DNA of 64,000 nt from assembly GCF_021390325.1 (NCBI RefSeq), contig NZ_JAJUWU010000003.1, forward strand, positions 62,001-126,000, in the 5' to 3' direction. A model generated the notes under the pieces. That model worked only from the letters and a program-made list of their open reading frames with translations, did no database searches and was not told where the DNA came from. The DNA comes from Jiella avicenniae. Lineage in GTDB: Bacteria; Pseudomonadota; Alphaproteobacteria; Rhizobiales; Rhizobiaceae. Below are positions 1-64,000 of this stretch, piece after piece. The translations under genes were made by a program, and so were the position numbers. Each line of letters opens with the position of its first letter. The stretch's first letter is position 1.

Positions 1-801
1 GGAACCTCCATCGGCGCGCTGGTCGGCGGCTGCTATCTGGCGGGCAAGCTGCCCGAACTCGAGGATTTTGCGCTTTCGCTGACGCGCCGCGGCCTCATCC
101 GCTATCTCGACTTCAGGATCGGCGGCTCCGGGCTGATCGGCGGCCTGAGGCTGTCGCGGCGCCTCGCCGAGGCGCTTCACGACACCCGGATCGAAGACCT
201 AGACCGGCCGCTCATCTGCGTCGCGACGGATGCGCAGACCGGGCACGAGGTTTGGCTCGATTCCGGCTCTCTGGTCCTGGCCATGCGCGCCTCCTATGCG
301 CTTCCCGGCGTCTTCGAACCGGTGATGTGCGGCGGCCGCCGGCTGATGGACGGCGCGCTGGTCAACCCGGTTCCCGCCAACGTCTGCCGGGTCTTCGAGC
401 AGCAGAACGTCATGGCCGTCAATCTGCATTACGATCTCTTCGGCCGCGCCGCCGTGTTGCGGATGCGGGCGAACGAGGCGGATCTGCCGGAGGACGAGGC
501 ATTCCGTCCGGTCTCGCCGCACCACGACGAGGGCGACAGCTCGGCGCAGCGGCGCAAGAAACTCGGCCTGACCCGCACCATGGTCGACGCCTTCAACATC
601 ATCCAGGACCGCATCTCCCGGGCCCGCCTCGCCGGCGACCCGCCGGACCTGTCGCTGCAGCCGCGCGTGCGCGACATCGGCCTTTGGGAGTTCTTCCGGG
701 CAGCCGAGGCGATCGAGATCGGCTACGGCGCCACCAAGAGCCGCATGTCGGAGATCCAGCGTCTCGCCGAAAGCCGCACCCCCGAGCCGCTGCGGCTCTG
801 A
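1..801 (+). CDS. Patatin-like phospholipase (5' end cut by window edge)
   Basis: The frame is open from base 1 and ends at TGA 799-801. The first ten visible residues (GTSIGALVGG) carry the GxSxG serine nucleophile elbow of patatin-like lipid acyl hydrolases. The second catalytic residue is the Asp of the DGA motif (LMDGALVNP, codon 349-351), followed by the usual NPVP loop. This matches the bacterial RssA/YlbK-type patatin family, which hydrolyses acyl esters with a Ser-Asp dyad, usually in the cytoplasm or at the inner membrane. The N-terminus, including the glycine-rich oxyanion hole, lies outside the window, so length and start are unknown. The substrate cannot be inferred. Confidence 0.85.
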   Translation, partial: GTSIGALVGGCYLAGKLPELEDFALSLTRRGLIRYLDFRIGGSGLIGGLRLSRRLAEALHDTRIEDLDRPLICVATDAQTGHEVWLDSGSLVLAMRASYALPGVFEPVMCGGRRLMDGALVNPVPANVCRVFEQQNVMAVNLHYDLFGRAAVLRMRANEADLPEDEAFRPVSPHHDEGDSSAQRRKKLGLTRTMVDAFNIIQDRISRARLAGDPPDLSLQPRVRDIGLWEFFRAAEAIEIGYGATKSRMSEIQRLAESRTPEPLRL

Positions 802-996
802 AGCCGAAAGGCGCAATCAGGTCCCGCCGGCGGCTCCTCCCGCCGACCATACGGGATGGACCGGGTCGTCCGCCGGATGCGGGGTACGGCGAGACCCTCG
901 GGACGATTGCCGGACCGGCGGGCGAGCCCCAGCTCGGCGACCACTTCGTCTCATGGCCCGGCTGGTGCCGCCGCCCGCGTCATTCCGCAGCCACGG

Positions 997-1428
997 TCAT
1001 CCCGCTGCTATATATTCGCGCATCTGCGCGGCCTCGCGCTCGGCTTCCTCGATCTTCAGCTTGACCACGTCGCCGATCGACACGATGCCGGCCAGCCGTC
1101 CGCCCTCGACCACCGGAAGATGCCGGAAGCGGCCGTTCGTCATGATCGCCAGCACCTCGTCGATGCCGGTGTCGCTGGTGCAGGTCTTGACCTTGACGGT
1201 CATCGCTTCGCCGATCGGCTTGGTCAGGATCTCGGCGCCGAACTTCGCGAGCACCCTGACGACGTCGCGCTCGGACACGATGCCCGCGACGTGGCCGGCA
1301 TCGTCGAGAAGGACGATCGCGCCGATCCGGCGCTCGGCCAGCACGTCCACCACCTCCGCAAGCGTCACGTGCGGCTGCAGGGTGAAGACTTCCCCACCCT
1401 TCACCTTGAGTATCTGATCGACAGTCAT
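997..1428 (-). CDS. CBS-domain pair protein
   Basis: A 143-residue protein made almost entirely of two CBS domains, roughly residues 8-65 and 75-132. The repeated pattern is a hydrophobic strand followed by GI(V/I)S(E/I)(R/G)D(V/L)V, as in VAGIVSERDVV and LAGIVSIGDVV. Stand-alone CBS pairs (Bateman modules) bind adenine nucleotides and sense energy charge. The partner here is unknown. The start is ATG 1428, preceded by AGGGAGG at good spacing; an in-frame extension to 1506 has no such site. The C-terminus ends in an acidic/basic helix. It is transcribed in the same direction as the rhomboid gene upstream. Confidence 0.85.
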   Translation of the reverse strand: MTVDQILKVKGGEVFTLQPHVTLAEVVDVLAERRIGAIVLLDDAGHVAGIVSERDVVRVLAKFGAEILTKPIGEAMTVKVKTCTSDTGIDEVLAIMTNGRFRHLPVVEGGRLAGIVSIGDVVKLKIEEAEREAAQMREYIAAG

Positions 1429-1540
1429 CCTGGCCTCCCTTTTTGCTCCCGATGAACGAAGGTGGGACAAGGTCGAGGCGACAGCAAGACCTTCCGCAAG
1501 CAACAACGGCGTCGCCGGAGAGCGCCGCGAAACCGGGCGA

Positions 1541-2287
1541 CTAGACCCGTTCCACCCGATCGAAGAACGGCAGGCAGAAGAAACCGAAGACGAAGCCGCC
1601 GAGATGGGCCTCCCAGGCGACTTCGCCGCCGCCGGTCAATGCGCCGCCGACACCGGCCCCGACGAGAAAGTTGGTGACGAAGAAGGCGATGACGAAGATG
1701 AGGACCGTTCTGTCCGAGAGTGCCTCTCGAACGGAAATCATCGGCTGCAAGGCTTCTGGCAAGCCGCCGTGCATCGGCCGCTGCCTGACGAATGCGAAAC
1801 GGCAGGCGCCCCCCATCAGCGCCGAAACGGTACCGGACGCTCCGATCACCGGCACTTCGAGCCCGGTGTTGACGAGGTAGAAGACGGCCGCTCCGGCAAT
1901 CGTGCCGGCCGCGGCGAAGGCGAGGAAACGCACGTGGGAGAGCCGCCGCGCCACCGGGGTCCCGAAGGCGAGGAACCAGAACGTGTTGATGCCGAAATGC
2001 GTCCAGCTGCCGTGCAGGAAGGCATAGGTCAGCGGCGACCACAGATCGGCGGCCGCCGGTCGGATCAGGCAGAGTTCGCCGGCGCCGCCGTAACATCCGG
2101 GGATGAAGGCGAAATCGAGGACGAACCGCGCGTCGGCGATCTCGCCGAGGCCGAGCGTGCGATAGGCGTGGACGAGCCCCATCGCCGCGATGAGGACGAG
2201 AACGATCCCCGGCACGTTGAAGGCGGGCGGTGGCCGGCGCCTCAAGCCGTCCTGATGATCCTCGCTCGGAACTCTCTGCTCGGACAC
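1541..2287 (-). CDS. Rhomboid family intramembrane serine protease
   Basis: A 248-residue multi-pass membrane protein. The rhomboid catalytic serine sits in GASG (about Ser151) and the partner histidine in AHLGGFVFG (about His228). The L1-loop region reads FLHGSWTHFGIN, as in the family (HxxxxHxxxN type). At least six hydrophobic helices are visible. Rhomboids cleave transmembrane substrates within the bilayer; the substrate here is unknown. The start is GTG 2287, chosen because GAAGGAGG lies just upstream. Reading further upstream gives a low-complexity arginine-rich extension that is unlikely to be translated. Confidence 0.88.
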   Translation of the reverse strand: MSEQRVPSEDHQDGLRRRPPPAFNVPGIVLVLIAAMGLVHAYRTLGLGEIADARFVLDFAFIPGCYGGAGELCLIRPAAADLWSPLTYAFLHGSWTHFGINTFWFLAFGTPVARRLSHVRFLAFAAAGTIAGAAVFYLVNTGLEVPVIGASGTVSALMGGACRFAFVRQRPMHGGLPEALQPMISVREALSDRTVLIFVIAFFVTNFLVGAGVGGALTGGGEVAWEAHLGGFVFGFFCLPFFDRVERV

Positions 2288-2535
2288 GAACCCTCCTTCG
2301 CCGTACAACGCAGCCCGAATGCCCGCGAGGCTCCGCCGGCGCGACTGACGATGCCGGCTTCGCCTGCCCTCGTCCCGCGGGCTCCTCGCATTCGCACATC
2401 CTTTGCCTTGATGAAACGGTAACGGATGTCGGACCGCCGCATCGGCTCGCCAGCCACCGGAAGAGCCCGCCGGAATCCGACGTTCCTCGCCCGCTCCCCC
2501 GGGCGCGGCTTTGCGACGAGCTTGCAAATCGCCCA

Positions 2536-2568
2536 AGAAAAAACCGCCAAGTCGGGGACTTGGCGGTT
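2536..2568 (-). terminator. Rho-independent terminator, orphan
   Basis: Perfect 12-bp stem AACCGCCAAGTC / GACTTGGCGGTT (2542-2553 with 2557-2568) around a GGG loop, followed on the minus strand by TTTTTTCTT. Flanking CCCAA (2532-2536) and TTGGG (2572-2576) could extend the base. Only the minus-strand side has a T-run, so it works toward the rhomboid gene but ends no visible gene. Confidence 0.75.
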
Positions 2569-2705
2569 GAATTGGGTTCCATGCTCCGTTCGGGAGAAAT
2601 GACCGCTTGCGCTACGAAGACCGGACGTGTCCTCGTCGCTGGGTTAGCAACGACGGCGCGGCTCGGCAATGTATTCTCTGAGAATTCGTTAACGCCTCGG
2701 GTTTT
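2536..2705 (-). ncRNA. Candidate small RNA on the minus strand
   Basis: Inferred from an isolated, high-quality rho-independent terminator (stem 2542-2568, T-run read toward 2536) with no coding sequence ending there. A possible promoter on the same strand has TTGACG at about 2707-2712, then 17 bases, then CGAATT. This predicts a transcript of about 130-150 nt ending near 2536. The 5' end is a guess. It could instead be an insulator that stops antisense transcription from the PilZ side. Confidence 0.35.
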
Positions 2706-2833
2706 CGTCAACTTGCAGCCATCGCTGCCCCCGGCGCTGAATGAGGCGGTAGAATCCACGCTTCCTTAACCGTCAGGAGATATTGTTCGGCGGCGTGACA
2801 CGAACCGGCTTGCGACGAAAAGAGCGGACCGCG

Positions 2834-3439
2834 ATGAACATGATGCCTCAGTCCTCGAGGTCCGAACCGTCGGAACGCCGCCGGTTCAGCCGCGTGAACC
2901 TCGATCTGCTGGGCCGCTTCATGCGCGAGAGCTTCGAGGAGTTTCCCTGCCGCGTCGAGAACATGTCGCCCGGCGGCGTCGCCGTGGTCACCCCCGTCGA
3001 GCCGCGTCAGGGCGAACGGATCATCTTCTACGTCGATCACATCGGCCGCCTCGAAGGCATCGTCGCGCGCGTCTATCCCGGCGGATTCGCCGTCGACCTG
3101 ATCAATTCCGAGCGAAAGCGCGAGAAGCTCGCCGCCCAGCTCACCTGGTTCGCCAATCGCGCCGAACTCGACCTGCCGGAAGACCGTCGCCACCAGCGCC
3201 TGCTGCCGAAGGATCCGCGCGTCGAGGTCACGCTCGACGACGGCCGCAGATACCAGGTGAAGATCATCGACCTGTCCCTGTCGGGCGCAGCGGTCCAGTG
3301 CTCGGTCCGTCCCGCCCTGAAGTCCCGGGTGACGCTCGGGATGATGCATGGAACCGTCGTGCGTCATCTCGAAGAAGGATTTGCCATCGAGTTCTCTGCG
3401 GTGCAGACCGAGCAGACCCTGCACTCCCTGATCGGCTGA
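2834..3439 (+). CDS. Tandem PilZ-domain protein
   Basis: A 201-residue soluble protein with two PilZ modules, each with a complete c-di-GMP signature. The first has RRFSR (about residues 15-19) followed by ENMSPGG, matching RxxxR and (D/N)xSxxG. The second has RRHQR (about 118-122) followed by DLSLSG. PilZ proteins bind cyclic di-GMP and alter motility, polysaccharide or cell-cycle outputs; the target here is not evident. The start is ATG 2834; ATGs at 2840 and 2843 are alternatives since the ribosome site is weak. It is monocistronic, with TTAACC-like sequence near 2765 in its upstream region. Confidence 0.88.
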   Translation: MNMMPQSSRSEPSERRRFSRVNLDLLGRFMRESFEEFPCRVENMSPGGVAVVTPVEPRQGERIIFYVDHIGRLEGIVARVYPGGFAVDLINSERKREKLAAQLTWFANRAELDLPEDRRHQRLLPKDPRVEVTLDDGRRYQVKIIDLSLSGAAVQCSVRPALKSRVTLGMMHGTVVRHLEEGFAIEFSAVQTEQTLHSLIG

Positions 3440-3520
3440 TTGCTGCCTTCACGAAAATGAATTGGCGACCCGATGCCGGAGGATGCCAATCTCTCGCCGG
3501 AGTTCGACGGGGTTTGCGAG

Positions 3521-4141
3521 ATGATCACGATCTACGGCATGCCGGATTCCGGCAACTGCTACAAGCCGCGGCTCCTCTGTGCCCTGACCGGCCGCCCGTT
3601 CCACCACGTCGGCGTCTCCACCGAGGACGGTGGGACGCAGCGGCCGGACTACCTGGCGAAGAATCCGAACGGCAAAGTGCCGCTGCTCGAACTTGAGGAC
3701 GGCCGCGTCCTGCCGGAATCGAACGCGATGTTGTTTTTCCTCGGAGAGGAGACGGCGTTCGTGCCCGCCAATCCGTTCGAGCGGGCCGAGATGCTGTCGT
3801 GGATGTTCTTCGAGCAATATAGCCACGAGCCGCATGTCGCCGTCCGCCGCTCGCTGAAAATCTACGCCCGCCTCGCTGCCTTCGCGACGGAGGAGCGCCT
3901 CGCCGCGACGATGACGGGCGGTCTCAAGGCGCTCAGCGTAATGGAGCAGCGCCTTGCCGAGCGACCCTGGCTGGCCGGCGATGCCCCGAGCCTCGCCGAC
4001 GTGGCGCTCTATGCCTACTCTCACGTCGCCGCGGAAGGCGGGTTCGACCTCGCCGCCTTCCCCGCCATCGGCGCCTGGCTGGACCGCGTCGCGGCCCTGC
4101 CCGGCTACCGGCCCATGGACTGGCTGCCCGGAGCGTCCTGA
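3521..4141 (+). CDS. Glutathione S-transferase family protein
   Basis: A 206-residue protein with the N-terminal thioredoxin-like GST domain (ITIYGMPDSGNCYKPRL at residues 2-18, then NPNGKVPLLEL and ESNAMLFFL) and an all-helical C-terminal domain ending LDRVAALPGY. The ESNA(I/M) segment is the glutathione gamma-glutamyl contact. It probably conjugates or reduces small electrophiles with glutathione in the cytoplasm. The start ATG 3521 gives the canonical M-I-T-I-Y-G beginning. An upstream in-frame ATG at 3473 would add 16 residues with no better ribosome site. Confidence 0.85.
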   Translation: MITIYGMPDSGNCYKPRLLCALTGRPFHHVGVSTEDGGTQRPDYLAKNPNGKVPLLELEDGRVLPESNAMLFFLGEETAFVPANPFERAEMLSWMFFEQYSHEPHVAVRRSLKIYARLAAFATEERLAATMTGGLKALSVMEQRLAERPWLAGDAPSLADVALYAYSHVAAEGGFDLAAFPAIGAWLDRVAALPGYRPMDWLPGAS

Positions 4142-4237
4142 CGAGGCCCGGGAGTCTTCGGGCAGGCAGGCTACCCGGCCTTTATCAACACTTCTGTCGG
4201 GACGCGTCCCGGCGAACGCGGACGCCGGCCGGCGACG

Positions 4238-4771
4238 TCACTTTGCGGGGAAGATCACGCCGCAGGCGATGCGCGATCCTGCGTCGCCGGAGGGCTGCGA
4301 GGCATAGTCGTCGGCGCCGGAATGGATCACCAGCGCCGAGCCGTCGTCATCGTCGAGCGGCGCGTCGCCGCCGGTCATCGTCACGTTCGGATTGAAGACG
4401 GTGACCTTCACGGTCCCGCCGGCGGCGGTCACGTTCGGCATGTCGCCGGGATGCGGGCCGTTCTCGCTCATATAGCCGTGATCGCTGTCAGCCGGGTTGT
4501 AGTGGCCTCCGGCCGAACTGAAGTCGCCTTCGCAGGTGCCCGTCTCGTGGATGTGGAAACCATGGACGCCATCGGGCAGGTTCTCCAGATCGGTTTCGAT
4601 CAGAACGCCGTGGGGCGTCGGCACGAACGAGATGCTGCCCATGGAAGCGCCGTCGGCGCCCTTCATCTCGACCTTCGTCGCATCGTTCATGTCGGTCTGC
4701 CCCTGGGCGAAGGCTGCGGGCACTGCAAGGAGCGTCGAAGCCAGGGCGGCGGTGGCTGCAAGTCTGATCAT
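4238..4771 (-). CDS. sodC: Superoxide dismutase [Cu-Zn], periplasmic
   Basis: A 177-residue precursor with a cleavable signal peptide ending near AAFAQG. It has the full Cu/Zn-SOD ligand set: HGFHIHE (Cu ligands about H73 and H75), GGHYNP (bridging H90), HGYMSENGPHPGDMPN (further Cu/Zn ligands), the conserved C80 for the disulfide and the electrostatic-loop arginine in AGSRIACGVI at the C-terminus. It dismutates superoxide in the periplasm. The start ATG 4771 places a proper signal peptide; a GTG four codons upstream is an alternative. Confidence 0.95.
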   Translation of the reverse strand: MIRLAATAALASTLLAVPAAFAQGQTDMNDATKVEMKGADGASMGSISFVPTPHGVLIETDLENLPDGVHGFHIHETGTCEGDFSSAGGHYNPADSDHGYMSENGPHPGDMPNVTAAGGTVKVTVFNPNVTMTGGDAPLDDDDGSALVIHSGADDYASQPSGDAGSRIACGVIFPAK

Positions 4772-4974
4772 GGGACAATCCACGTCGATCGTGTTGGCGG
4801 TCTCGAGGACCGGCTGGTCGACGGCAACCTAGTCGTCCCACGGAGCCGACCAACCCGTTCGGCAGTCTCACAAAGCCGTGAGACGGTGGACGAAGCTTTG
4901 CGCAACGGGACTTGCGCGGGACCGCCGCCCGCGCATCGCGCCCCCGACGAATCCCGAGAGGATTCTCGGCTTCC

Positions 4975-5712
4975 TCAAGAACCCTTCGGCGTCAGGCTGG
5001 CGACGAGATCGGCGAAGCGCTCGCCCTGCACCATGATGTGGCTCTTCAGCTCGGCTTCGGCCCGTTCGCCGTCGCCCGCCTCGATCGCGGCGACGATGCC
5101 GCGATGCTCGGCGAGCGACTGGCGCATACGCTGGGGTACGCGTAGTTGGAGCCGGCGAAAGGCCTTCAGGCGCAGGTGCAGCCGGCGGGCCTCCTCGGCG
5201 AGGAAGCCGTTGCCGCAGGCATCGTAGATCGCCTGATGAAAGCGCTCGTTCTCGTAATAATACTCGTCCGGCGCGTCGCGCGCCGCCGCATTCTCGCAGG
5301 AAGCCAGAGCTTCGCGCAGCCGAACTCTCGCCGAAGCGGCAATTCGGCGCGCGGCCAGCCGGCCCGCCATGCCTTCCAGTTCGGCCATCACCTCGAACAT
5401 CTCGACCAGTTCGCCGAGGCCGGTGGCGCGCACGAAGGCGCCGCGGTTCGGAATGAGCTCGACGAGCCCGGCCGAGGCGAGCTGGTTGATCGCCTCGCGA
5501 ACCGGTGTCCGGGATACGCCGAAGCGCGCGGCGACGGCCTGCTCGTCGAGCCGCTCGCCCGCCCGTCTTTCGCCTGTGACGATCTCCTGCTCGATGATCT
5601 CGCGGATCTCGCCCGACTTGACCCGGCTGCCGGCGGACCTGCGGCGCGGCGACGAGCCGTCGGACCCGGCGGCCGCGGCGCTCTCCCCGGCGCCCTTGGC
5701 GGTGGTTTCCAT
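4975..5712 (-). CDS. GntR-family (FadR/FCD) regulator of malonate operon
   Basis: A 245-residue transcription factor with an N-terminal winged helix (about residues 30-95, containing VAARFGVSRTPVREAINQLASAGL, recognition helix SRTPVREA) and a C-terminal FCD ligand domain with the expected metal-binding Asp/His positions (NERFHQAIYDACGN, EHRGIVAAIEAGD). It is divergent from the TRAP/malonate genes, with a GTATAC-centred palindrome between them. That is the position of the GntR regulator (GtrA/MatR type) in rhizobial malonate operons. It probably represses matPQMAB and is released by malonate or malonyl-CoA; the ligand is inferred from context only. The start is ATG 5712. Confidence 0.88.
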   Translation of the reverse strand: METTAKGAGESAAAAGSDGSSPRRRSAGSRVKSGEIREIIEQEIVTGERRAGERLDEQAVAARFGVSRTPVREAINQLASAGLVELIPNRGAFVRATGLGELVEMFEVMAELEGMAGRLAARRIAASARVRLREALASCENAAARDAPDEYYYENERFHQAIYDACGNGFLAEEARRLHLRLKAFRRLQLRVPQRMRQSLAEHRGIVAAIEAGDGERAEAELKSHIMVQGERFADLVASLTPKGS

Positions 5713-5755
5713 ACGATTCGACCAGCGTGGTTGCCCCACAAATCGTATACAATCG
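5711..5755. promoter_or_regulatory. Probable GntR/FCD operator pair
   Basis: Imperfect palindrome ATcGTATACaAT (5742-5753), the classic form for FCD-type GntR operators. The half-site AATCGTAT (5741-5748) also pairs with ATACGATT (5711-5718) at the start codon of the regulator, 22 bp away. Both lie in the divergent promoter region, so one bound regulator could control itself and the transporter operon. Confidence 0.6.
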
Positions 5756-5842
5756 CCTTGACATCGTGTGCAAGTCGATGTTGGCTCGGCGCATGGCTTG
5801 GAGGAGTCGGGAAGCCAAGGCTTCAACACGGGAGGAATGACC

Positions 5843-6832
5843 ATGAAGAGACTATTGCTTTCGGCCGTCTGCGGGTTCGCGCTTTGCGGCTCAGCACTCG
5901 CCCAGGACGTGACGTTGCGGGCCTCGCACCAGTGGCCGGGCGGCAAGGGCGACGTACGCGACGAGATGGTGCAGCTGATCGGCAAGGAGCTGGAGAAGGC
6001 CGATGTCGGTCTCGCGCTGCAGGTCTTCCCGGGCGAATCGCTGTTCAAGGCGAAGGACCAGTGGGGCGCCGTCACCAAGGGCCAGGTGGACATCACCGCC
6101 TTCCCGCTCGATTACGCCTCGGGCCGCCATCCGGCCTTTTCCGCGACGCTGATGCCCGGCCTCGTCGGCAATCACGAGCGCGCCGCACGGCTGAACGACT
6201 CGCCCTTCATGGACGACATCAAGGCCGAGGTCGAAAAGGCCGGCGCGATCATCCTGTCGGACGCCTGGCTCGCCGGCGGCTTCGTCTCGTCGAAGGAATG
6301 CATCACCTCGCCCGAGAGCGGCAAGGGTCAGGTGCTGCGGGCCGCCGGGCCGGCCTTCGAGGAGATGCTGGTGGGCGCCGGCGCGTCGATTTCCTCGATG
6401 CCGTCGTCCGAGATCTATACCGGGATGCAGCAGAACGTCCTCACCGGAGCCAACACTTCGTCGGGCTCGCTCGTCTCCTACCGCATCTACGAGGTGGCCA
6501 AGTGCCTGACCGCGCCGGGCGAGAACGCCCTGTGGTTCATGTACGAGCCGATCCTGATGTCGAAGCGCTCCTTCGATCGGCTGAACGAAGAGCAGCAGAA
6601 AGCCCTCATGGCCGCCGGCAAGGCCGCGGAGGACTATTTCGCCGGCGAAGCGAAGAAGCTCGATGCGGATCTCGTCGACGTCTACAAGAAGAATGGCGTC
6701 GAAGTGGTCGAAATGTCGAAGGAAGATTACGACGCCTGGCTGAAGATCGCCAAGGAGACCTCCTACAAGAACTTCGCCGAGAAGGTGCCGAACGGCCAGA
6801 AGCTGATCGACGAGGCCCTCGCCGTCGAGTGA
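5843..6832 (+). CDS. matP: TRAP transporter substrate-binding protein (DctP type), malonate
   Basis: A 329-residue precursor with a signal peptide (MKRLLLSAVCGFALCGSALAQ, cleavage after ALA). The DctP fold follows: ASHQWPGG near the mature N-terminus, FPGESLFKAKDQW, QVLRAAGPAFEEML in the place of the ligand-carboxylate region, and YEPILMSKRSFDRL. It is a periplasmic receptor that hands a carboxylate to the QM membrane pair. Malonate specificity is inferred from the downstream decarboxylase and synthetase genes, an arrangement known from Sinorhizobium matPQMAB. The start ATG 5843 follows GGAGG by seven bases. Confidence 0.9.
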   Translation: MKRLLLSAVCGFALCGSALAQDVTLRASHQWPGGKGDVRDEMVQLIGKELEKADVGLALQVFPGESLFKAKDQWGAVTKGQVDITAFPLDYASGRHPAFSATLMPGLVGNHERAARLNDSPFMDDIKAEVEKAGAIILSDAWLAGGFVSSKECITSPESGKGQVLRAAGPAFEEMLVGAGASISSMPSSEIYTGMQQNVLTGANTSSGSLVSYRIYEVAKCLTAPGENALWFMYEPILMSKRSFDRLNEEQQKALMAAGKAAEDYFAGEAKKLDADLVDVYKKNGVEVVEMSKEDYDAWLKIAKETSYKNFAEKVPNGQKLIDEALAVE

Positions 6833-6951
6833 GACTCTCCTTCGCTCGGGGCATCGGCCGACGGCCGGGTCCCGCTCAAAGACTTCACGGGGCGTCGCCG
6901 ACCGCGTGCCCCGTGGCCTGACGGCGATCGTCGCGCGTCCGTGGAGCCCTC

Positions 6952-7494
6952 ATGCGCCTTTCCATCCAGGTGATCTCGGCGATCTCGCGGGGGCTCGGCG
7001 TTCTCGCCGCGGCGCTGCTCTTTTCCGCCGTGCTGTCCGTCAGCCACATGGTCTTCGTGCGCTACGCGCTCGGCTGGTCCACCGTCTGGCAGACCGAATA
7101 CACCGCCTACGCCATCGTCGCCGCGACCTTCCTCGGCGCCCCCTGGGTGCTGATCGTGCGCGGCCACGTCAACGTCGACATCCTGCAGATCGCCGCGCCC
7201 GCCCCCGTGCGCCTCGTCATGCAGATGCTCGCGGCGCTCGCGTCCCTCCTCTTCGTCGCGCTTCTCGCCTATGCCGGCTGGGTGCATTTCGAGGAAGCCT
7301 GGGCGAACGGCTGGACGTCCGAGACGGTCTGGGCGGTGCCCCTGTGGATGCCGCTCCTGCCGATGCCGGTCGGCACGGTGATGCTGGCGCTGCAATATGT
7401 CGCCGAGATCATGCGGCTGGCCCTCGACGGCGCCGACCCGGTCGATCACGAACCGGTTCTCTTTTCCGACACTGCCGAAGAGGCCCGCCCGTGA
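6952..7494 (+). CDS. matQ: TRAP transporter small permease (DctQ type)
   Basis: A 180-residue protein with four hydrophobic segments, the usual DctQ topology. WQTEYTAYAIVAATFLGAPWVL between helices 1 and 2 and GHVNVDIL after it are DctQ hallmarks. It forms the scaffold subunit with the large permease for sodium-coupled uptake. It lies 119 bp after matP, and its stop overlaps the GTG start of matM by four bases. Confidence 0.9.
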   Translation: MRLSIQVISAISRGLGVLAAALLFSAVLSVSHMVFVRYALGWSTVWQTEYTAYAIVAATFLGAPWVLIVRGHVNVDILQIAAPAPVRLVMQMLAALASLLFVALLAYAGWVHFEEAWANGWTSETVWAVPLWMPLLPMPVGTVMLALQYVAEIMRLALDGADPVDHEPVLFSDTAEEARP

Positions 7495-8819
7495 GCCCGC
7501 TCATTTCCGGCCTGGTGATGCTGGCCGCGCTGCTCGGCCTCCTGGCGATCGGCACGCCCATCGCCTTTTCCCTCGGGCTCGTCGCCTTCGGCGCGCTCTA
7601 CAGCGTCTATGGCGGCTTCTTCCTCGAGACCGTCGGCGAGCAGTTCTTCGGCTATCTCTCGCCCTTCAGCCTCGTCGCCGTGCCGATGTTCATCCTGATG
7701 GGCGCGGCCGTCGCGTCCTCGCCGGCAGGCAAGGATCTCTACGAAGCGCTCGACCGCTGGCTGAACCGGGTGCCCGGCGGACTCGTCCTGTCCAATCTCG
7801 GCGCCTGCTCGATCTTCGCGGCGCTGTCCGGCTCCTCGCCCGCCACCTGCGCGGCGATCGGCAAGATGGGCATTCCGGAAATGCGCCAGCGCGGCTATCC
7901 GGCGGAGATCGCCGCCGGCTCGATCGCGGCGGGCGGCACCCTCGGCATCCTCATTCCGCCGTCGGTGACGATGATCGTCTACGGCATCGCGACGGAAACC
8001 TCGATCGGCCGCCTGTTTCTTGCCGGCCTGATGCCGGGACTGATGCTGACGATCTTCTTCATGGGCTGGACGATCATCGCCTGCAAGCGGCGCGGTCTCG
8101 GCCTGTCCGAACTCACCCAAAGCTTCTCGATGGCCGAGCGCTTCGAGGCCCTGCCCCGGGTCCTGCCCTTCCTCGCCATCATCGTCGGCGTCCTCTGGGT
8201 GCTCTATGGCGGCGTCGCGACGCCGTCGGAGGCGGCCGGCGTCGGCGCGCTGTTCTGCCTCGTCCTCGTCGCGGTGGTCTACGGCATCTTCTCGAAGGCC
8301 TGGAAATTCTCCTCGATGAACGTGATCTTCCGCGACACGCTCAAGGAGAGCGTGATGATCATGCTGATCATCGGCGCGGCGGATCTCTTCGCCTTCGCCC
8401 TCTCCTCGATGTTCATCACCCAGTCGATCGCCCAGGCGATCGCCGACATGGAGGTGAACCGCTGGGTGCTGATGGCGGTGATCAATCTCTTCCTGCTGGT
8501 GGCGGGCTTCTTCCTGCCGCCGGTCGGCGTCATCCTGATGACCGCGCCGATCCTCCTGCCGATCATCACCAATGCCGGCTTCGATCCCTACTGGTTCGCG
8601 GTGATCCTGACGATCAACATGGAGATCGGCCTGATCACCCCGCCGGTCGGACTGAACCTTTATGTGATCAACGGCATCGCGCCGGACATCACGCTCGCCC
8701 AAATTCTGCGCGGGTCGCTGCCCTATGTTCTGTGCATGGTGCTCGGGATCGTGGTTCTCTGCATCTTTCCCGACATCGCTTTGTTCCTGCCAAATCTCGT
8801 CATGGGGCCTGGAGGATGA
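7491..8819 (+). CDS. matM: TRAP transporter large permease (DctM type)
   Basis: A 442-residue polytopic protein of the DctM/ion-transporter superfamily: GTPIAFSLGL, VPMFILMGAAVASSPAGKDLYE, GSSPATCAAIGKMGIPEM, AAGGTLGILIPPSV and TPPVGLNLYVINGI are all family landmarks around the two re-entrant hairpin regions. It is the transport subunit that moves substrate with sodium. The start GTG 7491 overlaps the matQ stop (GTGA), and its own stop overlaps the next ATG (ATGA), so translational coupling is likely. Confidence 0.93.
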   Translation: MSPLISGLVMLAALLGLLAIGTPIAFSLGLVAFGALYSVYGGFFLETVGEQFFGYLSPFSLVAVPMFILMGAAVASSPAGKDLYEALDRWLNRVPGGLVLSNLGACSIFAALSGSSPATCAAIGKMGIPEMRQRGYPAEIAAGSIAAGGTLGILIPPSVTMIVYGIATETSIGRLFLAGLMPGLMLTIFFMGWTIIACKRRGLGLSELTQSFSMAERFEALPRVLPFLAIIVGVLWVLYGGVATPSEAAGVGALFCLVLVAVVYGIFSKAWKFSSMNVIFRDTLKESVMIMLIIGAADLFAFALSSMFITQSIAQAIADMEVNRWVLMAVINLFLLVAGFFLPPVGVILMTAPILLPIITNAGFDPYWFAVILTINMEIGLITPPVGLNLYVINGIAPDITLAQILRGSLPYVLCMVLGIVVLCIFPDIALFLPNLVMGPGG

Positions 8820-10171
8820 GCCGCGTCTCGCTTCTGTCTGATCTGTTGAGTTCCATCGGTGCCCGCTCCTGGTTCGCGGGCGAGGAAAGGCCGCCCGGCG
8901 TCGGCGTGCCGGAGATCGCGGCGCTCTGCCACCGGCTCGTCTCGTCGCGCGGCGAGGCGACCGGCGTCCGGATGGCGGCCGAGATCATCCACGGCGTCCG
9001 CGCCCTCGACGACAAGGGGATCAAGCGCTTCTTCCACATGCTGGCCGAGGAGTTCTCGCCCGATCCGATCGAGCTGGCGGAAGCGGCGACGGCCTATGCC
9101 GGCCATCCGGAGGCGGCGGAACTCGCCCGCCTGCAGCAGATCGCCGAGCCGCCGCGACAGGAGCTGTTCCGGCGTCTCAATCTCGCGCCCGGCGGCACGG
9201 CCGAACTCGTCAAGCTGCGCGAACGGCTGCTTCCGCTCTGCCGCGAGGACCCTGCACGGCTTGCCTCCGTCGACAAGGACCTGAGGCACCTCTTCCAGTC
9301 CTGGTTCAACCGCGGTTTCCTGATGCTGCGGCCGATCGACTGGAACACCCCGGCCTCGATCCTCGAGAAGATCATCCACTACGAGGCGGTCCACGCCATC
9401 GGCAACTGGGACGAGCTGCGCCAGCGCCTCGCACCGGCCGACCGGCGCTGCTTCGCCTTCTTCCATCCGTCGATCCCGGACGATCCGCTGATTTTCGTCG
9501 AAGTGGCGCTGACCGACGATATCCCGGCCTCGATCGCCTCGGTCCTCGATCCCGAGCGCGACATCATCGCCGCCGAGGACGCCCAGACCGCCGTCTTTTA
9601 TTCGATCTCCAACTGCCACAAGGGCCTTGCCAGCGTCTCCTTCGGCTCGTTCCTGATCAAGCAGGTGGCCGAGGATCTGAAGGAGCATTTTCCGAGCCTC
9701 AGGACCTTCGTCACGCTCTCGCCGGTGCCGGGCTTTTCGGCTTGGGTCGACGCCCTGCCCAAGGACTTTCGCGAGCGGCTCGAACCGGCCGAGAAACGCG
9801 CGATCGAGATCGTCTCGGACAAGGACTGGCAGGCGGATCCCGCCCTCGTCGAGGAGGCGCGGCCCGGCATCCTGTCGCTCGCGGCCCGCTATTTCCTCCG
9901 GGCCAAGCGCGGCGACGGCCAGCCGCAGGATCCGGTCGCCCGCTTCCATCTCGGCAACGGGGCGGTTCTCAACCGCATCATGCATCTCGGCGACCCGTCG
10001 CGCCGCGGCCTTGCCCAGGCTCACGGGCTGATGGTCAACTATCTCTACGATCTGCCGCGGGTCGAGCAGCGGCACGAGGCCTATGCCGCCGAGGGCGAGA
10101 TCGCCGCAAGCCGGGCGGTGACGGGCCTCCTGCCCGGCCGCAGCGGACACACACTGAAGGACGTCGCATGA
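8816..10171 (+). CDS. matA: Malonyl-CoA decarboxylase
   Basis: A 451-residue protein of the malonyl-CoA decarboxylase family. Conserved blocks include RCFAFFHPSIPDDPLIFVEVAL, FYSISNCHKGLASVSFGSFLIKQV, LSPVPGF and, near the C-terminus, FHLGNGAVLNRIMHLGD. It has the helical N-terminal domain (about residues 60-160) and a C-terminal acyltransferase-like catalytic domain. It converts malonyl-CoA to acetyl-CoA and CO2 in the cytoplasm, the second step of malonate use. It starts inside the matM stop and ends inside the matB start. Confidence 0.94.
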   Translation: MSRVSLLSDLLSSIGARSWFAGEERPPGVGVPEIAALCHRLVSSRGEATGVRMAAEIIHGVRALDDKGIKRFFHMLAEEFSPDPIELAEAATAYAGHPEAAELARLQQIAEPPRQELFRRLNLAPGGTAELVKLRERLLPLCREDPARLASVDKDLRHLFQSWFNRGFLMLRPIDWNTPASILEKIIHYEAVHAIGNWDELRQRLAPADRRCFAFFHPSIPDDPLIFVEVALTDDIPASIASVLDPERDIIAAEDAQTAVFYSISNCHKGLASVSFGSFLIKQVAEDLKEHFPSLRTFVTLSPVPGFSAWVDALPKDFRERLEPAEKRAIEIVSDKDWQADPALVEEARPGILSLAARYFLRAKRGDGQPQDPVARFHLGNGAVLNRIMHLGDPSRRGLAQAHGLMVNYLYDLPRVEQRHEAYAAEGEIAASRAVTGLLPGRSGHTLKDVA

Positions 10172-11697
10172 CCAACACGCTTTTCGACGGGCTGCTCTCG
10201 GCCGGGCTTGGCGATCCGCAACGCCGGTTCGCGGTGCTGCCGGACGGCCGCAGCTATTCCTACGGCGACGTCGAAACGGTCTCGGCGCGCTTTGCCAACG
10301 TTCTCGTCGGCCTCGGCCTGAAGCCGGGCGACCGGGTCGCCGTGCAGGTCGAAAAATCCATCGAAGCGCTGATGCTCTATTTCGGCACGGTGCGCGCCGG
10401 CGGCGTCTTCCTGCCGCTCAACACCGCCTATACTCCAGCCGAGATCGACTATTTCCTCGGTGACGCCAAGCCCCGCGTTTTCGTCTGCGATCCGAAGAAG
10501 CGGGATGCCCTCGCAGAGGTTGCCGCCAGGGCCGGCGCCGCGATCGAGACCCTCGGCGTGTGGCGCTCGCCGGACGAAAGCGCCGGCTCGCTCAGCGACA
10601 AGGTGCTTGCCGCCAGCGATCGCTTCGAGACCGTCTCCCGCGGACAGGAGGATCTCGCGGCGATCCTCTACACCTCGGGCACGACCGGCCGTTCCAAGGG
10701 CGCGATGCTCAGCCATGCGAATCTTCTGTCCAACGCGGAAGTGCTGCGCGACGCCTGGCGCTTCACCGCCGAAGACGTGCTTCTCCACGCCCTGCCGATC
10801 TTCCACACCCACGGCCTGTTCGTCGCCTCCAATACGGTGACGATCGCCGGCGGATCGCTGATCTTCCTGCCGAAATTTGATCCCGACGCGGTGTTCGAAT
10901 GGCTGCCCCAGGCCACCACGATGATGGGTGTGCCGACCTTCTACACCCGGCTCCTCGACGACGCGCGGCTCAACCGGGATGCGACCGCCCACATGCGGCT
11001 GTTCACCTCCGGCTCGGCACCGCTTCTCGCCGAGACCCACCGCGCCTTCGAGGCGGCGACCGGCCAGCGCATCCTCGAGCGCTACGGCATGACCGAAACC
11101 AACATGAGCACCTCCAATCCGTATGACGGCGAGCGCCGGGCGGGCACGGTCGGCTTCCCGCTCCAGGGCACCGAGCTGCGCATCGCCGATCCGGAGAGCG
11201 GCAAGATCCTGCCCGGGGGCGAGATCGGCGTCATCGAGGTGAAGGGCCCGAACGTCTTTTCCGGCTATTGGCAGATGCCGGAAAAGACGGCCTCCGAGTT
11301 CCGCGCCGACGGCTTCTTCATCACCGGCGACCTCGGCTTCGTCGACGAGGACGGCTACGTCACCATCGTCGGGCGCGGCAAGGACCTCGTCATCACCGGC
11401 GGCTACAACGTCTATCCGAAGGAGGTCGAGCTGGTCATCGACGAACTCCCCGGCGTCGTCGAGAGCGCGGTCATCGGCGTGCCGCACAAGGATTTCGGCG
11501 AGGGCGTGGTCGGCTGTGTCGTGGCGAAGGAGCCGCTGGAGGAAGAGGCGGTGATCGCCGCGCTGAAGGACAAGCTCGCCCGCTTCAAGCAGCCCAAGCG
11601 GATCGTCTTCGTCGACGAGCTGCCGCGCAACACCATGGGCAAGGTGCAGAAGAACGTGCTGCGCGAGGCCTACAAGGACCTGCTCGGCGGGGCGTGA
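10168..11697 (+). CDS. matB: Malonyl-CoA synthetase (AMP-forming)
   Basis: A 509-residue ANL-superfamily adenylating enzyme. Motifs include the phosphate loop YTSGTTGRSKGA, ERYGMTETNM, the TGDLGF aspartate motif, GRGKDLVITGGYNVYP and the C-terminal catalytic lysine in PRNTMGKVQKN. It ligates CoA to malonate with ATP to give malonyl-CoA, the substrate of the preceding gene. Malonate rather than a long-chain acid is inferred from the compact length (about 500 residues, as MatB) and from its coupling to matA (4-nt overlap). It is the last gene of the operon. Confidence 0.92.
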   Translation: MTNTLFDGLLSAGLGDPQRRFAVLPDGRSYSYGDVETVSARFANVLVGLGLKPGDRVAVQVEKSIEALMLYFGTVRAGGVFLPLNTAYTPAEIDYFLGDAKPRVFVCDPKKRDALAEVAARAGAAIETLGVWRSPDESAGSLSDKVLAASDRFETVSRGQEDLAAILYTSGTTGRSKGAMLSHANLLSNAEVLRDAWRFTAEDVLLHALPIFHTHGLFVASNTVTIAGGSLIFLPKFDPDAVFEWLPQATTMMGVPTFYTRLLDDARLNRDATAHMRLFTSGSAPLLAETHRAFEAATGQRILERYGMTETNMSTSNPYDGERRAGTVGFPLQGTELRIADPESGKILPGGEIGVIEVKGPNVFSGYWQMPEKTASEFRADGFFITGDLGFVDEDGYVTIVGRGKDLVITGGYNVYPKEVELVIDELPGVVESAVIGVPHKDFGEGVVGCVVAKEPLEEEAVIAALKDKLARFKQPKRIVFVDELPRNTMGKVQKNVLREAYKDLLGGA

Positions 11698-11954
11698 GGG
11701 ACGCCGGCACCCGACCTTTCGCCCCGCTGTCGGAGCCCGCCTCCGGGAACCGGGCCGACGGCCGCACTCCAGCTTTTCTTCGGCATGGACGAACTGCGAG
11801 GCGCCGCCCGGCTCGCGACGGGTCACCGGCCTCGCTGGGCGGCATTCCGCAAAGCGGCCGAGGATCGGTGTCAGACTGACGGCGTTTCGGCACGCGCCGA
11901 TCGGCGAATACGCGAATGCGTCGCCAGTCAGTCGCCGTTCGATCGGAAAAGAAA

Positions 11955-12029
11955 TGGTACGCCCAAGGGGAATCGAACCCCTGTTTGCGCCGTGAGAGGG
12001 CGCCGTCCTAACCGCTAGACGATGGGCGC
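11955..12029 (-). tRNA. tRNA-Glu (anticodon CTC)
   Basis: Read on the minus strand: acceptor GCGCCCA pairing with TGGGCGT (a terminal G-T wobble), D arm GTCTAGCGGTTAGGAC, anticodon stem GCGCC/GGCGC with loop CTCTCAC (anticodon CTC, reads GAG), T arm AGGGGTTCGATTCCCCT and an encoded ACCA end. The stems are complete and the length of 75 including CCA fits. Confidence 0.95.
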
Positions 12030-12149
12030 GTGGCGCGGGTGTTCCGCGCTGGTGCCGGGTCTCTTAGAGGCTGCGGCCGAGGAACGCAAGGGCTTTTTCG
12101 TCGACGCAGGGCAATCGCTTGAAACTGCGGCCGGGCTGGCGATTGGCGT

Positions 12150-12274
12150 GATCTCCCCCCTTGCGGGGGAGATGCCGGCAGGCAGAGGGGGGTGACGTCG
12201 CGCTGGACTGCTGAGAAATGGCGCGACACCCCCCTCTGGGTTGCCACCCATCTCCCCCGCAAGGGGGGAGATCG
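12150..12274. repeat. Paired GC-rich palindromic repeats (family A)
   Basis: Two inverted copies of a ~45-bp unit: 12150-12194 contains a CTCCCCC...GGGGGAG hairpin and then GCCGGCAGGCAGAGGGGGGT, and 12227-12274 is its reverse complement with small differences. Together they can fold into a ~125-bp cruciform. The same unit occurs at 33575-33693, inside a reading frame, and as a fragment near 30874. It resembles REP/BIME-type elements common between rhizobial genes. Confidence 0.8.
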
Positions 12275-12415
12275 AAGCGTCGCCCGCGGCGCTTGCCTTC
12301 ACGCGATTACCCTGTTCGTCGACGGCGCGAAGAGACCGCCTTCCCCAACCGCCAGCTTCGCGCCCCCTGCCCGTCATCTCTTTCCGGCGTCGAAGGGAGA
12401 CCGAGCGAGCGAGCG

Positions 12416-12802
12416 TCAGCGGGACGCCGCCTTTTCGAGGTCCACCCGAGTGGCGCCGCCTCGGCTGACGTCGAGGCGCTTGACGATGGCGCCATCGGCG
12501 AGGGAGACGACATAGAGGCGGTCGACGCCGCCCGCGCGGGTGCGGATCATCGCCCGGTCGCCGTCGAGCCCGGTCTCGACGATCTCTTCGTCGGCCGGCA
12601 GTTCGACGCTCACCATGGGCGCGCCGAGGCCTTTCGGCTGCGGCAGCGTCTTGTAGACAACGACGCCGAGCACCGCCATAACGCCGACCAGCATGATGCC
12701 GATCGAGACGGCGAGAAGCCGGACCATCTTGCGCCGCACGCGTTCCGCTGCCGGGTCGAGCGGCTTTTCGTCCTCGTCCCTCTCCCGTCCGGCCGGCCCC
12801 AT
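12416..12802 (-). CDS. Conserved single-pass membrane protein (DUF6476-like)
   Basis: A 128-residue protein with an acidic/basic N-terminus (PAGRERDEDEKPLDPAAERVR), one transmembrane helix (LLAVSIGIMLVGVMAVLGVVVY, about residues 31-52) and a ~75-residue periplasmic domain. That domain has short repeated strands (IVETGLDGDRAMIRTR, DRLYVVSLADGAIVKRL) that look like a single beta-propeller-like repeat. Similar small proteins sit beside the RluA-type synthase gene in Hyphomicrobiales. The function is unknown. The start ATG 12802 is preceded by AGAGGA; an upstream ATG at 12820 is less likely. Confidence 0.7.
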   Translation of the reverse strand: MGPAGRERDEDEKPLDPAAERVRRKMVRLLAVSIGIMLVGVMAVLGVVVYKTLPQPKGLGAPMVSVELPADEEIVETGLDGDRAMIRTRAGGVDRLYVVSLADGAIVKRLDVSRGGATRVDLEKAASR

Positions 12803-12893
12803 GATGCGTCCTCTCGTCATTCCAGATTCGTCCTGCACCCGTCCTCGGGACGGGGCCGGCAAGGTTCAGGCTGCTCCTACAAGGCTTTAAACC

Positions 12894-13919
12894 ATGCAGA
12901 CAAGACGCTTCAGCGTCGAAACCGCCGACGAAGGCGAGCGCCTCGACGTCTTTCTGGCCCGGGCGCTCGACGGCGAATTGTCGCGAAGCCGGATCAAGGG
13001 ACTGATCGAGAGCGGCCATGCGAGCGTATCGGACCGACCGGCGAGCAGTGCGAAGCAGAAACTTTCCGCCGGCGACGCCGTCGAACTCGCCCTGCCGCTG
13101 CCGGACGACGCCGAGCCGACGCCGGAGGAGATCGCCCTCGACATCCGCTACGAGGACGACTGGCTTCTGGTCGTCGACAAGCCGGCCGGCCTCGTCGTTC
13201 ATCCCGGCGCCGGCAATCCGGACGGAACGCTGGTCAACGCTCTCCTTGCCCATTGCGGGCCGAGCCTGACGGGGATCGGCGGCGTCCGCCGGCCAGGCAT
13301 CGTCCATCGCCTCGACAAGGATACCAGCGGCCTTCTCGTCGTCGCCAAGACCGAACGCGCCCACCGCGCCCTGTCGGAACAGTTCGCCGCCCATGGTCGC
13401 GACGGGCGGCTGTCGCGGGCCTATCTCGCCGTCGTCTGGGGCGAACCGCGCCCGCCCGCCGGGACGATCGACGCCGCCCTCGGCCGTTCGGCGACGAACC
13501 GGATCAAGCGGGCGGTGGTGCCGGCCGGGCGGGCCGATGCGCGCCATGCCGTCACCCGCTACGAGACCCTCGCCCTCGGAACGGCGGCTGCAGAAGCCAC
13601 GCTCCTGACCTGCCGGCTGGAGACCGGCCGCACTCATCAGATCCGCGTCCACATGGCCCATCTCGGCCATCCGCTCGTCGCCGACCCGCTTTACGGCGCG
13701 GGCGTGAAGTCGAAGGCGGCAAAGCTCGACGCCGCGGCGAGAGCCGTCGTCGAGGAACTGGGGCGGCAGGCGCTCCATGCCGCCGAACTCGGCTTCCGCC
13801 ATCCCGAGGACGATCGCCCGCTGTCGTTTCGCTCGCCGCTTCCCGGCGACATGCGGGCGCTGTGCGAAGCCCTCGCCATCGACGCTCCCGAAATCGTGAC
13901 GACGCCGCCCGTCGGCTGA
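12894..13919 (+). CDS. RluA-family 23S rRNA pseudouridine synthase (RluD-like)
   Basis: A 341-residue protein: an N-terminal S4 RNA-binding domain (about residues 12-70, LDVFLARALDGELSRSRIKGLIESG) followed by the RluA catalytic domain. It has the invariant HRLDKDTSGLL motif (catalytic Asp in RLD), the DKPAGLVVHPG strand and the LETGRTHQIRVHM active-site segment. It isomerises uridine to pseudouridine. The S4 domain plus this length favour RluD (large-subunit helix 69) over RluA or RluC. It is divergent from the DUF6476-like gene, with about 90 bp between them. Confidence 0.9.
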   Translation: MQTRRFSVETADEGERLDVFLARALDGELSRSRIKGLIESGHASVSDRPASSAKQKLSAGDAVELALPLPDDAEPTPEEIALDIRYEDDWLLVVDKPAGLVVHPGAGNPDGTLVNALLAHCGPSLTGIGGVRRPGIVHRLDKDTSGLLVVAKTERAHRALSEQFAAHGRDGRLSRAYLAVVWGEPRPPAGTIDAALGRSATNRIKRAVVPAGRADARHAVTRYETLALGTAAAEATLLTCRLETGRTHQIRVHMAHLGHPLVADPLYGAGVKSKAAKLDAAARAVVEELGRQALHAAELGFRHPEDDRPLSFRSPLPGDMRALCEALAIDAPEIVTTPPVG

Positions 13920-14166
13920 GACGCCGGACTTCTGGACAGCGGCGAAGGGCCGTCCGATCAAGATAGTGAAGCGCGAGCGGGAACACCGGCTACCCCGCGA
14001 CCGTAAACGCAGATGAAATGTCGTTCATAGTCGCGGCGGAAACGATGCAATCGGCGACGATCGTCACCATATGGCGATTTGGGTGTGTGCGAGTTGGCGA
14101 CAGCGGCTTGCACGCCGGCCGGCTTCCGGGGCGAAGCGGCCGAACTCAACTGATGGAGGGTGCAAC

Positions 14167-15069
14167 ATGGCCCAGATGAATCTTCCGACCATTTCCTCGG
14201 GCGACGGCGGACTGACCCGCTATCTCGAGGAGATCCGGCGGTTCCCGATGCTCGAGCCGCAGGAAGAATACATGCTCGCCAAGCGCTATGCCGAGCATGA
14301 CGACCGGCAGGCGGCGCATCGGCTCGTGACCAGTCATTTAAGGCTCGTCGCCAAGATCGCAATGGGTTACCGCGGCTACGGCCTGCCGATCGGCGAAGTC
14401 ATTTCCGAAGGCAATGTCGGCCTGATGCAGGCGGTGAAGCGTTTCGACGCCGAGCGCGGTTTCCGCCTCGCGACCTACGCGATGTGGTGGATCAAGGCCT
14501 CGATCCAGGAATACATCCTGCGCTCCTGGAGCCTCGTGAAGATGGGGACGACCGCCAATCAGAAGCGGCTGTTCTTCAACCTTCGCAAGATGAAGAGCAA
14601 GATCCAGGCGCTCGACGAAGGCGATCTCAAGCCCGATCAGGTCGAGCAGATCGCGACGACCCTCGGCGTGTCGACGGACGAGGTGATCTCGATGAACCGG
14701 CGACTGTCCGGCGACACCTCGCTCAACGCGCCGATCCGCGCCACGGAAGGCGAATCGGGCGAATGGCAGGACTGGCTGGTCGACGATGCGGATTCGCAGG
14801 AAGACGTGCTCGTGCGTCAGGACGAATACGACCAGCGGCGCGGCATGCTCCGCTCGGCGATGGGCGTCCTCAACGATCGCGAGCGCCGCATCTTCGAGGC
14901 GCGGCGTCTCGCCGAGGAGCCGCTGACCCTCGAAGCGCTGTCGGGCGAGTTCGACATCTCGCGCGAGCGGGTCCGGCAGATCGAGGTCAGGGCCTTCGAA
15001 AAGGTCCAGAAGGCAGTCCGCGACAAGGCTGCGGCCGCCAGCGAGGCGCTGACGCCCGTCAGCGCCTGA
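14167..15069 (+). CDS. rpoH: Heat-shock sigma factor RpoH (sigma-32)
   Basis: A 300-residue sigma-70-family protein. Region 2 is clear (GNVGLMQAVKRFDAERGFRL, ATYAMWWIKASIQEYILRSW). The RpoH box QKRLFFNLRKMKSK, which separates sigma-32 from other sigmas, sits near residues 135-148, and region 4 ends with SRERVRQIEVRAFEKVQ. It directs RNA polymerase to heat-shock promoters. Rhizobia often carry two rpoH genes, and which copy this is cannot be told. The start ATG 14167 has GGAGGG upstream. A strong terminator follows. Confidence 0.95.
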   Translation: MAQMNLPTISSGDGGLTRYLEEIRRFPMLEPQEEYMLAKRYAEHDDRQAAHRLVTSHLRLVAKIAMGYRGYGLPIGEVISEGNVGLMQAVKRFDAERGFRLATYAMWWIKASIQEYILRSWSLVKMGTTANQKRLFFNLRKMKSKIQALDEGDLKPDQVEQIATTLGVSTDEVISMNRRLSGDTSLNAPIRATEGESGEWQDWLVDDADSQEDVLVRQDEYDQRRGMLRSAMGVLNDRERRIFEARRLAEEPLTLEALSGEFDISRERVRQIEVRAFEKVQKAVRDKAAAASEALTPVSA

Positions 15070-15101
15070 CGGATCGGCCCGCAAAGGCGGCCATGGATGG
15101 A

Positions 15102-15127
15102 GCCGGGGCATACGCCCCGGCTTTTTC
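15102..15127 (+). terminator. Rho-independent terminator of rpoH
   Basis: Hairpin GCCGGGGC-ata-cGCCCCGGC (15102-15121) followed by TTTTT (15122-15126), 33 bp after the rpoH stop. Confidence 0.9.
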
Positions 15128-15199
15128 GTGAGCGGGCTTCGGCACCGCCGCTTCCGGCCCGGTCGCCGGGGAGCTCGGACGCCGGGTCCGGACGCCCTG

Positions 15200-16225
15200 T
15201 CAGCGCAGCGACGGCAGCTTGCCGATCGGGAAGATGCCGACGGCGAGGATGCCGTTTCGCGCCTTCAGTTCGATGACGGTGCGGTCGTCGGACCGGCGAC
15301 CGGCCATCGGCAGAGCCGAGGCGATGCCGCTGGCGATGTCCCTCAGGTTCGGTGCGACCGTCGTGACGAGTTCGGCGATCTTCTGCGGATCGGCGATCGA
15401 CAGCTGGAAGGTGCCGGAGACCCGGCCCTCGTCGTCGAAGGAGAAGTCGCCGCTGAGTTCGGCATTCGCCGTGTCCATCTCCACGAGCAAGGATCGCAGC
15501 GAGACGTTCCGCCCGGCGAAGAGTTCCCGTCCCGTCTGGCCGCGCGCGGCGCCGGACAACCAGTCGCCAGCGCCCTCGATCGTCAGATCCGTGCTGGCTT
15601 CCAGTGGCGGCAGGTCCGGCGCTCCCGAAAAGATCAGCTTGCCGCCCTTCATCAGCGTGAAGATGTCGAGATCGTCGTCCCGCCGCCGCGCATGGGCCTC
15701 GCTGTGGGCCGCCTCGACGACGGGCCGGGCTTCGGCGTCGCCCGCCCCGAGTGTTGCGACGCGCGGTTCTTCGGTGACGAGGGAGAAGCGATCGAGACCT
15801 TCCGTCCAGAAGGTCGCCGAGGCCTGGGCCAGAGACCAGCGGATGTCGAGCGGCGGGAAGGACGGACCCTCGACCCTCAGCGGGCCGTCCATCTCGCCGA
15901 CGATGCGGTTCGGCCGATAGATCTGTGCAGCGGTGCGCACGGCCCCGCCGACCGCCTCGAACGGCCTGTCGCCGCCCCTTGCGAGCGAAAGCGAATCGCA
16001 GCGAAAGCCGATCCGGAAGGGAAACCCGAAAACCTCGCGGTTCGGGCAGACGATCTCGGTCCCGCGCGCCCGCGCCTGCTCGATCGCGCGGCTCAGTTCG
16101 CCGTCGAGGCGACCGGCGAGATAGAACCAGGCACCGCTCAGCGCGGCGGCGAGAAGCACGATGACGAGCGCGACGCCGATGAGCGCACGGCGCGCCTTTG
16201 AGGGACTGTCGCTTGACGGAGCCAT
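15200..16225 (-). CDS. DUF2125 domain protein, membrane-anchored
   Basis: A 341-residue protein with an N-terminal transmembrane anchor (ALIGVALVIVLLAAALSGAWFYLAG, about residues 14-38) and a large exported domain of the DUF2125 family. Its typical opening is a short helix ending RGTEIVCPNREVFGFPFRIGFRCD, whose two cysteines (about C60 and C75) probably form a disulfide. It is widespread in Hyphomicrobiales and has no assigned function. The repeated beta-strand pattern resembles AsmA-like lipid-transport domains, but that is inference. It is convergent with rpoH. Confidence 0.8.
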   Translation of the reverse strand: MAPSSDSPSKARRALIGVALVIVLLAAALSGAWFYLAGRLDGELSRAIEQARARGTEIVCPNREVFGFPFRIGFRCDSLSLARGGDRPFEAVGGAVRTAAQIYRPNRIVGEMDGPLRVEGPSFPPLDIRWSLAQASATFWTEGLDRFSLVTEEPRVATLGAGDAEARPVVEAAHSEAHARRRDDDLDIFTLMKGGKLIFSGAPDLPPLEASTDLTIEGAGDWLSGAARGQTGRELFAGRNVSLRSLLVEMDTANAELSGDFSFDDEGRVSGTFQLSIADPQKIAELVTTVAPNLRDIASGIASALPMAGRRSDDRTVIELKARNGILAVGIFPIGKLPSLR

Positions 16226-16393
16226 CCCGTTATCCTCTTAGAGCATGAAGCCGAAGGCACCGAGACATGGCGGCGCCGGCACGTATCGCCCGGCCAGGCG
16301 GCCACCGCCGGCTCACGATGCCTCCCGTCGGGCCGCGTCCCCAATGGCGGAGCCGGGCCTTCGGAACAGGAGATGCAGGGCGATTTGAGGCCA

Positions 16394-16906
16394 ATGAACG
16401 ATTTCTGGGTGTTCGGTTACGGTTCGCTGATCTGGCGTCCCGGTTTTGACTATGTGGAACGCACAAAAGCAAGACTGGCCGGCTATCACCGCGCCCTTTG
16501 CGTCCATTCGCACGTGCATCGCGGCACGCCGGAACGGCCGGGCCTGGTCTTCGGGCTGGACCGCGGCGGCTCCTGCGTCGGCATGGCCTTCCGGGTGGAG
16601 GGCGCCAAGCGCGACGCGACGATCGACTATCTGAGAGCCCGCGAGCTGGTCACCCACGTCTATCGCGAGAGCGTCCTGCCGATCCGCGCGATGGACGGGC
16701 GCCGTATCGAGGCCGTCACCTACGTCGTCGACCGCGGCCATCCGCAATATGCCGGCAAGATCGACGTGGCGAATGCCGCGGCGATCGTCTCCCGCAGCCA
16801 CGGCCAGTCCGGCCCGAACGTCGACTATGTCAGAAACGCCTTCGAACACATCGCCGCCATGGGCCTGAAGGATCGCTGGCTTCAGGACGTGGTCTCGCGG
16901 CTGTGA
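16394..16906 (+). CDS. ChaC-like glutathione-specific gamma-glutamylcyclotransferase
   Basis: A 170-residue protein with the family's defining N-terminus FWVFGYGSLIWRPGFDY (YGSL loop binding the gamma-glutamyl group), the HRGTPERPGLVFGLDRGGSC segment and GMAFRVEG. It splits glutathione to 5-oxoproline and Cys-Gly. The start ATG 16394 follows TTGAGG. Its last 25 bases are shared with the convergent plsC 3' end on the other strand. Confidence 0.9.
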   Translation: MNDFWVFGYGSLIWRPGFDYVERTKARLAGYHRALCVHSHVHRGTPERPGLVFGLDRGGSCVGMAFRVEGAKRDATIDYLRARELVTHVYRESVLPIRAMDGRRIEAVTYVVDRGHPQYAGKIDVANAAAIVSRSHGQSGPNVDYVRNAFEHIAAMGLKDRWLQDVVSRL

Positions 16907-17694
16907 CCGGGCTTGCCCGGCACGGTCGCATCCCGCTCCGCCGCGTCCGATGCGGATCGGCCGCCGGCATCGTCGGTCCAGCCGCCCTCGCCGAGGAGCT
17001 CCCGCGAGCGCGTCTCGATCGCCCCGCGAAGGGCGCCGATGAAATGCGGCCGGTCGAGCCCCGGCCGGATGACCGGCAGAAAATCGGCCCTGATCGTGCC
17101 CGGTCGCTTGATGAAGCTGTTGCGGGGCCAGTAGAGCCCCGAATTGATCGCGACGGGCACGACCGGCAGGCCCAGCGCCTCGTAGAGACGGAAGACGCCC
17201 TGGCGATAGTCCACCTCGGCGCCCGGCTTCGTCCGGGTCCCCTCGGGAAAGATGATGATCCGCCGCCCGGTTGCGATGGCCTCCTTCGCCGCTTCCATCA
17301 TCTTCGGGATCGCATCGCCGCGCCGGCCGCGGTCGACGGGAATCATCTTCATGTGCCGGGCGAAGCTGCCGAACAGCGGGATGCTCAGCAGTTCCTTCTT
17401 CAGGATGAAGGTCGGCCGTTCGACGACGGTCAGAAGCGACAGGATCTCCCAGACGGACTGGTGCTTGGACGCGACGATCGCTCCGCCCTCGGGCAGATTT
17501 TCCAGACCTGTGAGTTCGGAGCGCGCGCCGGCGACGTGTTTGAGGAGCCACAGGCTGGAGCGGGCCCAGTTGCGGACGATCCACCAGCCGGTTTCCTCGC
17601 GCGCAAGGAAGAACACCGGCGACCAGAACAGCAATTGAAGGGTGAGATTGCCGTAAAAGACGATATTGAACGCGAAAGAACGCAGCAGCGTCAT
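16882..17694 (-). CDS. plsC: 1-acyl-sn-glycerol-3-phosphate acyltransferase
   Basis: A 270-residue membrane-associated acyltransferase. Block I reads KHQSVWE, i.e. H-x4-E rather than the textbook H-x4-D. Block II is PVDRGRRGD, block III is IIFPEGTRTKPG and block IV is VPVAINSG. Two hydrophobic N-terminal segments anchor it. It acylates lysophosphatidic acid to phosphatidic acid in membrane lipid synthesis. The C-terminal tail (after about residue 245) is low-complexity and overlaps chaC antisense by 25 bp. It is followed by no obvious terminator. Confidence 0.88.
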   Translation of the reverse strand: MTLLRSFAFNIVFYGNLTLQLLFWSPVFFLAREETGWWIVRNWARSSLWLLKHVAGARSELTGLENLPEGGAIVASKHQSVWEILSLLTVVERPTFILKKELLSIPLFGSFARHMKMIPVDRGRRGDAIPKMMEAAKEAIATGRRIIIFPEGTRTKPGAEVDYRQGVFRLYEALGLPVVPVAINSGLYWPRNSFIKRPGTIRADFLPVIRPGLDRPHFIGALRGAIETRSRELLGEGGWTDDAGGRSASDAAERDATVPGKPGHSRETTS

Positions 17695-17817
17695 GGCATC
17701 ATCCGACCTCGAGCTTCGCGCGCCCGCTCCGGCACGCCGCCGCGTTCATAGGACCGATCGCCGGCGAGGCAAAGGTCGCCCTTGCGGTTCTGCCGCAGCC
17801 GATCGGAAAGAGACCCG

Positions 17818-18540
17818 TTATCGCCGGTCGAGACTCGCGACGTGCGGGGCCGCATCGGCGTCCTGCGGCGCCATGCCGAGAAAGCCGCGAATCCGCGTCG
17901 CGACGAACTTGCCGTATTCGGTCATCAGGAGCTTGAGGCCCGAGCCGGTGGGAAGGCTGTCCCGACTCCACAGATCCGCCCGCCGCACGGCGACGGGCGT
18001 GATCGAGCGGATACCGGCGATCCGATCGAATTCGAGCAGCGAGCGCGGCATGTGATAGTCGCTGGTGACGAGGATCAGATCCCGGTAGCCGCGCCGTTCC
18101 GCCCAGCGGCCGGCCATCTCGGCATTGCCCACCGTATCGGCAGCGACGTAGTCGATGTCGACGCAGCAGTCGAACCAGGCCTTGTCGGTCTTGGTCAGAC
18201 GCGCCAACGTCGCGGCGGTCGTCCCCGGATGGACGCCGCTGATCAGAAGACGCCGCCCCCGCCCGCTGCGCAGGAGGTCGAGGCCGTAATCGAGCCGCAT
18301 CGCACCGCCGGTCAGGACGACGATCGCGTCGGCGTCGGCGCTCGGCAACGGTTTGGAAAGCCGGTCGACCTCCTCGGTGAACCGCCAGAAGCCGCCGATG
18401 AGATAGCCCGCAAAACCCGCAACCAGCAGCGTCGCCGCCAGTCGCTTGCGCCAGCGGGGTGCCGCAGGGTGCGGATCGTCGTCGCCCCGCGTCGCGGAGC
18501 GTTCGGACCTGTCAAAGCGTGGGTCGGCGACGATCGTCAT
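17818..18540 (-). CDS. YdcF-family (DUF218) membrane-anchored protein
   Basis: A 240-residue protein: a cytoplasmic N-terminus, one transmembrane helix (about residues 34-52) and a periplasmic DUF218 domain. Domain landmarks are IVVLTGGAMRLDYGLDLL, RLLISGV, DTVGNAEMAGRWA and LILVTSDYHMPRSLLEF. Relatives (SanA, ElyC, YdcF) affect envelope integrity and may bind nucleotides or cofactors; the activity here is not known. It lies downstream of ftsX-ftsE on the same strand, a common neighbourhood in Hyphomicrobiales together with plsC, so it may be co-transcribed. Confidence 0.85.
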   Translation of the reverse strand: MTIVADPRFDRSERSATRGDDDPHPAAPRWRKRLAATLLVAGFAGYLIGGFWRFTEEVDRLSKPLPSADADAIVVLTGGAMRLDYGLDLLRSGRGRRLLISGVHPGTTAATLARLTKTDKAWFDCCVDIDYVAADTVGNAEMAGRWAERRGYRDLILVTSDYHMPRSLLEFDRIAGIRSITPVAVRRADLWSRDSLPTGSGLKLLMTEYGKFVATRIRGFLGMAPQDADAAPHVASLDRR

Positions 18541-18741
18541 CCAATCTCCGCTTCGGTGCGCATGGCAGATTCCATCCGCAACCGAACTTTCTTCCGGCGA
18601 TCAAGAACGCAACATGGCACCGCCCGGACGCGATTTCCATCCTGCTGCGAGGCTGACCGTTTCGTCGGCAACCAGATCCGGTCTTCTTCGATCGGATGCC
18701 GGCCGAACGACAGAGCCTCCGCCAAACCGATGAACCATTTG

Positions 18742-19731
18742 CTAATTTTCCACCGGCGAGATCATGTCGATCTCGGCGAGGTGGCGCATGACCGTCCATC
18801 GCGACGTCAACGCCGTGAGGGTCGCGACCGTTGCAACGAGCAGCAGGACTCCGGCGTAGCCGGTCCAGCCGATGGTGAAGGAACCGAACAGCGCGCTGAT
18901 CTGATCGGCCTCCGGCGTCTGACGGTTGGCGGCGGTGAAGGAGCCGAGCATGGCGAAGAGCACGATCGCGACGATGCCGCCGGCCGCCGCGCCGATGAGG
19001 CCGAGGCGCAGGAAGTGCCGCTCGAATTCCCGCGCGATGAAGCTCGAGCGGGCGCCGACGAAATGCAGCACCTCGACGATGTGCCGGTTGCCGGACATGG
19101 CGCCGCGGGTGGCGAAGATCACCGTGAGGGTGGTCGCGACGATCACCAGGGAGAGCACGAAGACGCCGATGAAAACCACGGTCCGGGCCATGGTGACGAG
19201 CCGCGACACCCAGGCGCGATGATCGTCGAGATCGGCTTGCGGCACGGCTTCCTTCAGTTCCGTCCGCATGAAGGCGAAATTCGGCGGGTCTTCGGTATCG
19301 ATCGAGACGATGACCAGCCGCGGCACCGGCAGTTCCGAGAAGTCCACCCCCTCGCCGAGCCAGGGCTCCAGCAGCCGGCCCGTCGCCGCCTCGTCGAGAA
19401 CCGCGGCGCCTTTGACGCCGGGCGTCTGCAAAGCGATCTGCCGGGCGGTTTCGAGCGCCTGCGCCATGTCGAGCCCCTCGCCGGGCTTCACCTGGATGGT
19501 GATCTCGTCGGAAATGTCGTTCTGCCAGCGCGACGCGGTATCGCCGACGAGGCTGACGGCGCCGACGGTCAAAGCGGCGAGAAACGTCATGATGGCGATG
19601 ACCGTCGTCATCGCCCGGCCGGCGACGTTGCCGGCCGGCACGATCGGGGTCTGGCGCTCGCCCCTGAAGCGGGCGGCGAAGCGCCTCGCCCGCGCGAGCA
19701 CGTCGGCAGTGGTCGCGGCCGTGTCAGTCAT
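18742..19731 (-). CDS. ftsX: Cell division protein FtsX
   Basis: A 329-residue membrane protein with four transmembrane helices (about residues 44-64, 195-220, 235-260 and 280-305) and a large periplasmic loop between the first two. It belongs to the FtsX/MacB permease fold (VVFIGVFVLSLVIVATTLTVIFATRGAM). With FtsE it forms the ABC-type complex that activates peptidoglycan hydrolases at the septum. Its ATG lies within the last codons of ftsE (8-nt overlap). Confidence 0.93.
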   Translation of the reverse strand: MTDTAATTADVLARARRFAARFRGERQTPIVPAGNVAGRAMTTVIAIMTFLAALTVGAVSLVGDTASRWQNDISDEITIQVKPGEGLDMAQALETARQIALQTPGVKGAAVLDEAATGRLLEPWLGEGVDFSELPVPRLVIVSIDTEDPPNFAFMRTELKEAVPQADLDDHRAWVSRLVTMARTVVFIGVFVLSLVIVATTLTVIFATRGAMSGNRHIVEVLHFVGARSSFIAREFERHFLRLGLIGAAAGGIVAIVLFAMLGSFTAANRQTPEADQISALFGSFTIGWTGYAGVLLLVATVATLTALTSRWTVMRHLAEIDMISPVEN

Positions 19732-20383
19732 AGATTTCCAGTCGCCCTTCCGAAAGGATCAGCCGCCGCGCATCCACCTGCTCCATCAGGCCGAGATCGT
19801 GGGTGGCGATGACGACGGCCGTGCCGGACCGGTTGAGCTCCAGGAAGAGGCGCAGGAGACGCCGCGCCAGCGGCGCGTCGACGTTGCCCGTCGGCTCGTC
19901 GGCCAGAAGCACGTCAGGCTGATCGATCAGCGCCCGAGCGATCGCCGCGCGCTGCTTCTCGCCGCCCGACAGGACGATCGGAAGCGCATTGAGCCGCTCG
20001 CCGAGGCCGACCCATTTGATCAGGTCGACGACGTCCTGCCGATACTCCCGCTCCTCCTTGCCGCGCACCCTCAGTGGCAGCGCGACGTTCTCGTAGGTCG
20101 TCATATGGTCGAGCAGGCGGAAATCCTGGAAGACGACGCCGATCCTGCGCCGGATCGAGGGCAGATCCTTGCGGGAAAGCGTGGCGACGTCGCGGCCGAG
20201 CACGGTGATCAGCCCGCGCGTCGGGCGGAGCGCCAGAAACAGCATGCGCAAGAGGCTGGTCTTGCCGGCGCCCGACGGCCCGGTGAGAAACTGGAACGAC
20301 TGCCGGCGGATCTCGAAGCTCAGATCGCGCAGCACTTCCGGCCCCATGTCGTATCGCAGGCCGACATTCTCGAACCGTATCAA
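19724..20383 (-). CDS. ftsE: Cell division ATP-binding protein FtsE
   Basis: A 219-residue ABC ATPase: Walker A GPSGAGKTS, Q-loop VFQDFRLL, signature LSGGEKQRAAIARAL, Walker B VLLADEPTGNVD and the H-loop histidine in IATHDLGL. The order beside ftsX and the DFRLLDHMTTYENVALPL segment identify FtsE. The true start is TTG 20383 (M-I-R-F-E-N-V-G-L), which gives the family length; reading further upstream gives non-homologous sequence. Confidence 0.94.
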   Translation of the reverse strand: MIRFENVGLRYDMGPEVLRDLSFEIRRQSFQFLTGPSGAGKTSLLRMLFLALRPTRGLITVLGRDVATLSRKDLPSIRRRIGVVFQDFRLLDHMTTYENVALPLRVRGKEEREYRQDVVDLIKWVGLGERLNALPIVLSGGEKQRAAIARALIDQPDVLLADEPTGNVDAPLARRLLRLFLELNRSGTAVVIATHDLGLMEQVDARRLILSEGRLEIYD

Positions 20384-20496
20384 GAGGGCGCCTCGTTTCC
20401 TCGCTGATTCCCGAAGTCGCGACGGTGTGACGCCAGCAAAGTGGCCATTTGACGATAGCCCGCGCGCCGACGCCCGCCGCGCCGTTTCACCACTCG

Positions 20497-20504
20497 TTAA
20501 CCAT
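20497..20504 (+). promoter_or_regulatory. Possible CtrA half-site TTAACCAT
   Basis: TTAACCAT lies in the divergent region between ftsE and the next plus-strand gene, followed by a second CTTACC (20510-20515). TTAACCAT is a known CtrA recognition half-site in alphaproteobacteria. One match is weak evidence by itself; the cell-cycle genes around it raise the odds. Confidence 0.3.
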
Positions 20505-20545
20505 AAAACCTTACCGTTTGCTGAATCATCGAGCGGGGTATCCCT

Positions 20546-21286
20546 ATGCGCGGGCAGTCCGACGGCAGAATTTCGCGAGGAACCGGCAAATTCGGCGGGA
20601 CGCAAGGGTCCACGGCCGGTCCCTGCATCGACGGCGTGGCGGAGGTGACCGGCCGGCGCGGGCGCAATCTGAACGACGTCGGGCGGACGGCTTCGGCGAG
20701 CGGGCCGGTCTTCGGGCGACGGCAGGGGGCGGAAGAGCCTTTCGGCCCCGCCACCCGGCCGCACGACGGGTCAGCGGAGACCGTCGAATGGGCCGAAGCC
20801 GTCGAACTGCCTCGCGCCGCTCCGGCGAGCATGGCCGCTGCTTCGCCGAAGGCGCGCCGCATCGCGGCGATGCCGGGGCGCATCGGCCTCTTCGTCTGCG
20901 CCTTCGCCTTCGGTGCCTTGCTTCTGCCGGCCCTTCTCGTCTCCTTCCCGGAAACGCCGGTCGCGGCGACCGTCTCCAACGGCGGCGGCTATCCCGTTCG
21001 GCTGAGCACCATCAATGCCAGCCTGGTGAGCCATGGCGACGGCCGGCTGTTGCGCGTCGAAGGCCGGATCAGCAATCCCGCCGCGGTGGCAGCCGCGGTG
21101 CCGCCGCTGCGGATCGACTTCGCCGATCGTTCGGCGGGCTTGCGCTCGCGGACGCTTCAGACCAGTGTCGACCGTCTGAATGCCGGCACGTCGATCGACT
21201 TCGTGACGATGGTCGCGGTTCCGGACGAAGCAAAGGGAGACGTCAGAGTGGGATTCGTCGAGACATCGAGCGAAGGCGGCCGGTGA
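20546..21286 (+). CDS. Single-pass membrane protein of unknown function upstream of hpt
   Basis: A reading frame of up to 246 residues with one clear transmembrane helix (IGLFVCAFAFGALLLPALLV, about residues 113-132). After it comes a ~110-residue domain with beta-strand pattern (LVSHGDGRLLRVEGRISNPAA) like the DUF3426/FxLYD domains that follow MJ0042 zinc ribbons in the ftsE-hpt neighbourhood of rhizobia. No CxxC zinc-ribbon pair is present in the N-terminal part, which is low-complexity. Its stop overlaps the GTG of hpt (GTGA), supporting real translation of the C-terminal part. The start is uncertain. Confidence 0.55.
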   Translation: MRGQSDGRISRGTGKFGGTQGSTAGPCIDGVAEVTGRRGRNLNDVGRTASASGPVFGRRQGAEEPFGPATRPHDGSAETVEWAEAVELPRAAPASMAAASPKARRIAAMPGRIGLFVCAFAFGALLLPALLVSFPETPVAATVSNGGGYPVRLSTINASLVSHGDGRLLRVEGRISNPAAVAAAVPPLRIDFADRSAGLRSRTLQTSVDRLNAGTSIDFVTMVAVPDEAKGDVRVGFVETSSEGGR

Positions 21287-21819
21287 TTACCATTCGCGGC
21301 AAGACGATCGACGTCCTGTTCAGCGCCGAGGCGATCGGCGTCGAGGTCGACAGGCTGGCGCGTGAAATCGCGGCTTCGGCGCCTGAGGACCTCGTGATCG
21401 TCTCGGTTCTCAAAGGCGCCTTCGTCTTCGCGGCCGATCTGATCCGCGCCATGCATCACGCGGGCGTCGCTCCGCAGGTCGAGTTCATTTCGCTGTCCAG
21501 CTACGGCGCCGGCACCGTCGGCGGCGAGGTCAGCATCCTGCGCGACATCGACGCCGACGTCGCCGGGCGGCCGGTACTGCTCGTCGACGACATTCTGGAA
21601 TCCGGCCGCACCCTCGCCTTCGCCCGCGACCTGCTCCTCTCACGCGGGGCGACGCGCGTCGATCTTGCGGTCCTTCTCGACAAGAAGGGTCATCGCAAGG
21701 CGGGGATCGAGGCCGATTTCGTCGGCTTTTCCTGCCCGGACCATTTCGTCGTCGGATATGGGATGGACGTCGGCCACGCATTTCGCGAGTTGCCGTTCAT
21801 CGGCCATGTCGTCGGTTAG
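21283..21819 (+). CDS. hpt: Hypoxanthine phosphoribosyltransferase
   Basis: A 178-residue purine salvage enzyme. It has the PRPP-binding motif VLLVDDILESGRTL, the catalytic-loop region FISLSSYGAGT, LLDKKGHRKAGIEADFVGF and the C-terminal VVGYGMD purine-binding segment. It makes IMP (and GMP) from hypoxanthine or guanine and PRPP. It starts at GTG 21283, coupled by a 4-nt overlap to the preceding membrane protein. Confidence 0.93.
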   Translation: MITIRGKTIDVLFSAEAIGVEVDRLAREIAASAPEDLVIVSVLKGAFVFAADLIRAMHHAGVAPQVEFISLSSYGAGTVGGEVSILRDIDADVAGRPVLLVDDILESGRTLAFARDLLLSRGATRVDLAVLLDKKGHRKAGIEADFVGFSCPDHFVVGYGMDVGHAFRELPFIGHVVG

Positions 21820-21978
21820 CTCGCGCGCCGTCGGGCCATCGACGGCCGCTCCATCACATGCGAGGGGCGGCAATCTCGCGCGGGCCGATGCGGGGCCGCC
21901 GACGGACGCAAGCTCCGCGCAAGTCCGATCGGCCACTCTCGCTGATCATTCGACTCATTGCGGATGAGGGAGTTTCAC

Positions 21979-22392
21979 GTGGCAAAGCTTTTGATCGCTG
22001 AAGACGACACGGGTGTGCGGCTTCTGGTCGAGCGTGCGCTGCGTCTCGAGGGTCACGAGGTCGTCGCCGTCGAGGACGGAGAGCTGGCGCTCGAAGTCCT
22101 GGCCGAGCATGACGGCGGCTTCGACCTTCTCCTGTCCGACATCCGCATGCCGGCGATGACCGGGATCGAACTGGCCTACGCCGCCGCGGCGCGCTGGCCG
22201 GATCTGCCGATCCAGCTGATGACCGGCTATGCGGAACAGAAGGAAGCGGCGGCGGATCTGGCGGCGATCATTCTGGGTGTGATCGAAAAGCCGTTCAGCG
22301 TTTCGGAACTGCGCCGCCATGTCGGCCGCATTCTCGCGACGAAGGCTTCGGGGAACCGCTCCAACCCGGCCAGCCAGCGCTATTGCGCCTGA
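21979..22392 (+). CDS. Single-domain response regulator (CpdR-like)
   Basis: A 137-residue stand-alone receiver: acidic pair EDD near residue 8, phospho-acceptor Asp in LLSDIRMP (about D52), conserved Thr in LMTGYAEQ and Lys in IEKPFS. There is no output domain. Length, the FDLLLSDIRMPAMTGIELA block and the cell-cycle context resemble CpdR, which in its unphosphorylated form directs ClpXP to substrates such as CtrA. CheY-like or DivK-like proteins are the alternatives. The start GTG 21979 follows GAGGGAG; a GACTC (GANTC, CcrM target) occurs at 21952-21956 just upstream. Confidence 0.8.
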   Translation: MAKLLIAEDDTGVRLLVERALRLEGHEVVAVEDGELALEVLAEHDGGFDLLLSDIRMPAMTGIELAYAAAARWPDLPIQLMTGYAEQKEAAADLAAIILGVIEKPFSVSELRRHVGRILATKASGNRSNPASQRYCA

Positions 22393-22584
22393 GCATCGCC
22401 GCGAGCGCGCACGTCGAACCATCGTCGGCCTGAAACGTCCTTCCGAACCTTCGCGATCGGATGCGACATGACTCGGGGCCGGTGAGGCGCAAAGCGATGC
22501 GTCGACTTCTCCGATTCTCGTCAATTGCCGGTCGTAACGCTGCCGCCGCTCTTCGGCCGTCCGGAGCGTCGTCGCCGGCCGGCG

Positions 22585-22875
22585 TCAGTGGAGATCCACC
22601 TTGCGGCGATATTCCTGCAGCTGCGTCGTCCGCAGGCCCGCGAGCCCGTGCTGGTCGATGGACATCTGCCAGGACAGGAACTCTTCCACCGTCAGCGTGT
22701 AGCGCGAGCAGGCCTCGTCGAGGCTGAGCAGCCCCCCGCGGACCGCCGCGACGACTTCCGCCTTGCGGCGGATCACCCAGCGCCTCGTATTCGACGGAGG
22801 CAAATCCGCCAGGGTCAGAGGACTTCCATCCGGCCCTATGACGTACTTCACCCTTGGTCTAACCAGATCGGTCAT
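22585..22875 (-). CDS. sciP: CtrA inhibitor SciP (DUF1153)
   Basis: A 96-residue DUF1153 protein. The block from KYVIGPDGSPLTLADLPP to NTRRWVIRRKAEVVAAVRGG and ACSRYTLTVEEFLSWQ is the highly conserved core of SciP, a helix-turn-helix protein that binds CtrA and blocks its activation of cell-cycle genes in early G1. DUF1153 members are confined to alphaproteobacteria, which supports the taxonomic call. The gene faces the CpdR-like receiver gene. Confidence 0.92.
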   Translation of the reverse strand: MTDLVRPRVKYVIGPDGSPLTLADLPPSNTRRWVIRRKAEVVAAVRGGLLSLDEACSRYTLTVEEFLSWQMSIDQHGLAGLRTTQLQEYRRKVDLH

Positions 22876-23166
22876 TGCACACTCGATACACTACCCAAAG
22901 ACACAATCAGACAGACGGTATCCGCGGCTTCTAAAAAAACCGTCAAGCCACGCGTAAGCTTTCGATAAGAAGTCGCTGAAAATTCTCGTCGAAATCGACG
23001 GTGCCGTCAGCGTGACGGCAAATCTGACCCGCAAGGCCATATTTGCGCCACGTCGGCGCGTTGAAAAACCGGCCGAAATCGCCGATATGGCGACGAGAAT
23101 TCCATCGCTCGTGATCTGCCGCCGTATGAGGCCCGCGATCGGAACGGGCGCCGCGAAGGCCCTGCC

Positions 23167-24345
23167 ATGTCACTCAACAGCCTCGACATCGCCAAGCCGC
23201 CGGCAGAAACCCGCGTCGTCGTCGCCATGTCCGGCGGCGTCGATTCCTCGGTGACGGCCGCCCTCCTCGCCGAGGCCGGCTACGACGTCGTCGGCATCAC
23301 GCTGCAGCTCTACGACGGCGGGGCGGGGCCGCGCCGGGCCGGCGCCTGCTGCGCCGGGCAGGACATCCACGACGCCCGCCGGGTCGCCGAGGCCCTCGGC
23401 ATCGATCATTACGTGCTCGACTACGAAGAGCGATTCCGGCAGGCGGTGATCGATCCCTTCGCCGACAGCTATCTGGCCGGCGAGACGCCGATCCCCTGCG
23501 TCGCCTGCAATCAGACGGTCAAGTTCCGCGACCTTTTGGCGACCGCCGAGGATCTCGGCGCCGATGCGCTGGCGACCGGCCACTATATCGAGACGCGCCG
23601 GCGCGGCGCCCATCGCGCGATGTACCGGCCGCGGGATCTCGACCGCGACCAGAGCTATTTCCTCTACGGCACGACGCAGACGCAGCTCGACTTCCTGCGC
23701 TTTCCGCTCGGCACGATGACCAAGGACGAGACCCGAAAGGTGGCCGAGCGCTTCGGCCTGTCCGTCGCCGCCAAGCCGGACAGTCAGGACATCTGCTTCG
23801 TCTCCAAGGGCAAGTATTTCGACGTCATCCGCAAGCTGCGGCCGGAGGCCGGCGAGCCGGGCGACATCGTCGATTTGAACGGCCGCAGGCTCGGCCGGCA
23901 CGAAGGCATCGTCAACTTCACCATCGGCCAGCGGCGCGGGCTCGGCGTCGCGGCCGGCGCACCGCTCTATGTCGTCGCGCTCGACGCCGCGACTGCGACG
24001 GTCACCGTCGGCCCGCGCGAGGCGCTTCTCACCCGCCGCATCCGCCTGCGCGATCTCAATTGGCTCGGCGAACGCTCGCCCGAAACCCATGCGGGCGAAG
24101 ACGGAGATCTCTTCGTCAAGGTCCGCTCGACCCGCCCCCCTGCCCCGGCCCGCATCGTTACGGCCTCGGGCGGCTCGGTCGAGGTCGAACTGGTTCTCGG
24201 GGAGGACGGTATCGCCCCCGGCCAGGCCTGCGTTTTCTACGACGGCATGGAGGCTGGCGCCGAAGTGCTCGGCGGCGGCATCATCGCCGAGAGCCTCTCC
24301 GCCGGCCGGACCATGGCGCAGGAGCCGGTCGTGGCGACGGTGTGA
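23167..24345 (+). CDS. mnmA: tRNA-specific 2-thiouridylase MnmA
   Basis: A 392-residue enzyme. The ATP pyrophosphatase P-loop [15 protein letters not shown] lies at about residues 21-35. The two catalytic cysteines are in [11 protein letters not shown] and [14 protein letters not shown], and the substrate-binding region reads GHYIETRR. The C-terminal domains include GQRRGLGV. It inserts sulfur at position 2 of U34 in Glu, Gln and Lys tRNAs (a tRNA-Glu gene is 11 kb upstream, probably by chance). The N-terminal extension before AMSGGVDSS is about 20 residues. Confidence 0.94.
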
Positions 24346-24438
24346 GCGGCGGACGGGCTCGCGGTTCGAAGTCGGGCTGAAACGCCGCGCTCCGAATGAC
24401 CTCTCCCAGCGACTGCCTGATGGGCGCCCCGCCGGCAC

Positions 24439-25386
24439 TCACCCCAGCGGCGAGGCCGCGTTCAGGATCCGCACCGTCTCGACGGCTTCCTCCGGGCCGG
24501 TCTCCGGCGCGCGGCGGTGGACGACGCAATCGATGAAGTGGCGCAATTCGCGGTCGAGCGGCAGGCCGGGCGACACCGGCAGATGGGTGACGGGCGCATT
24601 CTCGAAGGAGAACACCTCCCCGTCGCGCCAGACCTTGTGGCCGTAGAGACCGAGCTTCTCGCCCTCCGGCGCGAGATCGTCGAAGACCAGCATGCCTTCG
24701 GTGCCGATCACCGAGAAGCGCCGGTCGCGATAGGGCGAGATGCGCGAGGCGTGGACCTCGGCCTTCAGCCCGCCGGCGAACTCCATGACGATGTCGGCGA
24801 CGTCGGTGGCGTCGGACAGGACCGTCCGGCGCATCGCCTTGACGCCGATCGGCATCGAACCCGCCATCTTGAGGATCAGCGACAGGTCGTGCGGGGCGAG
24901 GTCCCAGACGACGTCCATGCCGAGGAAGCGGCCGAGCCCCATGCGGTTGGCGATGATGTGGCGCACCGTGCCGATCCGTCCCTCGGCGACGGTGGCGACG
25001 AGCTTCTGGAACACCGGGTGAAAGCGCAGGACATGGCCGACCATGAGGATGCGGCCGGCCTTCCTGGCCACGGCGGCGGTCAGTTCGGCGTCGGCGACGT
25101 CGAGCGAGATCGGCTTTTCGATGAGGACGTCCTTGCCCGCCGCGAAGGCGGCCCGCGCCGTCGGCCCGTGCGCGCTCGCCGGCAGCGCCAGCACCAGCGC
25201 GTCGATGTCCGGCGAGGCGATCGCCTCGTCCGGCTCCATCGCGGCGACGCCGTGGCGATCGGCGAAGGTTTCGGCCCGCTCGACATTGCGGTCGGCGACG
25301 GCGGCGAGGGCTCCGATCTCGGCCAGGGTGCGGACGTGGTTCTGGCCCCATTGCCCACAGCCGATCACGGCGATCCTTGGATGCAT
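24439..25386 (-). CDS. Gfo/Idh/MocA family NAD(P)-dependent oxidoreductase
   Basis: A 315-residue protein: Rossmann motif VIGCGQWGQNHVRTL at the N-terminus, the family's EKP triad (VLIEKPISLD), GHVLRFHPVFQKL, and a conserved Asp-His pair DLAPHDLSLILKM. Closest in layout to WlbA/WbpB-type sugar-nucleotide (UDP-GlcNAcA) 3-dehydrogenases, but no other sugar-nucleotide genes are nearby, so the substrate is open. It sits alone between mnmA and the sigma-54 regulator. Confidence 0.85.
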   Translation of the reverse strand: MHPRIAVIGCGQWGQNHVRTLAEIGALAAVADRNVERAETFADRHGVAAMEPDEAIASPDIDALVLALPASAHGPTARAAFAAGKDVLIEKPISLDVADAELTAAVARKAGRILMVGHVLRFHPVFQKLVATVAEGRIGTVRHIIANRMGLGRFLGMDVVWDLAPHDLSLILKMAGSMPIGVKAMRRTVLSDATDVADIVMEFAGGLKAEVHASRISPYRDRRFSVIGTEGMLVFDDLAPEGEKLGLYGHKVWRDGEVFSFENAPVTHLPVSPGLPLDRELRHFIDCVVHRRAPETGPEEAVETVRILNAASPLG

Positions 25387-25555
25387 CTTCTCACAGCCTT
25401 TCCGTCACGTTTCCATCCGGCCGGCTGGGAGGCGACCTCGGGAGACATCGCTTCACGCCGCCCCCCGTAAGCGGCAGCCCCCTACACCCGGCGGCGGCGA
25501 AGGGCAAGCCGGTGGACGGCCGACGACCGCCCCGCGCCCCGTCGCACCGGCCCGG

Positions 25556-27061
25556 TCAGCTCCGGTCCTCGATCTTGTATTCGCGCATCTTCCGATAGAG
25601 CGTCGAGCGGCCGATGCCGAGACGGCGGGCGATCTCGCTCATCCGACCGTCATACTGCGCCACCGCCAGACGGATGAGATCCGCCTCGACGTCGACCAGC
25701 CGGCGCACCTGGCCATCGCCGTCCCGCAGCGGGAACTCGGGCGAAAACGGCAGTTCCCGGCGAGGCTCCGGCTCGAAATCCTCCCGGCTCGCCACCGCCT
25801 CGAACGACGTGGCGCGTTGCAGGGCCGCTCTGTGAATGGTCCGGCCACCCTGGATGCCGTTGGCTCTCACCGGCCCCGAACCGCTCCCGGACCCCGCCGC
25901 CATCAGCGTCTCGATCTGGCGGAAGTCGGCCAAGCCGAGGGTGTCGCGCTCGGACAGGACCACCGCCCGGTGCAGGCTGTTCTCCAGCTGCCGGATGTTG
26001 CCCGGCCAGTCGTAGGCTTCGAGAAGCGCCAGCGCCTCGGCATCGATCGCCATGGCGCCGGCGCGCTTTTCGAGGGTCGCCAACCGGGCGAGGAACCGCT
26101 CGACGAGCCCCTTGATCTCCAGGCGGCGCTCGCGCAGCGGCGGCATCAAGAGCTCGACGGCGTTCAGCCTGTAATAGAGATCTTCCCGGAACCGACCGGC
26201 CTCGACGGCTTCCGCCAAGCTGCGGTTCGTCGCCGAGATGACCCGGACGTCGACCCGCGCCGCGGTCTTGGCGCCGACCGGATCGATCTCGCCCTCCTGC
26301 AGCACCCGCAACAGCTTGACCTGCGCCAGCGGCGCCAACTCGCCGATTTCGTCGAGGAACAGCGTCCCCCCGTCCGCTTCGGCGAACTTGCCGCGATGTT
26401 CGGCGGTCGCGTCGGTGAAGGCGCCCTTGGCATGGCCGAACAGGATGCTCTCGACGAGATCGGCCGGCAGGGCGCCGCAATTGACCGCGACGAATGGCTT
26501 CGACGCCCGGTCGCTCGCGGCCCGGATGGCGCGGGCGAGCCACTCCTTGCCGACGCCGGTCTCGCCTTCGAGGAGGATCGGGATCGTCGACCGCGCGGCC
26601 TTGGCGGCCATTGAAAGCACCGGCCGCATCACCTCGGACGCGCCCTCGGTGGCAAGGGTCGAGGCGCCCCGCTTCGGCCGCGCCGCCGCGTGCATCTTGA
26701 CGGCGTTGGCGAGTGTCTCGCGAAACCGCTCCGGCGAAACCGGCTTGACGACGAAATCGAACGCGCCGGCGCGCATCGCCTCGACCACCGTATCGATCGA
26801 GCCCTTGGCCGTCTGGACGACGATCGGCACGTCGATGCGGTTGCGGCGCATCTCGGCCATCACCTCCATGCCGCTCTTGTCGGGCATCATCAGGTCGAGC
26901 ACGACGGCGGCGATCTGGCCGCCATTGCGCCCGCCGAGCGCATCGAGCGCCGCGCGTCCGCCGTCGCAATGCAGCGGCCTCAGCCCCATGCGGGCGACAT
27001 GCGCGTCGAGCAGACGACGCTGTATGGGATCGTCGTCGACGATCAGGACGATCTCGGTCAT
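25556..27061 (-). CDS. Sigma-54-dependent response regulator with GAFTDA loop
   Basis: A 501-residue NtrC-family regulator. The receiver (1-120) has acceptor D56 in VLDLMMP and K106. The AAA+ domain (about 142-370) has Walker A GETGVGKE, Walker B GGTLFLDEI and the arginine-finger region REDLYYRLN. A C-terminal Fis-type helix-turn-helix (about 465-495) reads MSEIARRLGIGRSTLYRKM. The sigma-54 contact loop reads GAFTDA (213-218) instead of GAFTGA. A ~95-residue Gly/Ser-containing linker separates AAA+ and DNA-binding parts. The start ATG 27061 follows GGAGGC. No partner kinase is adjacent. Confidence 0.9.
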   Translation of the reverse strand: MTEIVLIVDDDPIQRRLLDAHVARMGLRPLHCDGGRAALDALGGRNGGQIAAVVLDLMMPDKSGMEVMAEMRRNRIDVPIVVQTAKGSIDTVVEAMRAGAFDFVVKPVSPERFRETLANAVKMHAAARPKRGASTLATEGASEVMRPVLSMAAKAARSTIPILLEGETGVGKEWLARAIRAASDRASKPFVAVNCGALPADLVESILFGHAKGAFTDATAEHRGKFAEADGGTLFLDEIGELAPLAQVKLLRVLQEGEIDPVGAKTAARVDVRVISATNRSLAEAVEAGRFREDLYYRLNAVELLMPPLRERRLEIKGLVERFLARLATLEKRAGAMAIDAEALALLEAYDWPGNIRQLENSLHRAVVLSERDTLGLADFRQIETLMAAGSGSGSGPVRANGIQGGRTIHRAALQRATSFEAVASREDFEPEPRRELPFSPEFPLRDGDGQVRRLVDVEADLIRLAVAQYDGRMSEIARRLGIGRSTLYRKMREYKIEDRS

Positions 27062-27287
27062 TGACGCCTCCGGTCTCGTCTTGGTGCGAGAATGACCCAC
27101 TTTGGCACGGGCGTCTGAAATCCGACTGAATAGGAAGGGACAATTATTTATCTGAAACTTCAGTCGAATTTGAACCATCGGGCGACGATCACGATATGCC
27201 GGCGGACGGCACGGGCAGGCTTGGCCAAAAGCTGCCGAACGGGTAATCCAGACGTCAGTCGGTCGTAACGAACCCAAAGAGCATTTC

Positions 27288-29114
27288 ATGACGAAGACGA
27301 TCATTCCCACCCGCTCCGCGGTCGAGGCGGCGGCAGCCGAAGGCGGCGCCCTGCCGGAGTGGAACCTCACCGATCTCTATCCGGCGATGGACAGCCCCGA
27401 GCTTTCCGCCGATCTCGAAACGGCGCGAAAGAAGGCCGCCAGCTTCCAGGAGCGCTGGCGCGGCAAGCTGGCCGCGGCTGCGGCGGCACCCGACGGCGGT
27501 CTCGCCGAGGCGATCGGGGACTATGAGGAACTCGAGGAGCTGCTCGGACGGATCATCTCCTATGCCGGCCTGATCTATTCCGGCGACACGTCCGATCCGG
27601 CCCGCGCGAAGTTCTACGGCGACACCCAGTCGAACGTCACCGACATCTTCTCCAAGCTGCTGTTCTTCGCGCTGGAGCTCAACCGCATCGAGGACGGCGT
27701 CATGGACGCCGCGATGGACCGCGATCCGGCGCTCGCCCACTACCGGCCGTGGATCGTCGATCTCAGGAAGGACAAGCCGTATCAGCTCGAAGACCGCGTC
27801 GAGGAGCTGTTCCACGACAAGGCGGTGACCGGCGCCGGCGCCTGGAACCGGCTGTTCGACGAGACGCTGACCTCGCTGCGCTTCACCGTCGACGGCGAGG
27901 ACATGGCCATCGAGGCGGCGCTCAACATGCTGCAGGACCCCGAGCCGGAAAAGCGCCGCAAGGCCGCCAACGCGCTCGCCAACGTCTTTTCGGAGAACCT
28001 GCGCGTCTTCACGCTGATCACCAACACCCTCGCCAAGGACAAGGAGATCTCCGACCGCTGGCGCGGCTTCACCGACGTCGCCGACAGTCGCCATCTCGCC
28101 AACCGGGTCGAGCGCGAAGTCGTCGACGCCCTGACCGAAGCGGTCTCCGAGGCCTATCCGCGCATTTCCCACCGCTATTACGCGATGAAGGCGAAGTGGC
28201 TCGGCGTCGACCAGCTCGAATACTGGGACCGCAACGCGCCGCTGCCGGACGCAAGGCGCCGCGACATCCCCTGGGACGAAGCCCGCTCGACGGTGCTGTC
28301 GGCCTATTCGGGCTTTTCGCCGGAGATGGCCGACATCGCCGAGCGCTTCTTCGACAATTCCTGGATCGACGCCGCGGTCCGCCCGGGCAAGGCGCCGGGT
28401 GCCTTCGCCCATCCGACGGTGCCGAGCGTCCACCCCTACGTGCTGCTCAACTACATGGGCAAGCCGCGGGACGTGATGACGCTCGCCCACGAGCTCGGCC
28501 ACGGCGTCCACCAGGTGCTCGCCGGCCGCCAGGGCGCCTTGATGGCGCCGACGCCGCTGACGCTGGCCGAGACCGCCTCGGTCTTCGGCGAGATGCTGAC
28601 CTTCCGCTCGCTGCTCGATCAGGCGAAGACCGACGCCGAGAGGAAGACGCTGCTCGCCTCGAAGGTCGAGGACATGATCAACACGGTGGTCCGCCAGATC
28701 GCCTTCTACCAGTTCGAGCGCAAGCTCCACACCGAGCGGCGAAAGGGCGAACTCACCTCCGAGCGGATCGGCGAGATCTGGCTCGAGGTCCAGGGCAGGA
28801 GCCTCGGGCCGGCGATCCGCCTCGGCGACGGCTACGACACCTACTGGACCTACGTCCCGCACTTCATCCACTCGCCGTTCTACGTCTACGCCTATGCCTT
28901 CGGCGACTGCCTGGTGAATTCGCTCTATGCGGTCTACGGCAATTCGAAGACGGGCTTTCAGGAGAAGTATTTCGCGATGCTGAAGGCCGGCGGCACCAAG
29001 CATCATTCGGAGCTGCTCGCCCCCTTCGGCCTCGACGCGTCCGATCCGGCCTTCTGGTCGAAGGGTCTCGGCATGATCTCCGGCTTCATCGACGAGTTGG
29101 AAGCGATGGGCTGA
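27288..29114 (+). CDS. M3 family oligoendopeptidase (PepF type)
   Basis: A 608-residue zinc metallopeptidase. The zinc site is AHELGHGVHQ (HExxH) with the third ligand in LAETASVFGE about 25 residues later. PepF-type N-terminal helices (AWNRLFDETLTSLRF, AANALANVFSENL) and the C-terminal YVPHFIHSPFYVYAYAFG are present. It trims short peptides in the cytoplasm. It lies directly before a peptide-type ABC transporter, which suggests a peptide uptake and breakdown unit, though a strong terminator separates them. Confidence 0.93.
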   Translation: MTKTIIPTRSAVEAAAAEGGALPEWNLTDLYPAMDSPELSADLETARKKAASFQERWRGKLAAAAAAPDGGLAEAIGDYEELEELLGRIISYAGLIYSGDTSDPARAKFYGDTQSNVTDIFSKLLFFALELNRIEDGVMDAAMDRDPALAHYRPWIVDLRKDKPYQLEDRVEELFHDKAVTGAGAWNRLFDETLTSLRFTVDGEDMAIEAALNMLQDPEPEKRRKAANALANVFSENLRVFTLITNTLAKDKEISDRWRGFTDVADSRHLANRVEREVVDALTEAVSEAYPRISHRYYAMKAKWLGVDQLEYWDRNAPLPDARRRDIPWDEARSTVLSAYSGFSPEMADIAERFFDNSWIDAAVRPGKAPGAFAHPTVPSVHPYVLLNYMGKPRDVMTLAHELGHGVHQVLAGRQGALMAPTPLTLAETASVFGEMLTFRSLLDQAKTDAERKTLLASKVEDMINTVVRQIAFYQFERKLHTERRKGELTSERIGEIWLEVQGRSLGPAIRLGDGYDTYWTYVPHFIHSPFYVYAYAFGDCLVNSLYAVYGNSKTGFQEKYFAMLKAGGTKHHSELLAPFGLDASDPAFWSKGLGMISGFIDELEAMG

Positions 29115-29148
29115 CGCCCGGCGCGAAACCACGGCATCGAAGTTCTTC

Positions 29149-29180
29149 GCGAGGCCGCCCGGTTCCACGGGCGGCCTCGC
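29149..29180 (+). terminator. Rho-independent-type hairpin after oligoendopeptidase gene
   Basis: Perfect 13-bp stem GCGAGGCCGCCCG / CGGGCGGCCTCGC around GTTCCA, 34 bp after the stop. The following T-run is short (ATCGTTT). Confidence 0.7.
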
Positions 29181-29275
29181 ATCGTTTCAGCCGGGCCCTG
29201 CCCTCAAATCGAGACATTTCCTTGCCATCCGTCGCCATCCCCTAGTTTCGAACACACGCCACGGAAGGAGCCCCG

Positions 29276-30832
29276 ATGCGAAAACTCGTTGCCGCCGCGT
29301 TCGCCCTCTGCGCCATGGTCCTGACGCCTCCCGCCCTCGCGCAGACGCCGCCGAACGTGCTCATCGTGGGCCAGATCGCCGAGCCCAAGTCGCTCGATCC
29401 GCAGGCCGTGACCGCGACCAACGACTTCCGCATCCTGATGAACGTCTATGACGGGCTGGTCCGCTTCAAGAAGGGCACGCTCGAGGTCGAGCCGGCGCTG
29501 GCGAAGAGCTGGGACATCTCCGAGGACGGCAAGACCTACACCTTCCATCTGCGCGACGACGTGACCTTCCAGGACGGCACGCCCTTCAATGCCGAGGCGG
29601 TGAAGTTCACCTTCGACCGGATGCTGAAGGACGACCACCCGTTCCACGACACCGGGCCGTTCCCCCTCGCCTTCTTCTTCTCGCAGGTCGACGAGGTGAC
29701 CGCCAAGGACGAGCACACCGTGGTGTTCAAGCTGAAAGAGCCTTTCGCGCCGTTCCTGTCCAATCTCGCCTATCCGACAGGGCTGATCGTCTCGCCGGCG
29801 GCGGTGAAGGAATACGGCCAGGATTTCGGCCGCCATCCGGTCGGCACCGGGGCGTTCAAGTTCGAGGGCTGGGACCCGAATTCCAAGGTCGTCGTCTCCC
29901 GCAACGAGGATTACTGGGACGGCGCCCCGCAGCTCGAAGCCGTGGTGTTCCGCCCCATCGCCGATGCCAACACCCGCGTTGCCGAAATGCTGTCGGGCGG
30001 CATCGACCTGATGGTCGAGGTGCCGCCGGACGGGCTGGCGCAATTCCGGCAGGACGAGAACTACACCGTCTACGAGGAAGCCGGGCCGCATCTGTGGTTC
30101 CTGATCCTCAACACCAGGGAAGGTCCCTTCTCCGACAAGCGCGTGCGCCAGGCGGTGAACTACGCGATCGACAAGAAGGCGCTCACCGAAGACGTCCTGC
30201 AGGGCACCGCCACGATTGCGGAAGGGCCGATCCCCGGCGCCTTCGAATGGGCCAATGACGGCTCGGTCGAGCCCTATCCCCACGATCCTGAAAAGGCGAA
30301 AGAGCTGATCCGTGCCGCCGGCGCCGAAGGCAAGACGCTGACCTTCTATGTTCCGGAAGGCGGCTCCGGCATGCTCGATCCGGTGGCGATGGCGACCGCC
30401 ATCCAGGCGGATCTGAAGAAGGTCGGTCTCGACGCCCGCATCCAGACCTACGAGTGGAACACCTATCTCGCCAACGTCAATCCGGGCCTTCAAGGCAAGG
30501 CCGACATGGCCGAGATGGCCTGGATGACCAACGATCCGGACACGCTGCCCTTCCTGGCGCTGAGGACCGACGCGATGCCGGACGAGGGCGGCTTCAACTC
30601 CGGCTACTATTCCAACCCGGAGGTCGACGCGCTGCTCGACGAAGCCCGCAAGACCACCGACCAGGAAAAGCGCGGCGAACTCTACGAAAAGGTCCAGAAG
30701 ATCGTCCACGACGACGCGCCCTGGGCCTTCGTCGCCAACTGGAAGCAGAACGCCGTGTCGACGGCGGCTGTGCAGGGCTTCGAGTTGGAGCCGTCGTTCC
30801 TGCTGGTGCTGAAGGACGTGACGAAGGGGTGA
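29276..30832 (+). CDS. ABC transporter substrate-binding protein, family 5 (peptide/nickel type)
   Basis: A 518-residue periplasmic binding protein. The signal peptide MRKLVAAAFALCAMVLTPPALA is followed by the family-5 opening (EPKSLDPQAVTATNDF), the SBP_bac_5 signature region (LAKSWDISEDGKTYTFHLRDDVTFQDGTPFNAEAVKF) and FSDKRVRQAVNYAIDKKAL. It delivers oligopeptides or a similar ligand to the permease downstream. Unusually, 799 bp containing three repeat elements separate it from dppB, so its expression may be set apart from the membrane genes. Confidence 0.92.
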   Translation: MRKLVAAAFALCAMVLTPPALAQTPPNVLIVGQIAEPKSLDPQAVTATNDFRILMNVYDGLVRFKKGTLEVEPALAKSWDISEDGKTYTFHLRDDVTFQDGTPFNAEAVKFTFDRMLKDDHPFHDTGPFPLAFFFSQVDEVTAKDEHTVVFKLKEPFAPFLSNLAYPTGLIVSPAAVKEYGQDFGRHPVGTGAFKFEGWDPNSKVVVSRNEDYWDGAPQLEAVVFRPIADANTRVAEMLSGGIDLMVEVPPDGLAQFRQDENYTVYEEAGPHLWFLILNTREGPFSDKRVRQAVNYAIDKKALTEDVLQGTATIAEGPIPGAFEWANDGSVEPYPHDPEKAKELIRAAGAEGKTLTFYVPEGGSGMLDPVAMATAIQADLKKVGLDARIQTYEWNTYLANVNPGLQGKADMAEMAWMTNDPDTLPFLALRTDAMPDEGGFNSGYYSNPEVDALLDEARKTTDQEKRGELYEKVQKIVHDDAPWAFVANWKQNAVSTAAVQGFELEPSFLLVLKDVTKG

Positions 30833-30968
30833 GCGGGGACATGCTCGCTCGACCAACTTTCAGGCGCCGGCGCAGCACCCCCCTCTGGGCTGCCGAGTGG
30901 AGCGGGGTCGAGGTCGACAAGACGGCGCGTAAAGTCACTGGCCCGACCGGCCGATATAACGCAAAGGC

Positions 30969-31099
30969 CGTCATCCTCGGGCTTGTCCCGAGGATCTCCT
31001 GCCACATCCACGCTAAAACCGTCGGCGAATGGCGAAATACCGCCAGCGCTTTTGTCGCTGCAACGTCGGTAGATCCTCGGCACAAGACCGAGGATGACG
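30969..31099. repeat. 130-bp inverted-repeat element (family B), copy 1
   Basis: It begins CGTCATCCTCGGGCTTGTCC and ends with the inverted form ending GAGGATGACG. Each end is itself a hairpin (CCTCGGG-CTTGT-CCCGAGG). The right arm here has two substitutions (CCTCGGcacaagaCCGAGG). A ~75-bp core is shared in outline with copies 2 and 3. Confidence 0.85.
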
Positions 31100-31188
31100 C
31101 CGCAGCTCAGGGCAACGCCAAGGCCGGGCGCGACGCGGCGGGAACGCTCGCAGCGCTTCGGTCGCATGCACGCAAAGAGAAACGCGCC

Positions 31189-31318
31189 CTCATCCTCGGG
31201 CTTGTCCCGAGGATCTCCGGCCGCCTCTGCGACGGAAGCGGTCACGGTAAGCACTCATCCGCCGACGCTTATGGTGCCGCACCGTCGGTAGATCCTCGGG
31301 ACAAGCCCGAGGATGACG
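31189..31318. repeat. 130-bp inverted-repeat element (family B), copy 2
   Basis: Same architecture as the copy at 30969. The left end starts at CATCCTCGGGCTTGTCCCG and the right end is CGGGACAAGCCCGAGGATG, both perfect. The core contains CGTCGGTAGATCC before the right arm, as in copy 1. Length 130 bp. Confidence 0.85.
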
Positions 31319-31457
31319 CCGGGGGTGGGGCTGCAGATGCGACCGGGAGCACCCCTGCGCGATGCAGCGCGGCGGTAAACCAGTCGAAGTCATATCGGTC
31401 CTCCCACGACCATTGCATCGCTCCCTACGATCAGGCGACCTCGCCCCCCAAACGCGC

Positions 31458-31588
31458 CGTCATCCTCGGGCTTGTCCCGAGGATCTACCGCCGTGGACGA
31501 AACAGAGGCGTTGCCGGCATTCGGCCATTCGCCAACGCTTCTGTAGCGGCACCCTCCGCAGATCCTCGGGACAAGCCCGAGGATGACG
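31458..31588. repeat. 130-bp inverted-repeat element (family B), copy 3
   Basis: Both arms are perfect and the core (with GGCATTCGGCCATTCGCC) is diverged from the other two. It ends 43 bp before the dppB-type start codon, so a transcript from upstream would carry this hairpin in the leader of the permease gene. Confidence 0.85.
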
Positions 31589-31631
31589 CCGCGGTCGGGC
31601 CGGCGTGCCATCTCCATCGGCGGCCCCACCC

Positions 31632-32576
31632 ATGACCGCCACCATCGCCAAACGCCTCCTCGCCGCCATCCCAGTCCTGTTCGGCCTCTCGATCATCGTC
31701 TTCCTGATGATCGCGCTCATTCCCGGCGACCCGGCGACCGCGATCCTCGGCTCCTATGCGACGCCGGAGAACGTCGCGCGGCTCAACGCCTCGCTCGGCT
31801 TGGACAAGAGCCTGCCGCAGCAATATCTCGCCTGGATCTCCGGCGTCCTCAGCGGCGATTTCGGCCGTTCCTACGCGCTCAACCGGCCGGTGATCGACAT
31901 CGTGCTGGAGCGGTTCTCGGCGACGCTGCTCCTCGCCGGCGCCTCGCTGCTGCTCGCCACCGTCTTCGGCCTTCTCGCCGGCATCGTCTCGGCGGTGCGC
32001 CAGTTCGGCTTCGCCGACAAGGCGATCACGCTGGCCGTCCTCGTCGGCATCTCGGTGCCGTCCTTCTGGCTGGGGCTCCTGCTGATCCTGTTCTTCGCGG
32101 TGAAGATCAAGCTCTTTCCGGCGAGCGGCATGGTGGCGATCTACGGCGGCGGCGGGCCGCTCGACATTCTCCACCACCTCGTCCTGCCAGCGATCACGCT
32201 GGCGCTCGTCGCCACCGGCGTCATCGCCCGCCTCACCCGCACGGCGATGCTCGAAGTGCTGCGCCAGGATTACATCCGCACCGCGCGCGCCAAGGGTCTC
32301 ACCGAGCGCCGGGTGATCTTCCGCCATGCCTTCATGGCGGCGCTGGTCTCGGTGATCCCGGTGATCGGGATCCAGGCCGGCTTCGTCCTCGGCGGCGCGG
32401 TCTATGTCGAGACCGTATTCCAGTGGCCGGGCATCGGGGCGATGCTGGTCAACGCCATCTCCCAGCGCGACATCCTGCTCGTCCAGGGCGGCGTCCTCGT
32501 CGTCGCGGCCTCCTACGTCCTCTTCAACCTCCTCGCCGACGTCTGCCAGACCCTGCTCGATCCGAGGCTGAAATGA
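31632..32576 (+). CDS. ABC transporter permease, DppB/OppB type
   Basis: A 314-residue inner-membrane protein with six transmembrane segments. The N-terminal FGLSIIVFLMIALIPGDPA is diagnostic of DppB/OppB permeases. The EAA loop region is QDYIRTARAKGLTERRVIFRHA, and the end VCQTLLDPRLK is typical. It forms the channel with the second permease. The start is ATG 31632; its stop overlaps the next gene's ATG (ATGA). Confidence 0.93.
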   Translation: MTATIAKRLLAAIPVLFGLSIIVFLMIALIPGDPATAILGSYATPENVARLNASLGLDKSLPQQYLAWISGVLSGDFGRSYALNRPVIDIVLERFSATLLLAGASLLLATVFGLLAGIVSAVRQFGFADKAITLAVLVGISVPSFWLGLLLILFFAVKIKLFPASGMVAIYGGGGPLDILHHLVLPAITLALVATGVIARLTRTAMLEVLRQDYIRTARAKGLTERRVIFRHAFMAALVSVIPVIGIQAGFVLGGAVYVETVFQWPGIGAMLVNAISQRDILLVQGGVLVVAASYVLFNLLADVCQTLLDPRLK

Positions 32577-34768
32577 GCGGCGCCGCGACGACCTCGGACA
32601 CGGGCGCCGGGACATCGGGCAAAGAGCGCCGCGAGCGGCCCTCGACCTTCGCGCTGATCCTCAACAACCGGCTCGCGGCGGCGGGTCTCGCCGTCCTCGG
32701 CCTGATCGTCCTCGCAGCCGTCGCCGCGCCGATCCTGCCGCTCGCCGATCCCAACGCCACCGATCCGGCGAACCGCCTCGCACCGCTGCTCTCCGAGGGC
32801 CACCTCCTCGGCACCGACGCGCTCGGCCGCGACATGCTCTCGCGCCTCGTCTGGGGCACGCGGGTCTCGCTCGTCGTCGGCTTCTCGGCCTCGCTGATCG
32901 CGGCCCTCTTCGGCTCGGCCATCGGCCTCGTCGCCGGCTATGCCGGCGGGCGCAGCGACCAGATCCTGATGCGGCTGATCGACCTGATGATGGCCTTTCC
33001 CTACATCCTGCTCGCCCTCGCCATCGTCGCGATCCTCGGGCCCGGCCTCGTCAACGCGCTCTACGCCATCGCCATCGTCAACGTGCCGTTCTTCGCCCGT
33101 AACATCCGCGGCATCACCGTCGGCCTCGCGCGCCGGGAATTCGTCGACGCCGCCCGCCTCTCCGGCAAGGGCCCGCTGACGATCCTGTGGTCCGACATGC
33201 TGCCCAACGTCCTGCCGACCATCGTCATCACCCTGTCGACCACCGTCGGCTGGATGATCCTCGAGACGGCGGGCCTCTCCTTCCTCGGCCTCGGCGCCCA
33301 GCCGCCCCAGGCCGATCTCGGCTCGATGCTCGGCGACGGCCGCAAGGTGATGTTCACCGCGCCGACGATCTCGCTGGTGCCCGGGCTGATGATCTTCCTC
33401 ATCGTCATGAGCATCAACCTCCTCGGCGACGGCATCCGCGACGCGCTGGATCCCCGACTGCGGTCAGGCGCGCTGGCGCGGCCCTCGTTCCGCACGAAGG
33501 TGGCGAAAGGGCGGAGGATGCCGGGGGAAGATGTCGAAGGCGCGGATCTGCCGGCCGATGCTGGCGGCGGCGTTCACCCCCCTCTGCCTGCCGGCAACTC
33601 CCCCGCAAGGGGGGAGATCGATGGGTCGGGGACGTCGGCGGCAGCTGATCTCCCCCCTTGTGGGGGAGATGCCCGGCAGGGCAGAGGGGGGTTGCCAGGC
33701 ACCAACACCTCAAGCCAGACCGCTACCCCCGTCCTCGCCGTCCGTGGACTCGAAACCGAGTTCCACATGGGCTCGGAGGTCTACCACGCGTCCAACGGCG
33801 TCGATCTCACCATCCGGCCCGGCGAATGCCTCGGTCTCGTCGGCGAATCCGGGTCCGGCAAGTCGGTGACGGCGATGAGCCTGATGGGACTGGTTCCCTC
33901 CCCGCCGGGCGTGATCGCCGGCGGGCGCGTCGGCTTCAAGGGCGAAGACCTCGCCGACGCGCCGGACAAGCGCATCCGCGCGCTGCGCGGCGGCGCCGTC
34001 AGCCATGTCTTCCAGGATCCGCTGGCGACGCTTCACCCCCTCTTCTCCGTCGGCGACCAGATCGTCGAGGCGATCCGCGCCCATCAGCCGCTGTTCAAGC
34101 GGGCGGCCGAAACGAAGGCGCGCGAGCTTCTCGATCTCGTCCGCATTCCCAATGCCGCCCAGCGGATGAAGGCCCTGCCGCATGAGCTCTCCGGAGGGCT
34201 GCGCCAGCGCGTCTCGATCGCCATGGCGCTCGCCAACGATCCGGAACTGATCATCGCCGACGAGCCGACCACCGCCCTCGACGTGACGGTCCAGGCCGAG
34301 GTCCTGCGGCTCCTCGACACGCTCCGCCGCGAGCGCGACACTGCCGTCCTCTTCATCACCCACGACTTCGGCGTGGTCTCCGAGATCGCCGACCGGGTGG
34401 CGGTGATGTATGCCGGCCGCATCGTCGAGACCGGCGCGACGGACGAGATCCTGACCGACCCCGCCCATCCCTATACCCGCATGCTGATCGACTGCGTGCC
34501 CGTCATGGGCGAGCCGGAGCGCCGCCTCGACGCCGTGCCGGGCCGGCCTCCGGCGGCAAATCGCCTGCCGCCCGGCTGCGCCTTCGCCGATCGCTGTCCG
34601 CGCGTCGAGGCCGACTGCCGCAAGGGCGAGATCGGGCTGGAGGACGAGCGCGGCAGCCTCGCAGCGCGCTGCCTCCATCCGCTCGCCCCGGGCGAAGCGC
34701 TGGCGGGCGGTCCAATTCCGGACGGGGCCGGTTCTGGCCGTCCGAGCGGCCGCGAGGTATCGCCATGA
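32573..34768 (+). CDS. Fused ABC transporter permease (DppC type) and ATP-binding protein (DppD type)
   Basis: One uninterrupted 731-residue frame. Residues 1-300 form a DppC permease (GTDALGRDMLSRLVWGTRVSL, EAA loop REFVDAARLSGKGPL, end GDGIRDALDPRLR). Residues ~370-720 form a DppD ATPase (Walker A GESGSGKSV, signature LSGGLRQRVSIAMAL, Walker B LIIADEPTTALD, C-terminal oligopeptide-ATPase cysteines CAFADRCPRVEADC). The ~65-residue linker is encoded by family-A palindromic repeats (33575-33693) read in frame. Permease/ATPase fusions are known in this transporter class. A separate ATPase start, such as TTG 33692 after AGAGGGGGG, is possible but badly spaced. Confidence 0.88.
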   Translation: MSGAATTSDTGAGTSGKERRERPSTFALILNNRLAAAGLAVLGLIVLAAVAAPILPLADPNATDPANRLAPLLSEGHLLGTDALGRDMLSRLVWGTRVSLVVGFSASLIAALFGSAIGLVAGYAGGRSDQILMRLIDLMMAFPYILLALAIVAILGPGLVNALYAIAIVNVPFFARNIRGITVGLARREFVDAARLSGKGPLTILWSDMLPNVLPTIVITLSTTVGWMILETAGLSFLGLGAQPPQADLGSMLGDGRKVMFTAPTISLVPGLMIFLIVMSINLLGDGIRDALDPRLRSGALARPSFRTKVAKGRRMPGEDVEGADLPADAGGGVHPPLPAGNSPARGEIDGSGTSAAADLPPCGGDARQGRGGLPGTNTSSQTATPVLAVRGLETEFHMGSEVYHASNGVDLTIRPGECLGLVGESGSGKSVTAMSLMGLVPSPPGVIAGGRVGFKGEDLADAPDKRIRALRGGAVSHVFQDPLATLHPLFSVGDQIVEAIRAHQPLFKRAAETKARELLDLVRIPNAAQRMKALPHELSGGLRQRVSIAMALANDPELIIADEPTTALDVTVQAEVLRLLDTLRRERDTAVLFITHDFGVVSEIADRVAVMYAGRIVETGATDEILTDPAHPYTRMLIDCVPVMGEPERRLDAVPGRPPAANRLPPGCAFADRCPRVEADCRKGEIGLEDERGSLAARCLHPLAPGEALAGGPIPDGAGSGRPSGREVSP
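33575..33693. repeat. Paired family-A palindromic repeats inside a reading frame
   Basis: 33575-33620 (CACCCCCCTCTGCCTGCCGG onward to GGGGGGAGATCG) and 33647-33693 (GATCTCCCCCCTTGTGGGGG onward to GCAGAGGGGGGTT) are inverted copies of the unit also seen at 12150-12274, in the opposite relative order. They keep the frame open and encode the permease-ATPase linker (HPPLPAGNSPARGEI and DLPPCGGDARQGRGGLP). Confidence 0.85.
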
Positions 34769-35739
34769 GCGAGACCGGTCCGCTCATGGAAATCCGCGAT
34801 CTCGCCCGCAGCTTCGGCGGCGGACGGACGATCTTCGGCACGAAGAAGCCGCAGCTCACCGCCGTGCGCGGCGTCTCCCTCGATCTGACGAAGGGCGAGA
34901 CGCTCGGCATCGTCGGGGAATCCGGCTGCGGCAAATCCACCCTCGCCCGCATGCTGGTCGGCCTCGACAGGCCGACGCGCGGCGCCATCCGCCTCGACGG
35001 CGAGGACCTGTCGGCCTCCGGCACGCAAGCCCTCGCCAGACGCGTCCAATACGTCTTCCAGGACCCGGTCTCCTCGCTCAATCCGCGCCAGACCATCCGC
35101 GCCATCCTCGAAGCGCCGATGCGCCACCTCCTCGGCCTCGGCAAAGACCAGCGAAAGGCGCGGCTGGAGACGCTGATCGAGGACGTGAACCTGCGGCCGG
35201 AATTCCTCGATCGCTATCCGCACGAATTTTCCGGCGGCCAGGCCCAGCGGATCGGCATCGCCCGGGCGCTCGCGGCCGAGCCGGACGTCGTCGTCCTCGA
35301 CGAGCCGGTCTCGGCCCTCGACGTCTCGGTACAGGCGCAGGTGCTCAATCTTCTCGACCGGCTGAAGCGCGACCGGGGCCTCACCTACGTCTTCATCAGC
35401 CACGACCTCGCGGTGGTCGAGAGCGTCGCGACGCGGGTGGCGGTGATGTATTTCGGCGAGATCGTCGAAACCGCCCCGGCCCGCGATCTGTTCCGCGCCC
35501 CGCTCCATCCCTATACGGACCTTCTCATCCGCTCCGCCCCCGTGCCGAACCGCAAGCGGCAGGCCACCTCCGGCGACAGCGGCGAGCTGCCGGACCCCTA
35601 CGACCCACCGCCCGGCTGCCCCTTCGCCCCCCGCTGCCCGCGGGCCGAAGCCGACTGCCGCGAGGCGATGCCGCCGCTGGAACCCAGGGATCGCGGCGGT
35701 GCGCATCGGGCAGCGTGTTTCCATCCGCTGGCGGATTGA
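34765..35739 (+). CDS. ABC transporter ATP-binding protein, DppF/OppF type
   Basis: A 324-residue ATPase: Walker A GESGCGKST, Q-loop YVFQDPVSSLNPRQT, signature FSGGQAQRIGIARAL, Walker B VVVLDEPVSALDVSVQAQVL, H-loop FISHDLAVV. The C-terminal oligopeptide-transporter module GCPFAPRCPRAEADC...CFHPL probably binds an iron-sulfur cluster. It pairs with the ATPase half of the fused protein. The ATG overlaps the preceding stop by four bases. This is the last gene of the transporter operon. Confidence 0.93.
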   Translation: MSETGPLMEIRDLARSFGGGRTIFGTKKPQLTAVRGVSLDLTKGETLGIVGESGCGKSTLARMLVGLDRPTRGAIRLDGEDLSASGTQALARRVQYVFQDPVSSLNPRQTIRAILEAPMRHLLGLGKDQRKARLETLIEDVNLRPEFLDRYPHEFSGGQAQRIGIARALAAEPDVVVLDEPVSALDVSVQAQVLNLLDRLKRDRGLTYVFISHDLAVVESVATRVAVMYFGEIVETAPARDLFRAPLHPYTDLLIRSAPVPNRKRQATSGDSGELPDPYDPPPGCPFAPRCPRAEADCREAMPPLEPRDRGGAHRAACFHPLAD

Positions 35740-36074
35740 CGAGAAGCCGCCAGCCTCAAGGCGTCGTCATTCTCGGGCCCCGTCCCGAGAATCCAGGGGA
35801 CACAACGCGCCCGTCGTTTCAGCTGCGTGACGTCCAGACCAACAACGTTGAGGAGGCGGCCTCTGGATTCTCGGGACGGGGCCCGAGAATGACGAAGCGT
35901 CGATTGACGTGGCCCTTCCGTCAACGCCGAAGCTCAACGAGTTGGCGTTGCCGACAAATCCGGTACGGACCTGCCCCGTCCCTGCCGGCGCCTTGCCGAA
36001 ACGATCGTCCCTGAAGCGGGCCTCCCCCCAGATGAGCGCGCACCGCGTCCAGGCAGGAACGCAACTCCAAACCC
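35740..36074. other. 335-bp convergent intergenic region
   Basis: It lies between the ABC operon and the convergent TRAP binding-protein gene. The first half is the fourth 130-bp repeat element. The remainder, 35895-36074, shows no gene or clear signal. Confidence 0.6.
35765..35894. repeat. 130-bp inverted-repeat element (family B), variant copy 4
   Basis: Same length and layout as the copies at 31 kb, but with ATTCTCGGG/CCCGAGAAT in place of ATCCTCGGG/CCCGAGGAT. The C-to-T change on one side of each stem is matched by G-to-A on the other, so the hairpins are preserved. The loop is CCCCGT. It ends CGAGAATGACG. Confidence 0.85.
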
Positions 36075-37181
36075 TCAGATCGCCCCGCTGCGCTGCTGGA
36101 TCATCATGAAGGTGTCGAAGTTGTATTCGGCGAGCTGCTCCCACAGGAAGCTCTCGCCGCGGAACGCCGTCTGGCTGTCGTAGAGCGTCTTGAAGGTCGC
36201 GTTCTTCCCGGCGATGTCCTTCATGACCTCCTGGCTGGCCCTGAAGCTCGCCTGCATGATCTCCTGGCTGAAGGGGCGGAGCTGCGCGCCCTTGCCGACG
36301 AGGCTCTTGATCGCCTTGGGGTTTTCCCAATCGTAGGTGGCGAGCATATGGCCGTTCGCCGCCTCGCAGGCCGCCTTGACCACCGCCTGATAGGGCTTCG
36401 GCAGCTCGTTCCACCTGTCGAGGGTGATCATCGCATGGGTGGCGGCGCCGCCCTCCCACCAGGCGGGATAATAGTAATAGGGCGCCACCTTCACGAAGCC
36501 GAGCTTCTCGTCGTCAAAGGGGCCGACGAACTCGACGGCGTCGAGCGTGCCCTTTTCCAGCGCGGCATAGATGTCGCCGGCCGGGATCTGCTGCGGCACG
36601 ACGCCGAGCTTCGCCATCACCTGCCCCGCCAGGCCGGCGATGCGCATCTTCAGCCCCTTCATGTCGGCGAGGGAATTGATCTCGTTGCGGTACCAGCCGC
36701 CCATCTGGGCGCCGGTGTTGCCGGCCGGCCGGGCGAAGACGCCGTGCTTTTCGAAGAACGCGTCGAGCAGCTCGTTGCCGCCGCCCCGATAGAACCAGGC
36801 GTTCTGCTGGCGGGCGTTGAGCATGAAGGGAACCGTCGTGCCGAACGCGAAGGCCGGATCCTTGCCGACATAGTAGTAGGACGCCGTATGCCCCATCTCG
36901 ACCGTGCCGCTCTGCACCGCGTCGAGCACCTGGCCGCCGGGGACGATCTCGCCGGCCGCGAAGGGTTGGATCGTGAAGGCGCCGTCGGTCATCTCCTTCA
37001 CGTAGTTGGAAATGTATTCCGAGGCACCGAACAGCGCCGGCAGCGAGTTCGGGAAGGACGAGACGCAGCGCCACTGAAGCTTCGGATTGCTCTGAGCGAG
37101 GGCCGGCGCCGCAAGGCTCGAGGCCGCGCCGAAGCCGGCAGCGCCGGTGGCGACGCCGCGGATGAATTTGCGTCTGTCCAT
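36075..37181 (-). CDS. Orphan TRAP-type substrate-binding protein 1 (Tat-like signal)
   Basis: A 368-residue DctP-family protein with a Tat-type leader (MDRRKFIRGVATGAAGFGAA, cut near APALAQ). The GNTGAQMGGWYRNEINS and [23 protein letters not shown] blocks are those of the TakP/alpha-keto-acid type of TRAP binding protein (the conserved Arg contacts the ligand carboxylate; MGGWYRNEI is typical). No DctQ or DctM gene is adjacent. It is a close paralogue of the gene 352 bp upstream. The start is ATG 37181 with AAGG upstream. Confidence 0.9.
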   Translation of the reverse strand: MDRRKFIRGVATGAAGFGAASSLAAPALAQSNPKLQWRCVSSFPNSLPALFGASEYISNYVKEMTDGAFTIQPFAAGEIVPGGQVLDAVQSGTVEMGHTASYYYVGKDPAFAFGTTVPFMLNARQQNAWFYRGGGNELLDAFFEKHGVFARPAGNTGAQMGGWYRNEINSLADMKGLKMRIAGLAGQVMAKLGVVPQQIPAGDIYAALEKGTLDAVEFVGPFDDEKLGFVKVAPYYYYPAWWEGGAATHAMITLDRWNELPKPYQAVVKAACEAANGHMLATYDWENPKAIKSLVGKGAQLRPFSQEIMQASFRASQEVMKDIAGKNATFKTLYDSQTAFRGESFLWEQLAEYNFDTFMMIQQRSGAI

Positions 37182-37532
37182 GAGTTCAACCTTTTTACAA
37201 CGCACGAAGCCGCCCGGTGGGGCGGCACACTGTTCGACGAAACGCGAAGCCGTCCTGGCAAAGCCGGCCGCGACGAGGCATTTTCCCGGAAGAGATGGAA
37301 AGGGTCGCTCCGCGCCCCGTGAGCGCCGCCGATGGGCCGTCGCTCGCCTGCCGTCGGGCGCGACCATAAGCCTGGCGGATCAAAACGCAAGCCTGCCGCC
37401 GGGCGGCGGGAACGACAGTGCCAAGCGATTTCCGGCCGGTGGAAGAAGGCCGACGCTCGCGGAAAATCTCCCGTCGGGCGGGAGAAGCGGGGTGGTGCGG
37501 CTCCTTGCAAGCCGCACCGTATCCTCAGGCGA
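37182..37532. other. 351-bp region between the two orphan TRAP genes
   Basis: It contains the terminator hairpins of the upstream paralogue at 37461-37517. The rest is GC-rich with several small inverted repeats (for example GCCGCCC-GGT-GGGGCGGC near 37207-37225) and no supported gene. It must also hold the promoter of the downstream paralogue if that is separately transcribed. Confidence 0.5.
37461..37517 (-). terminator. Probable terminator after orphan TRAP protein 2
   Basis: On the minus strand, 16 bases past the stop: hairpin GTGCGGCT/AGCCGCAC (37495-37517), then a second hairpin CTCCCG-cccga-CGGGAG (37468-37484) followed by ATTTTCC. The second has the T-run expected of rho-independent termination. 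Confidence 0.5.
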
Positions 37533-38675
<1,143 letters not shown>

Positions 38676-38890
38676 TCAGCCGGAACACTGCGGCCGCGAT
38701 CGCCGCCACGCTTCGTGTTTAACTTTCCGGGCTGCCGATGAAAAGCCGGCATCCGGCAATCGGGGCGAGTATTTGAGCGGCCCCTCCGCGCGAGTGGACC
38801 GCCTCGAGCCGATTGCCGCGCGGATCACCCCTCCCTTTGCACCGCAGGGCGAACGGACTATGTCGCAGGACGACATCCGGAAGGCCTGCC

Positions 38891-39652
38891 ATGTCCACCT
38901 CTCTGCCGCCCCTCGTCGCCGTGCCCGCCGACGTCCGCGATTTCCAGAATTACCGCTGGCACGCCAGCCCGGACACCTATCTCAAGGCGCTCGCCCGGGT
39001 CGCCGGCGTCGTGCCGGTGATCGTTCCGGCGATGACCGGAGAATTCGACGTCGCGGCAATTCTCGACCGCGTCGACGGCGTCCTGACCACGGGGTCCGCC
39101 TCCAACGTCCATCCCGAGCGCTACGGGATGGAGCCGAGCCCCTCCTACGAGCCCTTCGATATCGACCGCGACGATCTGACCGACCGGCTGATCGCCGAGA
39201 GTCTCGATCGCGGATTGCCACTGCTCGCCATCTGCCGGGGCCATCAGGAGCTCAACGTCGCCTTCGGCGGGACGTTGGCGACGGAGATCCAGGAGTTCGA
39301 AGGGCGGATGGACCACCGCGCCATCACCCACGAGGACCAGCGCGAGCGCTATGCGACGCGTCACGCGGTGACGATCGCCGAAGGCGGACTGCTCGCCGGG
39401 ATCGTCGGGCCCGGGCCGATCCGCGTCAATTCGCTGCATCGCCAGGCGATCGACCGGCTGGGCGACGGGCTGAGGGTGGAGGCGAGCGCCCCGGACGGCA
39501 CGGTCGAGGCGGTCTCGGTGGCGGATGCCCGGGCCTTCGCGCTCGGCGTCCAATGGCATCCGGAGTTCTGGGCGGAGAGCGATGCGCCGTCCGCCGCGAT
39601 CTTCGAAGCCTTCGGCGCGGCCTGCCGGGCCCATCGCGATCGTCGCGGCTGA
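38891..39652 (+). CDS. Gamma-glutamyl-gamma-aminobutyrate hydrolase family protein (peptidase C26)
   Basis: A 253-residue class-I glutamine-amidotransferase-like hydrolase. The nucleophile cysteine is in LAICRGHQELNVAFGG, and the catalytic His-Glu pair is in GVQWHPEFWAE. VNSLHRQAI is a PuuD hallmark. PuuD-type enzymes release GABA from gamma-glutamyl-GABA in putrescine breakdown, so a link with the ornithine decarboxylase at 44.3 kb is possible but unproved. The start ATG 38891 follows GGAAGG. It is divergent from the orphan TRAP gene. Confidence 0.87.
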   Translation: MSTSLPPLVAVPADVRDFQNYRWHASPDTYLKALARVAGVVPVIVPAMTGEFDVAAILDRVDGVLTTGSASNVHPERYGMEPSPSYEPFDIDRDDLTDRLIAESLDRGLPLLAICRGHQELNVAFGGTLATEIQEFEGRMDHRAITHEDQRERYATRHAVTIAEGGLLAGIVGPGPIRVNSLHRQAIDRLGDGLRVEASAPDGTVEAVSVADARAFALGVQWHPEFWAESDAPSAAIFEAFGAACRAHRDRRG

Positions 39653-39707
39653 AACGACCGATCCATCCGACCGGTGAGACGCCGTCGTTGCTGCAAGCCC
39701 GGTACGC

Positions 39708-40838
39708 TCAGAGGGTCGTCAGCGCACCGCCGAGGAGCCCGATGCCGATGAGCGTCAGCAGGACCGCCCCGACGATTTCGAGCGTGAGCCCGACGAGCGC
39801 GGCGCGGCGCGCGTGGCGCCCGGCCCGCTCGACGGCGCCGCGGGTGAGGACGGCGAGGCTCGCGAGGGCCGAGACGGTGATCGCCGTCCCGAGCGACATC
39901 GCAAGGACCGAGACGAGACCGCCGAAATAGAGCTGGTTGAGCAGCGCAAAGGTCAGGACGACGATCGCGCCGGCGCAGGGCCGCAGGCCGACCGAGGCGA
40001 TCAGGGCGGCGGCGGTCTTCAGCGTCAGGGGTTCGCGCAGCCTCTCGGGTGCTGCGATATGCGGCCGGCCACAGTCGCAGTCGTCTGCGGTCTCGGCGCA
40101 GACGACGCCGGCCGGCAGCGCCTCGGCGGTGCGCATCGTCGGCGCCCGCACCTCGGCCGGCGAGGCGAAGGCCAACGCCCCGCCTGCCCCGCCCGCCCGC
40201 GGCGCGAAGACGCCGGAGCGCAGCCGCGGCATCCGCTCCGTCAGTTTCCAGCGGCGCCCGAGTCTCGCTGCAGCGCGGGCGAGGAGATAGAGGCCGAACA
40301 GCGTCACCATGGCGTAGGAGGCGATTTCCAGCCAGTCGGTGGCGTCGGTCATCGAGATGCCGGTGCCGCGCAGGAGATACCAGCCGGCGGCGACGACGAG
40401 GATCGCACTGAGGGCCTGGAGCAGCGAGGAGGCGAAGGCGAGCCCGATGCCGCGCCGCAGCTCGGCCCGGCTCGCCAGCATGTAGGAAGAGATCACCGCC
40501 TTGCCGTGGCCCGGCCCGGCGGCGTGGAAGATGCCGTAGGCGAAGGACAGCCCGGCCAGGAAGACGAGCGCTCCGTCACCGCGTTTCAGCCCGATCAGCG
40601 CTTCGCGAAGCGCCGAGAAGAATTCGCGCTGGCGGGCGGATATCTCGATGAACAGCGCCGAGAAGACGCCGTTGCCGGGGGCGGTGACCGGGTCCGACGT
40701 GCCGATGCCGATCGAGGAGCGCGCCAGGGCCGGTTCGGCGGCGAGAACGGCCGCGAGGCACACGGCCAGAAGCAGCACGGCACGGGCCGGCACGGCCGCG
40801 CGATCGAGGCACGGCGACCGCGACACCCGCATCAGCAT
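39708..40838 (-). CDS. NicO-family nickel/cobalt transporter (RcnA-like)
   Basis: A 376-residue membrane protein with a cleavable-looking N-terminus and six or more helices. Diagnostic motifs are GIFHAAGPGHGKAVISSY (metal-site histidines) and GLRPCAGAIVVLTFALL. A soluble loop between them holds a Cys/Asp/His cluster (VCAETADDCDCGRPH), a likely metal-binding patch. By family it moves Ni or Co, usually outward when partnered with DUF1007. The ATG 40838 overlaps the end of the DUF1007 gene; an ATG at 40832 is an alternative. Confidence 0.87.
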   Translation of the reverse strand: MLMRVSRSPCLDRAAVPARAVLLLAVCLAAVLAAEPALARSSIGIGTSDPVTAPGNGVFSALFIEISARQREFFSALREALIGLKRGDGALVFLAGLSFAYGIFHAAGPGHGKAVISSYMLASRAELRRGIGLAFASSLLQALSAILVVAAGWYLLRGTGISMTDATDWLEIASYAMVTLFGLYLLARAAARLGRRWKLTERMPRLRSGVFAPRAGGAGGALAFASPAEVRAPTMRTAEALPAGVVCAETADDCDCGRPHIAAPERLREPLTLKTAAALIASVGLRPCAGAIVVLTFALLNQLYFGGLVSVLAMSLGTAITVSALASLAVLTRGAVERAGRHARRAALVGLTLEIVGAVLLTLIGIGLLGGALTTL

Positions 40839-41491
40839 GAGACCTCCAGCCGGGTCGCCAGGATGTCGGCATAGACGTTCGCCTGCTCCTGCGGCACCGC
40901 CTCGTCCGTGCCGAGGCCGGCGATGGTGTTCATCCAGTTCTTGGCCGCCTCGTCCTCGTCCGGGACGTCGAGCTTCTTGCTGCAGGCGGTGGGCAGATCG
41001 ATCAGCTGGAAGTCGTCGGCGCTGGTGAAATCGAAGGCGACGAAGAAGCTGTCGTCGAAGTTCGACACCTTGGCCGTCTGGGTGGCGAGGTCGATCGGAT
41101 CCTTCAGCGGCATCTCGAAAAAGAAGATGAGCTGCCCGTTCTCGAAGAGCGTGTGCATCTTCTGCGGAGCGACGAGCTTGACGTCCTGCCCGTTCAACTC
41201 GACGAAGGTATAGAAATTCCACTCGGCGATCGAGGTGCGCACGGTCTCGCCAACGGCGTCGAGCTCGTCCGGATCGAGCGTCCCGTTGGCGTTCTTGTCG
41301 AAATCGACGACGACGGAGGAAGAAAACAGCTCGTCCATCCGCCAGACGTTGCGCACCGCCGTCATCTGGCCCGCGGCATTGCCGACGATCTCGACATGCG
41401 GCTCGACGAAGACATGCGGATGGGCCGCGGCCGACGTCGCGATCGACATCAGGCCGAGAACGATCGACGGACCGAGCAGGCGATTTGCCAA
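40832..41491 (-). CDS. DUF1007 family periplasmic protein
   Basis: A 219-residue precursor. After the signal peptide (ending SAAAHPHVF) comes the DUF1007 domain, whose mature N-terminal HPHVFVEPHVEI can bind metal. An EF-hand-like loop DFDKNANGTLDPDEL follows at about residues 63-77. DUF1007 genes almost always sit next to NicO-type transporters and probably act as periplasmic metal-handling partners. The start TTG 41491 follows GAAGGGGA. The stop codon overlaps the start region of the transporter gene. Confidence 0.85.
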   Translation of the reverse strand: MANRLLGPSIVLGLMSIATSAAAHPHVFVEPHVEIVGNAAGQMTAVRNVWRMDELFSSSVVVDFDKNANGTLDPDELDAVGETVRTSIAEWNFYTFVELNGQDVKLVAPQKMHTLFENGQLIFFFEMPLKDPIDLATQTAKVSNFDDSFFVAFDFTSADDFQLIDLPTACSKKLDVPDEDEAAKNWMNTIAGLGTDEAVPQEQANVYADILATRLEVSC

Positions 41492-41577
41492 GGCCGATTC
41501 CCCTTCTTCCCCGAAAGGACGGAAGAGCGGAAAACAATGGCCGAAGTTTGGAGGGGCCGGCCGGGCAGGCCGTTCTC

Positions 41578-42090
41578 TCAGCGCTCGACGATCACCTGGG
41601 CGCCGACATGGACACGCTCGTAGAGGTCCTTCACGTCGGCGTTGCGCATGCGGAAGCAGCCGGCGGAGGCGGCGCTGCCGATCGAGCGGGGCGAATTGGT
41701 GCCGTGGATGCGGTAGGTCGTCCAGCCGAGATTCATCGCCCGCTCGCCGAGCGGGTTGTTCGGGCCGGGGCCGACGGACTGCGGCAGGCTGGGCTTCTTC
41801 GCCCGCATGTCCGGCGTCGGCGTCCAGGTCGGCCGCGGCCGCTTCATCGACACCCAGCTCCTGCCGAACCACTGTTCGCTCGGCTTGCCGACGGCGATGT
41901 CGTAGCGCAGCGCGCGGCCGTTGCCGGTCAGGAGATAGAGCTTGCGCTCCGAGGTCTTGATGACGATCGTGCCGGGGTCGCCGGCGGCATCGAGAACGGT
42001 CTCCTGCGGCCCGCCCCTGGCGAAGGCGGGCGCGGCAGACGAGGCCGCAAGGGCGATGGCGACGAAGGCGGCGGCGAGAGAGTGGCGCAT
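41578..42090 (-). CDS. L,D-transpeptidase (YkuD domain)
   Basis: A 170-residue precursor with a signal peptide (cut near PAFARG) and a YkuD domain: GTIVIKTSERKLYLL, then the catalytic motif from H129 (YRIHGTNSPRSIG) to C145 (SAGCFRMRNADVKDLYERV). It makes 3-3 cross-links in peptidoglycan or attaches proteins to it in the periplasm. The short form without LysM or PG-binding domains is common in Hyphomicrobiales, which carry many paralogues. Confidence 0.92.
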   Translation of the reverse strand: MRHSLAAAFVAIALAASSAAPAFARGGPQETVLDAAGDPGTIVIKTSERKLYLLTGNGRALRYDIAVGKPSEQWFGRSWVSMKRPRPTWTPTPDMRAKKPSLPQSVGPGPNNPLGERAMNLGWTTYRIHGTNSPRSIGSAASAGCFRMRNADVKDLYERVHVGAQVIVER

Positions 42091-42327
42091 GGCGAGACCG
42101 TGGCACGGGGAATCTGAACGCCCCGTTAAGGGCACGTCGGAGCCCGGATTGGGCCATGCTTTCGCCATCCGTACAATCGCCGGAAACGCCCTCGACGGCT
42201 TTTGATCGGCGCGTGATGCGGTCGGGTGACGCCCGATGCTCGAGGCATGGAGCGCCCTTCCCGGTCGAGACCCGGCGAGATCTCGACCGCTGCGCAAGCG
42301 CCGGACCCTCGACGGTTCGCGGATGCC

Positions 42328-42738
42328 CTACTCGATCTTCGCCATGCCGAGCGGGACGGCGAACTCCTCGCACCAGATCCACACCTCGTCGTAGCCGGCG
42401 GGATCGAGGCCGGCCGGCACGGCGTAGGACTGGGCGCCGCTCGCCGCCTTCAGCGGGCCGATCAGGGTCGCCGGGTCGTAGCCGTCATGGCCGAAGGCGA
42501 CCTTCGGGTCCGGCGCGCCGTCGAAGGAAAAGTCGGGACCGAAGCGCAGAACGGCTCCGCCCTCGCCGCTTTCGATGGTTACGGCACCCGACACGTCATG
42601 GCCGCTGGCGCCGGTGAACCGGCCGGACTTCAGCGTCTCGGCGAATGCCGACGCGGGGGGCCAGGCCATGGTCAGGGTGACGCAAAGAACGGCGGCGAGC
42701 GGGAGGCACCGCGCATGAGGCATGGGCGAGACGATCAC
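42328..42738 (-). CDS. DM13-domain secreted protein
   Basis: A 136-residue precursor: a signal peptide (PLAAVLCVTLTMAWPPASAFAE) and one DM13 domain covering the rest. Landmarks are SGRFTGASGHDVSGAVTI, AVLRFGPDFSFDGAPDPKVAF, LKAASGAQSYAVPAGL and YDEVWIWCEEFAVPLGMAKI with the single conserved cysteine. DM13 domains are proposed to bind a redox centre through that cysteine; the role in bacteria is unknown. The start GTG 42738 follows AGGAG at good spacing; ATG 42723 is possible. Confidence 0.75.
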   Translation of the reverse strand: MIVSPMPHARCLPLAAVLCVTLTMAWPPASAFAETLKSGRFTGASGHDVSGAVTIESGEGGAVLRFGPDFSFDGAPDPKVAFGHDGYDPATLIGPLKAASGAQSYAVPAGLDPAGYDEVWIWCEEFAVPLGMAKIE

Positions 42739-42848
42739 GGTCTCTCTCCTGAACTTCACGCCCCGGGAGAGTTTCGCACGCCCGGAGGGATTTGAAACGC
42801 CCCCGTCGCGACTTTTCTTCCGGCCTGCGGCGCGTCTTCAGGACGACG

Positions 42849-43811
42849 TCACGCCACCCGGTCGGCCTGTGCGGCCTCGGAATTGCCGGGGGTGTGAACC
42901 GATTCGCCCGCCCGCCGGCTGCACTTCTTGAACCACTCGGCCAGGAAGTCGACGAAGACGCGGACCCGCGCCGGCAGATGCCGGCGATGGGGAAAGACCG
43001 CGTAGATCCCCGCTTCGCTCGACATGTAGTCGTCGAGGACGGTGACGAGCCGGCCCGCTTCGAGATCGGCGCGGACGACGAAGGACGGGCTGAGCGCGAA
43101 GCCGAGCCCGGCGAGCGCGGCCGCACGCACTGTGACGGGACTGTTGGCGGTGAACTGGCCGGAGACGGCGACGGAGATCTGCTCCTGCGTCGCCGGATCG
43201 CGGAACATCCAGTTGGAGAACATGCGCGAATTGGAATCGACCACGGCCGGATAGTCGACGAATTCGCTCGGATGGCCGGGCTTGCCGAGCCGCGCGACCA
43301 GATCGGGGCTCGCGACGATGACGAAGTCGAGGGAGGCGAGCCGGCGGGCGATCATCGCCGAATCGTTCAGCCTGGTCATTCGGATGGCGACGTCGAAACC
43401 CTCCTCGACCAGATTGACGAAGCTGTCGTCGAGATGGATGTCGAGGCTGATGTCGGGAAAGGCCTTGGCGAAATCGACGAGGCAGTGGCCGAGTTCGGCA
43501 TCGCCGAAGGTGCGGGCGGCGGAGACGCGGATGCGGCCCTTCGCCTCGCCCGTCGCCTCGCGGGCCTCCTCGTTCAGACTTTCGAGATCGCCGAGAATCG
43601 TCCCGGCCCGGCGGACGTAGACTTCGCCCGCGGCGGTCAGGGCGATCTGCCGGGTGGTCCGATTGATCAAGAGGACGCCGAGTTCGTCCTCGAGTTCGCG
43701 GACGTATTTCGACAGAAGCGCCTTCGATCGGCCCGTCTTCCGGGCGGCGGACGAGAAGCCCTCGTTTTCGACGACGGCGAGAAAAGCCCGCATCCGAGTC
43801 AGCGTGTCCAT
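42849..43811 (-). CDS. LysR-family transcriptional regulator
   Basis: A 320-residue regulator with the N-terminal LysR helix-turn-helix (residues 1-60: FLAVVENEGFSSAARKTGRSKALLSKYVRELEDELG) and a periplasmic-binding-like effector domain. The segment LLINRTTRQIALTAAGEVY is typical of the group near AaeR and DmlR. The target is unknown; the DM13 gene downstream on the same strand, or the decarboxylase divergent from it, are candidates. The start is ATG 43811. Confidence 0.9.
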   Translation of the reverse strand: MDTLTRMRAFLAVVENEGFSSAARKTGRSKALLSKYVRELEDELGVLLINRTTRQIALTAAGEVYVRRAGTILGDLESLNEEAREATGEAKGRIRVSAARTFGDAELGHCLVDFAKAFPDISLDIHLDDSFVNLVEEGFDVAIRMTRLNDSAMIARRLASLDFVIVASPDLVARLGKPGHPSEFVDYPAVVDSNSRMFSNWMFRDPATQEQISVAVSGQFTANSPVTVRAAALAGLGFALSPSFVVRADLEAGRLVTVLDDYMSSEAGIYAVFPHRRHLPARVRVFVDFLAEWFKKCSRRAGESVHTPGNSEAAQADRVA

Positions 43812-44332
43812 GGCCCGAGCTTGCTCCAAGCTTGAGAAAGTGGCCGCAAATCCGCAACCTCGTCCCTTCCTTCAACGCCGGCGGCAAAAAATCAACCTTG
43901 GGCCCTCCCGGCCCTTGCGTATGACGAAAACTCGGCATACATCGCCGGTTGCCCCATGTCGCACGTGCCTGTGGGCGTCCCACGGTCCTCAGATGCGAGG
44001 GTAGCCGTGACGGTACCTGGACGTAACACACCCAGTCGATTTCGCGAGCCGCGCGATATCGAGGACGCCTTGAAGCAACGACGGTCCGGGCCTTTCTGGT
44101 CTCTCCCGGTCTCCACAGCCGGGAATACTGAAGAGGCACACCATCCTTGCCTGAAGTGCGGCGGGTTCAAGCCCTCCAAACCATGGCAGACGAAAGCGGA
44201 ATGCTCGCGTTGCTGCGCGGGTTTCCGACCAAGTCGCGTCGCGAAACCGTGACTCCCGTCAGGCGTTGTGCCGATCGGGCGAGCGGTGACGTACGCTCCC
44301 TGTCGACCCCTTCTGGTCCCTCGGAGGCACCC
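43812..44332 (+). promoter_or_regulatory. Long leader upstream of ornithine/lysine decarboxylase (possible speF-type element)
   Basis: 521 bp without a gene. The part after about 43930 is rich in local stems, for example CCCGG-tctccacag-CCGGG near 44107-44126, and includes several short ATG frames. An alphaproteobacterial cis-element called the speF motif is known upstream of such decarboxylase genes. This leader is in the right place and long enough, but the match has not been tested. Confidence 0.35.
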
Positions 44333-45466
44333 ATGGTCACCCAGCGCATCACCGATTTCCTCGCCACCCGACGTCCGGAGGGCCCCTGCCTCGTCGTCGA
44401 CCTCGACGTCGTCGAGGAGAACTTCCGCGCCTTTCGCCGCGCTCTGCCGGATTCTGCGATCTTCTATGCGGTGAAGGCCAACCCGGCGCCGGAGATCCTG
44501 AAGCTCCTCGCCTCGCTCGGCTCGAATTTCGATTGCGCCTCGGTCGCCGAGATCGAGATGGCGCTCGACGCCGGCGTGACGCCTGCCCGCATCTCCTACG
44601 GCAACACCATCAAGAAGGAGCGCGACGTCGCCAGGGCCCATGACCTCGGCGTTTCGCTCTTCGCGGTCGATTGCGTCGAGGAGGTCGAGAAGATCGCCCG
44701 TTCGGCGCCCGGCGCGCGCGTCTTCTGCCGCGTCCTGACCAATGGCGAAGGCGCCGAGTGGCCGCTGTCGCGCAAGTTCGGATGTGTGCCGGCAATGGCC
44801 GTCGACGTCCTCGTGACGGCCAACCGGCTCGGCCTGAAGGCGACCGGCGTCTCCTTCCACGTCGGCTCGCAGCAGACCGACACCAACGCCTGGGATTCGG
44901 CGATCGCCGACGCCAAGTTCGTCTTCGACGCCTTGGCCGAGAAGGGCATCGTGCTCACCCTCGTCAACATGGGCGGCGGTTTCCCGACCCGCTACCTGAA
45001 GGACGTACCGGCGTCTTCGGCCTACGGCCAGGCGATCTTCCAGAGCCTGACCAAGCATTTCGGCAACCGGCTGCCCGAGACGATCATCGAGCCCGGCCGC
45101 GGCATGGTCGGCGACGCCGGCGTCATCAAGACCGAGGTCGTCCTGGTCTCGAAGAAGTCGGCGACGGACGAGAACCGCTGGGTCTTCCTCGACATCGGCA
45201 AGTTCGGCGGTCTCGCCGAGACGATGGACGAGGCGATCCGCTACCCGATCGTGACGCCGCGCGACGGCGACGCGATGGAGCCCTGCGTCCTCGCCGGCCC
45301 GACCTGCGATTCGGCCGACGTGATGTACGAGAAGACGCCCTACCCGCTGCCGGTCTCGCTGACCGTCGGCGACGAGCTGCTGATCGAGGGAACCGGCGCC
45401 TACACGACCACCTATGCCTCGGTCGCCTTCAACGGCTTCGAGCCGCTCAAGGCTTACGTGATCTGA
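44333..45466 (+). CDS. Ornithine/lysine decarboxylase, PLP fold type III
   Basis: A 377-residue eukaryotic-type (alanine-racemase fold) decarboxylase. The Schiff-base lysine is in FYAVKANP (K48), SFHVGSQ and NMGGGFP contact PLP phosphate, IIEPGRGMVG follows, and the catalytic cysteine/aspartate motif GPTCDSADVMYEK lies near residue 320. It converts ornithine to putrescine or lysine to cadaverine; the rhizobial Odc2-type enzymes accept both. The start ATG 44333 follows CGGAGG. The leader upstream is unusually long. Confidence 0.92.
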   Translation: MVTQRITDFLATRRPEGPCLVVDLDVVEENFRAFRRALPDSAIFYAVKANPAPEILKLLASLGSNFDCASVAEIEMALDAGVTPARISYGNTIKKERDVARAHDLGVSLFAVDCVEEVEKIARSAPGARVFCRVLTNGEGAEWPLSRKFGCVPAMAVDVLVTANRLGLKATGVSFHVGSQQTDTNAWDSAIADAKFVFDALAEKGIVLTLVNMGGGFPTRYLKDVPASSAYGQAIFQSLTKHFGNRLPETIIEPGRGMVGDAGVIKTEVVLVSKKSATDENRWVFLDIGKFGGLAETMDEAIRYPIVTPRDGDAMEPCVLAGPTCDSADVMYEKTPYPLPVSLTVGDELLIEGTGAYTTTYASVAFNGFEPLKAYVI

Positions 45467-45503
45467 TGGCCGCCGTGACCGAACGCCGCAATCTCCGACG
45501 ATG

Positions 45504-45526
45504 GGAAGGGCGAAGACCGCCCTTCC
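45504..45526 (+). terminator. Hairpin after decarboxylase gene
   Basis: Perfect 9-bp stem GGAAGGGCG / CGCCCTTCC with loop AAGAC, 38 bp after the stop. There is no T-run, so termination would be rho-assisted or the stem may only protect the 3' end. Confidence 0.45.
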
Positions 45527-45649
45527 GGTCCGGCGCAGAACGCATCACGAAGCGATAGGCTTCATGGGGCGCGGCGCCGGGCTTTTCGCCCGCGCGCCGC
45601 AAACGGCACGCATCTCTTCAACCTCCTTTTCCGTTCCCGGGAGGTTTTC

Positions 45650-46243
45650 GTGACCGCATTCGTCTCCGCATCCGCCTTTGCCGACGCCGTCCCCTTCGCC
45701 GCCATCGTCGGCGAGGAGTCCGGCCATGTCCCCGCCCGCGAAGCCCTGCTCGACGCCGCCATGGGGCCGGGGCGCACGAAGAAGTCCTCCGAACAGATCC
45801 GCGCCGGCCGGCTGCCGGCGAACGGTCTCGCCTTTTCGGCCGTTCGCCCGGACGGCTCGCTCGTCGGCACGGTCAGGCTGTGGAACGTCACGGCCGGCAC
45901 GAAGGATGGCGCCAACGTCCCGGCACTGCTCCTCGGCCCCCTCGCCGTCTCCCCGGAGAGCCAGGGCACCGGCCTCGGCGGCCTGATCATGCGCCACGCC
46001 ATCGCCGAAGCCGCACGGCTCGGCCACGCCGCGATCCTCCTCGTCGGCGATCCGGAATACTATGGCCGCTTCGGCTTCTCCGCGGCCAAGACCGGGTCGC
46101 TGTCGATGCCCGGCCCGTTCGAGCCGCGGCGGCTCCTGGCGCTCGAACTCGTCGAGGCGGCTCTCGACGGCGCCGACGGCATCATCGCGCCGACGGGACG
46201 GTTCGTGCTGGAAGCTGCATCGGCCATGGCCATAGCGGCATAA
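45650..46243 (+). CDS. GNAT family N-acetyltransferase (YhbS-like)
   Basis: A 197-residue acetyltransferase. The acetyl-CoA loop is PLAVSPESQGTGLGGLIMRHA (Q-G-T-G-L-G, the QxxGxG/A motif). The C-terminal segment LVGDPEYYGRFGFSAAKTG is the YhbS-like signature. The start GTG 45650 has GGGAGG upstream. The substrate is unknown. Confidence 0.87.
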   Translation: MTAFVSASAFADAVPFAAIVGEESGHVPAREALLDAAMGPGRTKKSSEQIRAGRLPANGLAFSAVRPDGSLVGTVRLWNVTAGTKDGANVPALLLGPLAVSPESQGTGLGGLIMRHAIAEAARLGHAAILLVGDPEYYGRFGFSAAKTGSLSMPGPFEPRRLLALELVEAALDGADGIIAPTGRFVLEAASAMAIAA

Positions 46244-46300
46244 GCCGGGCGTCGGTGGCGATCCGGGCGGCGGCACGGACGCCGCCCGGACCGCCCCGGC

Positions 46301-46732
46301 TCAGCTTCCGTCTTGCGACGACAGTTCGAAGACCGCTGAAAACGACCGCAGCAGAGCCTTCAGATCGCGCTCCTCGACCAGGTCCGCCGCCTCGGCTGGA
46401 CCGTGCCACTCGCGTCGACGCTGCCCCATCTCCGGCCATTCGTCGCGCAGGGCGGCCACGCGAAGCGGATAGACCTGCACACGGCAGGGGATTTCACCAT
46501 CCTTGTGGTAGTCGTATTTGCCGACGGCCTTCTTGCTCACCTTGCCGTCGATGCCGGCTTCCTCGAAGGCCTCTATCCGCGCGGCCTCGTGGGGACGGCG
46601 GCCTTTCATCGGCCAGCCCTTCGGCAACACCCATCGGCCGGTGTCGCGGGACGTGACGAGAAGAAGCTTCAGCTTGCCGTGCGGATCGATCCTGTAAGGC
46701 AACGCCGCCACCTGCTGCTTCCGCTTCTTCAT
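46301..46732 (-). CDS. Nudix hydrolase, diadenosine/diphosphoinositol polyphosphate type
   Basis: A 143-residue Nudix protein. The Nudix box spans GWPMKG...EAFEEAGI (about residues 39-61). Its metal-binding EAFEEAG helix is intact, but the usual Arg before the first Glu is Ile, and the box's first Glu is Arg. This variant is typical of the DIPP-like Nudix subgroup, so the protein is probably active. The strand LLLVTSRDTGRWVLPKG precedes the box. The start ATG 46732 gives MKKRKQQVAALPYR; longer starts at about 46768 and 46795 are possible. Confidence 0.83.
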   Translation of the reverse strand: MKKRKQQVAALPYRIDPHGKLKLLLVTSRDTGRWVLPKGWPMKGRRPHEAARIEAFEEAGIDGKVSKKAVGKYDYHKDGEIPCRVQVYPLRVAALRDEWPEMGQRRREWHGPAEAADLVEERDLKALLRSFSAVFELSSQDGS

Positions 46733-47175
46733 CCGATTGCCACACCCTCGATTGCCCACCGGCTGCATGTATGCCCGTGGAAATCCTTCAGCCATAAAGC
46801 GCTTTAAGCGTTGTCGATCAACAGGAAGACGTCGCGCTTCCTCGCCGATTGCATTTCCACCGGACGCCGGCGCCGCGCGCTCCGGTCGCAAGCGACGGCT
46901 CGATCGCCCCACGGGTCGCAACGCCGTCTCGCCTGTCATCGTCTCGCAGGATCCGTGTGGAATCGGGAACGAATCATCCTGACGGTCCACAGTCGAGCGT
47001 TCTCGAGCGCCGTGCGAATCGTCTGGCCTGTCGAAGAACTCGGACAGGCTCACGCAGTGGAGACCGACGATCGCACCGAGGCCCTTTGCGCACCGCCGCC
47101 GCTGCGGCTTCGGCAAACGCAGGCCTCCAACGGACGCTGGACGGAACCGGCCCGATCATGCCCCCCGGCCGTCGA
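46733..47175. other. 443-bp region between Nudix and ddl genes
   Basis: Open frames occur on both strands, but none has family features, a good ribosome site or consistent codon use. Both flanking genes are on the minus strand, so the region must contain the ddl 3' end signals and the Nudix promoter. I see no clear terminator. Confidence 0.5.
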
Positions 47176-48258
47176 TCAAAATCCGAAAGCCGCCTCGGCC
47201 CGCTTCATCCCATGGACGATCAGCCGATCGATGACCTCGGCATAGGGCACGCCGCTCGCCGCCATCACCTTGGAATACATGCTGATGTCGGTAAAGCCGG
47301 GGATTGTGTTGAGCTCGTTGACGAGCATTTGCATGTCGGCGGTGACGAAGAAGTCGACCCGCGCCATCCCGTCGCAGCCGAGCGCGCGGAATGCCCGCGC
47401 CGCGAGATCCTTCAGCCTTGCCTCGACGTCGTCCGGCAGATCGGCCGGAACGTTCAGGAGCGCGCCGTCCTCGTCGAGATACTTGGCCTCGTAGCTGTAG
47501 AAGCCGTGGCTTTCCGCCGGCACGATCTCGCCGGGCCGCGAAACGAAGAGGCTGCCGTCGGCGTCTTCCAGGACGGCGAGCTCGATCTCCCGGCCGGCGA
47601 CGAATTCCTCGGCGAGCAGCTTGCGGTCGTAGCGAAAGCCCTCCGCCAGCGCGCCGGCATATTCCTGGCTGGCATTGACCTTGCGCACGCCGACGGACGA
47701 GCCCTGCCGCGCCGGCTTGACGAAGATCGGCAGGCCGAGCGCCGCCTCCAGTTCGGAAAAGTGGGGAGGTGATCCGGCCTCGACGGTCACCGACCGGGCG
47801 ACCGGGATGCCGGCTTCGCGCAGCAGCCGCTTGGCGACGTCCTTGTCGAGGGCCGTCGCCGAGCCGAGGATGCCGCAGCCGGCGAGCGGCACCATCGCCA
47901 CCTCGCAGAGACCCTGCACCGCGCCGTCTTCTCCGGGAAGGCCGTGGAGCACGGGAAAGACCACGTCGAGATCGGGCAGCGGCCTCGCCTCGCCGCCGGC
48001 CGAAAGCGCCACGCACCGTCCGCGTCCGCCCGGGAGGAGGCAGAGTTCCGCACCCGACGCGGGCGTCCCGGGATTTCCAGTCGCGGTCTCGGCCAGCATC
48101 CAGCGACCGTCGCGGCCGACGAAGACGGGAACGGCTTCGTATTTCGCCGGGTCGAGGGCGGCGAGTACGTTGGCGGCCGAACGGAGCGAAACCTCGTGCT
48201 CGGGCGATCTTCCTCCGTAGAGGACTGCGACCCTCAGGCGATCCGGCGCTGACACCAT
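47176..48258 (-). CDS. ddl: D-alanine--D-alanine ligase (DdlA-like)
   Basis: A 360-residue ATP-grasp ligase: N-terminal VAVLYGGRSPEHEVSLRSA, FPVLHGLPGEDGAVQG, FVKPARQGSSVGV, and the C-terminal metal/ATP segment MLVNELNTIPGFTDISMYSKV. The Tyr in SMYSK marks the D-Ala rather than D-Lac type. It makes the D-Ala-D-Ala dipeptide for peptidoglycan. The ~360-residue length and location outside the mur-fts cluster suggest a DdlA-type copy, perhaps one of two in the genome. The start ATG 48258 follows GGGGAG. Confidence 0.95.
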   Translation of the reverse strand: MVSAPDRLRVAVLYGGRSPEHEVSLRSAANVLAALDPAKYEAVPVFVGRDGRWMLAETATGNPGTPASGAELCLLPGGRGRCVALSAGGEARPLPDLDVVFPVLHGLPGEDGAVQGLCEVAMVPLAGCGILGSATALDKDVAKRLLREAGIPVARSVTVEAGSPPHFSELEAALGLPIFVKPARQGSSVGVRKVNASQEYAGALAEGFRYDRKLLAEEFVAGREIELAVLEDADGSLFVSRPGEIVPAESHGFYSYEAKYLDEDGALLNVPADLPDDVEARLKDLAARAFRALGCDGMARVDFFVTADMQMLVNELNTIPGFTDISMYSKVMAASGVPYAEVIDRLIVHGMKRAEAAFGF

Positions 48259-48350
48259 TCAACTCCCCATCGACGGTTCCGTGGCCCCGAAGCGGCTCTA
48301 CCGGAGGCGAGCTTAGCGGCAGTCGAGCGAAAGCGCGACCCGTGTCCCGC

Positions 48351-49670
48351 TCACCGTAGCGCCTCCTCTTCCGAGCCCCTTCCCCGGCCCTCGCGGGGCA
48401 TCGGCGGCGCCGGGATCTCCGGCAGAGGTTCGGGCTCGGCGAGATGGGGGTTGTTGCGATAGACGAGATAGGCGGCGATGGCGAGGAAGCCGAGGCCGGG
48501 GATGACGATCTGCGTCGCCAGCACCGGCTCGCCGATCAGCGCGCAGATCGTCCCGCCGAGGAGGCCGGAGCCCATCTGGATGAAGCCCATCATCGCCGAA
48601 GCCGCCCCGGCCATGTGCGGGAACGGGGCGAGCGAGGCCGTGGTCATCGCCGGCATCACCAGCGCGATGCCGAAGGCGTAGAAGGCGACGGGCAGCATGA
48701 CCGAGACGTAGCTGACCTCGAAGACGGCGATCGACACCATCATGGCCGCCGCCCCGATGCCGATCAGCCCGAGGCCGAACGGGACGAGCCGATAGGCGCC
48801 GAAGCGGCCCATCAGGAACCGCGCCGCCACCGAGCCGGCGAAGAAGCTGCCCGACTGGGCCAGCATGCCGATGCCGTATTGCGTCGGGGTCAATCCCGCG
48901 ACGTCGATGAGCACGAAGGGCAACACCGTCGCGAGCGTGTAGAGCGCCCCGACCGATCCCGCGACGGTGAGACTGGTGGCCAGAAAGTGCCGGTTCGTCG
49001 TCAGCTCGCCATAGGCGGACAGGATGGCCTTCGGGCGAATGCGCGAGGGGTCCGGCACGATCGTCTCGCGCATGAAGCCGACGGTGACGCCGATCACCGC
49101 GAGCCCGAAACCGGCCATCAAAAGAAACAGCGAGTGCCAGCCGGCGACGTCCAGCATCAGCCCGCCGATGGTCGGTGAGACGGCCGGGCCGAGCGCCAGG
49201 ATGATGCCGATGGTGTTCATGATCCGCGACGAGGTCTCGCCGGTGAACTGGTCGCGGACGATCGCCCGGGCCGTGGCGACGCCGACCGACGCGCCGATCC
49301 CCTGGAGGAGCCGCGCCGCGATCAGCACGGATATCGTTGGTGCGAAGACGGCGAGCAGCGAGCCGAGGAGATAGATCACCATGAAGGCGATCGTCGTGAC
49401 CCGCCGCCCGAAGGCGTCCGAAAACGGTCCGCAAATCAGCTGGGTGAAGGCGAAGCCGGCGAAGTAGAGCGCCAGCGAGAGCTTCACGAGACCATCGGTC
49501 GTCGCGAATTCGGCGACGAGCGTCGGCATCGCCGGTGTGTAGAGCGCCAGGGAGATCGGGCCGATGGCGACGAGGCAACCGCCGATGAGCGAGGTGCGGC
49601 CCTCGGACATGCGGGCAGCCGATGAAGCGGGGGGAGCCAATGGGAAATCCGTCCGGACGAGGTTGCTCAC
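48351..49670 (-). CDS. MFS drug exporter, Bcr/CflA family
   Basis: A 439-residue, 12-helix major facilitator. Motif A is FCGPFSDAFGRR-like (LICGPFSDAFGRRVTTI), motif C-like LGPAVSPTIGG lies in helix 5, and LYTPAMPTLVAEF in helix 1 is the Bcr/CflA signature. It probably exports drugs or other small toxic compounds by proton antiport. The C-terminus is a Pro/Glu-rich tail. The start GTG 49670 follows AAGGACGG. It lies 77 bp downstream of a MarR-family gene on the same strand. Confidence 0.9.
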   Translation of the reverse strand: MSNLVRTDFPLAPPASSAARMSEGRTSLIGGCLVAIGPISLALYTPAMPTLVAEFATTDGLVKLSLALYFAGFAFTQLICGPFSDAFGRRVTTIAFMVIYLLGSLLAVFAPTISVLIAARLLQGIGASVGVATARAIVRDQFTGETSSRIMNTIGIILALGPAVSPTIGGLMLDVAGWHSLFLLMAGFGLAVIGVTVGFMRETIVPDPSRIRPKAILSAYGELTTNRHFLATSLTVAGSVGALYTLATVLPFVLIDVAGLTPTQYGIGMLAQSGSFFAGSVAARFLMGRFGAYRLVPFGLGLIGIGAAAMMVSIAVFEVSYVSVMLPVAFYAFGIALVMPAMTTASLAPFPHMAGAASAMMGFIQMGSGLLGGTICALIGEPVLATQIVIPGLGFLAIAAYLVYRNNPHLAEPEPLPEIPAPPMPREGRGRGSEEEALR

Positions 49671-49747
49671 CCGTCCTTATAAACTTCTTCCGCCGACGGA
49701 AAGCGAAACGGTGCGAAAACGACGAACCGTCGCCGCAGTCGGTCGCC

Positions 49748-50266
49748 TCAGGCGGTGCGGTAGATCCATTCCGCCGCCCGGCCCTCGCGATTGGCGACGA
49801 CGGTGGGATCGTCGGCGAGGATCTGCGGGTCGATCGTCAGGTTCTGCCGGATCCTGGTGAGTAGATGGGAAACGGTTTCGCGCTCCTCGTCGGTGAATCC
49901 GGCGGTCAGCCGGTCGTACATGGCGCCGGAGATCGGCCGGATCTCCTCGAAGATTTCCGCTGCCGCCTGGGTGGTGCTCACCACCTTCGCGCGACGGTCG
50001 TTCTTGTCCACGCTGCGTTCGATCAGGCCGCGATTTTCGAGCCTGTCGAGATAGGCCGACATGGTCATCGGCTCGACGCCCATGCGCTCGGCCAGAACCG
50101 CCTGCCGCGATCCCTCGAAACGCCACACGTAGAGGAGTGCGCGGATTTCACCCGGGGTCAGCGAGAGGCCCGCTTCGACAACCGCACGTTCGAAATCCTG
50201 ACGAAACAGACGTGCCACGTCGACAAGTAGGAAACCCAGCGGATTGCTTGTGGTGATTTTCGGCAT
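49748..50266 (-). CDS. MarR-family transcriptional regulator
   Basis: A 172-residue winged-helix regulator. Recognition region: QAVLAERMGVEPMTMSAYLDRLENRGLIER, and the wing SVDKNDRRAKVVSTT carries the conserved DxRxK. It probably controls itself and the downstream MFS exporter gene in response to a phenolic or drug-like ligand; the pairing is inferred from the tandem arrangement. Confidence 0.9.
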   Translation of the reverse strand: MPKITTSNPLGFLLVDVARLFRQDFERAVVEAGLSLTPGEIRALLYVWRFEGSRQAVLAERMGVEPMTMSAYLDRLENRGLIERSVDKNDRRAKVVSTTQAAAEIFEEIRPISGAMYDRLTAGFTDEERETVSHLLTRIRQNLTIDPQILADDPTVVANREGRAAEWIYRTA

Positions 50267-50596
50267 CTACCAACTTTCAGTCTTTTTCCGGCAGCGACGC
50301 GGCGTCACGAGAAACGATTTCGCGGTGACGAGTACTGTGTAAATCATACATCCGATTCGTGTGGTTTGCATAATTTTTCGAGCAGAACTGCATCGCAATG
50401 CGTCGAATTGACACACGATTTCTCGGTCCGAAACATGACGAAAACGGTAGAATATGATTGCAACTATTTAAGCAAGCAATTGTAGTCAAAACGAGATTCT
50501 GTCGGAATCGAAACGAGCAGCCAGTCCCGCTCGACCGGGACTGGCTGCTCGTGATCGATGCTTCTTCGGACGCTCCTGCGGAAGCCGAAGCCCCCC
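50267..50596. other. 330-bp AT-richer region upstream of marR with terminator
   Basis: Base composition from about 50330 to 50510 is visibly richer in A and T than the rest of the window, as expected of a promoter. TTGCAACTATTTAAGCAAG (50458-50476) and a following GCAATTG look like a possible MarR half-site pair. The right-hand end is the glcB terminator. No gene is supported. Confidence 0.5.
50514..50551 (-). terminator. Terminator of malate synthase gene
   Basis: Perfect 16-bp stem CGAGCAGCCAGTCCCG / CGGGACTGGCTGCTCG (50514-50529 with 50536-50551) around a 6-base loop, 45 bp beyond the glcB stop. It is followed on the minus strand by TTTCG. Confidence 0.85.
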
Positions 50597-52759
50597 TCAG
50601 CGCGCCTTCTTCTCGAGCCGGCGCCGGTGAAGGATGGGCTCGGTGTATCCCGAGGGTTGCACCCGTCCCTCGAAGACGAGATCGCAGGCCGCCTGGAAGG
50701 CGATGGAATCGTCGAACCGGCCGGCCATGGTCTCGTAGTTCGGGTCGCCGGCGTTCTGCGCGTCGACCTTGGCCGCCATCTCCTTCATCGCCTCCATCAC
50801 CTCGTCTTTCGAGACGACGCCGTGATGCAGCCAGTTGGCGAGATGCTGGGAGGATATCCGGCAGGTGGCGCGGTCTTCCATCAATCCGACGTCGTTGATG
50901 TCGGGCACCGTCGAGCAGCCGATGCCCTGGTCGATCCACCGCACGACGTAGCCGAGAATGCCTTGCGCGTTGTTGCGGATCTCGGCCTTGACCTGCTCCT
51001 CCGGCCAGTTGGCGCGGTTGGCGAGCGGGATGGTCAGGATGTCGGCGAGCAGCGCCCGCCGCCCCTTCGCCGCGATCGCCTCCTGCCAGGCGAGCACGTC
51101 GACGCGGTGGTAGTGGGTGGCGTGCAGCGTCGCGGCCGTCGGGCTCGGCACCCAGGCGCAGTTGGCGCCGGCCTGCGGATGGCCGACCTTCTGGGCCAGC
51201 ATGTCGTGCATCTTCGCCGGCGCCGCCCACATGCCCTTGCCGATCTGCGCCTTGCCCCGGAAGCCGCAGGCGAGCCCGACGTCGACGTTCCAGTCCTCGT
51301 AGGCGCCGATCCAGGTGCGGTCCTTCATCACGGTCTTGCGGACCATCGGCCCGGCTTCCATCGAGGTGTGGATCTCGTCGCCGGTGCGGTCGAGGAAGCC
51401 GGTGTTGATGAAGAACACGCGATGCTTCGCCGCGCGGATGCATTCCTTGAGGTTGACCGTCGTGCGGCGCTCCTCGTCCATGATGCCCATCTTCAGCGTA
51501 TAGCGGTCGAGGCCGAGCGCATCCTCCACCAGGGTGAAGATCTCCGAGGCGAAGGCGACCTCGTCCGGCCCGTGCATCTTCGGCTTGACGATGTAGACGG
51601 AGCGGGCGCGGGAATTGCGGATGCCGCCGGTCTTCTTCAGGTCGTGAATGGCGATCATCGAGGTGATCATCGCATCCATGATGCCCTCGGGCACCTCGGC
51701 GCCGTCGGCCAGGAGGATCGCCGGATTGGTCATCAGGTGACCGACGTTGCGGATCAGGAGCAGCGAGCGGCCCGGCAGGGTGAAGGGCGTGGCGTTGGCG
51801 CCGAGATAGTCGCGATCGGGATCGAGACGGCGGGTGACGGTCTGGCCGCCCTTCTCGAATTCTTCCGAAAGGTCGCCCTTCATCAGGCCGAGCCAGTTCC
51901 GGTAGACCGCGGTCTTGTCCTCGGCATCGACGGCGGCGATCGAATCCTCGCAGTCGCAGATCGCCGTGACGGCCGATTCCAACAGGACGTCGGCAACGTT
52001 CGACCGGTCGTTCTTGCCGATCCGGTGCTCGGGATCGATCGAGACCTCGGCATGCAGGCCGTTGTGCTTGAACAGGACGGCCGAGGGCGAGGCCGGATCG
52101 CCGCGATAGCCGGCAAAGGCGAGCGGGTTCTTCAGCCGCGCCTTCTTGCCGCCGGCATAGGTCGCGAGCAGCGTCTCGCCGTCGACGGAATAGGCCTCGA
52201 CGTCGATGTGGGAGATGCGGTCGAGCGGCGCGAGACCGTCGAGGAAGCTCTTCGCCCATGAGACGACGCGGGCCCCGCGGGCCCGATCGTAGCCCTTGCC
52301 CTCGGGCGCATCGCCCATGGCGTCGGTGCCGTAGAGCGCATCGTAGAGCGAGCCCCAGCGCGCATTCGCCGCGTTCAGCGTATAGCGGGCGTTCATCAGC
52401 GGGACGACGAGCTGCGGACCGGGGATCAGGGCGATCTCCGGATCGACATTGGCGGTTTCGATCCTGAACTCCGGCCCTTCCGGAACGAGATAGCCGATCT
52501 CGCGAAGGAAGGCCTGGTATTCCTTCATGTCGATCGACTTGCCGCGTCGCTCGCGATGCCATTCGTCGATGGCACCCTGCAGCGTCTCGCGTTCGGCCAG
52601 CAGAGCGCGATTCTTCGGCGCGAGCGAATTCAGGATCTCCGAAAAGGACGACCAGAAGGCTTCCGCCTCGATCCCCGTGCCGGGCAGCGCCTCCTCGTCG
52701 ACGAAGCGCTTCAGAACGTCTGCGACCTTCAGGCCGTGAACTTCGATCATTTCAGGCAT
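50597..52759 (-). CDS. glcB: Malate synthase G
   Basis: A 720-residue enzyme of the monomeric G isoform. Landmarks include VDVLLES-like [64 protein letters not shown] and [25 protein letters not shown], with the C-terminal catalytic region [15 protein letters not shown]. It condenses glyoxylate with acetyl-CoA to malate, needed for growth on acetate, glycolate or fatty acids. The start ATG 52759 follows GGAGG. It is divergent from the crbS-type kinase gene, with about 180 bp between them. Confidence 0.96.
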
Positions 52760-52937
52760 TCATGTCCTCCAACGGTGCGTCCTTTCCGCAGATCGACCAT
52801 GGCAGGCCCGAAGTCAATCGAATCACCGGCGCAGCATTCGCCCGTGGCTGCGGCCTTGCGCTCGTGTCCGGGCTGTGGCGATGTCGAGGAAGCGCCGATG
52901 CCGCCGCCTCTTCGGCGGCTTGCCGGAAGGTTCGCGT

Positions 52938-55900
52938 TTGCACAGTGGTCTCGTCGCCCTCGTGGCGATCGCCTATCTGCTCCTGCTCTTCGCCGTCGCC
53001 TGGTGGGGCGACAGGCGCGCGGCAGCTCGTCCGGCCGAGGCGAGCCGGCCGGCCGTCTACGCCCTGTCGCTCGCGGTCTATTGCACCTCGTGGACGTTTC
53101 TCGGCTCCGTCGGCGTCGCCGCCCGCGAAGGCTTCGCCTTCCTGGCGATCTATCTCGGCCCGATCCTGGTCTTTCTGCTGGCGCCCGGCTTCATCGAGCG
53201 CATCGTCCGCCACGCGAAAGCCGAGAAGATCACCACCGTCGCCGACTTCGTCGGCTCGCGCTACGGCAAGAGCCCGGCCGTCGCGGCGCTCGCCACCGTC
53301 ATCGCGCTGGTCGGCACGGTCCCGTACATCTCGCTGCAACTCAAAGCGATTTCGACCAGCGTCGCCACCCTCGTCTTCCACTACCGGCCCAATCTCGACG
53401 TCCCGCCGCTGTTCGGCGACCTCGCACTTCTGATCGCCACCGTCCTCGGGCTGTTCGCCATCCTCTTCGGCACGCGCCATGCCGACGCGACCGAGCATCA
53501 GGACGGGCTGGTGCTCGCCGTGGCGATGGAATCGCTGATCAAGCTCGGGGCCTTCCTCGCCGTCGGCGTCTGGTCGACCTTCATCCTGTTCGATCCCGGC
53601 GACCTCTGGCAGGCCGCAAAGGCCAGTCTTGCCGTCGAAACCGCCTTCGCCACCCCCTTCGGCGGATCGTTCTTCGCCAGCTTCGGGCTCTCGGCGCTCG
53701 CCATCCTGCTGTTGCCGCGGCAGTTCCACATGACCGTCGTGGAAAACCGCACGCGCAGCGAGATCCGCCGGGCGCGCTGGCTGTTTCCGATCTATCTCGT
53801 CGCGATCAACGTCTTCGTCGTGCCGGTCGCCGCAGCCGGCCTCATCCGCCTCGGCCCGCAATTCGACGCCGACCTCTACGTCCTCGCTCTGCCGCTGTCG
53901 GCCGGCGCCGACCTTCTCGGCCTCGTCGCCTTCATCGGCGCCCTGTCGGCGGCGACCGCCATGGTCATCGTCGCCAGCGTCGCCCTTTCCATCATGATCT
54001 CCAACGATCTCGTGCTGCCCTGGCTGTTGAAGCGCCGGGACCGCAGCGCCGGAAGCAGCGGCGACGAAACCCGGATCATCCTCAGGGTCCGCCGCTCGGC
54101 GATCCTCGTCATCGTCTTCTTCGGCTACGTCTACTACCGCTCGGCCGGCGACGGTGCCGGCCTCGCCTCGATCGGGCTCCTCTCCTTCGCCGCCATCGCC
54201 CAGCTCGCGCCGGCGCTCGTCGCCGGCCTCTACTGGAAGCGGGCCAATGCCCGCGGCGCTCTCGCCGGGCTTTCGGCCGGCATCGCGATCTGGGCGCTGA
54301 CGCTGCTCCTGCCGACGCTCGGCATCGACGTGCTGCCGCTGGCGTCTCCCCCCGAGGGCGGCTCCGGTCCCTGGATCGACCCCTTGCTGTTCGGCGTCGT
54401 CCTGTCGCTGTCGGCGAACCTCGCCGGGCTCGTCGTCGGCTCGCTCAGCCGGCCGCCCAAGCCGCTGGAGCGGATCCAGGCGGCCGTCTTCGCCGACCGC
54501 GACGGCTTCGCCGCCATGCCCGGCCGGCGCATGCGCGCCGACGTGCAGGTCGCGGACCTCAAGGCGACGATTGCCCGCTATCTCGGCGCGCAACGGATGG
54601 AACGCGCTTTCTCGGCCTTTGCGAGCGGCCACGACGGCAGCCTCGACGACCGCGCCACGGCGGACGGCAGGACGATCAACTTTTCCGAACAGTTGCTCGC
54701 CTCGGCGATCGGCTCGGCCTCGTCCCGGCTCGTCCTGTCGCTGTTGTTCGAGCGCCACGCCGATTCCAGCCGCACGGCCTTGCGGCTTCTCGACGATGCC
54801 TCCGAGGCGCTGCAGTACAACCGCGATCTGCTGCGCATCGCCCTCGATCAGGTGGATCAGGGCCTCGCCGTCTTCGACGGCGACTTCTGCCTGACCTTCT
54901 GGAACCGCCAGTTCCGCGACCTCATCGGCCTGCCGCCGGAGTTCGGCCAGGTCGGCACGCCGCTCACCGCCGTCTTCGACCAGTTGCTGCGCGACGGCGA
55001 GATCGACGCCGGCGAATATGCGGCGGGCTTCGACCAGCTGACCCGCCCCCCCGCCCAGCGCCAGATCGCGCTGCGGCAATCGGGCCGGACCATCGAAATC
55101 CGCGTCAACACGATGCCGGACGGCGGCCTCGTCGCCACGGTCTCCGACATGACCGAGCGGGTGCGCCGCGCCGCGGCGCTCCGGGAGATCAACGAGACGC
55201 TGGAGGAGCGGGTCCGCAGACGCACGGCCGAGCTGACGGCCGCCAATCGCGAGCTGGCGGAAGCCCGCCGCGCCGCCGAGGCGGCCAACCTGTCGAAGAC
55301 GCGGTTTCTCGCCGCCGCCGGTCACGACATCCTGCAGCCGCTCAACGCCGCGCGTCTCTACGCCTCCGCGCTGGAACAGCGGCACGGCTCCTCGCCCGGC
55401 GCCGAACTCGCGGGCAACATCGGTTCCTCGCTCGAAGCCGTCGAGGCGATCATCGGCGCAGTGCTCGACATCTCCCGCCTCGACGCCGGCGGCATGGAAG
55501 CCAAGCCGAGCGTCTTCCAGCTGCAGCCGCTGCTCGGGCAGATCGAGACCGATCTCAGGCCGCTGGCCGAGGAGAAGGGATTGTCGCTGCGCTTCGTCGA
55601 AACCAGCGTCGCGGTGCGCTCGGACCGCCAGCTGTTGCGCCGGCTGGTGCAGAATCTCGTTTCCAACGCCGTCAAATATACGCGGCATGGCAAGATCGTC
55701 GTCGGCGTGCGCCGACGCGGCTCCGAAAGGGTCGAACTCGAAATCGCCGACAGCGGCATCGGCATTCCGGACGACAAGCTGCCGTCGATCTACGGCGAAT
55801 TCGTCCGGCTCGACGAGGGAACCCGGACCGCCAGCGGGCTCGGCCTCGGCCTGTCGATCGTCGACAGGATCGCCCGCGTCCTCGACCACCCGATCTCGGC

Positions 55901-56402
55901 CCATTCCCGCCACGGCCGCGGCACCTCGTTCCGCGTCGGCCTGCCGCTCGCAGAACCGCAGTTCGGTGCCTTGGCGTCGACCGCCTCGCTTCGGACGCCG
56001 ACGGGGCTGACCGTCGAGGGGACTCGAGTGCTCTGCATCGACAACGACGGCGCCATCCGCGACGGCATGAAGGCGCTGCTGTCCGGCTGGGGATGCCGGG
56101 TCGAGGCCTATGGCTCCGCCGGGGAAGCGATCGCGGCGCTTTCGATCTCCGGGTTCAGGCCGCAACTGGGACTGGTCGACTACCATCTCGACCAGGGCAG
56201 CGACGGGCTCAAGGCGATCGCCGAGATCAGGCGGCGGCTGAACGCGGAACTCGTCGCCATCCTGATTACCGCGGATCGCTCCGCCAAGGTCCGCGACGAG
56301 GCGCTGGCGCTCGGCGTCCAGGTGCTGACGAAGCCGTTGAAGCCCGCTTCGCTGCGGGCGGCGATGGCGAGCGTCCTGCAGCGCCGGGAGGCTGCGGAAT
56401 AG
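52938..56402 (+). CDS. crbS: Sodium:solute symporter-sensor kinase hybrid (CrbS/MxtR type)
   Basis: About 1154 residues. An N-terminal SSS domain of ~13 helices (residues 1-500; YCTSWTFLGSVGVAAREGFAFL) is followed by a PAS-like sensor (~620-730), a coiled coil, a HisKA domain with phospho-His796 in AAGHDILQPLNAARLY, and an HATPase domain (LVQNLVSNAVKYT, IADSGIGIP, SGLGLGLSIV). The C-terminal receiver has acceptor D1081 in GLVDYHLD. CrbS/CrbR pairs control acetate use (acs) in Vibrio and Pseudomonas. The start TTG 52938 follows GGAAGG; ATG 52881 would add 19 residues but lacks a ribosome site. The receiver's first acidic pair reads DN. Confidence 0.88.
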   Translation: MHSGLVALVAIAYLLLLFAVAWWGDRRAAARPAEASRPAVYALSLAVYCTSWTFLGSVGVAAREGFAFLAIYLGPILVFLLAPGFIERIVRHAKAEKITTVADFVGSRYGKSPAVAALATVIALVGTVPYISLQLKAISTSVATLVFHYRPNLDVPPLFGDLALLIATVLGLFAILFGTRHADATEHQDGLVLAVAMESLIKLGAFLAVGVWSTFILFDPGDLWQAAKASLAVETAFATPFGGSFFASFGLSALAILLLPRQFHMTVVENRTRSEIRRARWLFPIYLVAINVFVVPVAAAGLIRLGPQFDADLYVLALPLSAGADLLGLVAFIGALSAATAMVIVASVALSIMISNDLVLPWLLKRRDRSAGSSGDETRIILRVRRSAILVIVFFGYVYYRSAGDGAGLASIGLLSFAAIAQLAPALVAGLYWKRANARGALAGLSAGIAIWALTLLLPTLGIDVLPLASPPEGGSGPWIDPLLFGVVLSLSANLAGLVVGSLSRPPKPLERIQAAVFADRDGFAAMPGRRMRADVQVADLKATIARYLGAQRMERAFSAFASGHDGSLDDRATADGRTINFSEQLLASAIGSASSRLVLSLLFERHADSSRTALRLLDDASEALQYNRDLLRIALDQVDQGLAVFDGDFCLTFWNRQFRDLIGLPPEFGQVGTPLTAVFDQLLRDGEIDAGEYAAGFDQLTRPPAQRQIALRQSGRTIEIRVNTMPDGGLVATVSDMTERVRRAAALREINETLEERVRRRTAELTAANRELAEARRAAEAANLSKTRFLAAAGHDILQPLNAARLYASALEQRHGSSPGAELAGNIGSSLEAVEAIIGAVLDISRLDAGGMEAKPSVFQLQPLLGQIETDLRPLAEEKGLSLRFVETSVAVRSDRQLLRRLVQNLVSNAVKYTRHGKIVVGVRRRGSERVELEIADSGIGIPDDKLPSIYGEFVRLDEGTRTASGLGLGLSIVDRIARVLDHPISAHSRHGRGTSFRVGLPLAEPQFGALASTASLRTPTGLTVEGTRVLCIDNDGAIRDGMKALLSGWGCRVEAYGSAGEAIAALSISGFRPQLGLVDYHLDQGSDGLKAIAEIRRRLNAELVAILITADRSAKVRDEALALGVQVLTKPLKPASLRAAMASVLQRREAAE

Positions 56403-56486
56403 ACGGCGGGCCGGCCCGCCACGCCCCGCTCGGCGGGACGACTGCCGTCGGGCGGATCCTTCCGGACCGAGGGTCGGCGACGATCG

Positions 56487-57143
56487 TCAGTTGGCGAGAC
56501 CGCTCTGGGGATCGATGCCGAGCTTCGCCAGGCGGATGACCGCCTGGGTGCGGCTGTCGACGCCGAGCTTCAACAGGACGGCCGAGACATGGGCCTTGAT
56601 CGTCGGCTCGGACACGCCGAGCTCATAGGCGATCTGCTTGTTGAGAAGGCCGCGGCCGAGCATCGAGAGGACCCGGGTCTGCTGCGGCGTCAGGCTCTTC
56701 ATCCGGGCGATCAGTTCGCTCACTTCGGGATCGCCCGGCGCATCCAGCGAGACGTTGCCCGGCAGCCAGACGTCGCCCGTCAGCAGCGTCTCGATGGCGT
56801 GGCGGATCTCGTCGAAGCCCGCCGACTTCGGAATGAACCCCGAGGCGCCGAGATCGAGGGCTCGGGCGATGATCTGGCCGTCCTCGCTGGCCGAAACGAT
56901 GGCGATCGGCACCGAGGGGTGCTCGGCGCGAAGCAGCGCGAGCCCGGACAGGCCGCTGGTGCCCGGCATCGCCAGATCGAGGAGAAGCAGATCGGCATCG
57001 CCGTGCCGCTCGAGCGCCGCCGCCGCCTCGCCGAAATCCGCCGCCTCGACGATGTCCGCGCCGCCCGGAAGCGACCGGAGGATCTCCTTCAGCGCCCCGC
57101 GGAACAGCGGATGATCGTCGGCGACGATGAAAAGCGGTCGCAT
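56487..57143 (-). CDS. crbR: LuxR/NarL-family response regulator (CrbR/ErdR type)
   Basis: A 218-residue two-domain regulator. The receiver has ADDHPLF, acceptor D56 in LLLLDLAMPG and K105 in IPKSA. The C-terminal LuxR helix-turn-helix reads LTPQQTRVLSMLGRGLLNKQIAYELGVSEPTIKAHVSAVL. Its convergent position beside the symporter-kinase hybrid makes it the likely phosphorylation partner. By analogy it would activate acetyl-CoA synthetase or related genes. The start ATG 57143 follows AAGGGAGG. Confidence 0.87.
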   Translation of the reverse strand: MRPLFIVADDHPLFRGALKEILRSLPGGADIVEAADFGEAAAALERHGDADLLLLDLAMPGTSGLSGLALLRAEHPSVPIAIVSASEDGQIIARALDLGASGFIPKSAGFDEIRHAIETLLTGDVWLPGNVSLDAPGDPEVSELIARMKSLTPQQTRVLSMLGRGLLNKQIAYELGVSEPTIKAHVSAVLLKLGVDSRTQAVIRLAKLGIDPQSGLAN

Positions 57144-57495
57144 CGGCCTCCCTTCTTGCCAGCCCCGGGTTCGAGGATCGCCGACGCCCCGGCAGCCGGG
57201 CGCCGACCTTCGACGTCGCAAGGGCGCGTCGAGCCCCTCCCGGCACCGTAGATCCGGCCCCCCGCGTTTTCCACGACACTTTGCCGCAAATCATACCTGA
57301 AGGCACCGGCGCCGATACGCCCGCCCGCGGGCCACGAGACGATCGTCCCATCCACCGAACCGGAGAAATTTCAACGCTCGGCTCAGCTTTAGCCAATCTC
57401 GGGTTTCCTTGCCAAGCGGCAGGCTGCCCGCAAGAATGCGGAATCGTCTTGATTTTCGAACACCCGCCCCCGCCGGCGCGGGGCGGTCGGCGCGA
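57144..57495. other. 352-bp region between crbR and Crp/Fnr genes
   Basis: No gene is supported. A GC-rich inverted repeat near 57466-57489 (CCGCCCC/GGGGCGG on the minus strand) follows the crp stop and may act in termination, with only a short TTCGAAAA after it. The remainder is presumably the crbR promoter. Confidence 0.4.
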
Positions 57496-58257
57496 TCAGC
57501 CCCGTTCCGGACTCACTTCGTCCATCATGGTGATCGGGACGCGGAAATGCAGATAGCGCGGATCGAATTCCCCGAGCCGGGCCAGTTCCTTCCAGTCGCG
57601 GATGGTCATCCGCGAGCGCTCCCGGTCCACGACGCCGTTCAGCCGCAGGTCCTTCAGGACGCGGTTCACCGTCACGACGGTCAGGCCGAGGGCGTCGGCG
57701 AGTTCGTGTTGGGTGAGCGGCAGACGATAGACGTATTCGGGAGCCAGGCCGACGGCCCGCATGCGCATGGCGATCTCGCAGAGAAGATGCGCCGTGCGGC
57801 TGTGGCCGGACAGGCGTCCGAGACCGACGATCCACTCGCGGAATATCGCCCCGTCGATCAGCGTCTCGCGCCACAAAGCGGCGGCGACCTTCGGGCGCCT
57901 GATGCACAGGTCCCAGACCGCCTCGTGCGAGACGAACCCGATCCGGCTGCGCGTCGTCGCCGCGAAGCTGTGATCCATGTAGTTCATGTGCAGGCTGTGA
58001 AGGTCGGGAATGTCGCCGGAGACGTGAAAGGCGATGATCTGCCGCTTGCCGTCGAGGGTGTGACGATAGCGATAGGTGAAGCCGTCGATCAGGATGCAGC
58101 ACTGGTTGACGTACTGACCCTCCGAAACGATGTCGATTCCCGCATCGAACTCGCGGACCGTCACTGGCAGTTCGAGGACCGCGGCCTCGTCCTCGGCGTC
58201 GATGTCAGCGACCAGATTCAGCCGTTTCAAGAGGATCTTGTGGGCAGTCTTGTCCAA
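57496..58257 (-). CDS. Crp/Fnr family transcriptional regulator
   Basis: A 253-residue regulator: a cyclic-nucleotide-binding-like beta barrel (residues ~25-130, ISEGQYVNQCCILIDGFTYRY) and a C-terminal winged helix with recognition region LTQHELADALGLTVVTVNRVLKDLRLNGVV. No N-terminal Fnr cysteine cluster is present, so it is not an oxygen-sensing Fnr. The effector is unknown. It belongs to the large rhizobial Crp-like group. Translation starts at TTG 58257 behind a good GGAGG. Confidence 0.88.
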   Translation of the reverse strand: MDKTAHKILLKRLNLVADIDAEDEAAVLELPVTVREFDAGIDIVSEGQYVNQCCILIDGFTYRYRHTLDGKRQIIAFHVSGDIPDLHSLHMNYMDHSFAATTRSRIGFVSHEAVWDLCIRRPKVAAALWRETLIDGAIFREWIVGLGRLSGHSRTAHLLCEIAMRMRAVGLAPEYVYRLPLTQHELADALGLTVVTVNRVLKDLRLNGVVDRERSRMTIRDWKELARLGEFDPRYLHFRVPITMMDEVSPERG

Positions 58258-58506
58258 ACGGACCTCCAGCAGAAGTCACGGGCGGTTCTTGGCGACCGCC
58301 TCATTGCTCGTCGTCCCTACCCTTCGTCTCATGCGCCAGGCAGAGGCCGAACCGCAAGATCGGTCGTTCACGGATGACCGACCGAGCATAGGCAGGCGCC
58401 AGCCGGAAAGAAAGCGCGACGAAGCGGCCGAGCCGCCGCCGATCGCTTCCCGGCGGCCGAGACCACGGCGAGCCGGACGTCCGGGCGCCGACCGGCAGGC
58501 CGGCGC

Positions 58507-61203
58507 TCACTTGGCAAGGTCGAGCGAGACATGCGCGACGTCGGAAAAATCCGTCGTCGGCTCCGGCGCGAAACCGAGATCCCGGGCGAGCCTCAGCATC
58601 CCGACATTCTCGCGCAGGATCTCGCCATAGACCCGCGAAAGTCCTTTGACCCGGGCATAATCGAGGATGGCGGACATCAGCTTGTAGCCCAGCCCCCGCC
58701 CCTTCATGTCGGAGCGCACGAGAACGGCGAACTCCGCCGCCTCGTTCTCGGGATCGGCGACGATCCTGACGACACCGAAGATCGGCCCCTCGCCATAGCC
58801 GGAGTGCGGCGCGACGGCGATCAGCGCCATCTCGCGATCGTAGTCGATCTGGGTGAAGCGCGCGGCCGTCTGGTGGGGAAACGCCTTCATCGGCCCCATG
58901 AATCGCAGGCGCAGATCCTCCGAATCACAGGCCATCACCATTTCGGCGAGCGCGGCCTCGTCTTCCGGCCGGATCGGACGCAGCAGATACTCGACGTCGT
59001 CGCGGATGGCGATCCGGCATTCCCATTCCCGCGGATAGGGCCGGATGGCCGGTTGAGCCCCGGCTTCCGGGTGCCCGTCCGCCGCCGCCTCGATGGCGAT
59101 GCGAGCGTCGAGCGCGACCACCCCCTTTTCGTCGGCGGCGAGCGGATTGATGTCGAGTTCGCGGACCCTCGGCAGCAGCACGGCGAGTTCGGAGAGCCGG
59201 ACCAGCGTGTCGGTGAGCTGCTCCATGTCGACCGGCGGCACGTCGCGAAAGCCGTGGAGCAGCCGGGCGATGGCCGTGCGTTCGACCATCTGCCGCGCCA
59301 GCGCCGAATTGAGCGGCGGCAGACCGACGACACGGTCGCCGACGATCTCGGCCTCCTTGCCGCCCCGCCCGAACAGGACGACGGGGCCGAAGGTCGGGTC
59401 ACGGGCGATTCCGGCGATGAGTTCGTGGGCACCGTTGCGGCGAACCATCGGCTGAACCGTGAAGCCGGCGATGCCGGCGCCGGGCCGTGCCCGGCCGACC
59501 GCCGCGATCATCTCGTTCGCGGCGTCGAGCATCGCACCCGAACTCTCGATGTCGAGCCGTACGCCGCCGACGTCCGACTTGTGGGTGATCTCGGGGGAGA
59601 CGATCTTGAGGACGCCCGGGCCACCGATCGCGGCGAATTTCCGGGCGGCCTCTTCCGGCGACCGGACGAAGAATGTCGGAACCGTCGGCACGCCGAAGAG
59701 CCGCAGGATCTCCTTGGCCTCCCACTCGCTGAGCGTGGTCCGCCCCTCCCCGGCGGCCGCGTCGATGATCCGGTTCGCCGCCTCGACGTCCTCGGCGGGA
59801 ATCATCACGCCGGCGGTCGGCGTCTCCATCAGCTGCGCCTGGTTGCGCCGGTACTCGACGAGGTGGGTGAAGGCGCGGACGGCATCTTCCGGGCTCTCGA
59901 AGCTCGGGATCCGGTGCTGCGCCAGCTCGGCGCGGACGGGGCCAGCGGTGACGCCGCCGAGCCAGTTGGCGAGGACGGGGAAGCGCGGTCGCGCCTTCGC
60001 GACCTCGATCACCGCTTGTGCCGCTGCCATGTTGTCGGCTACCGCGGTCGGGCAGTTGATGACGAGGACGGCGTCGGCGGCGCGGTCCGCAATGAGGATC
60101 TCGAGAGCCGTCCGATAGCGCTCCGGCGTCGCGTCGCCGATGATGTCCACCGGGTTGCCATGGGACCAGGTCGGCGGCAGGACGGCGTCGAGGCGCTCCC
60201 GCGTCGGCGCGGTCAATTCGGCGAGATGGCCACCGAGCGCTTCCAGCCAGTCCACCGCAAGGACGCCGGCGCCGCCGCCATTCGTCAGGATCGCCAGCTT
60301 CTCGCCGCCGATGCGGATGCCGGTCGAAAGGGTCGCCGCGGCCTCGAACAGATCTTCCAGCGCCGCCACCCGCAGGATGCCGGCGCGCCGGAACGCCGCG
60401 TCGTAGACGAAATCGGAGCCGGCCATCGCCCCGGTATGCGACTGGGCCGCCCGCGCGCCTTGGGCGCTTCGGCCGGACTTGATCACCAGGACGGGCTTCG
60501 CTCGCGAGGCGACCCTTGCCGCCGACATGAATTTTTTCGCGAAGGTGACGTTCTCGACATAGAGCAGGATCGCCCTGGTCTCGCGATCGTTGGACAGGAA
60601 ATCGAGCATGTCGCCGAAATCGGCATCGCTCATGTCGCCGAGCGAGACGACATGGGAAAAGCCGATGTTGCGGGCCGCCGCCCAGTCGAGGATCGCCGTC
60701 GCGATCGCTCCGGACTGGCTGACGAGGGCGATCTCGCCCTTCGCCGGCATGAGATGGGAAAAGCTCGCATTGATGCCGGACGCGGTCGAGATCAGGCCGA
60801 TACAGTTCGGTCCGACGATGCGCATCAGATGCGGTCGCGCCCGGTCGAGCATCTCCTGGCGCAGCGACTTGCCGCTTTCGCCGATTTCGCCGAGCCCCGC
60901 GCTGATCACCACGGCGGCGCGGCAGCCCATGGCGGCGAGTTCCCCGACGATGCCGGGCACGGTGCGGGCGGGCGTCGCGACGACGGCGAGATCCGGGCGT
61001 TCGGGAAGCGCATCGAGCCGATTGCAGACGGGCCGCCCCGCGATCGTCCGCTCATGCGGATTGACCAGCATCACCGGCCCGTCGAAGCCGCCCGACAGGA
61101 GATTGCCCGCGACGACGCTGCCGACCGAGTGCGGCGCGTTGCTCGCCCCGACGAGCGCGATCGAGCGGGGCCGGAACAGCGCTTCGAAGTTGCGGATACT
61201 CAT
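58507..61203 (-). CDS. pat: Pat-type protein acetyltransferase: acyl-CoA synthetase-like plus GNAT fusion
   Basis: 898 residues. A CoA-binding Rossmann domain (SIALVGASNAPHSVGSVVAGNLL at the N-terminus) and succinyl-CoA-ligase-like flavodoxin domains (NCIGLISTASGIN, SGAIATAILDWA, FVYDAAFRRAGIL) come first. An ATP-grasp domain (ESSGAMLDA..., RELDINPLAADEKG) follows, then a GNAT domain at ~735-898 (VLVRSDMKGRGLGYKLMSAIL). This is the architecture of Pat/PatZ, which acetylates and inactivates acetyl-CoA synthetase. Alternatively it could be a true ADP-forming acyl-CoA synthetase. The start ATG 61203 follows GGAAGG. Confidence 0.9.
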   Translation of the reverse strand: MSIRNFEALFRPRSIALVGASNAPHSVGSVVAGNLLSGGFDGPVMLVNPHERTIAGRPVCNRLDALPERPDLAVVATPARTVPGIVGELAAMGCRAAVVISAGLGEIGESGKSLRQEMLDRARPHLMRIVGPNCIGLISTASGINASFSHLMPAKGEIALVSQSGAIATAILDWAAARNIGFSHVVSLGDMSDADFGDMLDFLSNDRETRAILLYVENVTFAKKFMSAARVASRAKPVLVIKSGRSAQGARAAQSHTGAMAGSDFVYDAAFRRAGILRVAALEDLFEAAATLSTGIRIGGEKLAILTNGGGAGVLAVDWLEALGGHLAELTAPTRERLDAVLPPTWSHGNPVDIIGDATPERYRTALEILIADRAADAVLVINCPTAVADNMAAAQAVIEVAKARPRFPVLANWLGGVTAGPVRAELAQHRIPSFESPEDAVRAFTHLVEYRRNQAQLMETPTAGVMIPAEDVEAANRIIDAAAGEGRTTLSEWEAKEILRLFGVPTVPTFFVRSPEEAARKFAAIGGPGVLKIVSPEITHKSDVGGVRLDIESSGAMLDAANEMIAAVGRARPGAGIAGFTVQPMVRRNGAHELIAGIARDPTFGPVVLFGRGGKEAEIVGDRVVGLPPLNSALARQMVERTAIARLLHGFRDVPPVDMEQLTDTLVRLSELAVLLPRVRELDINPLAADEKGVVALDARIAIEAAADGHPEAGAQPAIRPYPREWECRIAIRDDVEYLLRPIRPEDEAALAEMVMACDSEDLRLRFMGPMKAFPHQTAARFTQIDYDREMALIAVAPHSGYGEGPIFGVVRIVADPENEAAEFAVLVRSDMKGRGLGYKLMSAILDYARVKGLSRVYGEILRENVGMLRLARDLGFAPEPTTDFSDVAHVSLDLAK

Positions 61204-61429
61204 GGAACACCTTCCGTCTTCGTGCGTCTTTCCGGCTGTCCGCGACGAGGCGGGGCCGGCGCCAACGTGGCGCGGGAAACTGGCCACGGCCGCGCCGCCG
61301 CACCGCCTCTTTCTGAACGGCGATTTCTGCACGGCGGTCGGGCGCGACCGCACGATCGCCGGCGCGGTCGTTGCAGCCGCCACACCGAGCCGGCGCGGCC
61401 GGCCTTGCCCGGTTGCGCCCTCCGGCGCG

Positions 61430-62317
61430 TCAGTGGGCCATCAGGAGCGGCAGCCGGCAATGGCGGATCAGTTCGCGCGTCACGCCGCCGAGGAGATATT
61501 CCCTCAGACGCGAATGACCATAGGCGCCGGCGACGACGAGTTCGGCGCCGACCGCACCGGCCTCCTTGAGAAGTCCTTCCGCGGGGTCTTTCCAGGCGGC
61601 GAGTTCGCGGATCTCCACCGTCACCCCGTGCCGGGCGAGATGGCGGGCCATGTCGTTCATCGGTTCCAGCCCGCGCTGTTCAGCCGCCCCCTCTTCGGCG
61701 ACGGTGGCGAGGATCACCTGGTTCGCCCGCTTCAGGAGCGGCAGGGCGGCGGCGATGGCCCGGGCGCTCTCCGGCGTATCGCGGAACGCGACGAAAACCC
61801 TGGAGGGCAAGCCGGACACGGCGGCTTGCTCGGCGGGAACCAGCAGAATCGGCGCACGTGCGTCGAACAGGACGGCCTCGAACAGCGACATGTCCGTCGC
61901 CTCGATGACCGAACGCTGCGACTGGACGACGAGATCGACGAGGCCGCTCTGGCGGGTGACGGCATAGGCGAGTTCGCCGAGAGTGCCGTCGGAGCGGCGG
62001 AGTTCCCACGGCACGCCGAGCCGATCGAGACGGCCGCGGAGTTTCTCCTCGGCCTTTTTTCCGACGTCCTCGGCCTGACGGGCAAACTCGGCCGCCAGCA
62101 CTTCCGAACCCGGCGCAGTGGCGAGGATCGGCGTCGGGATGTGGTTGAGGAAATGGCAGTCGAGATGGGCGCGGAACTCGCTCGCGAGCGTCTCGCCATA
62201 GGCGATCGCCGCCTCGTCGCTCGAGGCGCCGGTCAAGATGACGGCAAGATCGGCGACCGGCATGCCGGCCGAAGCAGCCTCCGTTCCGGCCACGCCGGTC
62301 TCATTCCCGATGCTCAT
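61430..62317 (-). CDS. Universal stress protein (tandem UspA domains)
   Basis: A 295-residue protein with two Usp domains. The second has the ATP-binding loop VVAGAYGHSRLREYLLGGVTRELI (G-x2-G-x9-G(S/T) type). The first lacks a clear loop. Tandem Usp proteins respond to starvation or oxidative stress; partners are unknown. The start ATG 62317 follows GAAGGAG. It lies 226 bp downstream of nothing else on its strand and upstream of pat. Confidence 0.88.
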   Translation of the reverse strand: MSIGNETGVAGTEAASAGMPVADLAVILTGASSDEAAIAYGETLASEFRAHLDCHFLNHIPTPILATAPGSEVLAAEFARQAEDVGKKAEEKLRGRLDRLGVPWELRRSDGTLGELAYAVTRQSGLVDLVVQSQRSVIEATDMSLFEAVLFDARAPILLVPAEQAAVSGLPSRVFVAFRDTPESARAIAAALPLLKRANQVILATVAEEGAAEQRGLEPMNDMARHLARHGVTVEIRELAAWKDPAEGLLKEAGAVGAELVVAGAYGHSRLREYLLGGVTRELIRHCRLPLLMAH

Positions 62318-62575
62318 GGCGACCACTCCTTCGTTCCGACAACGACGACGACGCTAGCATTCGATGGCGGCGGCGGAATTGATCAAGGTCAAGACGGCGG
62401 GGCACGAGCGGAAACGAGCCGGGAGAAGCGGCGGGAGCGGCGCCCGCTCTCGCGCCGATCGCGCAGGGGTCGTTCGCAGGCGGGGTTGGCTTCGGCGCCG
62501 CGATCCGGCAGTTCTAGCAATCGTCCATGTCATGCGCTGGCGGCGCTGCGGCGAGCCGGCGGGAAGGATTGTCCG

Positions 62576-62866
62576 ATGTATCTCCTCTTCCGGGCCCTCG
62601 GCCTCCTGATCCTCGCCGTCGGCGTCGTGTTCGCAGTCGGCGACATCGCCCGCTCGTTGGCCGACGAGACGACGCAGCTCGTCACCATCGACGAGGCCCT
62701 GTCGTCGATGGGCTTCGTCCTCGCCAGCAGCGCACCGGAAAGCCGAACCGTCGCCGTGGTCGGCACCTGGTCGATGTCGATCACCTGCGGCGCCATCGGC
62801 TTCGTTTTCCTGCTCCTCGGCCATCGCGGCCGGCGCCGCGACCGGAATGTGCGCCGCATCCCGTGA
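62576..62866 (+). CDS. Small membrane protein of unknown function
   Basis: A 96-residue protein with two transmembrane helices (residues 3-24, LLFRALGLLILAVGVVFAVGDI, and ~66-84, MSITCGAIGFVFLLLGHRG) joined by a loop, and an Arg-rich end. Similar proteins are seen in rhizobial genomes, with the pattern DIARSLADETTQLVTIDEAL after helix 1. No function is recognised. The start follows GGAAGG. It is divergent from the Usp gene. Confidence 0.72.
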   Translation: MYLLFRALGLLILAVGVVFAVGDIARSLADETTQLVTIDEALSSMGFVLASSAPESRTVAVVGTWSMSITCGAIGFVFLLLGHRGRRRDRNVRRIP

Positions 62867-63013
62867 TGCGGCCAGAAGGCGAAGGACGCTTGAAGCTCAG
62901 CCATCCGCTCCGACATAACCCGGCGCGTGCGGCGACATGGCGGCATCCGCCGTCCGGTCGGCGCCCCCGGATCCGCCTGCTTGGCCCCGGCATCCGCCCC
63001 CGAAGGAGGTTCC

Positions 63014-63685
63014 ATGTTCGTCCTCGACATGTTTTCCAAGAAGATGAAGCTGCCCACGGCCGGCGACGCCCTGCCCGGCCGCAGCGAACCCATCCCGACC
63101 GCGATGGAGCATTTCGTCTCGCACCGCCCGCTGAAGGGGCCGTTTCCGCAAGGTCTCGAACGGGCGATGTTCGGCATGGGCTGCTTCTGGGGCGTCGAGC
63201 GCAGGTTCTGGCGGACCGAGGGCGTCTTCGTCACCGCCGTCGGCTATGCGGCCGGGACCACGCCCAATCCGACCTATCAGGAGGTCTGCACCGGCCAGAC
63301 CGGGCACAACGAGGTGGTCCTCGTGGTCTTCGATCCGGAGGCCGTTTCCTACGAAGCGCTGCTGAAATTGTTCTGGGAGGGTCACGATCCGACGCAGGGC
63401 ATGCGCCAGGGCAACGACATGGGCACCCAGTACCGCTCGGGCATCTATACCTTTTCGGACGAGCAGGCCGAGGCGGCGACGGCCGCGAAGGTGCGCTATC
63501 AGGACGCGCTGAAGAAGGCCGGCCACAAGGGCACGATCAGCACCGAGATCGTGCCGGCGCCGGCATTCTACTATGCCGAGGACTATCATCAGCAGTATCT
63601 CGCCAAGAATCCCCGCGGTTACTGCGGTGGTGGCGGCACCGGCGTCGCCTGCCCGGCCGGGATCGCCGAGGCGCCCGCCGAATAG
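63014..63685 (+). CDS. msrA: Peptide-methionine (S)-S-oxide reductase
   Basis: A 223-residue enzyme with the catalytic GCFWG (C57), [26 protein letters not shown], and the C-terminal recycling cysteines in [13 protein letters not shown]. It reduces methionine-S-sulfoxide in damaged proteins. The ~45-residue N-terminal extension without a signal peptide is typical of proteobacterial MsrA. The start ATG 63014 has GAAGGAGG upstream. Confidence 0.95.
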
Positions 63686-63913
63686 GCAGTGCGCGTCGGC
63701 TTTGGGCAGCCGGTCGCTCGGATCGGGGAAGATCGCCGTCCTCTCCGCGCCGGCTTGACCGATCCCTCTGAATTCACTTCATTCTCGCCGCGACCCGTGC
63801 CAATCTCGAAACCGGTGCGGGCATTCGCCCGCCGCGCGTTCACGCGGCGGCCGGGCGACGCCCCGCGAGAAACGAACCCAAAAGCCCATTCGTCAACAGG
63901 GATCCTGACATCG

Positions 63914-64000
63914 ATGAAACACTTCCTGGCCGGAATTCTCGCCACCGTCGCCCTCTCCGCCACGGCCGCATCGGCCGCCGATTTCAAGCCGGCGATCCTC
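63914..64000 (+). CDS. N-terminus of an exported protein, probably BMP-family ABC binding protein (cut by window end)
   Basis: 29 codons are visible: a signal peptide MKHFLAGILATVALSATAA, cleavage near ASAAD, then DFKPAIL. The mature start DFKPAI(L/V) is that of BMP/basic-membrane-protein-type ABC binding proteins (usually continuing YDLGGKFDKSF). The rest lies outside the window. Confidence 0.55.
   Translation, partial: MKHFLAGILATVALSATAASAADFKPAIL

Follow-up and report, generated by a model that had tools for sequence, protein, structure and literature searches.

CGTC-tagged palindrome dimers in a transporter operon of Jiella avicenniae as probable cores of decayed, Tn5-like mini-transposons

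Introduction

CGTC REPs are described, in the accessible text of the main paper on the class (Di Nocera, De Gregorio, Rocco 2013, PMC3733652), as having a CGTC tag, a 9-bp stem starting with AT, a 5-nt loop and a short unpaired tail; they occur mostly as head-to-head dimers with conserved or same-length spacers, lie in intergenic DNA 3' of genes in alphaproteobacteria and, according to the abstract, apparently have no dedicated transposase. The palindromes of Jiella avicenniae considered here share these features of structure (the tail less clearly), arrangement and placement, and stem and loop length put them near families 3/4 of that description. They differ from the CGTC REPs as presented there in that the Jiella unit is conserved beyond the tags, and in that a subset lies within an element having terminal inverted repeats (TIRs) and flanking duplications.

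Two further systems are close to the findings reported below. QMITE2 of Coxiella burnetii, as the accessible text has it, is a MITE with a REP inside, TIRs and direct repeats of 7-11 nt, found like the present elements mainly in 3' untranslated regions, and its smaller copies are REPs without TIRs that the authors termed truncated MITEs (PMC5896051). Unlike the CGTC elements, QMITE2 carries a GTAG-type REP, is 150-190 bp long and is a target of IS1111, according to the same text. ISRm22 of Sinorhizobium meliloti provides a precedent within the Rhizobiales for IS4-family insertion at the axis of a REP; in the available portion of that report (Tobes and Pareja 2006, PMC1525189) the REPs are targets only and the repeats are 6 bp, whereas the elements described here also carry CGTC dimers inside and have 9-11-bp repeats.

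With regard to function, the nearest comparison is E. coli malE-malF, where, as here, a stable structure separates the gene for the binding protein from that for the permease in an ABC operon. There the effect was shown experimentally, whereas the likeness here is one of position and predicted folds; in the accessible text, the stabilised gene in reported ABC operons is invariably that of the binding protein (PMC5927463).

The CGTC REP class, the REP within a MITE (GTAG type) and IS4-family insertion into Rhizobiales REPs are therefore already known from the available parts of these sources, and the novelty is the link of CGTC REPs to Tn5-like ends. A search of a limited literature collection found no paper making that link, and among the papers listed for CGTC REPs and MITEs it led only to the Coxiella GTAG case, in its accessible text (PMC5896051). 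The words "transposase" and "MITE" are absent from the accessible text of the RepRanger paper, and a string search with palindromes and peptides gave, among the matches listed, only the short string ATTCACACAT.

The reading proposed here, to which a probability of about 0.6 is assigned, is that CGTC dimers are the cores of mini-transposons moved by an IS4-family transposase, that those in the transporter operon are decayed, and that any effect on RNA is secondary. It points to a possible answer to what moves CGTC REPs; by proposing an enzyme, a rule for its targets and limits for the element, the link makes the transposase question testable in a simple transposition assay.

Three palindrome dimers in the transporter operon

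The window, that is, the whole 64,000-nt stretch of J. avicenniae DNA analysed, contains a transporter operon whose genes, named by reading, are given with their repeats in Table 1. Direct reading of the sequence confirmed three elements between the binding-protein gene and the first permease gene, as the sequence-only reading had placed them; the near-equality of the lengths given there (131, 130 and 131 bp) also holds, although with tags included all three measure 131 bp. Each begins with CGTCATCCTCGGGCTTGTCCCGAGGATC and closes with its inverted copy, the core between them being about 75 nt long; the stems of 8-9 bp, with loops of 4-5 nt, are preceded on the outside by the tag CGTC (or TGTC/CCTC). 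The left tag of element 2 is CCTC, not CGTC; the right palindrome of element 1 has two changes beside the loop (GGC..GAC); and element 3 ends 43 nt before the permease ATG. The three are CGTC-tagged REP head-to-head dimers. With up to 3 mismatches allowed, the palindrome pattern gave 12 strand matches in the window, all within these elements, against a shuffle mean of 0.10 and a largest shuffle value of 4. Folding z values for the RNA of the three copies were -6.8, -9.1 and -12.2, and in the minimum-energy fold the two ends pair in one long stem.

Table 1. Genes and repeats of the transporter operon, in window coordinates (R1, covariance model of the CGTC dimer family)
Feature	Position	Strand	Remarks
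Solute-binding protein gene	29276..30832	+	Upstream of array; named by reading
CCCCCCTCTGGGCTGCCG	30878..30895	+	Apparent remnant of C-rich palindrome dimer (direct reading)
Element 1 model unit	30945-31123	+	R1 match, 138.1 bits
Element 1	30969..31099	+	Type A CGTC head-to-head palindrome dimer; 131 bp
Element 2 model unit	31164-31342	-	Strand is core orientation
Element 2	31188..31318	-	Type A dimer; 131 bp
Element 3 model unit	31434-31612	-	Strand is core orientation
Element 3	31458..31588	-	Type A dimer; 131 bp
First permease gene	31632..32576	+	Downstream of array; named by reading
Second permease and first ATPase	32573..34768	+	Fused 731-codon frame; named by reading
C-rich palindrome dimer, not CGTC element	33574..33692	.	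In linker of fused permease-ATPase frame; inverted repeats I6, I10
Second ATPase gene	34765..35739	+	Last of operon; named by reading
Fourth element	35741..35918	-	Same architecture, type B palindrome (CATTCTCGGGN5CCCGAGAATC); inverted repeat I9

The operon holds other repeats as well. The fourth element, a full-length R1 match (79.3 bits), lies in the 335-bp gap behind the last gene. A single permease-ATPase frame is also present in seven relatives, with 633-741 codons (three of these measured from an inner start), and since in the window a C-rich dimer sits in the linker, that repeat is apparently carried in-frame within a coding region. At the position of CCCCCCTCTGGGCTGCCG, a C-rich dimer is intact in L031, L033, L034, L035 and G061 (L176). 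C-rich dimers occur in the window at 12150-12273 and at 33574-33692, in the form CCCCCCTCTG..CTCCCCC..GGGGGGAGATC; they constitute a separate repeat family, which also fills the gap between binding-protein and permease genes in relatives. An Rfam scan of the window gave no match to the array and three matches at other positions; the stretch 43951-44259 holds the sRNA ar45 and, immediately after it, a speF leader.

The repeat family in the genome and genus

The palindrome recurs in the genome: 71 + 70 strand matches, or about 70 palindromes, were found against 1 + 0 for the reversed pattern. In its many genomic copies the tags point outward and the dimers lie between unidirectional or convergent genes. 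Of 28 dimers extracted from this genome, 18 are exactly 131 bp. Because the dimer is nearly symmetric, its orientation must come from the core, and once the 28 dimers were oriented in this way a core consensus emerged. The earlier contrast of conserved ends with diverged cores was thus partly an effect of orientation; it stands insofar as mean pairwise core identity is still 46% over the 48 genus copies of exactly 131 bp. Conservation, measured as information content above background, extends about 20-24 nt beyond the tags, and the unpaired tail is mostly TAC/TCC after GATC, where the class description has mostly CCA.

R1 found matches at E<=1e-4 in 9 of 10 genomes of the genus set, whose named relatives are Jiella and Aurantimonas species; one genome had none. 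Among 93 oriented copies, which are the best-scoring of the loci examined and amount to 92 distinct ones (one Jiella mangrovi element appears twice, as L206 and as L031), the left stem has 23 double changes that keep pairing against 19 single and 3 double changes that break a pair, and the right stem 15 against 28 single and 9 double. The hairpin structure, judged from these comparisons, appears to be kept across family copies; 26 of the 38 kept double changes are one recurring G-C to C-G swap at the stem top, and so may reflect subfamilies and not independent events. Pairing between left and right tails showed no excess over permutation.

The genome contains a second three-copy array, L208 (G000:C48:187284-187956), whose copies resemble each other most, with 69-74% core identity.

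Gene context was counted for 30 of 32 copies in this genome, the other two being at locus edges, with gene calls from a simple codon-usage script that was checked on this operon only. Twenty-one copies lie between unidirectional and 9 between convergent genes; none is in a divergent gap or inside a predicted gene. This context fits transcribed 3' elements. By the same gene calls, 24 of 39 distances from a dimer to the adjacent gene 3' end are 70-160 nt, and the median convergent gap measures 332 bp where a dimer is present (n=10) and 70 bp where there is none (n=17), a difference of about 260 bp. Both are indirect signs, and they favour an origin from an element larger than the dimer.

A larger element with terminal inverted repeats

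In some copies the shared sequence amounts to about 300-360 bp, although most of them have different neighbouring genes (L019 and L154 being the same locus in two genomes), and their alignment terminates in the inverted repeat CCCTACARRATTCACACATYTC. The larger element so delimited is about 330 bp long, with inverted ends CTACANNATTCACACATCT and target duplications of 9-11 bp. The TIR pattern gave 41 strand matches in 7 of 10 genus genomes and none for the reversed control. In 91 of the 93 copies (two with short flanks were dropped), at least one TIR was present at a fixed offset in 11 and both in 6; by score, the best side reached at least 8 in 11 copies and at least 10 in 10, and both sides reached about 8 or more in 6. 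Of 182 flanks, 14 scored at least 10, a value that none of the 182 reversed or 179 distant control flanks reached; the matrix had been built in part from copies later scored with it.

Nineteen complete TIR pairs, made up of 18 of 22 candidate rows plus L247, span 214-348 bp; L240 was excluded as degenerate, and for L215, L222 and L229 the rows that were nested or alternative. By our own reading, 18 of the 19 have a central CGTC dimer (5 type A, 7 type B, 6 type C), while the remaining pair encloses a single palindrome. Outside the TIRs, 9 of the 19 pairs have direct repeats of 9 bp or more, one mismatch being allowed, against 1.83 expected from mismatched pairs; in other genera the figures are 9 of 12 against 1.55. 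Directly outside the CGTC tags, by contrast, target duplications were not above expectation in the 28 dimers of the J. avicenniae genome. Four complete pairs are in the J. avicenniae genome, where L218 has a direct repeat and L211, L229 and L237 have none. TIR-bearing elements having no CGTC dimer also occur (L288, L289, L298, L304 and L310), and the dimer is therefore not required.

Several of the TIR elements are inserted within the GGGN5CCC centre of another CGTC palindrome. L218, for example, is a type C element within a type A palindrome of the J. avicenniae genome, and joining its flanks restores the intact palindrome. Others are flanked by inverted halves instead of direct ones, as if two neighbouring insertions had recombined.

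Related elements and a candidate transposase

In the order as a whole, the TIR ends were found in 14 of 397 genomes, with one match for the reversed pattern. G274, of another genus and another family, holds seven elements of 232 or 233 bp, 96.7-99.2% identical to L291, which have a central CGTC dimer of different sequence and lie in CCCN3GGG palindromes with 9-11-bp duplications. Nineteen dimers of this genome were examined, taken from 30 loci of 110 strand matches by exact palindrome match, a sampling in which the youngest copies are over-represented; by raw count, 15 of them have a TIR on at least one side with up to 5 mismatches, the distance between tag and TIR being about 54 nt or 93-95 nt. 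Three of the 4 dimers that have no TIR form a tandem array, L362 (G274:C1:5938849-5939224), with spacings of 173 and 171 bp and similar spacers, which looks like a tandem duplication.

Insertion sequences (ISs) with these or related TIRs occur in other genera (L295, L315 and L319). The same TIRs bound a 1437-bp IS in G279, whose IS4-family transposase gene has one internal stop; the first piece matches NF033590 above its cut-off (E 6.6e-49), and at E<=0.001 neither of the two pieces matched Pfam, while NCBIfam and PDB did match. L315, in G173, has related TIRs (4-5 mismatches) and an intact transposase frame, L319 has related TIRs (2-3 mismatches) and a transposase in two pieces, and both have 10-bp duplications. 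Eleven NF033590 rows exceeded the cut-off in 121 genomes, and 2 of the 11 are flanked by this TIR on either side; at the stringency used, a match by chance is met about once in 20 kb of strand (90 matches in 1.82 million). Tn5 makes a 9-bp target duplication. The elements described here resemble Tn5/IS50 in their 19-nt ends finishing CACATCT, in duplications near 9 bp and in the similarity of the G279 transposase (first piece) to that of Tn5 (E 1.7e-16), and differ from Tn5/IS50 in the remaining end sequence. Since such TIRs surround CGTC dimers and also lie on a few IS4-family ISs, the dimers can probably travel as cores of Tn5-like MITEs.

The J. avicenniae genome (97.65% complete) has no match to an NF033590 transposase and none to a Y1/RAYT transposase (PF01797). 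The absence of a Y1 (HUH) match, together with a CGTC and not a GTAG tag, sets the family apart from REP/BIME mobilised by RAYT. No intact transposase of the NF033590 type was found in the genus; in 3 of 10 genomes there are matches that are weak or partial and stay below the cut-off.

Several other candidates were rejected. The two PF01609 matches in the J. avicenniae genome, one of them under the cut-off, both have no such TIRs, and none of 30 PF01609 loci examined in the genus, out of 54 matches listed, has a TIR on both sides. The Tn5 DNA-binding domain PF14706 occurs in 1 of 10 genus genomes, with no TIR nearby. An active IS considered for G066 on the strength of three identical TIRs was also set aside, as L241 and L242 are short type C elements and L243 is one-ended, open frames having been judged by reading. 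One PF01609 IS, L272 (G063:C34, 1021-2353), has ends near CCACTGCTGTCCGG and lies between two halves of type B CGTC palindromes.

Proposed mechanism and age of the array

The family would have spread in the form of non-autonomous mini-transposons, each about 330 bp long, with the CGTC dimer in the middle, an arm on either side of it and an inverted end beyond each arm. A Tn5-like transposase of the IS4 family would have mobilised them in trans. This enzyme would prefer targets that are palindromic and rich in GC, among them the middle of other CGTC palindromes; with GGGN5CCC, the top of the CGTC stem, as a preferred target, each inserted element would bring two new ones. In old copies, such as those of the window, ends and arms would have decayed, so that only the hairpin core is recognisable. 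The link would explain why the repeats often lie 70-160 nt behind stop codons, their nesting, and how one operon could fill with unrelated palindromes with no regulatory design. A wider generalisation, that Tn5-like mini-transposons nesting in each other's palindromes form a large class whose hairpin cores are the CGTC REPs, bare alphaproteobacterial dimers being their fossils, is tentative and is given somewhat less than even odds.

The window copies themselves have neither TIRs nor arms at the expected offsets. The earlier description of the array as MITE-like is accordingly supported for the family, by its TIRs (11 of 91 copies), duplications (9 of 19 pairs) and the G274 dimers (15 of 19), and not supported for these three copies. 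Element 2 has its best match in the set in G061 (L176), with 73% core identity, and element 3 in Jiella mangrovi (L031), also with 73%, each in the same operon gap; the background mean is 61% (sd 6). The first four matches of element 1 are likewise same-gap copies, at 63-64%, near background. Since the best matches share the gap in related species, the array was probably inherited, as far as sequence comparison can tell, with local duplication or conversion within it being possible. Repeated insertion at one place, as the sequence-only reading had it, is not upheld as a recent process, given these same-gap relatives of elements 2 and 3 and the genome's lack of an NF033590 or Y1 match; the window copies look like old, immobile residents.

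Alternative explanations

An alternative explanation of the array is regulatory: selection would keep the hairpins, and binding-protein mRNA would be raised over permease mRNA by 3' protection of the malE-malF type. The location between binding-protein and permease genes and the very stable folds agree with this, as do the precedents in malE-malF and other ABC operons in the accessible text of PMC5927463, and elements 2 and 3 find their nearest matches in the same gap of other species. By our own reading, moreover, a palindromic repeat of one kind or another fills the gap in 8 of the 9 genomes of Jiella/Aurantimonas type that were read (present in J. avicenniae, L031, L032, L033, L034, L035, L037 and G061, not in L036; L040, where no permease follows, and L042, L044 and L049 were left out of the count). 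However, the repeat families in the gap differ between species and the gap of L036 is about 91 bp; the same operon has a C-rich dimer in the permease-ATPase frame and a type B element after its last gene; and dimers lie behind many other genes. Selection for regulation is a fairly unlikely explanation of the array. Hairpins at this junction could nonetheless protect the upstream mRNA in the manner of malE-malF, and 3' protection or RNA processing may plausibly take place at the array. A very stable RNA hairpin in the spacer may stop 3' exonucleases and thereby favour the upstream mRNA, which would be a side effect and not the cause of the element's presence; this is a weaker part of the mini-transposon reading. 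Because other junctions carry repeats and the L036 gap is so short, any RNA effect is read as secondary.

In a second alternative, the bare dimer would be the mobile unit of another enzyme, and the large elements would have captured dimers or received dimer insertions. In its favour, most copies have no TIR or arms, palindromes of types A, B and C alike are set in one TIR frame, conservation drops near -24 instead of fading gradually toward about -100, and G274 holds the TIR-less tandem triplet. Beyond the training set, arm profiles added 2 copies at E<0.01; with so few arm matches, and no TIR on the window copies, the large-element origin is an inference for most copies. Against the bare dimer are the young G274 copies, which hold TIR and dimer at fixed offsets, the convergent gaps that are longer where a dimer is present, and the Y1 (RAYT-type) transposase that was not found in the genome. 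This second alternative is rather improbable.

It is very improbable that the dimer is a translated insert like the Rickettsia palindromic element, with one open frame per strand and insertion into genes. Among the 48 copies of 131 bp, the frame GTC-ATC-CTC (VILGLVPRI..DPRDKPEDD) runs without a stop in 41 on the + strand and 43 on the - strand. Shuffling the cores leaves it open in 26.4 on the + strand (maximum 35 in 300 shuffles), a comparison that overstates significance because the copies share ancestry. None of the 30 classified copies lies inside a predicted gene, however; no more than 48 of the 93 copies are 131 bp long; and stops in the + core of all 93 copies are no rarer in this frame (14 of 1736 codons) than in another + frame (13 of 1711). 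The open-frame observation covers 30454-31635 of the window as well as the family copies.

Least probable of all is an intrinsic terminator or attenuator ending most transcripts after the binding-protein gene, a role that the sequence-only reading had allowed for: strong hairpins do lie in the gap, but termination is unlikely because no U-tract follows the palindromes, and the sole terminator-like site on the coding strand is a 5-pair stem inside a core (31030-31045).

Beyond the operon, positions 36050-36461 and 37508-37919 of the window are 67-78% identical at a spacing of 1458 bp, and on reading they are apparently duplicated binding-protein genes of the minus strand.
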